Made by a program: the position numbers and the translations under genes. Positions 1-64,000 of a stretch of 64,000 bases of DNA are shown here, piece by piece; position 1 is the stretch's first letter; every line of letters begins with the position of its first letter. Below the pieces are notes generated by a model. That model worked only from the letters and a program-made list of their open reading frames with translations, had not been told where the DNA came from and ran no database searches. Source of the stretch: Siphonodentalium dalli (Eukaryota; Mollusca; Scaphopoda; Gadilida; Siphonodentaliidae). Location: positions 122,981,030 to 123,045,029 of the forward strand of contig CP136067.1 of the NCBI GenBank assembly GCA_032622095.1, given 5' to 3'.

Positions 1-276
1 GTACAGTAGATAACTTAAACAAATATAAACTTTTGATATTATTGAAATTTAGGGGTATAAAATACTAATTTTGCGGCTAGACAAGTCAACAGGACCTTCT
101 GTCACTAGGAAATATTTTCTTTCCATGAAACATCTCGTTTCCCCTGGGTTTGGTTTTGTTTATGCAGAAGGCAATTTCTGAACAGCTTATGTTCTCCTAA
201 TGTGCTCTATATTGGTTGATATTCCATTGCCCTGTCAAATATAACATGGCTCCTATCCTGTTACAATGTTATTTAC

Positions 277-372
277 CATCATCTTTTTCTTTGGCAGACT
301 GCGATTCCTGAATTGTCACTGAAGATTGCTGAAGTGTCACTGAAGACCGGTCAGGCTCAGCTGCTACTACTT
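277..372 (-). CDS. Unrecognised minus-strand gene, exon 9 (duplicated exon, long copy)
   Basis: This 96-nt exon is the last one of the gene visible in the window. Read on the minus strand it has a polypyrimidine tract plus TTTCAG acceptor just above 372 and a GTAAAT donor just below 277. Entering with one borrowed base (G) it encodes EVVAAEPDRSSVTLQQ, then SSVTIQESQ, then SAKEKDDG, an acidic, Ser/Gln-rich and probably disordered segment. It is the sister of exon 934-1002 and differs by an in-frame 27-nt block that repeats the SSVT-x-Q motif. Length is a multiple of three and both ends are phase 1, so gain or loss of either copy keeps the frame. The gene continues beyond the left edge. Function unknown; the exon call is from splice signals and phase only. 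Confidence 0.6.
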
Positions 373-506
373 CTGAAATTGAAAACAACAGAGTCATCCA
401 AATAATCATTACTCACACAAACAGATGATCCATGAAGAATTTTGAATAATCACTCATTAAGCCGAAGTTGATTTAATCTGTCATTTAATATCAAGGTAAA
501 AATATA

Positions 507-704
507 TATATGGTAAAGGCACGACTGGCTTTTGTTGTGGGTATGCTGTTAAAATAGTCACACCCATTAAAACTGCCATAAGCATAAAGAATAGCAGAAT
601 ATAGACATGTTTTATTTTTATTCCAATCATAAATAGTATGTTATTGTCAAAGTCGTATGCGGTGTTATGTAAACAAAAACTGGTATTTGTAACATTTGTC
701 TGTT
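507..704. repeat. MITE-like dispersed palindromic element, copy 1 (right arm missing)
   Basis: Matches 3,924-4,104 over most of its length (TATATATGGTAAAGGC start; CTGCCATAAGCATAAAGAAT; GCGGTGTTATGTAAACAAAA). Its left arm (GCTGTTAAAATAGTCA then CCATTAAAACTGCCATAAGC) is the reverse complement of the right end of the copy at 4,100-4,150, so the full element has inverted termini. Chance ORFs on both strands lie here and are not genes. Confidence 0.75.
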
Positions 705-933
705 TACTAATTTTGCGGCTAGACAAGTCAACAGGACCTTCTGTCACCAGGGAATATTTTCTTTCCATGAAACATCTCATGTTCCCCCTGGGTTTGGTTT
801 TGTTTATGCAGAAGGCAATTTCTGAACAGCTTATGTTCTCCTAATGTGCTCTATATTGGTTGATATTCCATTGCCCTGTCAAATATAACATAGCTCCTAT
901 GTTATAATATGCTCCTATGACAATGTTATTTAC

Positions 934-1002
934 CATCATCTTTTTCTTTGGCAGATTGCTGAAGTGTCACTGAAGACCGGTCAGGCTCAGCTGCTACTTC
1001 TT
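934..1002 (-). CDS. Unrecognised minus-strand gene, exon 8 (duplicated exon, short copy)
   Basis: A 69-nt minus-strand exon with a TTTCAG acceptor above 1002 and a GTAAAT donor below 934. With the borrowed G from exon 1919-1957 it reads EEVAAEPDRSSVTLQQ then SAKEKDDG. Phase 1 at both ends, length divisible by three. It is the tandem duplicate of exon 277-372. Two near-identical exons in frame could be used together or as alternatives; the sequence cannot say which. Confidence 0.6.
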
Positions 1003-1271
1003 CTGAAATTGAAAACAACAGAGTCATCCAAATAAGCATCTAATCATTACTCACACAAACAGATGATCCATGAAGAATTTTGAATAATCACTCATTAAGC
1101 CGATGTTGATTTAATCTGTCATTTAAAATCAAGGTAAAATTGCACCCCTATTCAGAGCTCTTAATCACTTATCAATTAAGGTGCAATATTCATTCACTTT
1201 GGTTTCAATTGCCCTTTAAATCTAAATGTAAGTTCAGAGAAACAGAACATCAGAATCCAATATCAATGATT

Positions 1272-1755
1272 GGCACCTTACTCGTATTTAAATTTGTGAA
1301 GTACTATTTTTCACTCAGTTTTAAATTTGCGCACTTTGAATATGCGCACCCAGCTGTGCACATTCAAAACTGACAATATTTTTGAAAATATCTTGAATCT
1401 TATGACAGTTTCGATTAAATTATACAGTGAATAGAATACAACTGTTTCATAATTCTGTTATAAAGACAGGTGCTTATGATCCAAACAATCATTCTGAAAT
1501 GCATAATAAATATTTATGGAAATTATTGAATTGAACTTGAAAGAAGTAAACCACAACAAGTTAGGCTGCTAACTTCAGAAATTAAATCAACTCATGATTG
1601 TGTGTATTCTAAATGCATAATTAACTCACACCAGGGTTTCACTATTGTTTGTTATAACTTATGGGTCGTACTATTTTTCACTCAGTTTTAAATTCGCACA
1701 CCAATGAGTGTGCGTAAAATAATACTGCGTGAATTTAAATACGAGTAAGGTAATC
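1272..1755. repeat. MITE-like element with ~21-bp inverted ends
   Basis: The left end ACCTTACTCGTATTTAAATT is repeated in inverse at the right end (AATTTAAATACGAGTAAGGT). Just inside, GTACTATTTTTCACTCAG occurs as a direct repeat near both ends. It lies in an intron of the minus-strand gene. The small plus-strand ORF overlapping it is not a gene. Confidence 0.6.
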
Positions 1756-1918
1756 TAGCTACCATGGTCATCACATCAGTATTACTAATTAGAATGCAAC
1801 AAAGTATGCTATGAAGTTTTATTAACCATTGTGAAATGGGTTCAAATTCAGGTTCAACTTTTTGAAAATCAAACCAAGCAAACAGAGCATCAGGCAGTGT
1901 CTTGCGGTGCTAGCTTAC

Positions 1919-1957
1919 CTATTGTTGTGACACTGTCATGGTCATCTGTTTTCTTCA
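1919..1957 (-). CDS. Unrecognised minus-strand gene, exon 7 (39-nt microexon)
   Basis: On the minus strand, TTATCAG acceptor and GTAAGC donor flank 39 nt. Taking the single T left by exon 2871-3026, it reads L-KKTDDHDSVTTI and leaves a G, which the next exon completes as Glu. It is short and charged, like the exons that follow. The call rests on fitting both neighbours' phases and having consensus splice sites; a 39-nt exon is below what a frame scan alone can support. Confidence 0.5.
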
Positions 1958-2870
1958 CTGATAACGAGATATACCCATATAATTAGGTTACACATTGTCA
2001 ATAAATTCAAATGTTTATACTGCCTACAATAAGCAGTTGTGCTGAGACCAGAACCTCCTGTTCCTTTTGGAATTGCTAGAGTGGATTTGTATGGGTAAAT
2101 CATAATCTGGTTTTTGCAGGACAACAAATTTCATAGAATTTCAAAACATGTTAATTAAACAGTTAAAATATCCAATCTGATAAGTATTATGAACTGTCTA
2201 GCAGATTATTTTTTTTGGCTACTGCCATGCAAAAACAAACATTCTTGTGATTTTAAATAGTGTAACATTCCCTACTCGTGCATGCAAACTTAATCAATTT
2301 CTAATGGATTCATGCCCTCGACTTAGAAAATTCAAAATGTATTAATCAATCACATGTAAATACAAGTTTCTATTTGTGTTGAATAGTGTAGACTTTAGTT
2401 AGATGGTATTTAAAGTTGATATCATATGTTTAGATTAAAATTACGATTTGTTGTGGGACTTGTGGATACATTTCAAGGTTATCTAGGACACTGCTATTGC
2501 TGTGTGATTAATTATGGGCTAAATAAAATAGTGATGTTTCCGGTATCCTGTCTGCGACTAGTCCTGACCACTGCCCTTAATAATTTTTATCAACCTGTAA
2601 AAACAAAACTTAAAAACAATAGCATTTTGTCCCCCGGGGACTATAGAAACGGGCTCTGTCTGTCCGTTCATCACACTTTTGAGTACCTTCATAGTGTAAT
2701 TATCTCCTCCTAAATATTTTATCCCAGAGATTTGAAACTTCAGAATATTGTTGTCCATATATTAAAGATGTGCAACATGTATATAGATGACGGAATTTTT
2801 TTTTTTCCCTATGTAATTACCAGAAACATCACTATTTTTTATGCCTAATGTAAGGTCAGATTCAACTCAC
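1958..2870. other. Intron with decayed repeat sequence
   Basis: No gene-like content. Around 2,500-2,720 there is repeat-like sequence (CCCCGGGGACTATAGAAACG, CTGTCTGTCCGTTC) resembling the microsatellite-bearing elements elsewhere in the window. ORFs on both strands here lack splice or codon support. Confidence 0.4.
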
Positions 2871-3026
2871 ATTTGAATTTGAGAAGGTCTCTTTTCTTCA
2901 AAATCTCCTTGAGCTGGCTACTGCCATATCTTGATGGATGCTTCATCGGATATGGCAGACCTTCAACTTCAACACTGCTCAAATCACAGTAGGGGAATCT
3001 CTTCCCTGCCACACCTCTAGCTTCTG
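2871..3026 (-). CDS. Unrecognised minus-strand gene, exon 6
   Basis: A 156-nt minus-strand exon: CATTGCAG acceptor above 3026 and GTGAGT donor below 2871. It enters in phase 1 and leaves in phase 1. It encodes 51 residues: EARGVAGKRFPYCDL, then SSVEVEGLPYPMKHPSRYGS, then SQLKEILKKRDLLKFK. The LPYPMKHPSRYGSSQL stretch followed by a basic amphipathic segment looks like a conserved globular piece, not low-complexity sequence. I do not recognise the family. Together with exon 3708-3782 it reads continuously across the junction (NSKY-S-EARG). Confidence 0.7.
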
Positions 3027-3707
3027 CTGCAATGTGATGAAAATGTGAGTCTGATTAATACATTTACTCAGATTTCAATTATGTTTAGCTGTATTGGGTG
3101 TTGATTAATACTCGTAATACTATATTATTATTTTTTAAAACTACCATCATTTTATTCATTTTTCTGGTTTTGGCATACTAGCAGTTATGAGCTGGGTTGA
3201 AACGATATCAGTATATTTTATTATGAATGTAGTTATTTGATGCCAGGGTGTATTGCATATCACAACAGGCTATAATAACAGCCCAAATTTCTATCCGGAT
3301 GGTGGAATAGAGAATACATGTACATGTCACCTTTTTGCTTGTACAGTTTTCAATTTTGTTAAGTCGTAGCATCATTTCCCATCAAGTTTACTTTTCACAG
3401 CACAGGACAAATGCTATCTCAAATTAATGAGAAAATTAGCTTTATATGATGTAATTGCAACAATATTCTTTTAGAGATAGTGCCAAATCTTTGACTGCAA
3501 TATTGAAAATAAATTTCTAACTGCACTCTAGTGTGCTTCAGATAAATTTGCATGATAATCGCAATCAATTTATGATTCTATTACATATTCTTGGCGGAAT
3601 TATGCTCACAAATAATTTCAACAAAAACAATCCCCTCATTGAAATATTCTTGAATTCCATAAATTAATAGCTGGCTAACAAGAGTAAATTGTCAGTTAAA
3701 TACTCAC
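3027..3707. other. Intron between exons 5 and 6
   Basis: AT-rich unique-looking sequence with no supported feature. Confidence 0.5.
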
Positions 3708-3782
3708 AATATTTTGAATTAAAAAGATCCTGAACCTTTTTTGTCAGGAACTTGGGTTCTTCCAGTTGAGGTGGTGTGGGTC
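3708..3782 (-). CDS. Unrecognised minus-strand gene, exon 5
   Basis: A 75-nt minus-strand exon with TTTTTACAG acceptor above 3782 and GTGAGTA donor below 3708. It completes a Gly codon from exon 5174-5321 and then reads PTPPQLEEPKFLTKK and VQDLFNSKY, leaving one T that exon 2871-3026 completes to Ser. Proline-rich start then a helix-like basic/hydrophobic stretch. Phase agreement on both sides is the main evidence. Confidence 0.65.
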
Positions 3783-3923
3783 CTGTAAAAATCATAAGAC
3801 AATTTGAATGTAAATGTGATTGTCCCTCCAAAAGACAATTCATGGGACCACAGAAATCAATGGTGTCTGTCTGCCATAATCGGTTTCTGGATGTTGTCTT
3901 AAGTAGTAATTAAATTTAACAAT

Positions 3924-4150
3924 ATATATATGGTAAAGGCGCGATTGGCTTTTAAAACTGCCATAAGCATAAAGAATAGTAGAATATAGACATGTTTTGT
4001 TCTTAAAACAATCTTAAATATCGCATAAATACTATGTTATTGTCAAGGTCATATGCGGTGTTATGTAAACAAAAGCTGGTATCTGTAACGTTTGTCTGCT
4101 TATGGCGGTTTAATGGATTTTGACTATTTTAACAGCAATACCAACCGTGA
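3924..4150. repeat. MITE-like dispersed palindromic element, copy 2 (left arm shortened)
   Basis: Homologous to 507-704. Its right end (GACTATTTTAACAGCAATAC) is the inverse of the left arm of copy 1, showing the family has terminal inverted repeats. It lies in the intron between exons 4 and 5 of the minus-strand gene. Confidence 0.65.
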
Positions 4151-5173
4151 AGGCCATCCATGCCTTTAATGGTTAGGGACACAGGTCAAGATCGTATGGT
4201 TTATTATCATGGAGAGTGTCGAAAATTCCAGAAATGTAACTAGTATATATTTATACTACTAGGTTTGAACTGCAGTTTCACTGTGGTGATTGGTGAAACA
4301 TTACTTTGTGTGTTGCATGCCTGAAATTATTAATTTTGACCCGACTTATATGCATTCTAAGCAGAAAACTCAAACTATAAAGACGTATATCATTGCGTTT
4401 AACTTTTGTTTTAGTGACCATTATATCTTTCAGATGGATCTGTTTTAATGTTTCGTGTACCTTTATTTAACAACATACATAGGTGTTAACAATACATATT
4501 TCCACTTCTAGGTGGTTATCCAATGTGTTTCTTTAGTTGTGGCATGGCTTGAAGCTGCGGCCATATTGACAGCCATTTCATATGGCTGGAATTGCATTAT
4601 TTTCTGCCCTTTTCATTACATTGGCTCCTGTACTCAATTTTATACAAACTATAAATCTCTGTGAAAAACATTTCTCTGTAGTGGATTTTAGCGAAGTTTA
4701 GATATGTTATAATACATGGGACTTTCCTGCTTAGAATGATAACAAAAATGCTTTTTGGAATAACATGACCACACTACATGTGCTGTCAGAAGGACAAATT
4801 AGTTGTGACATTACAACTTTTCATTGAGAAATCCTTATAAACACCTGTAAGTGTGTAATGTACTTGCATGAGTATTTTATGGCACAGTTATTTCGTACCA
4901 TGGGAACCTGTGATTTCATAATAAGGTCTGTCCTACTTTTATTGTGGAGTTATCCCCGCAACATGCAGAATTGTAGAGTCAATATCTCAATATAATATGA
5001 ATTTTAACCACACTGAAGGCCTTAATTGGGTCTCCTAAATGCTTGGAAGGGTATATCATTATTGAAAATGCCAGCGTTCCCATATGTGGTCAAGGAGCAT
5101 TACCAAAATATTGTTTATACTGGTTTAATGTTTCAGCCTCTGTTAGTCAGCATCATAGTTATGATGAACTTAC
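4151..5173. other. Intron, no further feature seen
   Basis: AT-rich, no repeat or exon that I can support. Confidence 0.5.
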
Positions 5174-5321
5174 CACAAACATGATTTAATATATCCCTCT
5201 GAATATCAGGTCTGTTTTCAAAAAAAATTGTAATATCTGGCGACCCAAGCAAATCTGTTTCCCTGCTGCTCTTAATGAGCAGAACTCCGACTGAGAGTCC
5301 AGAATTTGTGAGTTTGTTGCA
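5174..5321 (-). CDS. Unrecognised minus-strand gene, exon 4
   Basis: A 148-nt minus-strand exon: ATATTTCAG acceptor above 5321 and GTAAGTTC donor below 5174. It starts in phase 0 after exon 7175-7362 and leaves a G. The 49 residues run CNKLTNSGLSVGVLLIKSSR, ETDLLGSPDITIFFENRP, DIQRDILNHVC. The alternation SVGVLLI ... DITIFFE suggests beta strands of a small globular domain. The preceding exon is basic and helical, so exons 7175-7362 and 5174-5321 probably form one conserved unit. Family not recognised. Confidence 0.72.
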
Positions 5322-5469
5322 CTGAAATATAATAAAGCAGTTTAAAACTCAAAGCTCACTGTGAGATTTGTTCAGCAAAGTGATGGGCGGTTAACCTAGA
5401 AAACAACTCATTTCGGTTTGAAACAATGCCAACCATACCCGATTGACTTGATTCAGTTCCAACCAATGC

Positions 5470-6046
5470 ATGGTTTTTTAGTTGAGTTTATATGGTTTGA
5501 CGAGGGATGGTGGGCGGGCGGGCGGACCTAAAGAATGCCTTATAACTTTGACATTTGTGAACGGATTCAAAAACATTTTGGTATGTGAGTTGCTCCCAAT
5601 GACTATTTACTGCCTGTAGAAAATGGGTCACGTCCAAACTTTTTGACAAAAGTTATCCATCTTTGATGACTTTTTGCATTTTTTTCACCGTTAGTGCGAT
5701 TACTGATTCAAATATTAACTGATTCAAACCATATTTGATATACGAGTCTCTTGCAAGAATATCTCAGATGAGTTCGAAAACCAGGTTTGTCTAAATTTTT
5801 CCCCCGAAGTTATGGACCTTAGTTTGTCTATTTTTAGCATGTTTTTCACTGTTAGCGCAATAATTCAATTAAATATTAACTGATTCAAACCATATTTGAT
5901 ATATGAGTCTCTTGCAACAATATCTCGGACGAGTTACAAAACCAGGTTTGTCCGACTTTTTGGGCCTTATTGCCAAGTTATTGGCAGAAGTTTTTTTCGA
6001 CTGCCAATAAACTCGACAGCATCTTTGATGCGTACCCCTTGTTTTT
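5470..6046 (+). mobile_element. Helentron-like non-autonomous element (GGGC microsatellite, ~170-bp repeats, hairpin-CTTGTT end)
   Basis: It starts with a GACGAGGGATGGTGGGCGGG-type G-rich microsatellite, then holds about three diverged ~170-bp repeats (TTTTTCACCGTTAGCGC, TGATTCAAACCATATTTGAT, ATCTCGGACGAGTT). It ends in a small stem-loop GCATCTTTGATGC followed by CCCCTTGTT. The same plan is seen at 9,029-9,541 and 11,032-12,178. Microsatellite, tandem core and hairpin end match Helentron/HINE-type elements. Boundaries approximate. Confidence 0.6.
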
Positions 6047-7174
6047 AAACGTTTATATCTCCTTGTATATCGTCAAATTATCGGCCTCTATGATCAATAA
6101 TGTGTAGAATATGTCAATTTTGACTGCTACTGTGTTATCGTAAGCAACTGTTTTTGTCTTTTTTTCCAACAGTCCAGTAAACACTGACAAAAAGGGCCCA
6201 GTTTGGTGCTATTTTACTCGCTTCGATGAGAGACGCCTGTATGTGTTGTTTTATGCTTCCCGAATCCCCGAAATATTCCAGTTTTCTTATGATGTTACTT
6301 CACTTTGCATCTTTTTGTACAAATGCACAGCTGTCCACTGATTAAGTAGCTCAAAATGCACACAATACTTAATGGTAAATAACCAAAAAAAACAATCAAC
6401 AGTTACACTGCGTAGTATTATGTTAATAACTCAATATATTGAACTACTGATTCATCTGCGATGTCACGCGTGGGTGGTAAATTGGGAATTGGCCCCAAAT
6501 TAGCTGCAACATCACCTGATCCCCTTGATCTTGGCACAATTGTCTTCATACTTGATTAATACCCACCGAACCTTTGAGGTCTCTTCTCAACACATATATG
6601 CAATGTACTTAAAGAAAACGCAACCAAAAACTGAGTGTGAACTCTTTTAGTCAAAACTGAAACTATATTAAACCCAAGTCAAAATTTCAAAACATATCAC
6701 TTGTTTTGCAATACAATATAAACAGTGCTTACACATTAAGCAGTGTGGGAGGAAGGGACTTAAACCATGCTTGGCACAGTATATGACCATGAATATTTGA
6801 CCGGTACCATTTTCAAATGACAAGCACCAAGAAACAAATATTTTTGCCTCTTTATTCTGAGATTATAAAACAACTTGAAACTGGTCAAATTTATTTTGTT
6901 TTTGGTTGATCTATTACACCTCTCATTTCTCAGTTAGGCTCAAACACAATATCACAATTCCCTGCTACTAGTAATTCCAAAATTGCGACGTCAAGTTAAT
7001 GGCATAATTGCTTGTCCGGATTAGTTTGAGATACCATATCTCCGATCTTATGCGGAGATTTGCGCTGAAAGTTTACAAACAAATGGAGAACAGCTTGCTT
7101 AACGAATACGCCATTGTGTTATGCGAGAGCTTCTTTCCATTTTAAACTGAATCGCTCAATATGACAACACTTAC
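6047..7174. other. Intron, no supported feature
   Basis: No exon with both splice signals or repeat partner recognised. Confidence 0.45.
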
Positions 7175-7362
7175 AGTTGCAAAAAGATCCTTCCTCAGCT
7201 TTTTTTGATATTGGCTGACCGATCTTTCATCCGGTGTTTCTTCGGTTGTTTTTTCAACCTTATCTTGGATTTCTCTCTTTTCTTTCAAAGATAGTTCCTG
7301 ATATAATTTTGAAGCGTGCTTTTGCCTCGCCCCGTGTGTCCCTTCAACATCTTTATAATTTT
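7175..7362 (-). CDS. Unrecognised minus-strand gene, exon 3 (basic, possibly HMG-box-like)
   Basis: A 188-nt minus-strand exon with a clear CTAAC branch-point-like site, pyrimidines, TTTCCAG acceptor above 7362 and GTAAGT donor below 7175. Using the G from exon 7851-7968 it reads E-NYKDVEGTHGARQKHASKLY, QELSLKEKREIQDKVEKTTE, ETPDERSVSQYQKKLRKDLF, AT and ends in phase 0. LYQELSLKEKREIQDKVEK resembles the last helix of HMG-box-like folds (W/Y-x-x-L-x-x-x-E-K), and the previous exon supplies an aromatic AFLEHFY. This similarity is weak and is inference. The strong evidence is splice sites plus phase. Confidence 0.72.
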
Positions 7363-7850
7363 CTGGAAATTTAGTTATATCGGTTAGTATATATGTAATA
7401 TTGCTCAGTCTCCCTAACAGCATTGAACCTTTTTTGTGTATTATACATTAAATAATCAACATAATCTTGGAAATTTATCATTGAAATACATTCTATCAGC
7501 CCTCTTAATTCAGATTGTTTGGCTTCGGTAATCTGATACAGCAACTATTTGTTGTGGCCCAGTTTGCTTCATCAAATGGATTTGGCATTGCTGATTGCCA
7601 AAGCCAATTATGAGGGCTTCACTGTGCGCCTATTTCACCAATACAAACTAATATTTTATTGTCCAGCCACTACACCTTTTGATCAAGGTAACAATTAACT
7701 ATTATTGCCAAACAATTCAATGTCAGTTGACTCTTTCATATAAAAACATTTGAATTACGCAAAATGGAAACATTCAGTTGTTCAGTTGCCCAAATTAATC
7801 AATTAGAACGCCTGTCAAAAAGTCACCACCACATATGCTTTACACATTAC
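7363..7850. other. Intron between exons 2 and 3
   Basis: Nothing supported. A plus-strand ORF from 7,764 is the antisense shadow of exon 7851-7968. Confidence 0.5.
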
Positions 7851-7968
7851 CTTCATTGCTGTAGAAATGCTCTAGGAAGGCATCCCACAGCCCCTTCTTC
7901 CGTCTCAATCGGATGGGCCGACTCTTTTCTTTCGGTTTTGAGTTTGTACCTCGATTGTGAATCCATGT
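7851..7968 (-). CDS. Unrecognised minus-strand gene, exon 2
   Basis: A 118-nt minus-strand exon: CATTCTTGCAG acceptor above 7968, GTAATG donor below 7851. It starts in phase 0 and leaves a G. The residues are TWIHNRGTNSKPKEKSRPIR, LRRKKGLWDAFLEHFYSNE. The first half is strongly basic (possible nuclear localisation or DNA contact); the second half, GLWDAFLEHFY, is an aromatic amphipathic helix. With exon 7175-7362 this gives the layout basic arm, aromatic helix, then K/E-rich helix. Function unknown. Confidence 0.68.
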
Positions 7969-8183
7969 CTGCAAGAATGGGATACATCTCATAAAATGTT
8001 TTATCCCATAATTTGGCCATAAAAGCAGTTTCATAATTATCGGTAATAGACACGTTTAATATCGGCGTGTGCGATGACGTCACAGCGTTCTTCAAATAAC
8101 TTGCGATCGCTGTAGTTTATGATTGTTGTTTTTTCGATGAATATTTCGCGTTGCTTCGGGTTTATTTGATCATGTGATAAAAG

Positions 8184-8332
8184 GTATCTCACACTCGTCC
8201 TATTTTATACGTAATTTATCAACCTCGTCCTCTAAATTCTATTTGAGCCTCGGTAAACCTCGGCTCAAATCGAATTTAGTGAACTCGGTTGATAAATTCC
8301 GTATAAAATAGAAACTCATGTGAGATCCTCTA
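8184..8332. repeat. Palindromic MITE-like element
   Basis: Two ~70-bp arms form an imperfect inverted repeat around a TAAA centre: ATCTCACACTCGTCCTATTT at the left against AAATAGAAACTCATGTGAGAT at the right, and TTTGAGCCTCGG against CCTCGGCTCAAA at the centre. No ORF. Confidence 0.8.
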
Positions 8333-9028
8333 TATATATTTCAATTCATTGAGCTTTGACAGACTTTTTAGATGAGTGTCAGCAAAAGAGTTAATAATGA
8401 TGTTTGCTGATGTTGATGGTCGCTGATGATGATTTTTGCTGTTGATAATGATTATATTCATGCTATGTGGCCACTAAAACTAACTGAGTCGCGATACATG
8501 AATTGTTACAAACACATTGTGTATATATATGACATGTTTATCTACCATTCTTGTGACCGATCCATCACACAAATTACATTTTAGGAGTTTTTTAAATGAC
8601 AAAATTATTGGATTTGTGTTCGACAATTAGCTTTTTTGAGTAAGTTCTCCCTACATTCAAATGTAAAACTGTCGGACGATTATCTCGATTTGCTAAATTC
8701 TCCAAACCTGCGAGTTCACACGAATATGCCTAATGGAAATTGAATTCAATGGACAAAATCGCCTACACCTGATTTTTTTATATAATTATTTAATAAATAT
8801 TCAAAAATATATATCAGTCACTTTGTGGTATGTTTTAACATAACACGCATGATGGGAGGTTATCAAATAATGTTGAAATCTAAGAACTATTTGTTTAAAG
8901 TGCGCAAGAATATACCTGGAAATGTTGTTTTAATTTCTCTGGCAATTGATGTGACGTCTGACAGTTTATTAACGATTTTGATCAGTCAATGATGTCGACT
9001 GCAGTAATGATACAAATGTTTTATTTTA
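8333..9028. other. Intron, no supported feature
   Basis: Short ATGATG/TGATGATG runs near 8,395-8,450 only. Confidence 0.45.
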
Positions 9029-9541
9029 CCCCCACTTTCAATGAAAATGGGGGGGTATACTGGATTGACTGCGTCTGTCCGCCCGTCCGTCCATCCGTAT
9101 GTCACGCTTTCTCCATCCGTTTGTCCGTCCGTCCGACCTCATAACTCGAACAACTATGAACCGATTTCAATAATTTTTTGTATGCAATCTCCTTAGGACG
9201 GTCTCTCCGCATGATGCTAATTGCAGTTCGGTCCGACTTTTTTTTTTAAGTTACGCCTCTTTTTCGACTTATTTTTGGTATACATACTTCTCACAATACC
9301 CTCTCTACATGATGTGGCTAGGGATTGGCTCAGACTGTTTTTCGTAATATTACACCTCATTTTCGATTTATTTTGACTTAGAAAATTCTGTCTGACTTAA
9401 TAACTTTAACAAATATGAACAGATTTGAATAATTTTTTCTGTACAAGCTTCTTGTGACACCATATCGATATTAATAGTCCGAATTTTTCTTTAAAGTTGC
9501 CACAGTGGGGGTATGCTAGCACTCGAGTGCACACCTCTTGT
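9029..9541 (+). mobile_element. Helentron-like non-autonomous element
   Basis: Starts near CCCCACTTTCAATGAAAATG, with a (GTCC/GTCCGTCC) microsatellite at about 9,070-9,130, then diverged repeats of AACAACTATGAACCGATTT type. It ends in the perfect 12-bp palindrome GCACTCGAGTGC followed by ACACCTCTTGTT. Same end plan as 5,470-6,046 and 11,032-12,178. Confidence 0.6.
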
Positions 9542-9682
9542 TGCCAATCTGTTATCGCCAATTTTATCAAGTAATTTCATAGGAAAGGTAGATAATGATG
9601 ATGTTCAATGATGATGATGTTAGCTGATGATCGATGCACAATAGCAACTGTTAGTTTGATATTATATAAATTCTTGACTTAC

Positions 9683-9799
9683 TTTAATTTTTTCAGTTGG
9701 CAATCCCTCATATTTCTTCGCCAGTTCTGCTATCTTTATTTGGTTTTCTGGGGAACTTGTGTTTGACAGTCCGTCTTTATAGGATTCTTCAAGGACCGC
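9683..9799 (-). CDS. Unrecognised minus-strand gene, most upstream exon seen
   Basis: The donor GTAAGT directly below 9683 is clear on the minus strand. The upper limit (CATTCAAG|G, about 9799) is a weak acceptor and uncertain, because repeat sequence begins about 30 bp above it. In frame it reads AVLEESYKDGLSNTSSPENQ, IKIAELAKKYEGLPTEKIK and leaves phase 0, which fits exon 7851-7968. The repeat block at 9,830 may have been inserted beside the exon or may cover its true start. Upstream exons were not found in the window. Confidence 0.5.
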
Positions 9800-9829
9800 C
9801 TTGAATGGTCCAAAATCAAAATGATGAAT

Positions 9830-11031
9830 ATGAAGTTTGGTGATGATCGGATCAGAGATGTGGTATGTAGGATGTGTCAAAGGATTTAGTGATGCAAAGA
9901 GTAAAATCCAAGATGGCCACCAGCGACCATGTTTTTGGCCGAATGATCATAAAATGACTCATTCCCATCTACATGTAAATGTCAACATTCATTACAAATT
10001 TTGTGATGATCAGACAAACAGTACGGCCTGTAGCCCGCGCCAATGGATTCAAATTTGAAATCTAAGATGGCCACCAGCGGCCATGTTTTTTGGCCGAATT
10101 ACCCCAAAATGACTCGTTCCCATCTACATGTCAATGTCAACATTCATGACAAATTTCATAAAGATCCGACCAAAGATACAACCTGTAGTCCGCGCGAAAG
10201 TATTTAGTGATGCAAAGAGTAAAATAGAAGATGGCTGACGGCGGCCATGTTTTTGGCCAAATGACTCGTTCCCATCTGGATGTCGCCCCGATGATCCATA
10301 TGAAGTTTGGTGATGATCGGATCAGAGATGTGGCCTGTAGGATGTGTCAAAGGATTTAGTGATGCAAAGAGTAAAATCCAAGATGGCCACCAGCGGCCAT
10401 GTTTTTTGGCCGAATGATCATAAAATGACTCATTCCCATCTACATGTAAATGTCAACATTCATTACAAATTTTGTGATGATCAGACAAACAGTACGGCCT
10501 GTAGCCCGCGCCAATGGATTCAAATTTGAAATATAAGATGGCTACCAGCGGCCATGTTTTTTGGCCGAATTACCCCAAAATGACTCGTTCCAATCTACAT
10601 GTCAATGTCAACATTCATGACAAATTTCATAAAGATCCGACCAAAGATACAACCTGTAGTCCGCGCGAAAGTATTTAGTAGTTGCAAAGAGTAAAATAGA
10701 AGATGGCTGACGGCGGCCATGTTTTTGGCCAAATGACTCGTTCCCATCTGGATGTCGCCCCGATGATCCATATGAAGTTTGGTGATGATCGGATCAGAGA
10801 TGTGGCCTGTAGGATGTGTCAAAGGATTTAGTGATGCAAAGAGTAAAATCCAAGATGGCCACCAGCGGCCATGTTTTTTGGCCGAATGATCCTAAAATGA
10901 CTCGTTCCCATCTACATGTAAATGTCAACATTCATGTCAAATTTTATGATGAACAGACAAACAGTACGGCCTGTAGCCCGCGCCAATGGATTCAATTTTG
11001 AAATCCAAGATGGCCACTAGCTGCCATATTT
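9830..11031. repeat. Higher-order tandem repeat, ~470-bp unit of three ~157-bp subunits
   Basis: The motif GATGATCGGATCAGAGATGT recurs at 9,842, 10,312 and 10,784 (spacing 470 and 472). Inside each unit AAGATGGC...GCGGCCATGTTTTTTGGCC recurs three times at ~157 bp. Short ORFs reading through these units on both strands are repeat artefacts. The array continues after 12,180. Confidence 0.9.
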
Positions 11032-12178
11032 TTAGTCGAGTTTTTTTCCAAAACTCGACTTATAGTTTGATGAGGGACGGTGGGTGGGCGGGCGGGCGGG
11101 CGGGCCATTTTTCACTGATTTTAGGCTCGTCAGCGCAACAACTTCAACAAACGTTATATGATTCGATTGAAATTTGGGATATTGGTGTCTCCCAAGAATA
11201 TCTCGGACGAGTTCGAAAACCGGCCTGGTCCGATAAAATTTGATTGAGTTATAGCCCTTAATTAGTCATTTTTCACGAATTTTCAGCTCGTTGGCGCGAT
11301 AACTTCAACAAACGTTATCCGATTTGATTGAAATTTGGTATATAGGTGTCTCCCAAGAATATCTCGGTCAAGTTCGAAAACCGGCCTGGTCCGATAAAAT
11401 TTGATAAGAGTTATGGCCCTTAATTAGTCATTTTTCACGAATTTTCACCTCGTTAGCGCGATAACTTCAACAAACGTTATCCGATTTGATTGAAATTTGG
11501 TATATAGGTGTCTCCCAAGAATATCTCGGACGAGTTCGAAAACCGGCCAGGTCCGATAAAATTTTATAGAGTTATGGCCCTTAATTAGTCATTTTTTCAC
11601 AAATTTTCAGCTCGTTAGCGCGATAATTTAACAAACATCATCCTATTTGATTGAAATTTTGATATATAGGTGTCTCCCAAGAATACCTCGGACGAGTTAG
11701 AAAACCGGTCCGGTCCGATAAAATTTTATAGAGTTATGGCCCTTAATTAGTCATTTTTTCCACAAATTTTCAGCTCGTTAGCGCGATAATTTAACAAACA
11801 TCATCCTATTTGATTGAAAATTTGGTATATAAGTGTCTTCCAATAATATCCTGGACGAGTTCGAAAACCAGCCTGGCCCAATAAAATTTGATAGAGTTAT
11901 GGCCCTTAATTAGTCATTTTTCGTGAATGTTTAGCTCGTTAGCGCGATAACTTCAACAAACGTCCTTCGATTTGTTTAAAATTTGGAATAGACATACTTG
12001 CCAAGAATATTTCGGACGAGTTCGAAAACCAGCCTGGCCCGATAAAATTTGATGGAGTTATGGCCCTTAGTTCGTCATTTTTCGATTTTACCTATTAATT
12101 AGTCTACCGATACTGATGCACACCAATTGGCGGTTGCCACCGAAAACGAGACACAGCATCTCTGATGCCACCTCTTGT
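11032..12178 (+). mobile_element. Helentron-like element with six ~162-bp repeats, inserted in the 470-bp array
   Basis: Begins near TCGAGTTTTTTTCCAAAACT with a (GGGC)n run at about 11,080-11,105. The tandem core is marked by GCCCTTAATTAGTCATTTTT at 11,254, 11,416, 11,577, 11,739, 11,902 and a variant at 12,063 (spacing 161-163). It ends with GCATCTCTGATGC then CACCTCTTGTT. The surrounding array motif (GGCCATxTTTTT ... CCCCAAAATGA) is split by it, so it is a younger insertion. Confidence 0.8.
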
Positions 12179-12985
12179 TTGGCTACTATTGCCCCAAAAT
12201 GATTCGTGCCCAACTAGGGGCCACCCCAATGATGAATGTGAAGTTTGGTGATGATCCGATCAGGGTTGTGGTCTGTAGGGTGTGTGAAAGTATTTAGTGA
12301 TGCAAAGAGTGAAATCCAAGATGGCTACCCGCGGCCATGTTTTTTGGCCGAATGATCCTAAAATGACTCGTTCCCATCTACATGTAACTGTCAACATTCA
12401 TTACAAATTTTATGATGATCAGACAAACAGTACGTCCTGTAGCCCGCGCCAATGGATTCAAATTTGAAATCCAAGATGGCCATCAGCGGCCATGTTTTTA
12501 TGCCGAATTACCCCAAAATGACTCGTTCCCATCTACATGTCAATGTCAACATTCATGACAAATTTCATAAAGATTTGACCAAAGATACGACCTGTGGCCC
12601 ATGCGAAAATATTTAGTGATGCAAATAGTAAAATCCAAGATGGCTGACGGTGGCCATGTTTTTTGGCCAAATGACTCCAAAATGACTCGTTCCTATCTGG
12701 AGGTCACCCAGATGATCCATATGCAGTTTGGTGATGATCGGATCAGAGATGTGCTCTGCAGGATATGTGTCGAAGGATTTAGTGATGTAAAGAGTAAAAC
12801 CCAAGATGGCCACCAGCGGGATCCTAAAATGATTCGTTCCCATCTACATGTAAATGTCAACATTCATGACAAATTTCATAAAGATCAAACCAAAGATACG
12901 ACCTGTAGCCCGCGCCAAAGGAAATTATTGACTGACAGACACACGCACACGCGGACGACGGACGCCAACCCATGGCAATAGCTCA
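12179..12985. repeat. Continuation and end of the ~157/470-bp array
   Basis: Diverged units with TGATGATCxGATCAG at about 12,249 and 12,733 and several AAGATGGC/CGGCCATG subunits. The block ends with an ACACGCACACGCGGACGACG microsatellite and then TAGCTCAAACTAAC...AAGTTGAGCTA, a terminal stem-loop near 12,980-13,010. An isolated fragment of the same family is at 61,376-61,470. Confidence 0.8.
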
Positions 12986-13010
12986 AACTAACAAAATAAG
13001 TTGAGCTAAA

Positions 13011-13569
13011 AAGTACCGTTATTTGTTTTTATTTGTATTTTTTGCGGTGTTCCGATAATCTGAACATATACACGAAAAGCCATTATGCGTATCAAATATT
13101 CAAAAATACTTTTAATACTGGTTGTATTAGTTGTTGAAATCGACAATAATTAAATGGTTAATCACTTCGTTTTAGAAACACATTTAGCCAAACGCGGCGA
13201 AAATGACGAAATAACGGTTCCTGCACACGGAGGCATATGTTTGCCCTACCCGCGTCATAGCAATTCAGCAGGACCTCCAGCATCATATCATATTAGCAGG
13301 ACCACTTGACCAGGGGTAATACCCCCACTCAATACTATATTCGTTAGGTTATTATTATATATTTATAGATAACCGCATAAGCCAACGCTGTTGGGTTACA
13401 ATTAGTGTTCTATATATCATAATGGTGGGCCCGTGATCAGGTCATCATTAAGAGATATATGTCGTAATAGTGGGCTCGATAGGCGTATACGGTCCACACT
13501 TACGTATCTATAGATGGTAAAGAATATGCGTCATTACGTATTTATATCTGATAAGTCTATGCGGATCGG
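13011..13569. other. No feature seen
   Basis: Unique-looking AT-rich sequence without a supported ORF. Confidence 0.4.
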
Positions 13570-13765
13570 GTGAACAGGCAGCAGCATCATCAGTCACAAC
13601 AACAGCCATTACAGCAACACCAGATACTACAACACCATCAGGGAAAACAGCAACAAAGCGACATAACATCCTGCTTTGATGATCCAATGGCCAATGTCCA
13701 GGAAGATTTTATTTTCAGTTGTTGTTGTTGTTGTTGTTGTGGTCGTCATCATCGTCGTTGTTGTT
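13570..13765 (+). repeat. CAG/CAA-rich then TGT-rich microsatellite pair
   Basis: 13,575-13,665 is CAG/CAA/CAT-rich and 13,717-13,760 is (TGT)n with CGTCATCATCG. The 74-residue frame through it (Gln/His-rich, then poly-Cys) looks like a repeat translation, not a protein. CAA and TTG tracts are complementary and could fold into a hairpin. Confidence 0.6.
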
Positions 13766-13849
13766 CCTCTTTCTCAAAAGTTACGAACGATTAATAGAAT
13801 ACCAGCATCGAATGAAAACATCACCCATACATAACCTGATTACGAATGC

Positions 13850-16800
13850 ATACACTTGTTCCGAACAGGTGGTACGAAGAAAAAAGGCGGTATAGCTTTT
13901 TACTACCGTTCGAAGTATAACAAGTTTTTTCGAGCAAGTAACAAAATAAATGACTACGCAGTGTGCGCTGAATTTTCAGGAAAATTGCTCAATTTGTCTT
14001 CTGATATTGTTTTTGTATCTGCTTATATACCGCCTAGCAACTCTTCATTTTGGAAATCGAATCATAAAGATGAAAATGCGTTCTCAATTATAGGGAACGC
14101 CCTTTCGAAATATAATTCGAATGAACTAATTATTCTCGGTGGGGATTTGAACGCACGTACCGGAGAACTACCGGACTACGTTGCAATGGACAGTGATAAT
14201 CATATTAATCTACCTGATGATTATTTATTAGATACAGACAAACCCAGACTTACTATGGACAGTGCCGTCAACGCATTTGGCAGGCAACTTTTACAATTAT
14301 GCCAGAGTACAGGTATTAGAATAGCTAATGGCAGATCAGCTGGGGATAGGATAGGCCACTTCACGAGTTATCAGTATAATGGTACAAGCGTGGTCGATTA
14401 CATAATATTAACGGATAGATTTCTGCATACAGTAGATTATTTCTGTGTTAAACTACCTTCGGAGTATTCAGACCATTGCCAACTAGCTCTTCACTTTGTG
14501 TATCCCTGTTCAACTCCAAGTCACAAAGCTGTAACTACAAAATTTACTTATGAAAAACAAAAAATTAAACTAAAGTGGAATAGTTTAAGTAAACACAAAT
14601 CGTGCCATTTAATTAATTCACCTTCCGTGAAGCACGAATTGACTCAGTATCGATTACGCGCATACTCTGAGGACAAACAGGGAGTAACCGAAGCGTTAGA
14701 TGATATAATGTGTATTATGAACAAAATAAACAGGCACGCCTGCTCCAAGGTTACAGTGAAGAACAGAAATGTACGCAAAAGAAAATGGTTTGATAACAGG
14801 TGTAAAGACTTGAAAAAGAGTTTCGACAGTATTGCGAGAGAAATTAAAAATAATCCCTTTGATACAAACATAAGAACCAAATTTTTCATAATAAAAAAAT
14901 CATATAAGAAGGAATTGAAACGTAAAAGAAGAAAATTCTACGCGGAACTCCATAATAGTTTGGACGAATTAGAAACAGCTGACCCTCAACAATATTGGCG
15001 AATTATAGATGACTTAAGAAATAAAAACAATAAACCCTCGGATGATCTGGATGCTGACACAGCTACTGACTTTTTCAAAAATCTGTACTGCCCTACTGAG
15101 CCTAATTCTTCAGGAAGTGGTCCACCAATATGTCGATCTAAAACACCAGACATATCTCTCAATAATGGTCCAATCACTGCGGATGAAATTCTGTCCGCCG
15201 CGAGCGAGCTTAAAACAAGAAAGGCAGTTGGTCCGGATCAGATTTCGAATGAATTTCTTAAATGTGCAGTACCTCTAATGACTGCCGAATTTGTTCAAAC
15301 GTTCAACAACATTTTACAATAAGGATATTACCCACCTGAATGGAGTCAGTCTGTTCTCAGTTTAATACATAAAAAGGGAGCAAAAGACGATCCCAATAAT
15401 TATCGTGCAATAGCATTGAGCTCGTCAGTAGGGAAACTATTCAATAAAATTATTAATCACAGATTAGCTACATTTATCGATGCTAACAACATATTCAGCG
15501 AAAACCAATTCGGCTTTACCGTGAGTACTGGAAAAAGTACAGTCGACAGCGCCTTTGTCCTACATGCGTCAATACAGAAATATAAATCCTCTAAGAAACC
15601 TGTCTATGCAACATTTGTCGATTTTAGGAAAGCTTTTGATACTGTTAATCGACAAATTCTTTTTAGAAAAATGGAAACAGCTGGCATTTCAGGATTTTCA
15701 TTGGAAATATTAAAATCACTATACCAGTCAAGCCTTTATAGCACAAATACAAGTAAAGGTATCGGTCCTTCACATCTCTCCACAATTGGAGTACGCCAAG
15801 GATTTATATTATCGCCCTTACTATTTAAAATATTCATTGATGACATTAAGGACATTGTCGATGATAAATGTGAACCGTTACGTATTGGATCTAGCGCGCT
15901 CAATCATTTGCTCTTCGCAGATGACTTAGTTTTGGTCTCTGAGAGTCCAGAAGGACTTCAGCGATGTCTAGACAAACTCCAGTCCTTCACGCGACAAAAT
16001 GCCCTGTCAATAAACACGGAGAAGACGAAATGCTTGATTTTCAGAACGAGGAATCCAAAAGTTCACCCTCAGTTTTTCCTTGAAGATAATCCCTTGGATC
16101 TAGTTACCGAATATACCTATCTCGGAATGACGTTTTCCAGCACAGGAAAATTCACGCAGGCCGTAAATAATTTGAGTGGCAAAGGACGAAAAGCTCTTTA
16201 TTCAATATCTCGTGCGTGTGCAAATAAAGCGCCCCTCCCTCTAAAAACTTCCCTTAAACTGTTTGATAAGTTAATCAAGCCTATACTTCTATATGGCAGT
16301 GAATTATGGGCAAGTGAATTAACAATAAAAAATCACGAACGTTATCCGTGTGAGAAACTTCATATCACACATTGCAAACAAATACTTGGAGTCGGTAAAT
16401 ACGCTTCAAACAATGCAGTCAGAGCTGAATTAGGGAGCTATCCGTTATATATTGACGCTTTATGTAGAATGGCTTCATATGCGGTTAAAATCTCACCCAG
16501 ATGTACGAGTGGCATATTAAGTGATGCAATGCGCGAACAGCGCAGCGTGGTAGCTGGGAATTCGATATTCAAAAGTCTGGAGTCATTTGGCTTGACTATA
16601 CCCTCCGACATTACTAACAATAAGCCTCTAATTAACAAGCTTCTAAAGTCATTTAAACGCCAGCTTCGTGAAAATCAAACTGAAAACTTCAGAACAAGTA
16701 TGCGCGATGGTGTTTCAAAATCTGGTAAAAATAAATTAATAACATATCGACTTTTTAAAAGAGATATTGTCCTAGAACCTTATCTTTTAAATACAGCGTC

Positions 16801-17376
16801 GCTAGCTGACCGCTCAGCATTTACACGTCTAAGAATAAGTAATCATTCTCTTGCCATTGGAAAGGGTCGTCACGCCCAACCACCGATTCCTTTAGCCAGA
16901 AGATTATGTGTTTGTGTAATGAAGAAGCTATCGACGATGAGAGGCATTTCCTAATTGATTGTCCAACATTTCTTCCTATACGGAATGAACTCATTAAAAT
17001 TGTGGATGACAATTTTATCAATTTTCGATTGATGAGTAGATTGGACCAACTCACACATATATTAGCCAATGACTCAGCTCAAATATGCTCCCAAATCTGC
17101 AACGTAGTCAAGCGGTTATTCGAGGCCAGATCACAGTAAAATAGACAAATTACATGTGTTGAATCATGGAACATAACTCACTCTACAGATAAGAATATAC
17201 GCAATTAATGAATATATATATACATGTATTATGCTATTATCACTATTATTCAATGTATGTAATGTCAATATATTGTATGATGTCACATGATACACTGTTA
17301 ATATTATTATACATGGCAACCTGTCCCTATAATGGGGCGTCTTTTGCTGAATAAATCTATCTATCTATCTATCTAA
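13850..17376 (+). mobile_element. Non-LTR retrotransposon (LINE), 5'-truncated, (ATCT)n tail
   Basis: One endonuclease-RT reading frame is followed by a 3' UTR with AATAAA and a (ATCT)4-5 tail at 17,355-17,376. The 5' portion of the endonuclease is missing, as is usual for LINE copies truncated during reverse transcription. The clade is not certain; it differs from the CR1/L2-like copy at 32,700-35,942. No target duplication was identified. Confidence 0.9.
13856..17139 (+). pseudogene. LINE ORF2: APE endonuclease plus reverse transcriptase, broken by one stop and one frameshift
   Basis: 13,856-15,322 encodes the C-terminal part of an APE-type endonuclease: GGDLNA at residues 95-100, SVVDYIILTD at about 178-187, SDHC at 205-208, then a basic linker and the RT start. 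A single in-frame TAA at 15,320 interrupts it. The frame continues unchanged through 15,323-16,954 with RT motif A (FVDFRKAFD, Asp and Asp present), GVRQGF-ILSP, and FADD (the YxDD-box equivalent). Around 16,900 a frameshift moves the C terminus to the frame ending at 17,139, which carries a Cys-His knuckle (CLCNEEAIDDERHFLIDCP). The protein would cut DNA and copy its RNA in cis. Two lesions and the 5' loss make this copy inactive but fairly young. Confidence 0.92.
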
Positions 17377-17640
17377 CATGATCATGAAGAAAATGGTCAA
17401 ACTGACCAAACACGGATATAATAATGAATGGGCTGTAGATTCAGACAACGATTAAATTTCAATAAACTTCATCAACATGATATTCTCGTTTTCGTTATAT
17501 ATCTATAAGCGGGGAGATAGTGAGTGGATTATTGGGAATTGTAGAGTGAGAAACGATACGTAATGATAAAAGGCGCATTAAGAGCCCGAAAATTTGAACT
17601 TTAAATATTGTTCTGTGTCATTTTAACTTTCAACCACTGC
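17377..17640. other. Spacer, no feature seen
   Basis: Sequence between the LINE tail and the following minisatellite. Confidence 0.4.
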
Positions 17641-18190
17641 GCTTGTATTGTTAACATTCATTCATAATGAGTGTCTTGTGTCCCTTTAGACTTTAGAGTG
17701 CATTGTGTTCCTTTAATATTCAAACACCAATATTGCATCACGTCCCTTGCCGCGTGTTTCTTTAACATTCATTCATAATGAGTGCCTTGTGTCCCTTTAG
17801 AGTGCATTGTGTTCCTTTAATATTCAAACACCAGTGCGTTTATTGTGTTTCTTTAACATTCATTCATAATGAGTGCCTTGTGTTCCTTTAGAGTGCATTG
17901 TGTTCCTTTAATATTCACATACCAATATTGCATCACGTCCCTTGCCTCGTGTTTCTTTAACATTCATTCATAATGAGTGCCTTGTGTCCCATTAGAGTGC
18001 ATTGTGTTCCTTTAATATTCAAACACCAGTGCGTTTATTGTGTTTCTTTAACATTCATTCATAATGAGTGCCTTGTGTTCCTTTAGAGTGCATTGTGTTC
18101 CTTTAATATTCACACACCAATATTGCATCACGTCCCTTGCCTCGTGTTTCTTTAACATTCAACACATTGAGTGTATTGCCCCTTTAATGA
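17641..18190. repeat. Minisatellite with alternating ~91 and ~104-bp units
   Basis: AACATTCATTCATAATGAG (or its diverged form) starts at 17,653, 17,764, 17,855, 17,959, 18,050 and 18,154, giving spacings 111, 91, 104, 91, 104. Two unit types alternate (ending CACCAATATTGCATCACGTC or CACCAGTGCGTTTATTGTG), a ~195-bp higher-order period. Confidence 0.9.
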
Positions 18191-19185
18191 TGTCATATCG
18201 TGTGTACATACAAGACAGTATAACACTATGATTATGTCTGTATCTGTTGTTGGGAAGATGTGAAATATAAATTTCAAGGTTCAGTTCAGTCGTGTAGTAA
18301 TTTCGTATACGTGAAACGCTCTTCATTCATGTGTTACAAACGGGAAGTTGTACTATTTTTGAAAGCAATCACGATACCTCCGTGTAAAATAACCCAATGC
18401 TGTGGTGTAACAGGTTTGTAGTCAACTAACCCAGAGTGACTTAATTCACAATGAAGTAGACTGCTGCAGATGCGATATGTATTGTTTATCCAGAGCTTAA
18501 GTGTGTAAACATCACATTTTGCTCGTCACGCTATGACCATATATACATGTACACATAATACAATCATACCTCAGTTTAAGTATGTAAACATCGGATTTGC
18601 TCATCAGACGATAAGCTGACAATATTTACGCATGGTCAAATTAGATTCATGCATAAAGGTAAGGTAATTTTTGATATGGTCATGTTTTTTGTTAAGACCA
18701 TGTTCTAACATAGATCGATAAATAAGTTAAAGGTCGTTATATTCCAGTCAAATCTATTGGTGATCGAATTTGATAACTATTTTATTGGAACAACTAAGAG
18801 TATTATTTACGTGAGATCAATGAGTCCAATTATTATAAATAATACATTGCAGGTATCTGTGGACACCCGATTGCCACATTTAGTGATCACGTGATAAACT
18901 GATCAAATGTCCAGGTGACGTACTATATGTATGCATAACTCAATAAGCCGTTTATATGTACAGGTGAAGTATTAAGGCGATAAGCTGCTGACGTGTACGG
19001 GTGATCATACATTGCAACCCGTGAAACTAAGTTGATGTTATGGCCGTGTTTTGAGAAGTTTGGGAGATTACTTATATTCGGTATGAAATTCTTTTTCATG
19101 ACAATATTCTGACAAAATTCTTTTCGATCTATAAATTGCTGCTTTTTATAATCCATTGACTCGTGTGATTATTATCCTCTTCTAT
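18191..19185. other. No feature seen
   Basis: AT-rich, unique-looking. Small ORFs only. Confidence 0.4.
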
Positions 19186-19550
19186 ATGCTCAGTTGCTCT
19201 TTTTTTCCTTGCTCACTTGCTCTTTTTTCCTCACCTCTTGCTCACTTGCTCTTTTTCCCTTGCTCACTTACTCTTTTTCCCTTGCTCACTTGCTCTTTTT
19301 CCCTTGCTCACTTGCTCTTTTTTCCTCACCTCTTGCTCAGTTGCTCTTTTTCCCTTGCTCACTTACTGTTTTGCTCTTTTTTCCCTTGCTCACTTGCTCT
19401 TTTTCCCTTGCTCACTTGCTCTTTTTTCCTCACCTCTTGCTCTTTTCCCCTTGCCCACTTACTCTTTTGCTCTTTTTCCCTTGCTCACTATTTTCTCTTA
19501 TTCCCTCTCCCCTCTTGCTCATTTGCTTCCCCCCCCCTCCCCTCTTGCTC
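19186..19550. repeat. Polypyrimidine minisatellite (~20-bp CTTGCTCACTTGCTCTTTTT unit)
   Basis: About 360 bp are almost pure C/T on the plus strand, built of CTTGCTCACTTGCTCTTTTT and TTTTCCTCACCTCTTGCTCA variants. All three plus-strand frames are open over most of it (145, 119 and 128 codons) simply because stop codons need purines. These are not genes. Confidence 0.95.
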
Positions 19551-19768
19551 TGATGTTACGTATGTATATACGTGTACAATGTCTAACATGTGACCTCTGG
19601 TGAAATAGCGATATACGATGCTCAATAACTTCATCGTGATAGAGAAGTAAAGAATAAACGCTCTTTATTATTTATGTGAGAGCAATGACATTCAAATTAT
19701 TTCAAGTAAAACATTGTGGACATATTCCAATTATATGATGGAATAGACGGGACGGCGTCTGATGGACT
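19551..19768. other. Spacer, no feature seen
   Basis: Nothing supported. Confidence 0.4.
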
Positions 19769-20802
19769 GGTCCGAGTCGCTGCCATCTTGGCCATTTATC
19801 ACCATCAGTATGAATGCATACATTCCAGCGTTTATCATCAGCATGGTATGAATCATTCTCGACGTGTTGGTCATTTTGTCGTTGATTACAAACAATCAAT
19901 TGGTACAGCGATAAGCATAACAAATTGAAAATGTCTTGCATCATCATGTTTTCAGTTCAAAATAACAATAACATCAAAGTAACTCCAAGTATTGCATGTT
20001 ACAGCGTGTACATATTATTTGAGCGTATGTATGCATAGTTCGATAAGCTGCTAATATGTACGTGTGATACGATTATGTGACGTATTAGCATTAACGCGAT
20101 AAGCAGCTGAGATTATTGTGGAAAATCTCTTGTCAAACAAAATATTTTTACCACGATAGAACCCAGAAAGATATTATTATTGAAAAGATAATCGATTATT
20201 CATGCATTTATTGGTGATGACATAATTCAAGTTCACATATGGTAGGATATACAATATTTAAAGTGTTCATTTTTAATCCCAGTCCGAGTCGCTGTCATCT
20301 TGGCCAATGTCACCATCAGTATGAATGCATATATTCCAGTGTTTATCATCAGCATGGTATGAATTAATCATTCTCGGTGTGTTGGTCATTTTGTCGTTGA
20401 TTACATACAATCAATTGGTACAGCGATAAGCATAACAAATGGAAAATTTCTTGCATCATCATGTTTTCAGTTTGTTCAAAATAACAATAACATCAAAGTA
20501 ACTTAAAGGGTTGCGTGTTACAGCGTGTACATATTATTTGAGCGTATGTATGCATAGTTCGATAAGCTGCTAATATGTACGTGTGATAAGATTGTGTGAC
20601 GTATTAGCATTAACGCGATAAGCAGCTGAGATTATTGTGGAAAATCTCTTGCCAAACAAAAGATTTTTACCACGATAGAACCCAGCGAGATATTATTATT
20701 GAAAAGATAATCGATTATACATGTATTTATTGGTGATGACATAATTCAAGTTCACATATGGTAGGATATACAATATTTAAAGTGTTCATTTTTTTAATCC
20801 CA
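19769..20802. repeat. Tandem duplication of a ~512-bp segment
   Basis: TCCGAGTCGCTGCCATCTTGG at 19,771 recurs at 20,283, and both copies run through TACAGCGATAAGCATAACAA, GATAAGCAGCTGAGATTATT and end AAGTGTTCATTTTT-AATCCCAGT. Identity is high with small indels. The 70-81 codon ORFs inside (both strands) are not conserved in the second copy. Confidence 0.9.
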
Positions 20803-20904
20803 GTTGACAGAATCAGACATTTCTTCGGATGAATACGCACTATCCAGTAGGTAGGAATATTCATCTGTTGTTCAAAATACAGTAAGATGTATGTGTGTTT
20901 GAAT

Positions 20905-21335
20905 CTTTACGCAAATAATTTGGTTAAGCCGTCTTAACCAAATTATTTAATTGATGTGTCAGACATTTAATAGTCGGCCGAGATTATTTTCAGTAAGATG
21001 TATGCCTGTCTGAACCTTTAAGCACACAATTTGGTTAAGCCGTCTTAACCAAATTATTTAGTTGATGTGTCAGACATTTAATAGTCGGCCGAGATTATTT
21101 TCAGTAAGATGTATGCCTGTCTGAACCTTTAAGCACATAATTTGGTTAAGCCGTCTTAACCAAATTATTTAGTTGATGTGTCAGACATTTAATAGTCGGC
21201 CTAGCTTACAAAAAAAAAAGCAACTTCACACGATGACTTGTTAGTCAACAATATACGCACATGACGCTCTGACGACCTGCTCTATGAATTGGTTAAGCCA
21301 TCTTAAACTGAGATTATTTAGTTGCAGACACGCAA
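20905..21335. repeat. Hairpin tandem repeat, 111-bp unit
   Basis: A near-perfect stem-loop, TAATTTGGTTAAG-CCGT-CTTAACCAAATTA, occurs at 20,917, 21,028 and 21,139 (units exactly 111 bp apart) with a decayed fourth copy near 21,284. Between stems lies TGTCAGACATTTAATAGTCG and GTAAGATGTATGCCTGTC. Confidence 0.9.
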
Positions 21336-22474
21336 TAGTCGGCCGATATTATTTCAGTAAGAAGTATTCTTCACAAAAATATAAACACATGTGACGCTCT
21401 GACGCCCATATCGAAAATATACTTACGCCCATTTGTATCAACGATTCTCAAACATACTCAAAATACACTTACGCCCAAGTTTACGATTGCCGTCAAGGAG
21501 TGGCTCTATATTCTTATATAACCACGAAACCCTCTTTAAATTTGGAAAACCCCTTAAAAGAGGGGTTAAAGTGAAATTTCAGCGTGGCCCCATATCTAAT
21601 ACCAATACGTATGTAAATATGTACATACATGTATGTGCAAAGTTTCATGCTTTAGTCAGACAATTTTAATAATTGTCTTGAAATTTGTATTTAATCTACT
21701 CCACTGTGTTATAGTGGACCATATAGTGAATATTTATCGTCGTTTGATTTGCACCGAGTGAACAACTGCAAATCGTCACACCGACAGGACATTGGGAATT
21801 CCCATGTTTATTTATATATTTCTGACGTCACATGAATACAGTTTCTTCAAACATCGCCATCAGAGACCCCTAGCGTTATTTCACGTTTTAATCATTGATT
21901 TCGAATTCCTAATCATTGGTTTGACCGGAAATAGTAGATTGCGCAATTAGATATTGAATTAAAAGAACGTCATTAAGTTTGCATTGGTGATAATTTATAT
22001 CTTTTAAATGTAAGAATGACAATAAGGTCTATTAGTTTTATAACGATAATCATTGCTTGTGAGAAATCGTCTATTGGTTTGAAATATCTTTATTGATTAA
22101 GAAAATATGGCTATTGAAACGGAGTGTACGTTTATTGAATATGCGCGAATCTTACTAATTGTGTGTTATTAGATATTAGTTGAACAGTGAATACTATTAA
22201 ATTAAAATAGAACATTAATTTTGCATCGGTCAACATTGATTACGAATCTATATCTATTAAAACGGAACTGTCTCTTATTGAATCCAATAACGATTATTGG
22301 TTTGGAAATGGTGTCTATTCGTTTGAAATAGATGGCCATTGATTAAGAAAATATGGCTATTGAAACGGAACTGTCTCTTATTGAATCCAAGAACGACTAT
22401 TGTTTTGAAAATAGAGACTATTGTTTTCACAAACAACCACTAACTTTTATTTCATGTAATTTCCGACCGAATGG
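21336..22474. other. AT-rich sequence with a short internal repeat
   Basis: GATTAAGAAAATATGGCTAT, then TGAAACGGA, occurs at about 22,094 and 22,342, within ~250 bp of loosely repeated TATTG-rich sequence. No gene supported. Confidence 0.45.
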
Positions 22475-22482
22475 CCGCCCAT

Positions 22483-23590
22483 CAGGGATGTGGCTAGAGA
22501 GCTATATTTTCAATAGTTGGAAATTTCATACCTGCCACAACGAAATTTTACACCAACAATAGGTTGAAAATGTTCTTGTAGTTTGATTATAAAACAATTT
22601 ATTGGGGGAAATTTATTGTTTTTCGACCAATATTTGCATATGTTCCTATTTTTGGTCAAAATTTTTGACAGAAATGGACATCAGTTGGAAATTTCCAACA
22701 CTTGGAAAGCTTGTGTCCTGGTCCCTCCCCCGTGGCCAGTCAAAAACTTCTAGTTAATTTAAGAAAACAATATTGTCATACAATTGGTCAACATTGTCAT
22801 TGGACTGTCATCAGTTGGAAATTTTCCAACCTAAGTGGGGGTGTAGGGTTTGAAATTTCCAACAGTAGGAAGGCTTGAGGCTAGTCTAGATGTTAGGATT
22901 TTGCGATTTTCTTGTTCAGATTTCAAAATTTTCGCACACCGGGCCGAACCATGGTCGGCCCGGTGTGTCATTGCCCCATCCACATGGCCAATACAAAACT
23001 GCTAATTAGTTTAGCAAAACAACATTTTACTACATTTGGTCAAACTTGTAGACATAAATGGTCATCCGTTGAAGAATTTTCCAACCTGAGGGGGAGCATG
23101 AGGTTCGAAATTTCAAACACTAGGAAAGCTTCAGTTGAGGCCAGTCAAGATGCTAGGATTTGCGATTTTCTTGTATATAGTTTTCAAAATTTTCTCACAC
23201 CGGGCCATTACAACCATGGCCGGCTCGGTGTTTCCTTGTCTGTTGTCGGTAGCTGTGTGCATTTGTCTGGAATTAGATCACTAGTTGTTTTTTTGGGGCA
23301 ATTTTCAGGTTAAAATATCTTAATGTTCTCATACTGGGAAAATAGAAGCATGGCTTATGAATATATAGGAAATTAGGCCTGAGCAAGAGGTACAAGGGGG
23401 GGGGGGGTGCAAATGGAATTATGCAATAAATTGTGTTGGTGCGATTCCGACTCAAGGGGGGTGGGTGCAAATGGAATTATGCAAAAAGTTGTGTTGGTGT
23501 GATTCCGACTCAAGGGGGGGGGGGGGTGCAGTTGGAAATTCCCAAGGTGGACACCCCCCCCCCAGCGGAGACCCTCTAGCCACATCCCTG
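22483..23590. mobile_element. Non-autonomous hAT-type DNA transposon, 1,108 bp
   Basis: Perfect 17-bp terminal inverted repeats CAGGGATGTGGCTAGAG / CTCTAGCCACATCCCTG are flanked by an identical 8-bp direct repeat CCGCCCAT (22,475-22,482 and 23,591-23,598). CAGGG-type ends and an 8-bp target duplication are typical of hAT. The interior has GTTGGAAATTTCCAAC-like palindromes, GGGCCGAACCATGGTCGGCCC near 22,943, and a ~60-bp poly-G-containing tandem repeat at 23,390-23,530. No transposase frame, so mobility would need help in trans. Confidence 0.93.
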
Positions 23591-23598
23591 CCGCCCAT

Positions 23599-24205
23599 AC
23601 ATGTGTCCCTACTAGTAGTCACCGTGACCAAATGCATGGGTCGCAGACTACAACCGATTTCAAAATAATAAGTAAAATCGAATGTCAAACTAGCAGTTTC
23701 ACGTTCGGCGTTAGGCGTTCGACCCAAAAATAAATTTTCAGTTTCTCGATTGAAAGGTCTTATTTTGACCCAATTCGTGCCCCACCACACGAATCTGGTC
23801 AAAATTTCTAAATTTTAAAGAAAAATCTATTTTTTTCGTTTGAAGTTGGTTCGACGTTCGTAACTTGATGACATGGGGACCGTCTGATCGGATTGAGTAC
23901 ATTTAATACATATATAGAATAGAATATATAAAGGCGACGAATTTGAGATCATTTTTATCACATACTCACATTTTCTTTTATTGGTAATTGACATAGCTTG
24001 TCACAAACCAAAAATCAACATTATTGACTTAATAATGTAAAGGACAATAAACGAAATTGAAATTCCCAACTACACCTTTTACCGGACTCGGCCTCCTGGT
24101 CGCGCAGTTCGACTTTTAAACCGGAAAAACCAATTATCTATAAATAAAATGCCCATCGGACCACAGCTATCAAGGATTTGCAGAACAGTATACACGCGGC
24201 GCGCG
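23599..24205. other. Unique spacer with one short shared block
   Basis: GGGGACCGTCTGATCGGATT near 23,876 recurs as GGGGACCGTCTGATCCGATT near 51,233, so a small dispersed repeat is present. Nothing else seen. Confidence 0.45.
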
Positions 24206-24649
24206 CTAATGATGGAATATATCCACGCAGTGGTGATGGTTATATGCAGGAATGAGATCGGGAGAACAATATAGTGAAATCATGTTATTCCCGAACATCC
24301 AAAGGTGCCAGATTTGAGCGGCTTCTCTCACCATAATATCGACAATCTCCAGGACATCTTCAGCGATGCCATGGAGAGAATTTTGGATATACCCAATAAA
24401 CATGAGCATTTGTTTGTCCACAGGGAGATTAACAATGCACATATAACAGTATATGTGGAAATGTGAGAGGAAACGATACCATGTGTCATTTCTTGAGTCG
24501 ATTAGAAAATAAGAGTCGTCAAAAACATGACTCACTGTGTCATTATAAACTTGCACACATCTTATCACAGTGGTGCAAGATCGGTGGAGAAAACGGTGGA
24601 GAGTTTCAAGATGGCGACGGACAAAAGTAGCGTAAGGTACGTGGTTCAA
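24206..24649 (-). CDS. Unexplained 147-codon ORF
   Basis: It is the longest uninterrupted minus-strand frame in this area and is not simple repeat. The protein is His/Cys/Met-rich with FRKxxH-poor, aromatic stretches (SHFHIYCYMCIVNLPVDKQ, EIVDIMVREAAQIWHLWMF). I recognise no domain. It overlaps the zinc-finger first exon at 24,611-24,636 in antisense and the left inverted repeat at 24,566, so it may be a chance frame. It could instead be a relic of a gene ending just outside the TIR element. Confidence 0.2.
   Translation of the reverse strand: MNHVPYATFVRRHLETLHRFLHRSCTTVIRCVQVYNDTVSHVFDDSYFLIDSRNDTWYRFLSHFHIYCYMCIVNLPVDKQMLMFIGYIQNSLHGIAEDVLEIVDIMVREAAQIWHLWMFGNNMISLYCSPDLIPAYNHHHCVDIFHH
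24611..24636 (+). CDS. C2H2 zinc-finger gene, exon 1
   Basis: TTTCAAGATGGCG is a good start context. The exon reads MATDKSSV plus AG and is followed by a GTACGT donor at 24,637. The two leftover bases fit exactly with the acceptor at 26,053 (AG|A = Arg), giving MATDKSSVRIEAMEESFNAE across the junction. The start lies ~45 bp inside the left inverted repeat, so the repeat forms the 5' UTR or promoter. The intron would be 1.4 kb and holds two MITEs. Confidence 0.55.
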
Positions 24650-25097
24650 CTCAATGAACTTTTTTTCTCATTTAAGTAATTCATTTCACTAACTAAGACA
24701 AAGTTGCACGGGCAGTCGAATTGTGTGTGGAATATATTCGGCATGTTGTTCAATTGATATTAAGTATTGTAAGTGTGCTAGAAAGGTCAACATGTGGTGA
24801 AATGTTTTGTTTACCGTTTGAGGTGGCGAGATTCGTGCATTTTTGTGTATACATTGTGAATCCGACGGGATTCAGACGGAATCCTAACGGTTGTGTTTGC
24901 TAGAGGATATGAAGTTACACGAGTAATGCAATTTATACTTAACACTTACTTGAGATTAATTAGATTGGTGAAAATGAAATTATTTTCCAAATTGTCAAAA
25001 TGGCGGTGTAGATGAAGACAATTTACACAATAATGATGACGGTGAAGAGTACAATATTTATGATGGTGTAGAGTATTTTCTAAATTCAAATACATGG

Positions 25098-25262
25098 ATG
25101 TAATTATAAGCAATCAACGTCGTTTGTGATGTCATTTCGGGCATAGACCTAATTATCAATGTCAGGCATTATGGGCATACGGTATAGGCTATTTTTGCCT
25201 CTGACACCTACATTGGCCTATGCATAAATCACATCGCAAACGATGTTGATTCCATAATTATA
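25098..25262. repeat. Palindromic MITE-like element
   Basis: TAATTATAAGCAATCAACGT, then CGTTTGTGATGT, is mirrored by ACATCGCAAACG and ATGTTGATTCCATAATTATA at the right. The arms also share GGGCATAGACC / GGCCTATGC. It lies in the zinc-finger gene intron. Confidence 0.75.
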
Positions 25263-25434
25263 TTGTCTAACGCACCATCAATTTGCATTTATGCTAGGAA
25301 AAGTCGTTTTATTGAAACCTAATGAATTTTAAATATTAAAGGGTCTAGATATGATCAGTTGGATTGTATCGGTCTCCGGTGATCATGGACGGAGGTCACG
25401 AAGACCATTCTTCTATATAGTGGAATTTATCGAT

Positions 25435-25905
25435 AGGACTATAACAGCCAATACGCACACGCTTGACTACCAAAAGATAACATATCGGGGTCCACGATAT
25501 GTTGGCTATTGGCATACAATCGCGACCACGGGAGGCACGTGATGTTCGATTGAATATACCATATCATCGAAATATAAAATTATTTTTATAAACGAAATAA
25601 CGGACATATTTGGAGAAGTGTTTTATAAGAGCGTTCCCCAAACCTCCCCACCCAAGGGAAGAATTTGACTTATATTTCTCCAGAGTTGATCTATTGTGGT
25701 GTTGCAATTTATCACACAAATCGCCGTCATTTCGTCAAAAAAATTCTTTATAGAGTTATTACCCTTCAGATTAAATATGATATTCAATCGAAAGCACGCG
25801 TGCCTCCCGTGGTCGCGATTATATGCCAACAGCCATCATATCGTGAACCCCGATATGTTATATTTTGATAGTCAAGCTTGTGCGTATTAGGTGCCTATAA
25901 TATAT
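25435..25905. repeat. MITE with ~130-bp inverted arms
   Basis: The left arm contains CCAATACGCACACGCTTGAC, ACATATCGGGGTCCACGATA and CGCGACCACGGGAGGCACGT; the right arm contains their inverses (GCACGCGTGCCTCCCGTGG, GTGAACCCCGATATGTTATA, GTCAAGCTTGTGCGTATTAG). The overlapping short ORFs on both strands are arm artefacts. Confidence 0.85.
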
Positions 25906-26053
25906 ATAGCCATATGCATACTTAATAGAGATGACAAACATAAATTATTTTTATTAAGAGTAATTTGGGACCTTATTTGAACTCCCTGTATACATATATT
26001 GAACTTTGCTCTCCATAACCTTACTTGTGATTGTTTTGTTTTTTTTATTTCAG

Positions 26054-26484
26054 AATTGAAGCAATGGAAGAATCCTTCAACGCAGAATCAGGCTCAACGT
26101 CTCAGACAACGAGTGGTCAATCGGACTCGGACAAGCGATTCAGACATGCGTGTGCATATTGTGCAAAAGGCATTTCTAAATTCCTTCAACATGAAAAAGT
26201 ACGAGAATACACACACAAATTCACAACCACCCCGTGTGGTGATGGTGGCCAAATGTTTAATGAGAAACATTTTGTTTCTATATGCATATAGAAAGTCACC
26301 AAATTGGAAAGTGGCACACATGGGATAAATGCGGTTCTGTCTTTACCAGGAAGGATACCTTAAGAAATCACACGAAAGCTGTATACACGACAAGGACGTC
26401 CTTCATCGATGCCGCAGCTGCGGGAAAGTATATAGCTGATGGCGTGCAGCCCTGGCTGCACAAGTTGACAGGTGTCACTAACTG
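26054..26484 (+). pseudogene. C2H2 zinc-finger gene, exon 2 (frameshifted, four finger remnants)
   Basis: After a long T-tract and TTTCAG, the frame gives IEAMEESFNAESGSTSQTTS, then HACAYC, the first Cys pair of finger 1. A frameshift moves the rest of finger 1 (AFLNSFNMKKYENTHT) to another frame. Finger 2 (CGxxxQMFNEKHF ... HIESHQ) and finger 3 (WHTWDKCGSVFTRKDTLRNH) need further shifts. In finger 3 the first Cys has become Trp (WDKC). Finger 4 (HRCRSCGKVYS-stop-WRAALAAQVDRCH) contains a stop. A transcription-factor-like DNA-binding role is the family norm; this copy is dead. AATAAA lies near 26,613. Confidence 0.75.
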
Positions 26485-26736
26485 ACAACGGACCTATAGA
26501 TACAGTATTATACGTGGAAAAACCACAACCATTTATGTTGCTATTATGTTTTGAAGATTGGAATTTATCTTTTTAAGAGTAAATATATATGTTATGTATG
26601 TTATGCGTTACTGAATAAAGAGGCAGGGTCTACTTTGTTTATACTTTGAATGGTCTTTATTCAATAAAATGGAAGTTGTCACAAAAATACCATAGCCTGT
26701 AATTGTATTAGCCTTGTCATTGATTCGCGATCATCA
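26485..26736. other. 3' flank with two poly(A)-signal-like sites
   Basis: AATAAA near 26,613 on the plus strand and again in TTCAATAAAATGG near 26,660. Also a small inverted pair around AATGGTCTTTATTCAATAAA. Confidence 0.4.
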
Positions 26737-26890
26737 ATCCAGACCCGTTCTGTTGTTTTAGTGCTACAGGTCAAAGTTATGCAGTAACAATCCATATATG
26801 GAGCTGCTGACTGTTCATGAATTCCATATATGGAATGCTACTCCAGAACTTTGACATTGTACATAGCACTAAACGGAACGGGGCTGGATG
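26737..26890. repeat. Palindromic MITE, copy 1
   Basis: GTTTTAGTGCTACAGGTCAA ... CCATATATGGAG ... TTCATGAATTCCATATATGG ... AACTTTGAC ... TAGCACTAAACGGAACGG form inverted arms. The same palindrome occurs at 50,010-50,160 (GTTTTAGTTCAACAGGTCAA ... GTAGCACTAAAACCACGGAA). Confidence 0.85.
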
Positions 26891-27092
26891 GATTCAATAT
26901 GGCCGCGACTCAGTGCCAATGCTTATTGTTTATGTCAATGTACATCGGAAAGATATATCATGCCTTGCGGGGAACGAAATAAGCCTTTTTACGAATTGCA
27001 GAGTAACCATTCTTTCAAATGAGTGGGGGTAAACAGTAAGGGCAACAGATATTATACATATCGTGTGTTTATTCTTTATATTTTCTGAAAGT

Positions 27093-27258
27093 TTAATCCC
27101 CGCCTGATGTCTGCAAATATTTTTTGATTCCTGCATGGACACGGTGAAATTCTCTCACAGGAAATGGGTTTCTCGCTGGCTCCTCTGGCTGTGACACTTT
27201 TCCACTTTTAAGCCTTCGTTTGAGATGTGTGCACTCTTCTAAGTCGAATTGATGATCC
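27093..27258 (-). CDS. Candidate terminal exon of a minus-strand gene
   Basis: On the minus strand, CTCCATTGCAG precedes an open frame: DHQFDLEECTHLKRRLKSGK, VSQPEEPARNPFPVREFHRV, HAGIKKYLQTSGGD, stop. An AGAATAAAC poly(A)-like signal follows about 20-30 nt after the stop (near 27,070). The sequence looks protein-like (charged and proline-containing) and the signals are in the right order, but no upstream exon with matching phase was found. It faces the zinc-finger gene tail-to-tail inside the same TIR-bounded segment. Family not recognised. Confidence 0.4.
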
Positions 27259-28534
27259 CTGCAATGGAGTATCATAACCATGCTTTAAGTTATATTGTAT
27301 GTCTATTAATTGTAGCTATGGCATCAGTTTTTAAGAAGAATGCCATGTTACATTCGACTAGAGCTTCAGTTGATTCACCAAACATACATCATGGAACATC
27401 ACCAATTTGGGACCAAAATATCTTAGTGTGGAGTTTTAATTTACATTAAGATCGCACAGCCTTGTGGTCTGTGGTGTTTGGAGTGGTTTGTTATGCATAT
27501 CTAATCGAGCGTCACCGGTAAATTTTCATGAAATATATCTATATATTGCACCCTGTAGATTATCTCAATGTCGGGGTCAAATATGACTTTTTACGAGGCA
27601 ATTATATAATTTTGTTTTCTGCTTGTTTCACTATTTCAACTTCGAACCTATTCCAATACTAACGTACCAATCGTCAAACAAACATGGGTTGTATTGTTTT
27701 CGATAACATGATACACTGGTATCTATCCCAATGAACAAATTTCTCTCTCAATTTACTTACCAGAATATGAAAGAAAAGTGATTTTTCGTGTTCTCCAAAT
27801 TAATGACCAGGCAAGTGACATCACGTCATTTATATTAGACAGGCGGGAATAGCTACTGGTGTGTAGAATTCTGATAAGACATGACATCCATGTACATACA
27901 TTAGCCTGATCGCAGATACATCTATAGCACATCTGCTATGTCTCAAGAACTGGATGAAGATGACAGCATTCGATTATGGCCATTTGTATTAGTATATCAC
28001 GATTTTCATCAACACCACCATGTCTAGATATCATCTACACCACCATCGTGTATTTCATCTACACCATCATTACTTATTGCTATTCGCAGTAACCAGGCAC
28101 CATTCTACACCGTCATAAACATTCATCTGCACCGCCAAAAATGGTTGTTTGTATTGAGGTAAATTCAACCGATTTTGAAGGTGACCATGAGAAGTAATTT
28201 ACTCCTGTGTATCTAGAACAATCAAATATACACTCCCGTGACGTTTTAACATCCTGAAGTTGCCATTAACAACATCCTGACCGAATAATATGGTAAAATA
28301 ACAATTTAATTCCACCTCAAATGACAGCAATTTTATGAACGTGGGATTCGAACCTGTTTCTAACATTAACAGTGAAGAAAAACGTCAATTATTTTGCATC
28401 CCGCCAACACCCAATTTATAACCAGTAAAGTTGCGTAAATGTGCGGTTACTACTGTTCGAAATATACCAGTAATACCACGATTTACAACGACATACTCAT
28501 CAAAACATACATCTCCACCATATTGGATAATCTA
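27259..28534. other. Interior of the TIR segment, no confident gene
   Basis: A minus-strand stretch near 27,290-27,390 (GESTEALVECNMAFFLKTDA) looks weakly protein-like but lacks clear splice sites. Repeated GGTGTAGAT motifs (reverse strand) lie at 28,015-28,140. Confidence 0.35.
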
Positions 28535-29329
28535 CACCGTTTTCTCCACCAATCTTGCACCACTGTGCACACAATAGTCCAGGCACATTAGGTTTCACTA
28601 GGGCAAAAAAATCCGGGAAAGCTGAATTTTTCAGGGATTAATAAGAACAGGTTTATGAACAACTTGGCAAAAGTCCCCTAGAATCCGAGTTGAGCTTTTT
28701 GAGATATCTTGATTTTTCGGAATGGTTCATATTCTGACGCAATTCCATCGAGCCATATGCGAATACAGTCATATGTAGACTAATTTAGGTACTCAATCTT
28801 CACAAATACACGCCTATTGTGGTGCAGGTGTCGCTAGATATGTGAAATTTATGTTTGAGCTCACAACCAATCATATTCCGTAAGTGTGATGACATTATTA
28901 CCGAAGAGAGCACTTGAATTGCATGACGATTCAGAATTTTTCATACAAAAGAGAGTGAGTAAAGATAATGAGATGGCAATTATTGAAATATGAACACTTC
29001 TACTGGAACAGAGGTTAATTCAGATAATGACATTGATAAGATATATCGAAAAGTCACAACTCTGATAATTTTACGACCGAAAACTTAACCCTACCCCCTA
29101 AACGTACACCATGCCGTCGAGTGTCTGAAAGCCTAAAAAGACCACATAACAAAAATGTCAGAAAAGCTGCTCATACGAAGACCACAGCAGGACTGATAAC
29201 ATGTTCCGATATGTCCAAAGACGACGATACTGACAAAATATATTGGATATCAGCAAACAGACGAGATTCGAAACACAGCGAATATTCATGGATGACCAAT
29301 CAAAAAAATATCTACATGACGGTTGGATC

Positions 29330-29511
29330 TGTGAGTCTGTGATTGCTACAAGAATCCAAATTACACCTGCACAATCCGGAGCACGACAAGCCTGCTTTCT
29401 TACACCACATCTCTTACTGCAACCGCTCTTACACCCACAACTGACCAAATTAAAGAGATTTTCAGGCGCGAAGGGCTGTGTTGTTGCAGTTTGATCTAAG
29501 AACGCCACTGG
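29330..29511 (-). pseudogene. Cys-rich C-terminal tail of the PIN-type element protein
   Basis: The minus strand gives FAPENLFNLVSCGCKSGC-SKRCG; after a one-base shift it continues CKKAGLSCSGLCRCNLDSCS. The pattern CxC-x3-C-x3-C ... C-x5-C-x3-C-x-C is the metal-binding-looking tail I know from this uncharacterised invertebrate family. It is separated from the PIN part by a stop near 29,510. Role unknown, possibly nucleic-acid or zinc binding. Confidence 0.6.
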
Positions 29512-30540
29512 TCACCGACCAGCCCCCAATCTGTTGGCGACAGCGAGTACCCTAACCATTCCTGAACCAGTTTGTAGGTATGTTCGGAAGGCATGCTGGT
29601 GTGCTGTACAACTGGTTGGTGGTGGAAGGGAAGCAAGTTGAATGCACTTACTCAGCTTAGTTTTGGCTGCATAACGCGTATAAGCAACGTATCGGTAATG
29701 GTCGAGGGAAGCGAACTTTCTCGCTCCGTATAACACCAATAGAATTCGTTCCCCCGACGAGGCAATTTCTTTATTTGTGCTGTCATGTGCCGTGAAAGAG
29801 TCAATGTAGTTTTGTAAATCTCCAGAAAGTTCAGAGACCATCATGTTGAAGACTTTCTTTTTTCCTAGACGAAAGAGCGCCGAAGTTGTATCACAACCGC
29901 TGATAGCATGTGCCAGCAATACTTTTCCCTTTGACTTACCAAACTTGATCGAAATTTCTCCGACTGAGAAGAGGACTTTGTGTGCGACAGAGAACATCAT
30001 GTATATGTTCCAGTCCGAGTGATTGCGACACGTTAGGATAGCAAGTAAGTCTTTGTCTGTTCCAAGAACTACAACATTGGTTTTATCCTTTGAGCTAAGT
30101 CCAATGCTATCTCAGCGATCAGAACATCAGCATTTGCGTTTGCTTGTTTCGACTGGACACCGATGTGGGGAAATTCCTGCATTGACAGACGGATTAGTTG
30201 TGTTTTGTTCCGACTATTGGCCAGAAAATCAGATTGGGAGGTGGTTACTGGCAGGTCAAGCGAGATGTTGATATCTGCGGAATATCTACCCTTAGCTCTG
30301 CGTGCTTGCTCCACACCCTTTGTTGACATATCACATTCATAGCCATCAAATACAGCAATGGCATTGGATCCAAAATGTTTCATTATATAATTTGAATATG
30401 AGGTGCAGATATCTCCATATGATGACTGTTTGGGCCAAACGACTGCTCTTAACAAAAAGCCACCATCTATGATAAAAAACAGGGCTTCCTGGAAGGTTTT
30501 TCCGTTCAGTGGCATATGACTTGAGTATTTTACCAAGGAC
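29512..30540 (-). pseudogene. PIN/XPG-like nuclease domain of the element protein
   Basis: Two minus-strand frames, 30,536-30,069 and 30,070-29,512, join at a frameshift near 30,070. In order they show FIIDGGFLLRAVVWP, AVFDGYECDMSTKGVEQARR, ANADVLIAEIALDLAQ, then in the next frame VVVLGTDKDLLAIL and KVLLAHAISGCDTTSALFRL. The spaced acidic residues (IDGG, FDGY, ADV, TDKD, GCDTT) are the arrangement of FEN1/XPG-type PIN nucleases, which bind metal and cut DNA or RNA. All are kept here although the gene is broken. What this nuclease does in the family is not known to me. It could be the element's catalytic protein or a cargo function. Confidence 0.75.
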
Positions 30541-31440
30541 GCTCTTCTGCACGTGTCTTTCTCATTCCACCAGAATCAAACAGTGCCGGCGGTTTTGGTG
30601 CTAGCTCATACTTTAGATATCCCTCCATTTCGGACTGGGACTGAATCACACATGTGATGCGGCTGAAAAGTAACGTGGGATCGACTACCACTTCATCTCC
30701 ACGTACTTTGATAAAATTGGCCATTGATGCGATTGATTTGACAGTGTCGGTCCGACGCAGTTTGATGTTTCTGAATGCTTCCCTACAGCCTTTGATACGC
30801 ACACATTACCAACTGTAACGCCCTGGCCACAGCTGACTGATTTGTCTGTCACAGTGCCAGATGACAATGAGACTAACTGCAGTGGGTCTCTATTGCCGAA
30901 CGGAGAATGCACTCTCAACCAGTTGAGGAATTTGTTAATATCACTGATGTCATTTGCTTGAGCGCTCTTGCGAAGGTCCCGGTGTTGGTCAATGTGGCCA
31001 GTGTGGACTTGAACAAGTTTTCAAGAGCATTGCATATCGGCAGACAGAGGGGAAGGGCGTGAACCCATTTCGCAATAGTGCTCTCCGTTATTCCTCTGCC
31101 ACGTGTGAGACCGCCAGGTACCTTGAACATCCGCATAAGGCACTGTTCTATGGTTTGGTCGGAATAAATCCCATCCCAGAACTTATCAGCCCTTCTGATA
31201 GTGAAGAATCCCTTCTCCATGAACGCCTTGAAGTCGTCGACGGGTTTGTTCGGGGGAGATCTTCCATCTGTTGGAGGTAGAGATGATGGACACACTTAGC
31301 GTATGAAAAATGACTACCAGCATGGTAAATTGGTATCATCAGTCTTACACAATACGTATGGAGTGCACAGTCTCCAGTGCGCTCTGCTCTCAGGAACAAT
31401 TGTAGAAGACTGATTTGTTTGTGATACTGCGCCCGCAATT
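30530..31440 (-). pseudogene. Middle part of the element protein (RAERTG and GGLTRGRGITES blocks)
   Basis: Successive minus-strand frames give SLLQLFLRAERTGDCALHTY and HFSYAKCVHHLYLQQMEDLP (31,438-31,250), then KGFFTIRRADKFWDGIYSDQ and FKVPGGLTRGRGITESTIAK (31,295-30,915), then DPLQLVSLSSGTVTDKSV and PTLLFSRITCVIQSQSEMEG with YLKYELAPKPPALFDSGGMR (30,918-30,530). I recognise this block order from long uncharacterised proteins repeated in many invertebrate genomes. At least three frameshifts separate the pieces. No function is known to me. Confidence 0.72.
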
Positions 31441-31529
31441 TCCCGCTCCACCGCGGAGCAGGCCATCAAGGAGATCTAACAAACTGATCGATGACGTCAG
31501 TTTGAACGACAGCTTCCGCTATTGTGCAT

Positions 31530-32699
31530 TTACCTGCGACGATATCTCCACAATGTCATGTTGCGTTCAAAGTGGTGCAGTCCACGCGTTTCAAGCACGC
31601 GACTTTCTTCAAAGAGATGTCTAGTCATAGCAACTTTGGATAGCAAATGAGCACGGACAGCCCTGGAGTATGCGTGGCCACTAATAATATGATGGATTGA
31701 TCCTCCAGCATAAGCAGTGGCCCAAAGTTCATCAAGACCACTTCCAGCCATAATAAAGTCCACTGCCCCCAAATAAGACATAAGCATATGGAATCCTCCA
31801 AGCCTCACAAAGACGTTTGTCAACTCATCAGAGGAAGTTACTCTCTCAACCGCCTTGATAAATAGCGGCTTATCAAAAGTCACTGGGCAAATGTTTAGTC
31901 CTTGTTTTTCACATTCGGTTTGCGCGAAAATGAGTGCTGTGTATATGGTACTGACGTTTGAAGGATCGAAATTTATGAAGGGCAATATTTCAATGTCACT
32001 TGTCTTATAATGTTCTTCTTTGGTCACAACATGCATATAACCAGCCCACGAAGGCTATGAGATGACCCCAAGCACATAGCTCAGCGACCAGAGGGAATCG
32101 ACAGACTCGGCATGCTTTAGAGTTTTGGGAACCGATTCACCCAGATGAAGTAGATCTTTCATCACGATCAGATCCAAACCTGATTGTGTGGGTCTGTTGT
32201 AACTTTTCAGCGGAATATAACCGAACTCGCCAGATCCAACATTACCAAGATTGCCAGTCAATCGTTTAAGTGATACTTCTTAGTCGGCAAATCCCCCCAT
32301 ACTATGGCATGTATTGTTACCATCTATTATGCGTACATTACAGTCTGCATTATCGAAAACAAATTGTGTGGATTTTGTCAGTCCGGGCGATGGTCCCTTG
32401 TGAAGCATAATTGACGATATATATTGCTGAACTTCTCTGTAGCTCGAAGAAAACATAAGCCCATTTCAAATGTCAATTAGTTTCCTCGATGCATATTTTC
32501 GGTGTATATATATAGACTGCAATTGACCGAGACAAAAGACCGCGGTCGACATGAACTTATCACAGAATCCTGGATGCTCGAATGAATCATCATATACATA
32601 TATATTAATCATATGATGGGTCACTAGATGATTCATACATGGAACGACCTTGACATTTATACTACCTAGTCTACCGGGTATTGAAAACTCATATGTTTC
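31530..32699 (-). pseudogene. Central part of the element protein (FDNADCN and LGGFHMLMSYLG blocks)
   Basis: From high to low coordinates: a frame-shifted SSIQDSVISSCRPRSFVS (about 32,560), SRKLID, then FSSSYREVQQYISSIMLHKG and TKSTQFVFDNADCNVRIIDG with HSMGGFAD (32,440-32,290), a stop, then GNLGNVGSGEFGYIPLKSY (to 32,055). The next frame (32,036-31,530) gives ILPFINFDPSNVSTIYTAL, VTFDKPLFIKAVE and VFVRLGGFHMLMSYLGAVDF with IMAGSGLDELWATAYAGGSI. These are the signature blocks of the same family. About 120 bp at 32,575-32,699 next to the LINE insertion are not explained by either element. Confidence 0.75.
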
Positions 32700-32910
32700 T
32701 ATTACGTGTGGAATAAATTCACTAAGGTCGGGTCGATTTTTATAGTGAATGGATTCTTTTATGTAAAGGCACACACCACCTCTACCATCATCGTCATCAG
32801 CTCTACACTTGAATACCATAGGGTGATATCCCGGTATTTGAAAGTGTGATGCTTGTCGTATTTTAAATGTTTCTGTTAAAGCAATGACGTCGAATGAATT
32901 ATTATTCGAC
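32700..32910 (-). pseudogene. Inverted 5' piece of the LINE endonuclease
   Basis: Read on the minus strand from 32,910: NNSFDVIALTETFKIRQAS, FQIPGYHPMVFK, GRGGVCLYIKESIHYKNRP, DLSEFIPHVIET. This is the N-terminal half of an APE endonuclease (the ALTET metal site and the RGGV block). Its end (HVIET) continues directly in sense into the plus-strand start (IFVEINPG at about 32,926), so the two pieces were one reading frame before inversion. Confidence 0.85.
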
Positions 32911-32925
32911 TTTATGTCGCACAGG

Positions 32926-35050
32926 AACGATATTCGTGGAAATTAACCCAGGAAAAAATGACTCTCGGATACTCGACTGCGTTTACAGACCAAATACCGC
33001 GCCAAAGGCCAACATTGATCAATTTTTTAAAACATTCGACGACATTCTAGAAAAAATTAAAACCACAAATCATATATATCAGGAAACTTTAATATTGACC
33101 TACTCAATTTCAACTCGCATACAAAAACGAATGATTTCATAAATAACATTTTCACAAGAGGATTCTAGCCAAGGATAACTAAACCTACTCGAATGACCGA
33201 TCATTCAGCAACTCTTATCGATAATATATATACCAATAACCTACAAGGCGAATGTAAATCTGGTATAATCACATGCGATGTATCCGATCACTTCGGCATA
33301 TTTTATTCAGAATCTAACCAAAAGAGACAAAACAGCACCAATAATAAATAACGAAACTACCACTAATCAAAGAAGTTTTAGTCCTGATAACATAATTAGA
33401 TTCAAAAATCTTTTTAAATCTTGTACCTTTGACTCCGTCACAGCTTGTAGAAGTGTCGACCAACCATATGAAATCTTCTTAGATATCTATATGAATGCAT
33501 ATGAACTAGCTTTCCCCATAAAAAGTCGACATATACCCGAAAAATTCATAAAACGCGAACCTTGGATGACATCTGGATTGATTAAGTCAAGTATTGTTAT
33601 AAGAATCAGCTATATTTACGCAAATTGAATAAATCAACGGAAACGAACGTATATAAATATTTGAGTTATCGTATACCCTATACAATAAACTAATCAGAAG
33701 GAGTAAAAATATATACCATACAAATATTCTAGAAGTAAATAAAAATAACTTAAAGAAAACATGGGAAATACTTAAGGGTGCATTGAAGATAACTGGAAGC
33801 ACAAATAATAACCCCAAGACCTTTACCGAAAACGGAATAGAACTTGAAAATTCCAAACTCATATCGGAAAAGTTCAATGACTTTTTCTCAAAAATTTGGC
33901 GGGAAACTAGCCAACACAACAAACATGAAAATGACTCTCATTTTACAGATTTTCTCTATAACCGCAAACCAGACGGCATCAATTTCAAAATAATTCCGAC
34001 CTCTATACAGGAGATCATCCTCACATGTTTCTCTATGACTGGGAAAGTATCACTAAACTTATCAAGGAAACAGTTTAGGAGATAGCCCCAGCATTAATGC
34101 ATATTTTTAACTTGTCCTTATAGAGCATGGAATAGCCCCTAACAAAATGAAAATTTCTAAAGTAGTCCCGAATCCCGATCCCAAAAAATACTACCACTCA
34201 TGAAATTTCCAACTACAGACCTATCAGCATTCTTCCAGCTATCTCTAAACTTCTCGAAAAAATAATGCATAAACGATCACTAGACTTCTTAAACGAACAA
34301 AACATACTCTTTAAACACCAATACGGCTTCCGCCCTAATCATTCAACCTTCCATCCTGTATTACACCTCCTCGATCAAGTTGTCTCAAATAATGACAAAA
34401 TGACAAGAGACTCCACTTTAGCTCTATTTCTCGACCTCTCAAAAGCATTTGACACGATAAATCACGATGTTTTACTTCAGAAACTAGATCACTGTGGCAT
34501 ACGAGGCACAGCATACTCATGGTTTCAGAGCTATCTGCAAAATAGACGGCAATATGTTGAACTCAATGGTGCCAAATCTAATTCAACGGAAGTGACGTGT
34601 GGAGTGCCCCAGGGTTAAATTCTGGGACCGATAATTTTCTTAATTTACGTTAACGATATGTCAAATTCGACAACCATGGGTATCTCATCATACGCGGACG
34701 ATACGACTCTACTAACTGGTTGATAAAATGGCATTCTTGTAGAAAGTTATGTGAATAATGAGTTACGCAACATATTTGCTTGGTGCTGCATGTAGCAATA
34801 AGTTAGTGATCAATACTAAAAAAAAGCAACTAGATGCTAATACACACAGAGAACAATGATGACAAATGGAACTTTATAAAGGTTTACTTAAATAATACGG
34901 AACTAAACAAGATAGCAAATCTTGAGCACGAATCCTCCACAAAATTCTTAGGAATCCATATAGATGAAAACTTGACTTTCATAAAACATGTGTCCTCTGT
35001 TTGTTCTAAAATGGTGAATGCCATATACCACATCAATAACGTTTAACACT
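32926..35050 (+). pseudogene. LINE endonuclease C-terminal half and reverse transcriptase, multiply broken
   Basis: Pieces in several frames: IFVEINPGKNDSRILDCVYR, GNFNIDLLN (about 33,080), CDVSDHFGIF (about 33,270-33,305, the SDH catalytic site), then linker frames to 34,085. The RT core at 34,265-34,618 reads FKHQYGFRPNHSTFHPVL, LALFLDLSKAFDTINHDVLL, GIRGTAYSWFQSYLQNRRQY and CGVPQG, a stop, then ILGPIIFLIYVNDM and SSYADDTTLL. The YADD box is intact. 34,834-35,046 carries the thumb-like KFLGIHIDENLTFIKHV. Many stops and shifts: a dead copy, older than the LINE at 13.9 kb. Confidence 0.85.
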
Positions 35051-35943
35051 TCTTTCCTGGTAGCGCACTTGAAACATTATATTATGCTCTAATACAAAGC
35101 CATCTTGTCTACGGTGTTCAAATATGGAGACACGTCCCTGCTGTCAAAAATATTTCATGCTTCAAAAACGCGCGATACGAGTTTTATAGAAGCCACACAG
35201 AACCTCTTTTAAAAAAAGAAAATATACTCAAAATCTACGACATCCACAAAGTCCAAGCGGCTGTTTTCATGCATGATTGGTATTATATGCGCTTAATATA
35301 ATCATTCGCCGACATGTTTACCAAACGCAAAACCGGACCAGACACCCGGCAAATTAAAGCACCCACTATTTTTAAAAACACCAAGAACATCTTGGGCCCA
35401 ACAACTACCATTCCATTCTTATCCAACTATATGGAACAACTTAGATAACGAATTTACATCATACCAAACCAGGCACACATTCAAATGGCGTTTACCTGCC
35501 GATTACATTACAATATGCTGCAACAATTAAATGCAACAATCAAAGATGTCCCGACTGTGTGGTGGCTCGGTCAATAGAGTGACCTCCCCTATATCGCAAT
35601 CCACAACCTCACTCAGCACATTCCTACTCGACTTTCAAGGAACATCCCACTGACAAGAAATAGACAAACCATCGAGTAACCCATAAGCAATTTATCTATA
35701 CGTATACCCTCCATGCATATAATCCATTTAAATGCAATCATTATGTGATCCATAATTATATAGCCGTGCATTGTACAAGAAATCTTGACCGCCTATCGTA
35801 ACATCTATTAATCTTTAAGGGGTTAGCAGTAAGACAGTCTAGCCTGACTATGCCACCCCCTCGAATATACAATACAATATTTGTAAAATGTACTATGCAT
35901 TAATATGTGTATATTGAAACAAAATATCCTATCCTATCCTATT

Positions 35944-37020
35944 TATGTGACGCGTCTCTGGTTAATTGCTCTGACTGGCTATCTCATCCTTTGCCCGACG
36001 CCGTGGTGGAGCTATGACACCCTGCAAAAATGCGTGGAGTGCATCAGGTAGTAACTGAATCGACACAGATAAAGAGTCTGGTTTTGGGTACACATCACAA
36101 TCGTATATGGTTGACGGAATATCATCGCGAACAATAGCAGCCGCTTTCTTGACAATACGCATGCGTTCATCAGTTGCAGTGGAACATTTGCTCGTGTACC
36201 AGGAATCGTACAGTATTCTGTCCGAGGACTCCCTGAATGTGACCACATTTTTAAGGGATCTCAAGTTTGTGATAGAGATTCTGTTCCCAAAATGCTCCAT
36301 TAACTTTACCTTCAGATATATTATGGTGTAACCGACTTCATCGCCCAAATATGTTTCAAAGGCTTCTGCTAATTCACCCAGAGAAAACTGGCAATCATTG
36401 CTATTCTCCATGAAAGTGCACAACTCATTGAATGCGAGTGTTTTCTTGTTTGTCACCGGCCTACCCCGTGAGTGAGTCTCGTGTGTTTCTCTGGCGAAAT
36501 TCTGATGGCAATCATGGTGGTAACCCCCTTCTTCTGCAACTAAATCAATTGCATGCTCAATACGAGTCAGCACTATTTCACCCCACTCGTCGTTGCGTTT
36601 TCGACACCATACTCTGATGCTATCAATGGAAGACAATGTCACGACCTCGTGCACTTGTCTTCTCCTTTCTGAAGGTAGGTTCAGTTGTTTGTCGACTTCC
36701 TGTCCACATAGTAAACAGTGGATCTTAAAATCGAATGCAGGCTGGTCAGAGCTTAGTTTTAACAGTTTACACGGATTCATATAAATCATTCCGGCATCAC
36801 TACTAGCTCTTTTCATGCTCGTTATGGTGCTTGGCCGAGTATAATTTTTGTAACAATATGGGTGTATTTTGGAACCATCAACTGGTTCATCTGACTCCAT
36901 AAACAGATTATCGCAAAGCTTCATGCTTGCAGATATCAACGCTTGTACACATCGGCTGCCAAGTGTCACTATTTGTGTAGGGTTCTGTAGTTCCCCCTGA
37001 CATTTGCAGCATTTATCTAT
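35944..37020 (-). pseudogene. N-terminal part of the PIN-type element protein (two Cys/His motifs)
   Basis: The longest intact piece of the family here, 335 codons (36,969-35,962) plus an in-frame extension upstream to about 37,020. It starts DKCCKCQGELQNPTQIV with a first CxxC, followed by HPYCYKNYTRP (HxxC). A second set follows: HCLLCGQEVDKQLNLPSE and HHDCHQNF. The rest is helical, ending in LLPDALHAFLQGVI and a basic tail before the stop at 35,960. The paired CxxC ... HxxC sets look like zinc-binding domains. Upstream of CKCQ the frame closes; ACAAACAG there could be a splice acceptor, so an earlier exon is possible. The LINE insertion begins just past the stop. Confidence 0.75.
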
Positions 37021-38010
37021 ATCTGTTTGTCAAAAGAAAGGAGTGCTTTGCTTTATTTCCTGACGCAAAGACTTGATGACCAAAACTGAGGCAATAAATA
37101 TCTCAAAACCTATTCAAAATTGTTCAGTATATCAGTATTTAATTCGTGTGAACGTATCAGAACTAAATGAGTCGTAGCATGAGTTGAATAGTAACACAAG
37201 AATACAAGAAAAACCGCCCCTGCTTCGTTGTCACCGTAAGGTATCAACAGGAGTCGATTATCGGCATATGAATATAAAAAACAAAAGCCAACATCAATTT
37301 AAATAAGCTTTCGCAAGAGAGTTGATCACAATTAGATAAATTATCGACAATATTCAATGAGAGCAGACAGCCAACTGATCAGATACGCGTGTTGTTAGAT
37401 TGGCAGCCGAATAACGAGCGTTATGCGAGTATGCTACCATTAACGGCTTCAATAAAGAGCGTTAATTAATTGCAGTTCATTTATGGGTATTGTGTTTATA
37501 TTAATGTTTATAACACCAGAAAAGCTCCATTACGAAGTTTCCAAAGACAGAACCCCAATTTCGATTAGAGAAAGTAGAATAGCAAAATGTGATTAGGTCG
37601 ATGAGAACCAGTTTAGGGGGTAGGATTATGTTTTTACAAGACTTGTATTGACCACTTAAGATATGCGTAGTCGCTAATGTCACATACTATTGTGAAGAAG
37701 TAATGTCTGTGCAGTTTCTAAAACATATTGCTCATGTCTGTGTTTTGAGATTCCCGAGAAATCCGACATCAAATACGACAGTTTGCCTGAAAAATCGTCA
37801 TATTTTGGGGTTATTATGATATGTCATCCAAAAGTGCGAAATTCATTCGAAGTTCCCCTTTAAACTATATAGTATCTGTGGTTGGAGAATTTTGTATTGA
37901 ACAATATTAAGTGTCAACTGTATATGTTTAGGCTGATAAATTGTCACAGCATCCAATTATTTCCATGATACTCACAACGATTTTTTTTATGGAAAAAAAT
38001 GGTTAAGTCC
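37021..38010. other. 5' flank of the PIN-type gene, no feature seen
   Basis: If the element is real, its promoter should lie here, between the gene start and the right TIR. Confidence 0.35.
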
Positions 38011-38110
38011 GAAAGCTCCTCGGATTTTAGGGGACTTTTCGTGACGCATCCGCGATGTTATGGCCTAAATAATATTTAAAAAATCAGCTTTCCCGGATTT
38101 ATTTCCTTAC

Positions 38111-38440
38111 TTTTCCCCTTTCCTGTTCCCGGACAACAACGTCCTCGTAGAATTTCAACATGCATAGTAGTTGCACAATGAGAAAGTGAAATTTCCTGTG
38201 TTTTTATTCTCGGATAAAAAATAATATTTTTAATACGCATATAGCATGTGCGTGTAAAATTAGAATATGTCTACCATGCATTAATATGTATATTATGTGT
38301 TGATTCATTGCAAAAAGAAGCCTTTCGGAGTTTGAGGAATGAGCAAATAGCCAAGTTCAATCCGGTATAACGAAATCCGAAATAAATACTATAATATTCG
38401 TTGTTTTAAGGCGCGAACTATCGTTCAATAATAATTCCAA
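38111..38440. other. Spacer, no feature seen
   Basis: AT-rich. Confidence 0.4.
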
Positions 38441-39082
38441 CAATGGCTGCGGACACACGTACAACAGTAGCTATGGCATAGTAGGTGTGACAATTTATTA
38501 TGGTGGAGTTTGGTGACAATTAGTAATCATACTTCTGTGGCATAGCTAGCCATGTAGCCCGCTGGTTTCCGCACAATGAGTTGACTGGACCAATGAACCA
38601 ATTGCGTTTCACCAAGGTTGATCTCTACTCATTACGTTTTCTACATTGTATTCTCTACGATATATATAATTGCACGATCGATCACCAATAATTGTGTTTG
38701 TCCGTGGCAGTCCCTCATTCACTCACATATCATGCATGTAGTACGTTTTATTGATATGATATTCCCCAATTGCATTTTTTATTTTGCGACGTTTAGTTTT
38801 ACGCATAATTCCGCTAACATTATCAGTCGAAACTGCTGAAGAAAATGCATTTGCGAGAAATTATCTAGAATAAACAAAGCGAACTATATACATATAAGGA
38901 CCAAAACAAGAAAAAGGCTGATTATAACGAACTTTGGGAGACTCAGTGTTCGAATATGCAGCGGGAGACATGGCTAGCTATGGCATATTAATTATGACGA
39001 CCAATGGTCACCATCCACCATATAACTTGTCACACCTACTATGCCATAGCTATATACTGTGGTACGTGTGTCCGCAGCCAAT
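38441..39082. repeat. MITE with ~100-bp inverted ends
   Basis: The left end CAATGGCTGCGGACACACGT ... GCTATGGCATAGTAGGTGTG is mirrored at the right end (CACACCTACTATGCCATAGC ... ACGTGTGTCCGCAGCCAATG). A second, partial copy in opposite orientation is at 48,953-49,402. Confidence 0.88.
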
Positions 39083-39230
39083 GACATGGATAAATATTAC
39101 GTAATACTTTGGATCTATATATATAATGAGTGTACATGCTTACATTGCGTCCCTGCATGCACATCAAATATTATGGGGAAGTTAGGGAACCAAATAGGCC
39201 TTATTTGGTTCTATATTTTTCCCCTATAGC

Positions 39231-39452
39231 GGAACCAATGAATTTCGTTCTTTATGGAACCAATGAATTTCGTTCTTTATGGAACCATTGAATTTCGTTC
39301 TTTATGGAACCAATGAATTTCGTTCTTTATGGAACCATTGAATTTCGTTCTTTATGGAACCATTGAATTTCGTTCTTTATGGAACCATTGAATTTCGTTC
39401 TTTATGGAACCATTGAATTTCGTTCTTTATGGAATCATTGAAATATATTCTT
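39231..39452. repeat. 25-bp minisatellite, about nine units
   Basis: GGAACCATTGAATTTCGTTC plus TTTAT repeats at 39,231, 39,256, 39,281 and so on to 39,431 with almost no divergence (CAATG/CATTG variants only). The last unit decays. Confidence 0.97.
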
Positions 39453-39936
39453 AAAGGCCCACTTAATTTTCGAGTCACCGATTTTTGTCGTAATGCCTTG
39501 ATATACTGTTTAATAACAATCTATGCCATAAAACATGATTAAAATACTGTAATTCATCACCATTTGGAATATCTGTGTCTCAGAAAGTGACCATCGAGTA
39601 ATAGAAAATAGCTGAAATCATAAAAACATTTCCCCCTTTGTGTCTCCCAGAATGCAACATAATTCAAACTTTAGTTTATTTTCAATGGAAGGCGAATAAC
39701 TCTGTATCTAAATATATAGAGTTATTCCCCTTCCATTGAAAATAATAGACTTTCTGTAGAAACTTGAGCACAGAACACACGTTGCTTTCTCAACAAAAAC
39801 ATATTCAGAGTTTACTATGTCTTATAAGTTGAAAATACAATGTATTGGAGCTTCCTATTTCAGGTGGTATATAATATGGCATATATTTTATATAATGTGA
39901 TCTGGGCCCCGGGGTTCGAAAATTAAGTGGGACTTA
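39453..39936. repeat. MITE with CCCACTTAATTTTCGA inverted ends
   Basis: The ends CCCACTTAATTTTCGAG (left) and TTCGAAAATTAAGTGGG (right) are inverse. An inner palindrome TTTTCAATGGAAGGCGAATA ... CCCCTTCCATTGAAAA lies at 39,677-39,750. Confidence 0.8.
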
Positions 39937-40091
39937 AGTGGATAGCACGTCATTGTGAAACCAACTTCAGAATAAATTAGTTCTACGTGCAGTCAGCCAA
40001 CTAATGGTTCTTTAAGAATATTAATTATTAACAGTATATATATTCGTATAATAATGTTGGGTGATTGTGAGAACATTGCTTATACTTCCAG

Positions 40092-40271
40092 CATGTCCTA
40101 CTGGTTATCGTGGTGAGACTGCCGGCGAACAAACCATTTGTTTCAAGGTTGTACAGGGAGGCTACACTTACTCCCAGGGACAGGCGGCATGTAGCGGAGA
40201 CGGTGGCCATTTACTGCGAGTGAATGCTATGACCACCTGGAACATAATGGCGGGTGTGCTTAATGAAGCTA
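40092..40271 (+). CDS. C-type-lectin-like domain exon (first half of a CTLD)
   Basis: ATACTTCCAG acceptor before 40,092 and GTGAGTA donor at 40,272 bound 180 nt. In the only open frame it reads CPTGYRGETAGEQTICFKVV, QGGYTYSQGQAACSGDGGHL, LRVNAMTTWNIMAGVLNEA. CPxGY, CFKVV, the TYSQGQAAC helix and DGGHLLRVN are the usual N-terminal half of a C-type lectin-like domain, an extracellular fold that often binds carbohydrate. Both ends are phase 1, the class used for shuffled extracellular domains. The C-terminal half (with WxG and the calcium site) is not found nearby, so the gene is either much larger than the visible stretch or this exon is an orphan. Confidence 0.65.
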
Positions 40272-40491
40272 GTGAGTATAAGTCCGGTCGCCAAACCCCC
40301 GAAATTCACGAATGCGTGTTTTGGCGTATAAAGTTTTTTTCTCTGCGGATTTTGTATATTCAGGTATCCGACATCAAGATTTTATCGGCTGGCCATCTGT
40401 CATCTTGAGCAATTTTTTTTATAGCGCCCTAAAAAGTATACCCCCCCCCCCATTTTTTTCCCCGACGTAAAACCACAGTTACTTGGAATTT
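40272..40491. other. Intronic spacer with C-run
   Basis: C11 at about 40,441. No other feature. Confidence 0.4.
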
Positions 40492-42958
40492 GTTGCAAAT
40501 TCACAGTGACTAATCTAGTAAAATGTATACAAATGTATATATTTTCATGAAGCTAAGACATAATTACACTATTTTTTGGGCCAAATTGAAACTCACCATC
40601 CAAGATGGCTACCAAAATGGCCGCCGGAAGTTGAAAATATGACATTTTTTCACAAATATCTTCTGGATCAGTTCATGCTGTTTGGAACTGGTTGAGTAAT
40701 ATGACTTTATTTTGTATTTTGTAACCATAAAATCACTCACTATTTATCCACACACCCATCCATGAAAACACCCATCATATAGAAAACACATGTACATCCC
40801 ACCCATGACCTTACAGTCACTCCATATATACATAATCAATACATAGATGACCATGTAGCTATATCCATACACCACATCAATGTCCATACAGGCACACCGG
40901 GTGCACCTGTATAGGATATACACAACCATACACCACACAGTCACTCCATGCATACCCATTCACCCCACACTTGACCATGACCTCTCCCTGTATACCTATA
41001 CATCTCACTATGGACAACACACTCATAACCATATAGTCACTCATGTATACATATTCACATCATTCATGACATACACTAACTCCATGTATACCTATTCACC
41101 TCACCTATGATCATAAAGTAACTCACTGGCTACCATCTTGGCATCCATCCTGTATCCACTTGATATTGGTTTATCACAATGGACCAGAAGAGCCACATAT
41201 TATGGTTCATCTCAGTTCCGTCTCAAAGTTCTGCCCATTTCCTTTCAATAATATGGTCAGAATCACAAAAGAGGTTCTCCGCAAAATTCCATACTTTAAA
41301 CTGAATTTGTCATGCCCCATACGGAACTGGGACAACCATAATAGAACATTTAGTTGTCAGTTAATTAACTAACACGTATAATAACCAAGTGAGTCACAAT
41401 TTGCTACCTTTTCGGATAACGCAGAGAATAATCTCATATATATTTTTGAAGACCTCTGTTTGTCTGTCTGTCTGTCTGTATGTCTGTCATTGATACAAAT
41501 CCACGATTCTGGACCGATCGGGACGAAACTTGGTACGTGTGTGTAGTTTGATCAGGCGGTCGTCGTTGTCGTATTGGTGAGCCCGTGCGGCGCCCGTGCA
41601 GCGCATGCGTAAACGAGATCTCGGAAACGGGTGGAGCTATCGACTTGAAATTTGCTATGTGAATGTATCTTGCCCCGGATACGAATTTTATCGGGTCGCC
41701 GAGCCCGTGCGACGCCAGCTTCGCGCATGCGCAGACGAGATCTCGGAAACTGGTGGAGCTATCGACTTGAAATTTGGTATGTGAATGTATCTTGCCCCGT
41801 ATACGAATTTTATCGGGTCTCCGAGCCCGTGCGACGCCAGCTTCGCGCATGCGCAGACGAGATCTCGGAACGGGTGGAGCTATCGACTTGAAATTTGCTA
41901 TGTGAATGTATCTTGCCCCGGATACGAATTTTATCGGGTCGCCGAGCCCGTGCGACGCAAGCTTCGCGCATGCGCAGACCAGATCTCGGAAACGGGTGGA
42001 GCTATCGACTTGAAATTTGGTTTTTGAATAGCCCGGACAACGTCGGGCTCATCGGCTAGTGTTATATATATATATAATGTTATAATGATATATGTTAAAA
42101 AAATAACTTATTACCAATTTGGTTGCCATTTTGGAAGCCATCTTGAGAAATTTGGTCTATAAACACCGTAGTGTGACACATTTAAGATAGACCAATACAA
42201 TAAATACCTTCAATCCAAAGATAGTTACATTTTACTAGAAAAAATTGTCCAAACCTGAAAAGTAAATTTTTGCCGATATTTATGACAAGTTTTTGAGAGA
42301 AAAGTCCAATATTTTTGGTGATGTCAGTGGTGACAACAGTAACAATAATCATGTTACAGCAGACATGTTAGTATTCAATGTATAGAAGGCATAATAGCCA
42401 ATTTTGTACATCAACCACTACTTGTAAGTGATTGCAGGACACCCTAGGGCAATATTTACAATTTTCCATATTTTGGCGGCCATTTTGGCAGCCATTTTGA
42501 GCCAAAGTAAGAATTTTGGTTCCAGTGAGTTGAAATATTCATAGGTAATGGTATGCCTCACTTAATTGCAACCTTCTGTTCATTTATTGTTGAAATATGA
42601 CTAGAATCCCAGTTGTGATTTTTTGTGAAATTTATACCGCGTTCTGTAAAATCGAATTTTTGAGGGATAACAAGCGGATAGGACCCCAATAATTGAATAT
42701 TTAATTGCTATAATGATCAGTTAATATACAAAATAAAGTCATATTAATCAACCAGTTCCAAACAGCATGAACTGATCTAGACTTTATTTGTGAAAAATTT
42801 TCCTATTTTCAACTTCCGGCGGCCATTTTGGTGGCCATCTTGGATGGTAAGTTTCAATTTTGGCCAAAAATAGTGTCATTATGTCTTAGCTTCATAAAAT
42901 TATATACATTTGTATACATTGTACTAGATTAGTCATGTGAATTTGCAACAAATTCCAA
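40492..42958. mobile_element. Foldback element with ~235-bp inverted arms
   Basis: The left arm 40,492-40,725 (TTGGAATTTGTTGCAAATTC ... AATATGACTTTATTTTGTAT) is mirrored at 42,720-42,958. Inside are a CA/TG-rich tandem stretch (40,740-41,110), a separate Helitron-like insertion (41,432-42,059) and AAGATGGC/GGCCATTTTGG stretches. Its right arm abuts the interrupted 3' part of the minus-strand array that starts at 42,963. Confidence 0.8.
41432..42059 (+). mobile_element. Helitron-like non-autonomous element, complete single copy
   Basis: Starts TCTCATATATATTTTTGAAG, has a (GTCT)n microsatellite, then ~117-bp tandem core units (GAGATCTCGGAAACGGGTGG, ATCTTGCCCCGGATACGAAT, GAGCCCGTGCGACGCCAGC). 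It ends with a hairpin AGCCCGGACAACGTCGGGCT then CATCGGCTAG. The base before it is A and the base after is T, the canonical A|T Helitron target. The many ORFs across it on both strands are core-repeat artefacts. Confidence 0.88.
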
Positions 42959-42962
42959 AATG

Positions 42963-45900
42963 GCATCACAAAACATTATTCTTACACATGGAATATAAGT
43001 ATTGGCTCACCTTGTCGGGTCGGAGTAATTGTCATTTTGTTTATCGCGTTTAATCCGTCCCACCAATAAAGAAGTATTTATTTATTTACAACTGCGTATA
43101 CGTCAGACGTTATAGAATGAAATATGAACATCATAAACACATTAGTTCGCAAAAATAAAAAATGACTATTGTGTTTTACATAGAGATGTATTAATCAATC
43201 TATAGTGGGTTAGACACAGATTTTGAGGACACCTGGTTATCATATCTTCAATAAGACACAGATGTTTTAAAGAAATGTTCAGGTGCGCCTCTGTTCTGGT
43301 GCAATATGCTGGCTAATTATTTTCAGTTTAAAAGAAATGATGCTATGCCCGAGATTTTGAGTTGTTTATGTTAGGCGATGAGTCTGTTCAGGAATGGAAG
43401 AAATCCTGTGTATCGGGCATATATACCCTTGTCAGATGTCACTACTGGATGATCTGTCATGTAATTACCTATACATCTACTAGAACCCCCATTAGATTCA
43501 TACCGCTTGACTCAAGGACCAATAATAATAATCATATCAACTAACACATGGAACATAGACCTGAATAGCAGACGCTCGGCTCTCCAGGGACCTCACGTCC
43601 AACCGCGAACACCGATTGTCATACAATGAAGCACCACCTCCAAATATGGTTGTGGGGCACTACCATAACAGAAGAACCAATCCTGAGGTGTATTACCAAA
43701 GTACCTCATTTAATATGCACCACAAATAGTATATAAGACACCACGATTCACTAACAAAGTATGCTTACTCAGTTCCATCTTGAGTGTCCATATCTATAGA
43801 GCATCACCTCTGACTATTCAGGTCGCCGGTCCGCTACATTATAAACATTACATGTGTATTATCAGATTGATTAAACTCATATACCTATCTATGTGTTGCT
43901 TTACATAACAGATCCTAAAAAGTAATGTGCTACTGCTATTTTTGAACACGCCTGCTGTACAGTCCCATATCTCTTGACAATTGTAACTTTTTTTGTGGAA
44001 ACTATATTGAATGGGACAGACTCAATTGTGTTATAATATATGCATTAGCCATTCTAATATGCAATCCTCTGACGATTCGAGGTCCCTCAGTTTGCAAGAA
44101 TATATGTATCTCTTAAATAGAATGATAAATATACTTTTAATGGTTTCTTCCATGTATCTGTTTTGCTAGATCATTATAGGAATGCCCTGATTTCCATCCC
44201 CATATAAATATGACAGTTGAGAAGATATCATTGTTCAAGTGACTTAATTCGGTCACCATTTATTGTGAAATTTGAACGCCAAAAACCCCTTAGAACGACA
44301 TGGAGATGGCCTGGGAGATTGGGGGATGACTATATATAACTTTGGTGGATATCGGCGAATTGAACAATCTTATCAATGGTAGTGAATCTCCCCTCGCCAT
44401 CCATGACCCAAACGACACCAAATGTGATTTAATTCATCGTATCATTAGAGAAGAACGTGCATGAATTTGATGGAATTAGAGCTAAATATATTTGTATCAG
44501 CTTTAGTGCAGATCCCCTCAAGCGTCACTTGAACCCCGGCGCCACTTTTGACATATTTAAATGACGACTATTAGACTCATGCACGCATGATATAGTGGAG
44601 ATGATTTTATATAAGTTTGGTGGTAATCGGCAACTAAATAAATTCTTATCATAGTTATTACCCCCCCCCCCCATCTCTAACCCAAACGGCACCAATTTGG
44701 CGTCTTTAAATCACACGATTAGATTCCTCGTATCAATTTTAGTATGTGGCTCCTGGAATTCCCAAAATATAATATATTATTGGTGCCCCCCCCCCCTGTG
44801 CACCCACGACTCGAACGGCGCCATATCATAGAGGTGGAAATCGGCGACAAAACTATTTCCTCATTTATTTGCTGCCCCTCCCCCTTTTCTTCCCCTGACA
44901 TCAACAACGTCACTTTAGAAAATATTAACCCGCACCATTATCTTCCTCGTAAAAAGTTATTCCTGTTAGACCACCTTGGTGCCACCTCGATTGTACCCCG
45001 TAAAGTTATATATTGAACAAAGACAGATATTTGCAAATGTTTGATTCATTGTATCATTTGAGAAGAACGTGTATGAGTTTGATGGTAATTGGCACTAAAC
45101 ACATTTTATCAGTCCCTATTTCGGACTCAAGCGGCGCCACTTTTGATATCATTAAACCACACACTTAACCTCATTATGGAGATGAATATATCGAAAATTG
45201 GTGAAGATTGGCGAGTATACAAAATCGTGTCATATTAAGGGCCCCTATTGCATATATCTCACCCAAACGGCACCCATTTGGAGTTTTTAAACCACACGAT
45301 TGGATTCCTCGTATCACGGAGAAGAATATGTATCAACCAGGTGGAAATCGGCGCTAAACATATTGTTTATCAATTTTTGTGTCCCTCTCACCCTCTAGGC
45401 ATCCCTGACTCGAATGGCCCCACTTTTGACATCTTTAAACGACACAATTAGACCCTTGATATCATGGAGATGATTATTTATAAGTTTGGTGCTAATCCGC
45501 GACTAAACACATTTTTATCAAATTTAGTGCCCACCCCACCCCCATCTCTCACCAAAACAGCACCAATATGACATCTTTAAAATCACACGATTAGATTCCT
45601 CATATAATGGATAAGAATGTGTATCAATTTGGTGGAAATTGGCGCTAAAAATATTGTTTATCAATTTTGGTGCCCCTCTCCCTTTCAGTGCACCCCTGAC
45701 TCGAATGACGCCACTTTTGACAGCTTTAAGCCACACCATTAGACACCTCATACCATGGGGATAATTTTGTATAAGTTTGGTGGCAATCAGCGACTAAACC
45801 CATTCTTATCAGATTTAATAACTACCCCCCCCCAAATCTCTCATCCAAACGACACCAATTTAGCGTATTTAAATCACACAATAAGATTCCTTGTATCTTG

Positions 45901-46283
45901 GAGAAGATCTCAGAAGAATGTTCATCAATTTGGTGGAAGTCGGCGCTAAAATTATTTTGATCAATTTTGGTGCCCCTCTCCCCTTCCGGGCATCCCTGAC
46001 TCGTACTGCGCGACTTTTGTCATAGTTAAACCACACCATTTGATTCCTCATATCATGGGAATGATTATATATAAGTTTGGTGGCAATCGGCGACAAAACA
46101 AAATCTGCCCCTCCCCCTTTTCTGCCCCTGACAACAACGACGTCACTTTAGAAAATTCTAACCCGCACCATTATCTTTCTGGTAAAAGTTACCCCTGTTA
46201 GATCCCTTTTGTGTCATATAGGTTGTCCCCTGTGAATTTATATAGAACACAGACAGACAGACATTCGCAAATATGGATATAGA
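42963..46283 (-). mobile_element. Large Helentron/pearl-like element, minus orientation
   Basis: The 5' end on the minus strand is TCTATATCC at about 46,283, followed by TTTGCGAATGTCTGTCTGTC. The body (46,220-44,280) is a run of diverged ~145-bp repeats (minus strand: CGCCGATTGCCACCAAACTTAT, TGAGGAATCTAATGGTGTGG). A unique 3' region extends to about 42,963, where the foldback element interrupts it before the hairpin end. It is inverted relative to 53,034-57,174. Small ORFs inside are not genes. Confidence 0.8.
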
Positions 46284-46309
46284 TATAAGATATATACAAT
46301 TGTATAAAC

Positions 46310-46750
46310 AAACGTGCTCGACCATTTCATACGCTGGCAAGTTTGCACGGTATGTTTTTGCGGTCATTTCGTCACAGAAAACTACATGGTGCCAGAATAT
46401 GAACGGAAACATGCACATAACATGAATCTTTACCAAAAATAACGACATGAGCAGTAAAATTGATGTATTTACACTTGTAACAGTGCTACTGTAATTTGCC
46501 TTCAAATATATATATACCTGTATGGTTTATTCTTGCGAGATAATTGCATGCTATATTTACAGGCAAATTCCGGTAGCATCGCTACAGGTGGAACTACGGA
46601 GATTTTACTTCGCACGTTGTTAGCTGTGGTACAGTTGCATCTTATATGCTTGTTTCCGTTCATAATCTGGCACCATCGTTTTCCACGACAAAATGCCTGC
46701 AAACAACACCGTGCAAATTTGCCAGTTTATATGAACGTATCCTAAGTAGA
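46310..46750. repeat. MITE with ~190-bp inverted arms
   Basis: CGCTGGCAAGTTTGCACGGT and GCCAGAATATGAACGGAAAC at the left are mirrored by GTTTCCGTTCATAATCTGGC and ACCGTGCAAATTTGCCAG at the right. Centre near 46,510-46,550. Confidence 0.88.
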
Positions 46751-46789
46751 TCATGCCATGAATCTGGCACCACGATATATAAATATGTA

Positions 46790-47052
46790 TGAAAAATCTA
46801 AAATAGTCGTGTTAAAAGACAGTTGACTCAAACAACACCCCGACCCACTTACTTTAAACACCACATCTGATAGCTACCCTCAATCAAGATACCATGCACA
46901 CTAATAACTCCAACCTATGGTGTGTGTATTGTGTGTGTATATTATGTCACCTCACATTTATATTATATATTATATACACTGTTTATAATTGAATCGACTG
47001 TCATGTCAAATGCGACGAAAGGCGTAATAAAAATCTGAATCTGAATCTGAGA
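46790..47052 (+). mobile_element. LINE 3' end fragment with (AATCTG)n tail
   Basis: Only a 3' UTR-like piece remains, ending GGCGTAATAAAAATCTGAAT and CTGAATCTGA. The short hexamer tail after an AATAAA-like site is the form of CR1/RTE-type LINE ends. Confidence 0.55.
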
Positions 47053-47169
47053 GATCATATTCCACCAGGACAAAACCTTAATTGGACCTTTTTGAAGTTT
47101 TGACAGGGAACCTTATAAAGTCGAAAACAAATGCATGCAGGGAATATATATCTTATTTATTATCTATAC
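47053..47169. other. Spacer
   Basis: Nothing supported. Confidence 0.4.
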
Positions 47170-49720
47170 GCTATAAGTATCTTCACCCCCCACCACCCGT
47201 GTACGTGGTATCGCCAAACCCGGGGGTATCACCAAACCCGAGACTTGCGGTTTTGATAAATTAACATATCTTCCCTCAGATGAAACTATATATCTCCCAG
47301 TTAAATTGTGATATCCGCTATTCAAAACATAATTTCGCAAAGCATAATGTTCCCTCATTGGGATAGCGAACATTGCTTGCTCTCACCCCGATAAATGTCA
47401 AAGATGCGAATGATATACTTCACATTTTGACTGTTTCTACTTGAAAATATTCCAATTATCATTCGGACAGGCCGGCACTTGGATCATTACATCTGTAGGG
47501 TGGGGTGCATGTGCAAGGGTGAAAACGTGTATGTTTGTTTGTGTTTTATGTTCTAATGTCATATTAATAGTATAGGCTATTCTGTGTTATTCGACATTAT
47601 AGGCCCAGAACGAATGGAAAAATTAAGTCAGTGTAAATCATGAGTTATCAGGGACGTGGATATAGGGTCCCTGTTGGGGGTGTGTACCTATAGTTTCTAA
47701 ATGCACACTCTTCCAGTAACTTTTATTTGCGCCCCTATGTCAGGTTCGAGTTTTCATCGAGTTTACAACGCGTTCTTCCAACTTTTGGATATGACAACCC
47801 CTACGTTTGGATTGTTTTCATCTGGTGACCATTTCAGTTCACAAATATGGCCGAAATTATTTAAATTATCTAGATATGCGGGTTTTGTCTGAAAACAATT
47901 TACACACTAAATACTTTAAAAATGTGAACCAAGTTTTGGAATGAATTTCCAACTGATGTTATGTCGGTTAAGACTTTTCCAAATGTTGAAAGTGTTGACC
48001 GACGTGCCGACACTGCCTCACCCCTATGAGCGAATGAGTGGATGAATTACCTGAGTAAAATAACAGGACATGTGAACTTCGGATGTAGCCCAATCTTTTC
48101 TTGCGATGTTTTGTATCAGAATTATCAATGCAAATTGCTCGCTTGATTTGCACCACGTGCTATTGTATACATTTTTCTCTGTTGAAAGGTTTAACCGAGG
48201 TTGAGAGATACCCCCAGCAAAACTAATCCTGTCGATGGAGACAAATGAATTTACGGTGAATGACACGTTATACTCATCATCAGGTCTCGTGTTCGTCGTG
48301 CACGAGTGGAGCGAAAATCACAATTATCTCTGTGAACAAAGCAAAAACAGCCACTCAGCATGAAGTCACCGGGCGCGGAAGGCTAAATTATATTATAATT
48401 AATCCCTTAATCAGTCCCTTCAACCGGTCCCTAACCCTTTTTAGTATTTAGTGTTTAAATTGTTTTCAGAAAAAAACCCCGCATATTTAGATAATATAAA
48501 TAATTACGGCCAAATTTGTGAACTGAAATGGTCACAGATGAAAAAAATCTAAACTTAGGGGTTGTTATATCCAACAGTTGGAAGAACCCATTGTAAACTC
48601 AATGAAAACTCGAACCTAACATGGGGGTGCAAACAGAAGTTACTGGAAGGGGATGCATTAAGAAACTATAGGCGAACACCCCCAACAGGGACCCTCTATA
48701 GCTCATGATTTACACTGATTTAATGTTCCATTCGTTGTACATTTCCGGGCCTATAATGTCGAATAACACAGAATAGCCTTGTACTGTTAATATATAACAT
48801 TAGAACATAAAACACAAACAAACATACACGCTTTCACCCTTGCACATGCACCCCCATCCTAAAGATGATCCATGTGCCGGCCTGTCCGAATGGTAATTGG
48901 GATATTTTCAAGCAGAAACGGCTGCATTTCCTCCAACAGTTCCGACATAGCTTCATTGGCCCACATGATAATATTAGCGGAATTATGCGGAGAACTAAAC
49001 GTCGCAAAAAAATAAAAACCGCAATCGGGAACATGTCTTAATACGCATGAAATTAATATAAGTGGATAAACATGAATTGAGATCATATCAACAAAACGTA
49101 TTGCATGCATGATATGTGAGTGAATGAGGGACTGCCACGGTCAAACACAATTCTGGACGACCGATCGTGTAATTATATATATCGTAGAGAATACAATGTA
49201 GCAAAACGTAATGAGTAGAGATCAACCTTGGTGAAACGCAATGGGTTAATTGGTCGAGTCGATTCATTGTGCGGAAACTCAGCGCGCAACATGGCAAGCT
49301 ATGGCACAGAAATATGACGACCAATTGTCACCAAACAGCACCATAATAAATTGTCACACCTACAAAGCCATCGATACGGTGGTACGTGTGTCTGCAGCCA
49401 TTGTCTGCCACCTATGACTGATAATTATGTTTCAAACGAACTACCTATATAACGTTAAAAAGTGTCTACTATTTATGATAAAATCGGAAATGAGTCGGAA
49501 TTTCTATCAAATTTATCAGGGTGAGAGCAAGCTATGGTCGCTATCCCATTGAGGGAACATGCTGATTTGCGAAATTATGTTTTGAATAGTGGATATCACC
49601 ATTTAACTGGGAGATATATAGCTTCTTCTGAGGGAAGATATGTTCATTTATCAAAACCGCAATTCTCGGGTTTGGTGACACCCTCGGGTTTGGCGATACC
49701 ACGTACACCGGGGTGATCTT
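47170..49720. mobile_element. Large palindromic element, arms ~700 bp, interrupted in the right arm
   Basis: Outer arm blocks 47,170-47,400 and 49,504-49,720 are inverse (GGTATCGCCAAACCCG ... CTCATTGGGATAGCG), and inner blocks 47,425-47,910 and 48,445-48,925 are inverse (TTCGGACAGGCCGGCAC, CGAATAACACAGAATAGCCT). The spacer is 47,911-48,444. The two right-arm blocks are separated by an insertion at 48,953-49,402. Both outer arms keep an open frame reading LRNYVLNSGYH-HLTGRYI and SSEGRYV, which might be a captured coding piece. The minus-strand frame near 48,880-48,960 (MSELLEEMQPFLLENIPITI) also looks protein-like and is partly mirrored in the left arm. Confidence 0.85.
48953..49402 (-). repeat. 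Partial copy of the 38,441-39,082 MITE, opposite orientation
   Basis: AGCGGAATTATGCGGAG ... CATGATATGTGAGTGAATGA ... GACGACCAATTGTCACC ... GTACGTGTGTCTGCAGCCATTG mirrors 38,441-38,825. One terminal arm is present (49,402), the other is missing. Confidence 0.85.
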
Positions 49721-51261
49721 GCATATTCTTTTTTGAGGAATGGCTGGCTGGGTTATTTTAAATTTATCCACATGAAATATTACTGCATTTTGTTTTATGA
49801 GGTCTTGATATGATCAAATTTAGGTGAATACATAATTGACCCTTTCAGTGCCAAGTCCGATTGTTGTATCAACCCATATTTCCTTGATCATTTTTCAAAT
49901 TTATTGATTATAATAATGTGATACATTGATGGAAAGAGCTCTTTTCAATAAGCGAGATTACCATTTCAATAAGCGAGATTACACCCAGCTCCATTCCGTG
50001 CATTGATTGTTCCAGTACCGATTCCGTGGTTTTAGTTCAACAGGTCAACGTTCTGGTGTAGCATTTCCATATATGGAGCTTTTGAATTATTCATGACTTC
50101 CATATATCGAATGCTACTCCATAACTTTGACCTGTAGCACTAAAACCACGGAACCGGCCGCGAGTTATAGTGACATGTGGGTCGTATATACGCTAAGTAT
50201 ATAGTGTTATTCCCGTTTTAAGCACTGGGTACTCCAAATTAAAGCATACCAAACCACCAGAAGACGCACACAATTACACCAGTAGAGTCACTGTTCTGGC
50301 ATTTTGACACAAATTGTGTCAAATTTCTTTAGTCGACATGAACAGGGGGTGAGCGCTGGAGTCATATGTCACATTTCTGACTGTTCCCGAAATCATAAAA
50401 AACAACGACACCGAACATAATAGACTCCTCTTCTTACGTGGCAGATCCAGCCTTTGGTTGAAATAAGTAGTATATTATACATAAATTGCACATAGCAAAT
50501 GTATATATTCGCAGCTTTAAAAAGTATTCTATACGAAAAACTAATAGAAAATAACATGATTTCCAAACAAGCTGTACTACCGGTATATTTATAATAATGT
50601 TATCCTTTGATGTTTCAAGCTCTAGCATTAGCATAATTATATGATGCATTTTAGTTCATTCTCCATAAAATTATTCCCCTGACTGCCCAGAATGGATCAC
50701 ATGAGTAGTTAAACTACATAAATATAATCTGACTCTAATATTTGGAATATGATTCAATAATGCAGCATTTAAGAGCATTTACTAAAATGTTACTATATTT
50801 TTCTAGATATTAAACTTAAAAGGTACTCAATCCGAATTAAGGCTCCCAAATTACTATTTCTTTGGCATCGGGGGGGGGGGGTGAAAAATATTTGAATCGA
50901 GTCGAGGAACCCACTCATCAAAGCTCGGAGTGATCAGATATCGATTTTCAATTATTTGTGGCCCAGAAACACGTCGTCAAACGGACGGTCTCGGAAAAAC
51001 TGCGGATGAAGATGGATTACTCTAATATCAAGTGGTAATACGGCCAAATTGTGTGATATTCAAATGATAATACGGCCATATTTAGTTGAACAAAATGTTG
51101 ATAAATAAAACGTTTTGGGAAATTTTATACCATGTAGTTGACAGTAATGTTGTTAGCATTATTTTGTTGCATTTAATCGATTCTGATAAGTAAAGCGTAT
51201 TTTGAAGAAATGTTGTTGTATCTTGATGATGTGGGGACCGTCTGATCCGATTGAGTACCTT
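49721..51261. other. Mostly unique sequence with one MITE
   Basis: The only clear item is the palindromic MITE at 50,010-50,160. AATAAGCGAGATTAC is directly duplicated at 49,950 and 49,970. G12 at about 50,870. Confidence 0.45.
50010..50160. repeat. Palindromic MITE, copy 2
   Basis: TCCGTGGTTTTAGTTCAACA ... CCATATATGGAG ... CTTCCATATATCGAATGCTA ... GTAGCACTAAAACCACGGA. Same family as 26,737-26,890. Confidence 0.88.
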
Positions 51262-51690
51262 GAAGCATGTCTGTCATTTGCAGAATGAGGTCCCCAGAGG
51301 GTGAATTTAGTGACGCTATCCCGCATAGCGGGATAGCGTCACTAAATTCACCCTCTGGGGACATCATTCTGCTTAGGCCTCATCTTCTGGGAAGTATCTA
51401 CGGTATCAAATTAACATTGTTTTTAGTTACGTTTTCCCATCTGGGAAGTTTCTATATCCTCTAATTTGCAGAAGATAAGATCCATAATCGAGGCACCCAA
51501 TGGGTGGACATCACCAACTTCAACTGGGGAACTTAAATCTGATCCTAGGTCTGCCATATCAGTTGAGGGCCTAAGCAGAATGAGGTCCCCAGAGGGTGAA
51601 TTTAGTGATGCTAGCCCGCTATGCGGGGTAGCGTCACTAAATTCACCCTCTGGGGACCTCAAATGACAGACACGCTATATTCAGATTTAT
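51262..51690. mobile_element. Nested palindrome: foldback element whose arms are themselves hairpins
   Basis: Hairpin 1 (51,282-51,371): GAATGAGGTCCCCAGAGGGT, GAATTTAGTGACGCTATCCC, GC-ATA-GC and its inverse. Hairpin 2 (51,577-51,660) has the same sequence with a few changes. The two hairpins lie within a larger inverted repeat: GTCTGTCATTTG ... CTTAGGCCTC against GAGGGCCTAAG ... CAAATGACAGAC. The ~200-bp middle carries a minus-strand open frame (DLGSDLSSPVEVGDVHPLG) of unknown origin. Confidence 0.9.
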
Positions 51691-51694
51691 CGGT

Positions 51695-52095
51695 ACTACC
51701 GGGGGGGGGGGTCGCACAACAGTTTTATCATACAGGGCCGGGGTGGGGGGGGTCCGAAGAGGCCCGAAAAAATGAGTTTGTGCAATTTTTTTTCTATTTT
51801 TGCCCTTGTTTTAAGTTGTTTTCAAATAATTGTGTTCTAAGGCAGGTTATGGCCTTTACAGACACTTAGGAACAGGGTAGGTATAAGATATAAGTAATAC
51901 AGGGGAGATCTTCCAAAAACATACCTATACCGGGCGGGGTGGGTGCATCTCAGAGGCCTGAACAAAATTGTTTGTGCAAATTTTTTCAACCCACATTATG
52001 GACATTGTTTTAAGTTGTTTTCACTAATAAATGTGTTCTAACATAGATTATGACCTTAACCAACACTTAAGAACATGTGTAGGTATAAGATAAAG
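51695..52095. repeat. Tandem duplication, ~215-bp unit
   Basis: CCGGGGTGGGGGGGGTCCGA ... TGTTTTAAGTTGTTTTCA ... GGTAGGTATAAGATA recurs as CCGGGCGGGGTGGGTGCATC ... TGTTTTAAGTTGTTTTCA ... GTAGGTATAAGATA. Confidence 0.8.
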
Positions 52096-53033
52096 CACTC
52101 TCTGGTGCCAAATAAAAGTGATGACTGAATAGGAGTGCTGGTTTGCATTTCACCTCAAATTAATATTGAATAGTGCCTGATAGTGCTGGCATTTTCACTC
52201 TGGCGTGTCTAATGACCAAATAATACTAGTGCTGCAGAGTGCTGGCTAACAAAATACCTAAAATTAAAAAATAAACATGCCAGCCTGTTTATTTGGCTCC
52301 AAAGAGTGATACTTATATACTATATAACTGTCATTGCAGGTATGGCTATAAGGTGTTCTGATATGATGGTTGGTGGCACCTTTTTGGGAACAACAGTGAA
52401 GAAGTCATTAATTAGTAACTGGACTATTTATGTAAAAATTAAACACAATGTTGGCTTATTGGCACTATACATATTACCTCACAATATCTGTGCATACTGT
52501 AGAATAAAACACTTTTTATTTCAAAATGTATTTTTCAATGTCGAAAACAACATCATAACCGTTGATAGTTTTTTAATTGTTTGAACAGATGGAATCTGCC
52601 AGAAACGGACCAATTTAAAACTTACCTTTGTTTCTGTTTGATTTGGTCTTGAATAGATTTAAAATGATTTTTTTCTTATTTTAGGGGGTGGGTCAAACAA
52701 AATCAGGCGGAAAAAAATAATTGTTTTGCACAAAAAGGGTGGGTGGGTAGCAAAAGGGCTGTAAAAAAATTGTGCATATTATGAAAATAAACTAGCTAGT
52801 CTGAGCCAGTGGCTCAAAATGTACACGATTTATGTCGATGTCTCAAATGATCAAAGTGTGGAAATATTAACTAAATCTGAGAGGGTCGCGTTGTTGATTA
52901 ATTAATAAACAAACATTTGAATGCTATCATTGTTAAAGAATACAATGTTATAAAGTTTTTTTTTCATGATCAAAGAACACAATGTTGTAGAGGTTTTACA
53001 CATGATGTGTACATAAAATATATACATGTAATA
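52096..53033. other. No gene supported
   Basis: A 92-codon plus frame (52,306-52,584) follows TCATTGCAG but has no recognisable domain and is AT-biased. AGTGCTGG is repeated at 52,130-52,240. Confidence 0.35.
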
Positions 53034-53053
53034 TCTATATCTATATTTGCGAA

Positions 53054-53100
<47 letters not shown>

Positions 53101-54331
53101 GTGCTATAGAAATTCACAGGGGACCACCTAGATGACAAAAAAGGGGTCTAATAGGGGTAACTTTTTACGAGAAAGATAATGGCGAGGGTTAGAATTTTAT
53201 AAAGTGACGCCGTTGTTGTCAGGGGCAGAAAAGGGGGAGGGGCAGAACACAAATTGTCGCCGATTCCCACCAAACTTATAGATAATCATTCCCATAATAT
53301 GAGGAATCTAATGGTGTGGTTTAAATATGTCAAAAGTCGCACCGTTCGCGCCAGGGATGCCCGGAAGGGGAGAGGGGCACCAAAATTGATCAAAATAATT
53401 TTAGCGACGAAATCCACCAAATTTATGCACATTCTTCTGAGATCTTCTCCATGATACAAGGAATCTTATTGCGTGATTTAAAGACGCCAAATTGGTGTCG
53501 TTGGGATTAGAGATTTGGGGGGCGGTAGGTGGGTACTAAAGCTGATAAGAATTGGTTTAGTCGCCGATTGCCACGAAACTTATACAAATTCATCCCATGA
53601 TATGAGGTGTCTAATGGCATGGCTTAAAGCTGTCAAACGTGGCGTCATTCGAGTCAGGGGCGCCCTGAAACGGAGAGGGGCACCAAAATTGATACACATT
53701 ATCTTTAGCGCCAATTGCCACCAAATTGATACACATTCTTACCCATGATATGAGGTATATAATCGCGTGACGTCATATTGGTGCTGCTTTGGTGAGAGAT
53801 GTGGTGGGATGGGGTGATCACTAAATTTGATAAAAAATTGTTTAGTCGCTTATTAGCACCAAACAAACAAATAATAATATCCATGATATAAAGATTCCAA
53901 CCAAATTAAACTTATAAAAAATATGTTTAGTGCCAATTACCATCAAACTCATACACGTTCTTCTCAAATGATACAATGAATCAAATATTTGCGAATATCT
54001 AGCTTTCTGTGTTCTATATATAACTTTAAGGGTACAATCGAGATGGCACCAAGGCGGTCTGACAGGGGTAACGTTTTACGAGTAAGATAATGGTCAGGGT
54101 TAAACTTTTCTAAAGTTACGTTGTTGATACGAGGGATATAAACGTGTGATTTAAGACGTGAAATTGGTGCCGTTTGTGTGAGAGATGCATGGGGGGGGGG
54201 GGGGGGGGTAATAAATATGATAAGAATTTGTTTAGTTGCCGAATACCACCAAACTTATATATAATCATCTACATTATATATAGCACGCATGAGTCTAATG
54301 TACCTGGTTTATCTATATCTATATTTGCGAA

Positions 54332-54366
<35 letters not shown>

Positions 54367-57174
54367 GTTCTATAGAAATTCACAGGGGACCATCTAGATG
54401 ATGCCAAAGGGGTCTACTAGGAGTAGCTTTTTACGAGAAAGATAATGGTCGGGGTTAGAATTTTATAAAGTGACGCTGTTGTTGTCAGGGGCTGAAAGGG
54501 GGAGGGGCAGAACAAAAATTTGTCGCCGATTGCCACCAAACTTATATATAATCACCCCCATAATATGAGGAATCTAAAGGCGTGGCTTAAATATGGCAAA
54601 AGTCGCGCCGTTCGCGTCAGGGGTGTTCGGAAGGGTGTGGGGCCGATTTTTTTTTCTGTCGCCGATTGCCACGAAACTTACATATAATCATCCCCATGAT
54701 ATGAAGAATCCAACGGTGTGGTTTAAATATGTCAAAAGTGGCGTCGTTTGAGTCAGGGATGAACGGAAGGGGAGAGGGGCACCAAAATTGATAAAACTAA
54801 TTTTAGCGCCGATTTCCACCAAATTGATATATATTCTTCTTCATGATACAAGGAATCTAATTGTGCGATTTAACAACGCCAAATTGTTGTTTTTGGATGA
54901 GAGATTGGGAGGGGGTGGGCACTAAATTTGATAATAAGTCGCCGATTGCCACCACACTTATACAAAATCATCCCCACGGTATGGGGATTCTAATGGTGTG
55001 GCTTTTATCTGCCAAACGTGGCCTCATTCGAGTAGGGTTGCATTGATAGGGACAGGGGCACCAAAATTGATGCACAATTTTTTTAGCGCCAATTTCCACC
55101 AAATTGATACACGTTCTTATCCATGATACGAGGAATCTAATCGTGATTTAAAGACGCCATAGTGGTGCTGTTTGGATGAGAGATGGAGAGGGGAGGGATT
55201 GGCACCAAATTTGATAAAAAAAATTGTTTAGTCGCCGATTATCACCAAACTTATAAACAATCATCTCCATGATATCAGGAGTGTAATCGTGTGGTTTAAG
55301 GGTGTCACTAGTGGGGCCATTCAAGTCAGTGGTGTATAGAGCTGAGAGGGACACAACAAATTATATATATATGTTTAGTGCCGATTTCCACCAGATTGAT
55401 ACATATTCTTCTCCGTGATACGAGGAATCTTATCGTGTGGTTTAGATACACCAAATTGGTGCCCTATGGGTGAGAGATATGGGGACCTTAAATTTGATAC
55501 GAATTTGTATACTCGCCAATTTTCACCAATTTCATATATATGCATCTCTAATCTCTAATGAGTCTTAGTGTGTGCAGCTTGAGTCCGAAATAGGGACGGG
55601 AGGGTCACCAAAACTGATACAAAATATTTTTAGTACCAATTACCATCAAATTCAGACACGTTCTTCTCAAATGATACAAGAAATAAAATCGTGCTGTATG
55701 TCTGTCTTTTTGTCTGTCTGTGTGCATTCTATATATAACTTCACACGGTACAATCGAGATGGCACCAAGGCGTTCTAAGAGGGTAACTTTTTACAAGGAA
55801 GACAATGGTGCGGGTTATAATTTTCTAAAATGACGCTGTTGGTGGGAGGGGAAATTTCAAAAATATGGTGAAATAGTTTTGTCGCTGATTTCCACCAAAC
55901 GAATACATAATCACCTTCGCAATATGGCATTGTTCGAGTCAGCGTTGCATCAACAATTGATTAAAAAACCAAATTCCACCAAATTCATACACGTTTTTCT
56001 CCAATGATATACCATGAATTAAATCACATTTGGTGTCGTTTGCGTCACGGATGGCGAGCGGATATGCACTATCATTGATAAGATTGCTATTCGCCGATAT
56101 CCACATATAAGTTATATACAGTCACCAGGCCATCTCCATATCATTTTAAGTAGTTGGGCGTTCACATTTCACAATCCCGACATATGGTGACCCACATAAG
56201 TCACTTCAACAATTATATCTTCTTAACAGTCATATTTATATGGGAATGGCAATCAAGGAATTCACACAATGAGCTAGCAAAAAGAGATAACTAGAAGAAT
56301 CATTAAACGTATATTTATCATTCTATTGAAGAGATACATATATTCGTGCAAACTGAGAGACCTCGAACCGTCAGAGGATTGCATATATATAATAACAAAA
56401 TTTAGTCTGTTCCATTCAATACAGTTTCCACAAAAAAGTTACAATTTGTCAGGATATATGGAAGGCCTGTTCAAAAATAGTGGTCACAGTGTGCAGTCAT
56501 ATATAGTTTCTTCTGATATACAATAAAATGCAGTTAGTAGCACATGACTTTTCAGGATCCTCCCAATACTGACATCTGACAAGGGGTTTAGAACAGACTC
56601 ATCGACTGACATAAACAACTCAAAATCTCGCTCTGTGTCTGGCAAATGTAGCCGATATACACGCGCAGCAACATTTCGTTGAAACTGAGAATATTTAGCC
56701 AATATAAAGCACCATGAACAGAGGAGCACCTGGAAATTTCTTTGAAACGTCTGTATCATCATGGAGATATGATAGCCAGGTGTCCTCGATATCTTAGTCC
56801 AACCCACTAGATTGATTGATACATCTCAATATGTAAAACCCAATTGTCATCTTTTATTTATGCGAACTAATGTCTTTATGATGTCCATGTATCATATTAT
56901 AACGTCTGACGTATACGCAGTTGTAAATAAATAAATACTTCATTATTGGTGGAACGGATTAATCGCGATAAACAGAATGACAATTGACAAGGTGGGCCAC
57001 TACTTATATTCCATGACTGTAATAATCATGTTTTGTGATGTTAATTGAATATACAATTTATGAGAAAACGTATACCACTTTGAACAAGAGTGTTCTCTAT
57101 TCCCAACAAATATCCACAACATAGAGATGGTTTCACATCGCATTAACCTGGGCAACGCCGGGTAACCCTGCTAG
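53034..57174 (+). mobile_element. Large Helentron/pearl-like element(s), plus orientation
   Basis: Starts TCTATATCTATATTTGCGAA followed by (GTCT)10. A second identical 5' start at 54,312 with its own (GTCT)n shows at least two overlapping or nested copies. The body is many diverged ~145-bp repeats (GTCGCCGATTGCCACCAAAC, TGATATGAGGAATCTAATGG, AGGGGAGAGGGGCACCAAAA). A unique 3' region at 56,150-57,140 follows. It ends in a hairpin CCTGGGCAACGCCGGG, then TAACCCTGCTAG|T at 57,171-57,174. 5' TC and 3' hairpin-CTAG are Helitron-class signatures. ORFs inside are not genes. Confidence 0.85.
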
Positions 57175-59653
57175 TATATTATAAAAGTGGCGCGTTTCAA
57201 GTCATGCATGAGGGGAGTTGCACCAAAGTCGATACAAATATATTAATAGCACTGATTCCACCAAATTCATGCACGTTCGTATCTAATGATATGATTAATT
57301 AAATCACATTTGGGGCCGTTTGGTTCATGGATGGCGAGAGGAGATTCACTAGCATTTATAAGAGTGTTCAATTCGCCGATATCCAACAAAGTTATATATA
57401 GTCATCTCCCAGGCCATCTCCATGTCGTTATGAGGAGTTGTTGGCATTCTAATTTCACAATCTCGACAAATGGTGACCGCATTAAGTCACTTGAACAATT
57501 ATTTTGAGTGTGTTTTATTGAAGGGCATAGCGCTGTAGGCGTCGAACATACCAAATGTACCCCATGTTGTCATTTCCCTTGCACAAGATATAATCGAACA
57601 CCTTCATGGTATGTGCAAGTAGGGTCTTGGTCGATGCATGCCAATAGGTTAGTGTGAAATGTTCTGAACGCCCGCTGTTTTCTCCAGTTCGAGAACCGAG
57701 GTTATTCGGGTTACACCATTAATATTTTAAAACACCGGGAGTGCTAGCGTAACATCCAGCTGATTCGAACTTAGGAGGTTTTTTTTGGTCTCTTCTGTAA
57801 ATTGAAGATATATTTTGGTCGGACAATAGACAATTTTTCTTACCAATATAGTATGGTTGTTATACGCAAAAATGGGGTTGACCCAGAAAAATTGTTAAAG
57901 AAGCGATCTTGGTGTCATTCAACGCGGGATAATCTCTGGTACAACATATCCAAAATCCGCTTTGGGGACAATCCAGGATCCAAGATGGCGTCCAACATGA
58001 CCGCCCTTAGTCAAAAGTCTGGTTGAGAAATTATTCGATTTTAATGAGAACAAATGTTGCCATATGTATACAAATAACTTTAAGGGTACAATCGATATGG
58101 CACCAAGCCGGTCTGACAGTGGTAACTTTTTACGAGTAAGATAATGGTCAGGGTTAAACTTTTCTAAAGTGACGTTATTGATACGAGGAATATAAACGTG
58201 TGATTTGAAGACGCGAAATTGGTGCCGTTTGTGTGAGAGATGGGGGGGGGGGTAATACATATGATAAGAATTTTTTCAGTTGCCGAATACCACCAAACTT
58301 ATATATAATCATCTCCATTATACAATACATGCATGAGTATAATAGACGTGTTTTATATATGGCACAAGTGGCGCGGTTCAAGTCATGCATGAGGGGAGTT
58401 GCAACAAAGTCGATACAAATATATTAATAGCACTGATTCCACCAAATCCATGCACGTTCGACTCTAATGACATGATTAATTATATCACATTTGGGGCCGT
58501 TTGGGTATTGGATGGGGAGAGGAGATTCACTAGCATATATAAGAGTGTTCAATTCGCCGATATCCAACAAAGTTATATATAGTCATCTCCCAGGCCATCT
58601 CCATGTCGTTATGAGGAGTGGTTGGCATTCCAATTTCACAATCTCGACAAAATTTGGTGACCGAATTAAGTCACTTGAACAATTATATCTTTTCAACTGT
58701 CATATTTATATGGGGATGGAAATCAGGGCATTCCTATAATGATCTAGCAGATACAAAGAAGAAAGCATTAAAAGTATAGTTATATCAATCTATTTAAGAG
58801 CTACATATATTCATTCAAACTGAGGGACCTTGAATCGTCAGAGGATAGCATATTAGAATGGCTCATGTATATACATGTATTATAACACGATTGATATGAG
58901 TCTGTCTCATTCAATATAGTTTCCACAAAAAACAGTTACAATTGACAAGAGCTATGGAAATGTAGTGCAGGCCTGTTCAAAAATAGTGGTCACAGTGTGC
59001 AGTCAAATATGGTTACTTCTGAGATAAAGGAAAACGCAGTCCGTAGCACATGACTTTTCATGATCCTCTGACAAGGGTATATCTGCCCGATACAGAGGAT
59101 TTCTTTCAAATAAACAATTCAAAATATTGCTGTGTCGGACACATGTAGCTGCTAAATACATGCTTACCATCATTTCTTTTAAACTGAAAATGATTAGCCA
59201 GTATATATATAGCACCAGAACATAGGAGCACCTGGACATATCTTTAAGACATCTGTATCTTCATGAAGATGTGATAAATTGGATTGATTGATTGATTGAT
59301 ACATCTCTATGTAAAACGTAATTGTCGTCTTTTATTGTTTCGAACTAATGTGTTTATGATGTTCATGTTTCATGCTATAACGTCTGAAGTATACGCAGTT
59401 GTAAATAAATAAATACTTCTTTATTGTGGGAGGGAATAAACGCGATAAACAAAATTATAATCGCTCCGATCTGACAAGGTGAGCCCTACTTATATTCCAA
59501 GTGTAATAATCATGTTTTGTGATGCCATTTTGATATACAATTTATGAGAATACGTGTACTACTTTGAGAGAAAGAGTATTCTCTATTCCCACTATATATC
59601 CACAGAGGGTTTCACATCACTTTAACCTGTGCAACGCCGGGTAACCCTGCGAG
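57175..59653 (+). mobile_element. Further Helentron/pearl-like copy, 5'-incomplete with internal insertion
   Basis: It shares the 3' region of the previous element (GGAAATCAGGGCATTCCTAT ... AACGTCTGAAGTATACGCAG ... CACATCACTTTAACCTGTGC) and ends with the same hairpin (GCAACGCCGGGTAACCCTGC) but with GAG where CTAG is expected (59,650-59,653). 57,507-58,060 is unrelated sequence. GTCATGCATGAGGGGAGTTG occurs at about 57,198 and 58,380, so it is internally duplicated. Confidence 0.75.
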
Positions 59654-60770
59654 TATATAATAATGCACATATTTACAACACTCAACTGCGTTCTACAAAC
59701 TGATCAGAATGATATCAAAATAGACTGGCTGCCCAGCTTAATTATTATAGATATTAAATGTGATATGTTGAGTGTTCAAGTTATACTGTTAGTATATATA
59801 TGGCGAAATTGAGTTAATCCCACTAAAATATGGCAAATATGTCCCAATGTAAATCTAAAAGAACATTAAAAAAAATAATCGTGCTTTCTGTGGTATAACA
59901 CATGGAAGTTGGCCCACAATTTTGACGATAAAATAAAAAAATTCAAAAATGTTACTATTTTCTGAAAATTTCTTTTAAAAAACATAACATTCATTCAAAA
60001 TTCAAATTTTTCGTTAATAAATGAAGAAATTATGTACAAAACTACATTTCCAGACTGAACCTACCATCAATTCGCAAGAGGCATACTCCAAATGCACTAT
60101 TTTGGAAATGATAAAATGTTTCAATCTGTTGTATCATCATTTATGGCGAGTTTTTGTTAAACCTCAATAAAATGTTCCTCAGATGGCATAAAGAAGGTCA
60201 AAAAGAGACTATCCGACAAAATAAATGTTTTCCGGGGTGTAATATTTGGAATTTGGCCAATAAAATGCTGATAAAATAAAATTTTCCCAAAATTTGGTAA
60301 TTTTCTGAAATTTTCACTAAAAATCGTAAAATTCGCACAAAAATTATAATTTTGTTCACTTCATGGACACATTGTGTATGGAATCACGAATCTAGTTCGA
60401 ACCAATCAGCAATTGACAAGATTTATGCTGTTCTTATACCAAACGCTCAAATTATTGAAATAATAAAAAAATAGGGGATGGTCAGGTTTTATTGATTTTC
60501 ACGGGCAAATCATAACATATAAACCAAAATTTAACACTTTTGTGTGTTCCCGAGGCCAGAGAACACAACAATATTTAATGCATTGGCCTTTTTTTCTTAT
60601 GTGCGGAAATAAAACAAACGGAATGTACCCCTATGTGAAAAAAAAACACAAACATTTTGTGAATCAAACATTTCTTTACAATAAATGCCCTCATATGTAT
60701 TAATTATAAAAATTAAAAATTGTCTTCTGACGATTGCCGTCAGTGGCGGGCTAACCTGTTAGTCAATCTA
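59654..60770. other. AT-rich spacer, no gene supported
   Basis: Long A/T runs, no repeat partner seen. Near 60,728-60,763 a stem CTGACG-ATTGC-CGTCAG followed by GTTAG|T looks like another decayed Helitron 3' end. Confidence 0.4.
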
Positions 60771-60965
60771 TCTCATATATATTTTGAAGACATCTGTCTG
60801 TCTGTATGTCCTTTATAGAATCGAAAACGGGTTGACCGATCGAGATCAAACTTCCTATCTAAAGGTAAAATCCCACGGGAATCGTCGACGTCGCATTTTG
60901 GACAAGCTCTGAGCACCGATTCTCCACTCCCAATCATCAAAATCACCGCAAACGCCACTTCGGGG
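60771..60965 (+). mobile_element. Helitron-like 5' end fragment
   Basis: TCTCATATATATTTTGAAGA then (GTCT)n, as in the 41,432 element, followed by a diverged interior (GACCGATCGAGATCAAACTT). No core repeats or 3' hairpin follow. Confidence 0.65.
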
Positions 60966-61750
60966 GGTTAAGGCATTAACGATCTTTATATTGACCATAT
61001 TCGGAGGTGTTAAGGATTAATGCTCTTTATTACAATCGAAGCTACTAAACGGCTGCCCATGCGTAAAATACGGATGCAAAACGAAACGCGGAATGCAATT
61101 ATCTCGATTAAAAAGGCAGAATGGGTTGTTGTGTCATATATGTCCCAGGAACACGGGGGGGGGGGGGGGGGGTGAAAACAAAATTTCCGGCACGTATGCC
61201 GGGGTGGGTGAACAAGCAATTTTTTCCGCAACTAAACAAAATTTCCTGCTTGTTTTTTTTAGTATTTTGGCAATGAGTTGGGCTTCGAATCACTTTGAAT
61301 GAGAGAAATAATGTAATTCTAACTGGTAAACTGACTGCAGGCAGTTATCGTGTTGTATTTTGTTGCAAATTTTTAAATCCAAGATGGCCGCTGGCAGCCA
61401 TTTTTGTTTGGCCGAATGACCTCAAAATGACTCATTCCTATATACATGTCCATGTTAACATCCATGATAAATAGTATGCACAGAAATTCATATACAGCTG
61501 TTTACAGTGAATTTTCCCCCGCAAATCTCTGTTTTAGTGTTAAAAGGGGGGTGGGTGTAAAAAAATGGTCGGAAAAAACTGCCGAAAACGGAAACAAATT
61601 TGGCGGTGGGGGTGGGTGGGTACAAAAAATGATCGAAAGGGAAAAAATGCCATACGTGCCTTAAATTTTTTCCGACCCCCCCCCCCCCCCCTGAGGAACA
61701 GGGGAATTTTTCATCGGGTCAGTCTTTGAGGGACGGGTACCATGAATTAA
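60966..61750. other. G-rich low-complexity sequence and a repeat fragment
   Basis: G20 at about 61,155, GGTGGGGGTGGGTGGG near 61,603, and C14 near 61,677. 61,376-61,470 is a fragment of the 9.8-12.9 kb array family (AAGATGGCCGCTGGCAGCCA, GCCGAATGACCTCAAAATGA). Confidence 0.6.
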
Positions 61751-62047
61751 TTCACGAAAAACAAAAATGCGTGTTGTGCTGTCGTTTCGACCGATTCGTA
61801 TTGTCGAGTCCGTGCGACGCCCGTGCAGCGCATGCGCGCGCAGACGAGATCTCGGAAACGGGTGGAGCTATCGACTTGAAATTTGCGATGTGAATGTATC
61901 TTGCCCCGGATACGATTTTTATCGGGTCGCCGAGCCCGTGCGACGCAAGCTTCGCGCATGCGCAGACCAGATCTCGGAAACGGGTGGAGCTATCGACTTG
62001 AAATTTGGTTCTTGAATAACCCGGACAACGTCGGGCTCATCGGCTAG
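61750..62047 (+). mobile_element. Helitron-like unit 1 of a tandem array (5'-truncated)
   Basis: Begins within the core repeat and ends with hairpin ACCCGGACAACGTCGGGCT and CTAG at 62,044-62,047. Confidence 0.85.
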
Positions 62048-62676
62048 TCTCATATATATATTTGAAGACCTCTGTATGTTTGTATGTCTGTCTGTATGTC
62101 TGTCATTTATAAAAATCTACGATTCTCGACCGATCGGGACGAAACTTGGTACGTGTGTGTAGTTTGACCAGGCGGTCGTCCTTGTCGTATTGGCGAGCCC
62201 GTGCGGCGCCCGCTTCGCGCATGCACAGACGAGATCTCGGAAACGGGTGGAGCTATCGAGTTGAAATTTGCTATGTGAATGTATCTTGCCCCGTATACGA
62301 ATTTTATCGGGTCGCCGAGGCCGTGCGACACCAGCTTCGCGCATGCGCAGACGAGATCTCGGAAACGGGTGGAGCTATCGACTTGAAATTTGGTATGTGA
62401 ATGTATCTTGCCCCGGATACCAATTTTATCGGGTCGCCGAGCCCGTGCGACGCCAGTTTCGCGCATGCGCAGACCAGATCTCGGAAACGGGTAGAGCTAT
62501 CGACTTGAAATTTGGTATGTGGATGTATCTTGCCCCGGATACGAATTTTATCGGGTCGCCGAGCCCGTGCGACGCCAGCTTCGCGCATGCGCAGACCAGA
62601 TCTCGGAAACGGGTGGAGCTATCGACTTGAAATTTGTTTTTTTAATAGCCCGGACAACGTCGGGCTCATCGGCTAG
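62048..62676 (+). mobile_element. Helitron-like unit 2
   Basis: TCTCATATATATATTTGAAG start at the base after the previous CTAG. Core of four to five ~117-bp repeats, hairpin, CTAG at 62,673-62,676. Confidence 0.92.
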
Positions 62677-63242
62677 TCTCATATATATTTTGAAGACCTC
62701 TGTTTGTCTGTATGTTTGTCTGTATGTATGTATGTCATTAATACAAATCTACGATTCTCGGCCGATCGGGACGAAACTTGGTACGTGTGTGTAGTTTGAC
62801 CAGGCGGTCGTCGTTGTCGTATTGGCGAGCTCGTGCGGCGCCCGTTTCGCGCATGCGCAGACGAGATCTCGGAAACGGGAGGAGATATCGAGTTGAAATT
62901 TGCTATGTGAATGTATCTTGCCCCGGATACGAATTTCATCGGGTCGCCGAGCCCGTGCGACGCCAGCTTCGCGCATGCGCAGACGAGATCTCGGAAACGG
63001 GTGGAGCTATCGACTTGAAATTTGGTATGTGAATGTATCTTGCCCCGGATACCAATTTTATCGGGTCGCCGAGCCCGTGCGACGCCAGTTTCGCGCATGC
63101 GCAGACCAGATCTCGGAAACGGGTAGAGCTATCGACTTGAAATTTGTTTTTTGAATAGCCCGGACAACGTCGGGCTGGGTAGAGCTATCGACTTGAAATT
63201 CAGTTTTTGAATAGCCCGCACAACGTCGGGCTCATCGGTTAG
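62677..63242 (+). mobile_element. Helitron-like unit 3, with duplicated 3' hairpin
   Basis: Starts TCTCATATATATTTTGAAGA. Near the end, ATAGCCCGGACAACGTCGGG is followed ~50 bp later by a second hairpin AGCCCGCACAACGTCGGGCT, then CATCGGTTAG (TTAG in place of CTAG). Confidence 0.9.
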
Positions 63243-63874
63243 TCTGATATATATTTTGAAGATCTCTGTTTGTCTGTATGTTTGTCTGTATGTATGTATG
63301 TCAATAATACAAATCTACGATTCTCGACCGATCGGGACGAAACTTGGTACGTGTGTGTAGTTTGACCAGTCGGTCGTCCTTGTCGTATTGGCGAGCCCGT
63401 GCGGCGCCCACTTCGCGCATGCGCAGACGAGATCTCGGAAACGGGTGGAGCTATCGAGTTGAAATTTGCTATGTGAATGTATCTTGCCCCGGATACGAAG
63501 TTTATCGGGTCGCCGAGCCCGTGCGACGCCAGCTTCGCGCATGCGCTGAAGAGATCTCGGAAACGGGTGGAGCTATCGACTTGAAATTTGGTATGTGAAT
63601 GTATCTTGCCCCGGATACCAATTTTATCGGGTCGCCGAGCCCGTGCGACGCCAGTTTCGCGCATGCGCAGACCAGATCTCGGAAACGGGTAGAGCTATCG
63701 ACTTGAAATTTGCGATGTGAATGTATCTTGCCCCGGATACGATTTTTATCGGGTCGCCGAGCCCGTGCGACGCAAGCTTCGCGCATGCGCAGACCAGATC
63801 TCGGAAACGGGTGGAGCTATCGACTTGAAATTTGGTTCTTGAATAACCCGGACAACGTCGGGCTCATCGGCTAG
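63243..63874 (+). mobile_element. Helitron-like unit 4
   Basis: Starts TCTGATATATATTTTGAAGA and ends CTAG at 63,871-63,874. Its 3' third matches unit 1 very closely (GCGATGTGAATGTATCTTGC, GATTTTTATCGGG), so unit 1 and unit 4 are likely the same subtype. Confidence 0.92.
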
Positions 63875-64000
63875 TCTCATATATATATTTGAAGACCTCT
63901 GTATGTTTGTATGTCTGTCTGTATGTCTGTCATTTATAAAAATCTACGATTCTCGACCGATCGGGACGAAACTTGGTACGTGTGTGTAGTTTGACCAGGC
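63875..64000 (+). mobile_element. Helitron-like unit 5, cut by the window edge
   Basis: TCTCATATATATATTTGAAG, matching the start of unit 2 almost exactly, so the array continues past the window. Confidence 0.9.

Follow-up and report, generated by a model that had tools for sequence, protein, structure and literature searches.

The window (the whole 64,000-nt stretch of Siphonodentalium dalli DNA analysed here) carries a degraded copy of a cut-and-paste-type multicopy DNA transposon, whose gene fuses a transposase-like region to an XPG/FEN1-family nuclease. The inverted repeats around the gene belong to this transposon, and the arrangement is far beyond chance, with the same ends, the same gene and target duplications present in many copies. 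Because the 3-bp duplication and the fused nuclease match published AcademX traits, we conclude, with a probability of about 0.87, that the element is an AcademX-type DNA transposon, placed by its traits rather than by alignment to a deposited Academ transposase. The earlier note had put it forward as a candidate for an undescribed system; a nuclease combined with a 3-bp duplication is how AcademX has been described in the literature (PMC10045372), and the element is very probably a known kind of transposon and not a new system, the step to AcademX being one of shared traits.

The window copy spans positions 28575-38136, with the 3-bp duplication CAA on both sides (28572-28574 and 38137-38139). 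Its left terminus, TAGTCCAGGCACATTAGG (28575-28592, plus strand), is the inverse of the right terminus, which reads CCTAATGTGCCTGGACTA in complete copies and is decayed in the window, where it has small deletions (38120-38136, minus strand) and ends near 38136. The similarity of genome copies to the left arm starts abruptly at 28575, whereas on the right it ends at 38122 because the final bases of the window copy have decayed; the terminus at 38136 was set by aligning the right end of the window copy with complete copies (L029-L032), and CAA comes next, as it does before the left terminus. The terminal inverted repeats are 18 bp long, and the uninterrupted element measures approximately 6.0-6.3 kb. 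The arms around the minus-strand gene share three pairs of inverted blocks, all subterminal, with the left member on the plus and the right member on the minus strand: 28605-28631 and 38078-38104 (27 nt, 93% complementary), 28669-28689 and 38019-38039 (21 nt, 95% complementary), and the inner stretches 29080-29103 and 37611-37634 (24 nt, 92% complementary). Two colinear inverted pairs had been described in the earlier note, where the left member of the outermost pair appears as AATCCGGGAAAGCTGA, and both are present, but they are subterminal and the true termini lie outside them.

When each arm was searched against the host genome (9 contigs, 2.23 Gb), matching ends were recovered, with at least 40 scored copies per end. 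Exact 3-bp target duplications were found in 12 of the 14 copies with two readable ends, against 0.46 expected from mismatched flank pairs, and no duplications of 4 bp or of 6-10 bp were seen among these 14 scored copies. The empty-site claim is based on L032, for which a paralogous site at C4:40742863-40743024 is 82% identical over the joined flanks and contains a single ACA. A joined-flank search for L037 returned many repeat copies covering query positions 108-297, across the junction near 150; at the level of the search matches, these belong to a repeat that lies over the insertion point. Complete copies of the window subfamily (L029-L032) are 6.18-6.27 kb long, further copies being longer by insertions or shorter by internal deletions, and elements of a sister subfamily carry the same gene between the same ends in 5.96-6.00 kb. 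Relatives were absent from viral contigs by protein, alignment and DNA pattern.

The gene encodes, in order, N-terminal Cys/His motifs, a large central region, the nuclease and a Cys-rich tail. In L032, a sister copy of the window element, it forms a single open frame of 1371 amino acids, and tblastn with this frame places the decayed window gene on the minus strand at 29321-37020, confirming the motifs reported in the earlier note; its upstream limit was read from the sequence, the window codon being ATA where sister copies start. The N-terminal part lies at 35965-36969, the central region at 31008-32516, the nuclease domain at 29880-30476 and the tail at 29321-29450. The tail is CXC-like, as judged from a TCR/CXC match in a related family, L050 (E 0.01, under the curated cut-off). 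The gene is split by a nested plus-strand non-LTR retrotransposon (32569-35938) with RT fragments and a TATCC-repeat end. This insertion of about 3.4 kb makes the window copy longer than the others, whose alignments run to 32568 and resume at 35939. Given stops, frameshifts, this insertion and the loss of one nuclease acid (N at 30134, where an intact relative has D), the window copy is degraded and unable to make the protein. The sister subfamily shares 72% protein identity and has several stop-free frames of about 1460-1467 amino acids, with central region and nuclease in one long reading frame, and can probably make the protein. Its sampled copies are 99.7-99.8% identical in DNA, which indicates recent movement. 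A comparison of the two subfamilies gives a dN/dS of approximately 0.04 in the central region and 0.12 in the nuclease; as dS is saturated, these values are a reliable guide to the sign of selection only. Both regions are under purifying selection, and selection on the nuclease makes it unlikely to be passive cargo.

Single-protein searches of Pfam, NCBIfam and PDB gave weak matches only. A profile built from the C-terminal region of 11 sequences of the host genome, down to about 20% identity, matched Exonuclease 1 in PDB (E 6.8e-5), with the FDG...K..ER.RR and GCD motifs in register. The weak Pfam matches of the nuclease part to 5'-3' exonuclease are consistent with this result, and the XPG/FEN1-like domain recognised in the earlier note is thereby borne out. 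Seven aligned acids are kept in sister copies: D993, D1033, D1104/D1106, D1130/D1132 and D1185 (P0001 numbering). In the window, on the minus strand, the corresponding sites are D at 30467, D at 30347, the substituted N at 30134, TDKD from 30057 and GCDTT at 29892. The acids of P0001 are spaced 40/71/24/53, and those of FEN1 52/72/19/52, so that, with the usual FEN1 numbering, the two sets are alike in number, order and approximate spacing. The protein thus shares with the XPG/FEN1/Exo1 family the seven acidic positions and the FDG...ER.RR and GCD motifs, but here the nuclease part is joined to a transposase-like region and carried by a transposon, and the similarity is remote, single sequences falling under the Pfam cut-offs. 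An AlphaFold prediction for the 155-residue nuclease fragment of the window, made from a single sequence without an alignment, had a pLDDT of 35, too low for the model to be of use. The nuclease of AcademX is reportedly XPG-type or XPG-like in the 2020 work of Kojima.

The earlier note saw no known transposase in the protein. Its central region, however, appears to have the D / D / E layout of a DDE-type transposase, fused to the nuclease. The motifs DNxD, T(F/H)D, an LGGFH-like block and DxxxE are kept across the compared families, upstream of the nuclease, and distant families of this genome likewise have such a central region ahead of the nuclease. D358, D525 and E767 (P0001 numbering) are conserved across families and, from the motif layout, may constitute the DDE triad; in the window copy these putative catalytic acids lie on the minus strand at 32354 (DNADCN), 31874 (TFDKP) and 31148 (DQTIEQ). 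The RAERTG and GGLTRGRG blocks of the earlier note also fall in this region. In neither single-protein nor profile searches did the central region match a Pfam family or PDB sequence; the only PDB hit of the transposase-region profile, a designed helical cage protein at E 0.08, was treated as noise.

Related families and neighbouring elements were also observed. A degenerate HAL[TS]GCDTT pattern had 121 matches in the whole genome and none in a reversed control, and many distant nuclease-gene families therefore coexist in this genome. Three nuclease-motif matches at G000:C3:49803238, 49807075 and 49810912, spaced by exactly 3837 bp, show a related gene arranged in tandem. In the related family L066 (G000:C4:151547000-151553700) the element is a fold-back with the nuclease part in each inverted arm and the transposase-like part between the arms, which are approximately 1.0 kb long at 97% identity and are accompanied by further blocks. 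Inverted pairs of hits to the nuclease-motif pattern, 3.3-3.4 kb apart, recur at C4:169000525, C5:5362001 and C6:1016257. L064 (C4:151385500-151393000) and L065 (C4:153278075-153285575), from a divergent family, are identical over 7501 bp with zero mismatches at a distance of 1.89 Mb, and the identity takes in the related gene and its flanks; the pair reflects either a segment that was duplicated recently or a duplicate in the assembly. These two copies yielded no inverted ends, and their element ends are not definable because they are identical including the flanks. Just beyond the right end of the window copy lies a separate small palindromic element (38441-39083), with arms at 38468-38498 and 39022-39052 (97% complementary) and at 38441-38469 and 39055-39083.

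Three other readings of the data were weighed. The ends were scored in many copies irrespective of the gene, as might be expected if a host nuclease gene lay between unrelated repeats by chance, but gene and ends travel together, with target duplications, at about ten separate loci. The earlier note had held that gene copies lacking the flanking repeats would speak against a transposon; this joint occurrence instead supports its placing of the gene inside inverted repeats. The target duplications and the existence of an empty site refute the host-gene reading, to which we give practically no weight. It is also highly improbable that the PIN/XPG nuclease is itself the recombinase of a new transposition mechanism that uses no DDE transposase. 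All seven of its acids are kept in sister copies under purifying selection, but within that same frame a large central region is conserved more strongly, and in it the DNxD, T(F/H)D and DxxxE motifs persist across distant families; clean 3-bp duplications are in keeping with a DDE enzyme that transfers strands in a staggered manner.

An undescribed superfamily, in which a non-Academ DDE-type enzyme acquired its XPG nuclease independently, is unlikely, if less so than a nuclease acting as recombinase. That the central region matches nothing in Pfam or PDB speaks for it, as does the Academ link having been drawn from traits and not from direct sequence comparison; against it, the 3-bp duplication and fused nuclease match published AcademX traits (PMC10045372), and this genome is rich in related families, in line with the reported expansion of Academ elements in bivalves (PMC10294476). 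We likewise consider improbable a non-Academ superfamily in which transposase and XPG/FEN1 nuclease form an obligate fusion, the nuclease acting on the excised ends or on the target gap; if true, this would amount to a two-enzyme transposition pathway.

The AcademX placement is preferred on the comparison with published elements. AcademX has 3- or 4-bp duplications and is linked to an enzyme worded simply as a "nuclease", without the XPG type, while AcademH has 9- or 10-bp duplications and is linked to a helicase (PMC10045372). With AcademX (Kojima, 2020, via PMC10045372) the element shares terminal inverted repeats, a 3-bp duplication, an encoded nuclease and a single long protein with what appears here to be a DDE-type layout, and no difference was established in this comparison of published traits rather than deposited sequences. 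AcademH, presumably a sister lineage with a shared transposase, differs in its duplications, the 3 bp found here being within the AcademX range and outside that of AcademH, and in its helicase, for which the sister reading frames gave no match in Pfam or NCBIfam. The element fits AcademX on every feature examined: duplication size, XPG-type nuclease and helicase absence.

In the proposed mechanism, the central D, D and E acids would make up a catalytic site of the DDE type. This site would cleave the DNA at the inverted repeats and join the repeats to target DNA opened with a 3-bp stagger, and a branched or flap intermediate arising in excision or strand transfer may be trimmed by the nuclease part of the fusion. 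A gene type that the earlier note knew as long uncharacterised multicopy invertebrate proteins is thereby explained, in this genome, as the product of a transposon with a fused nuclease. With its near-identical intact sister copies, the genome is well suited to testing why a flap-type nuclease is needed by one transposon lineage.
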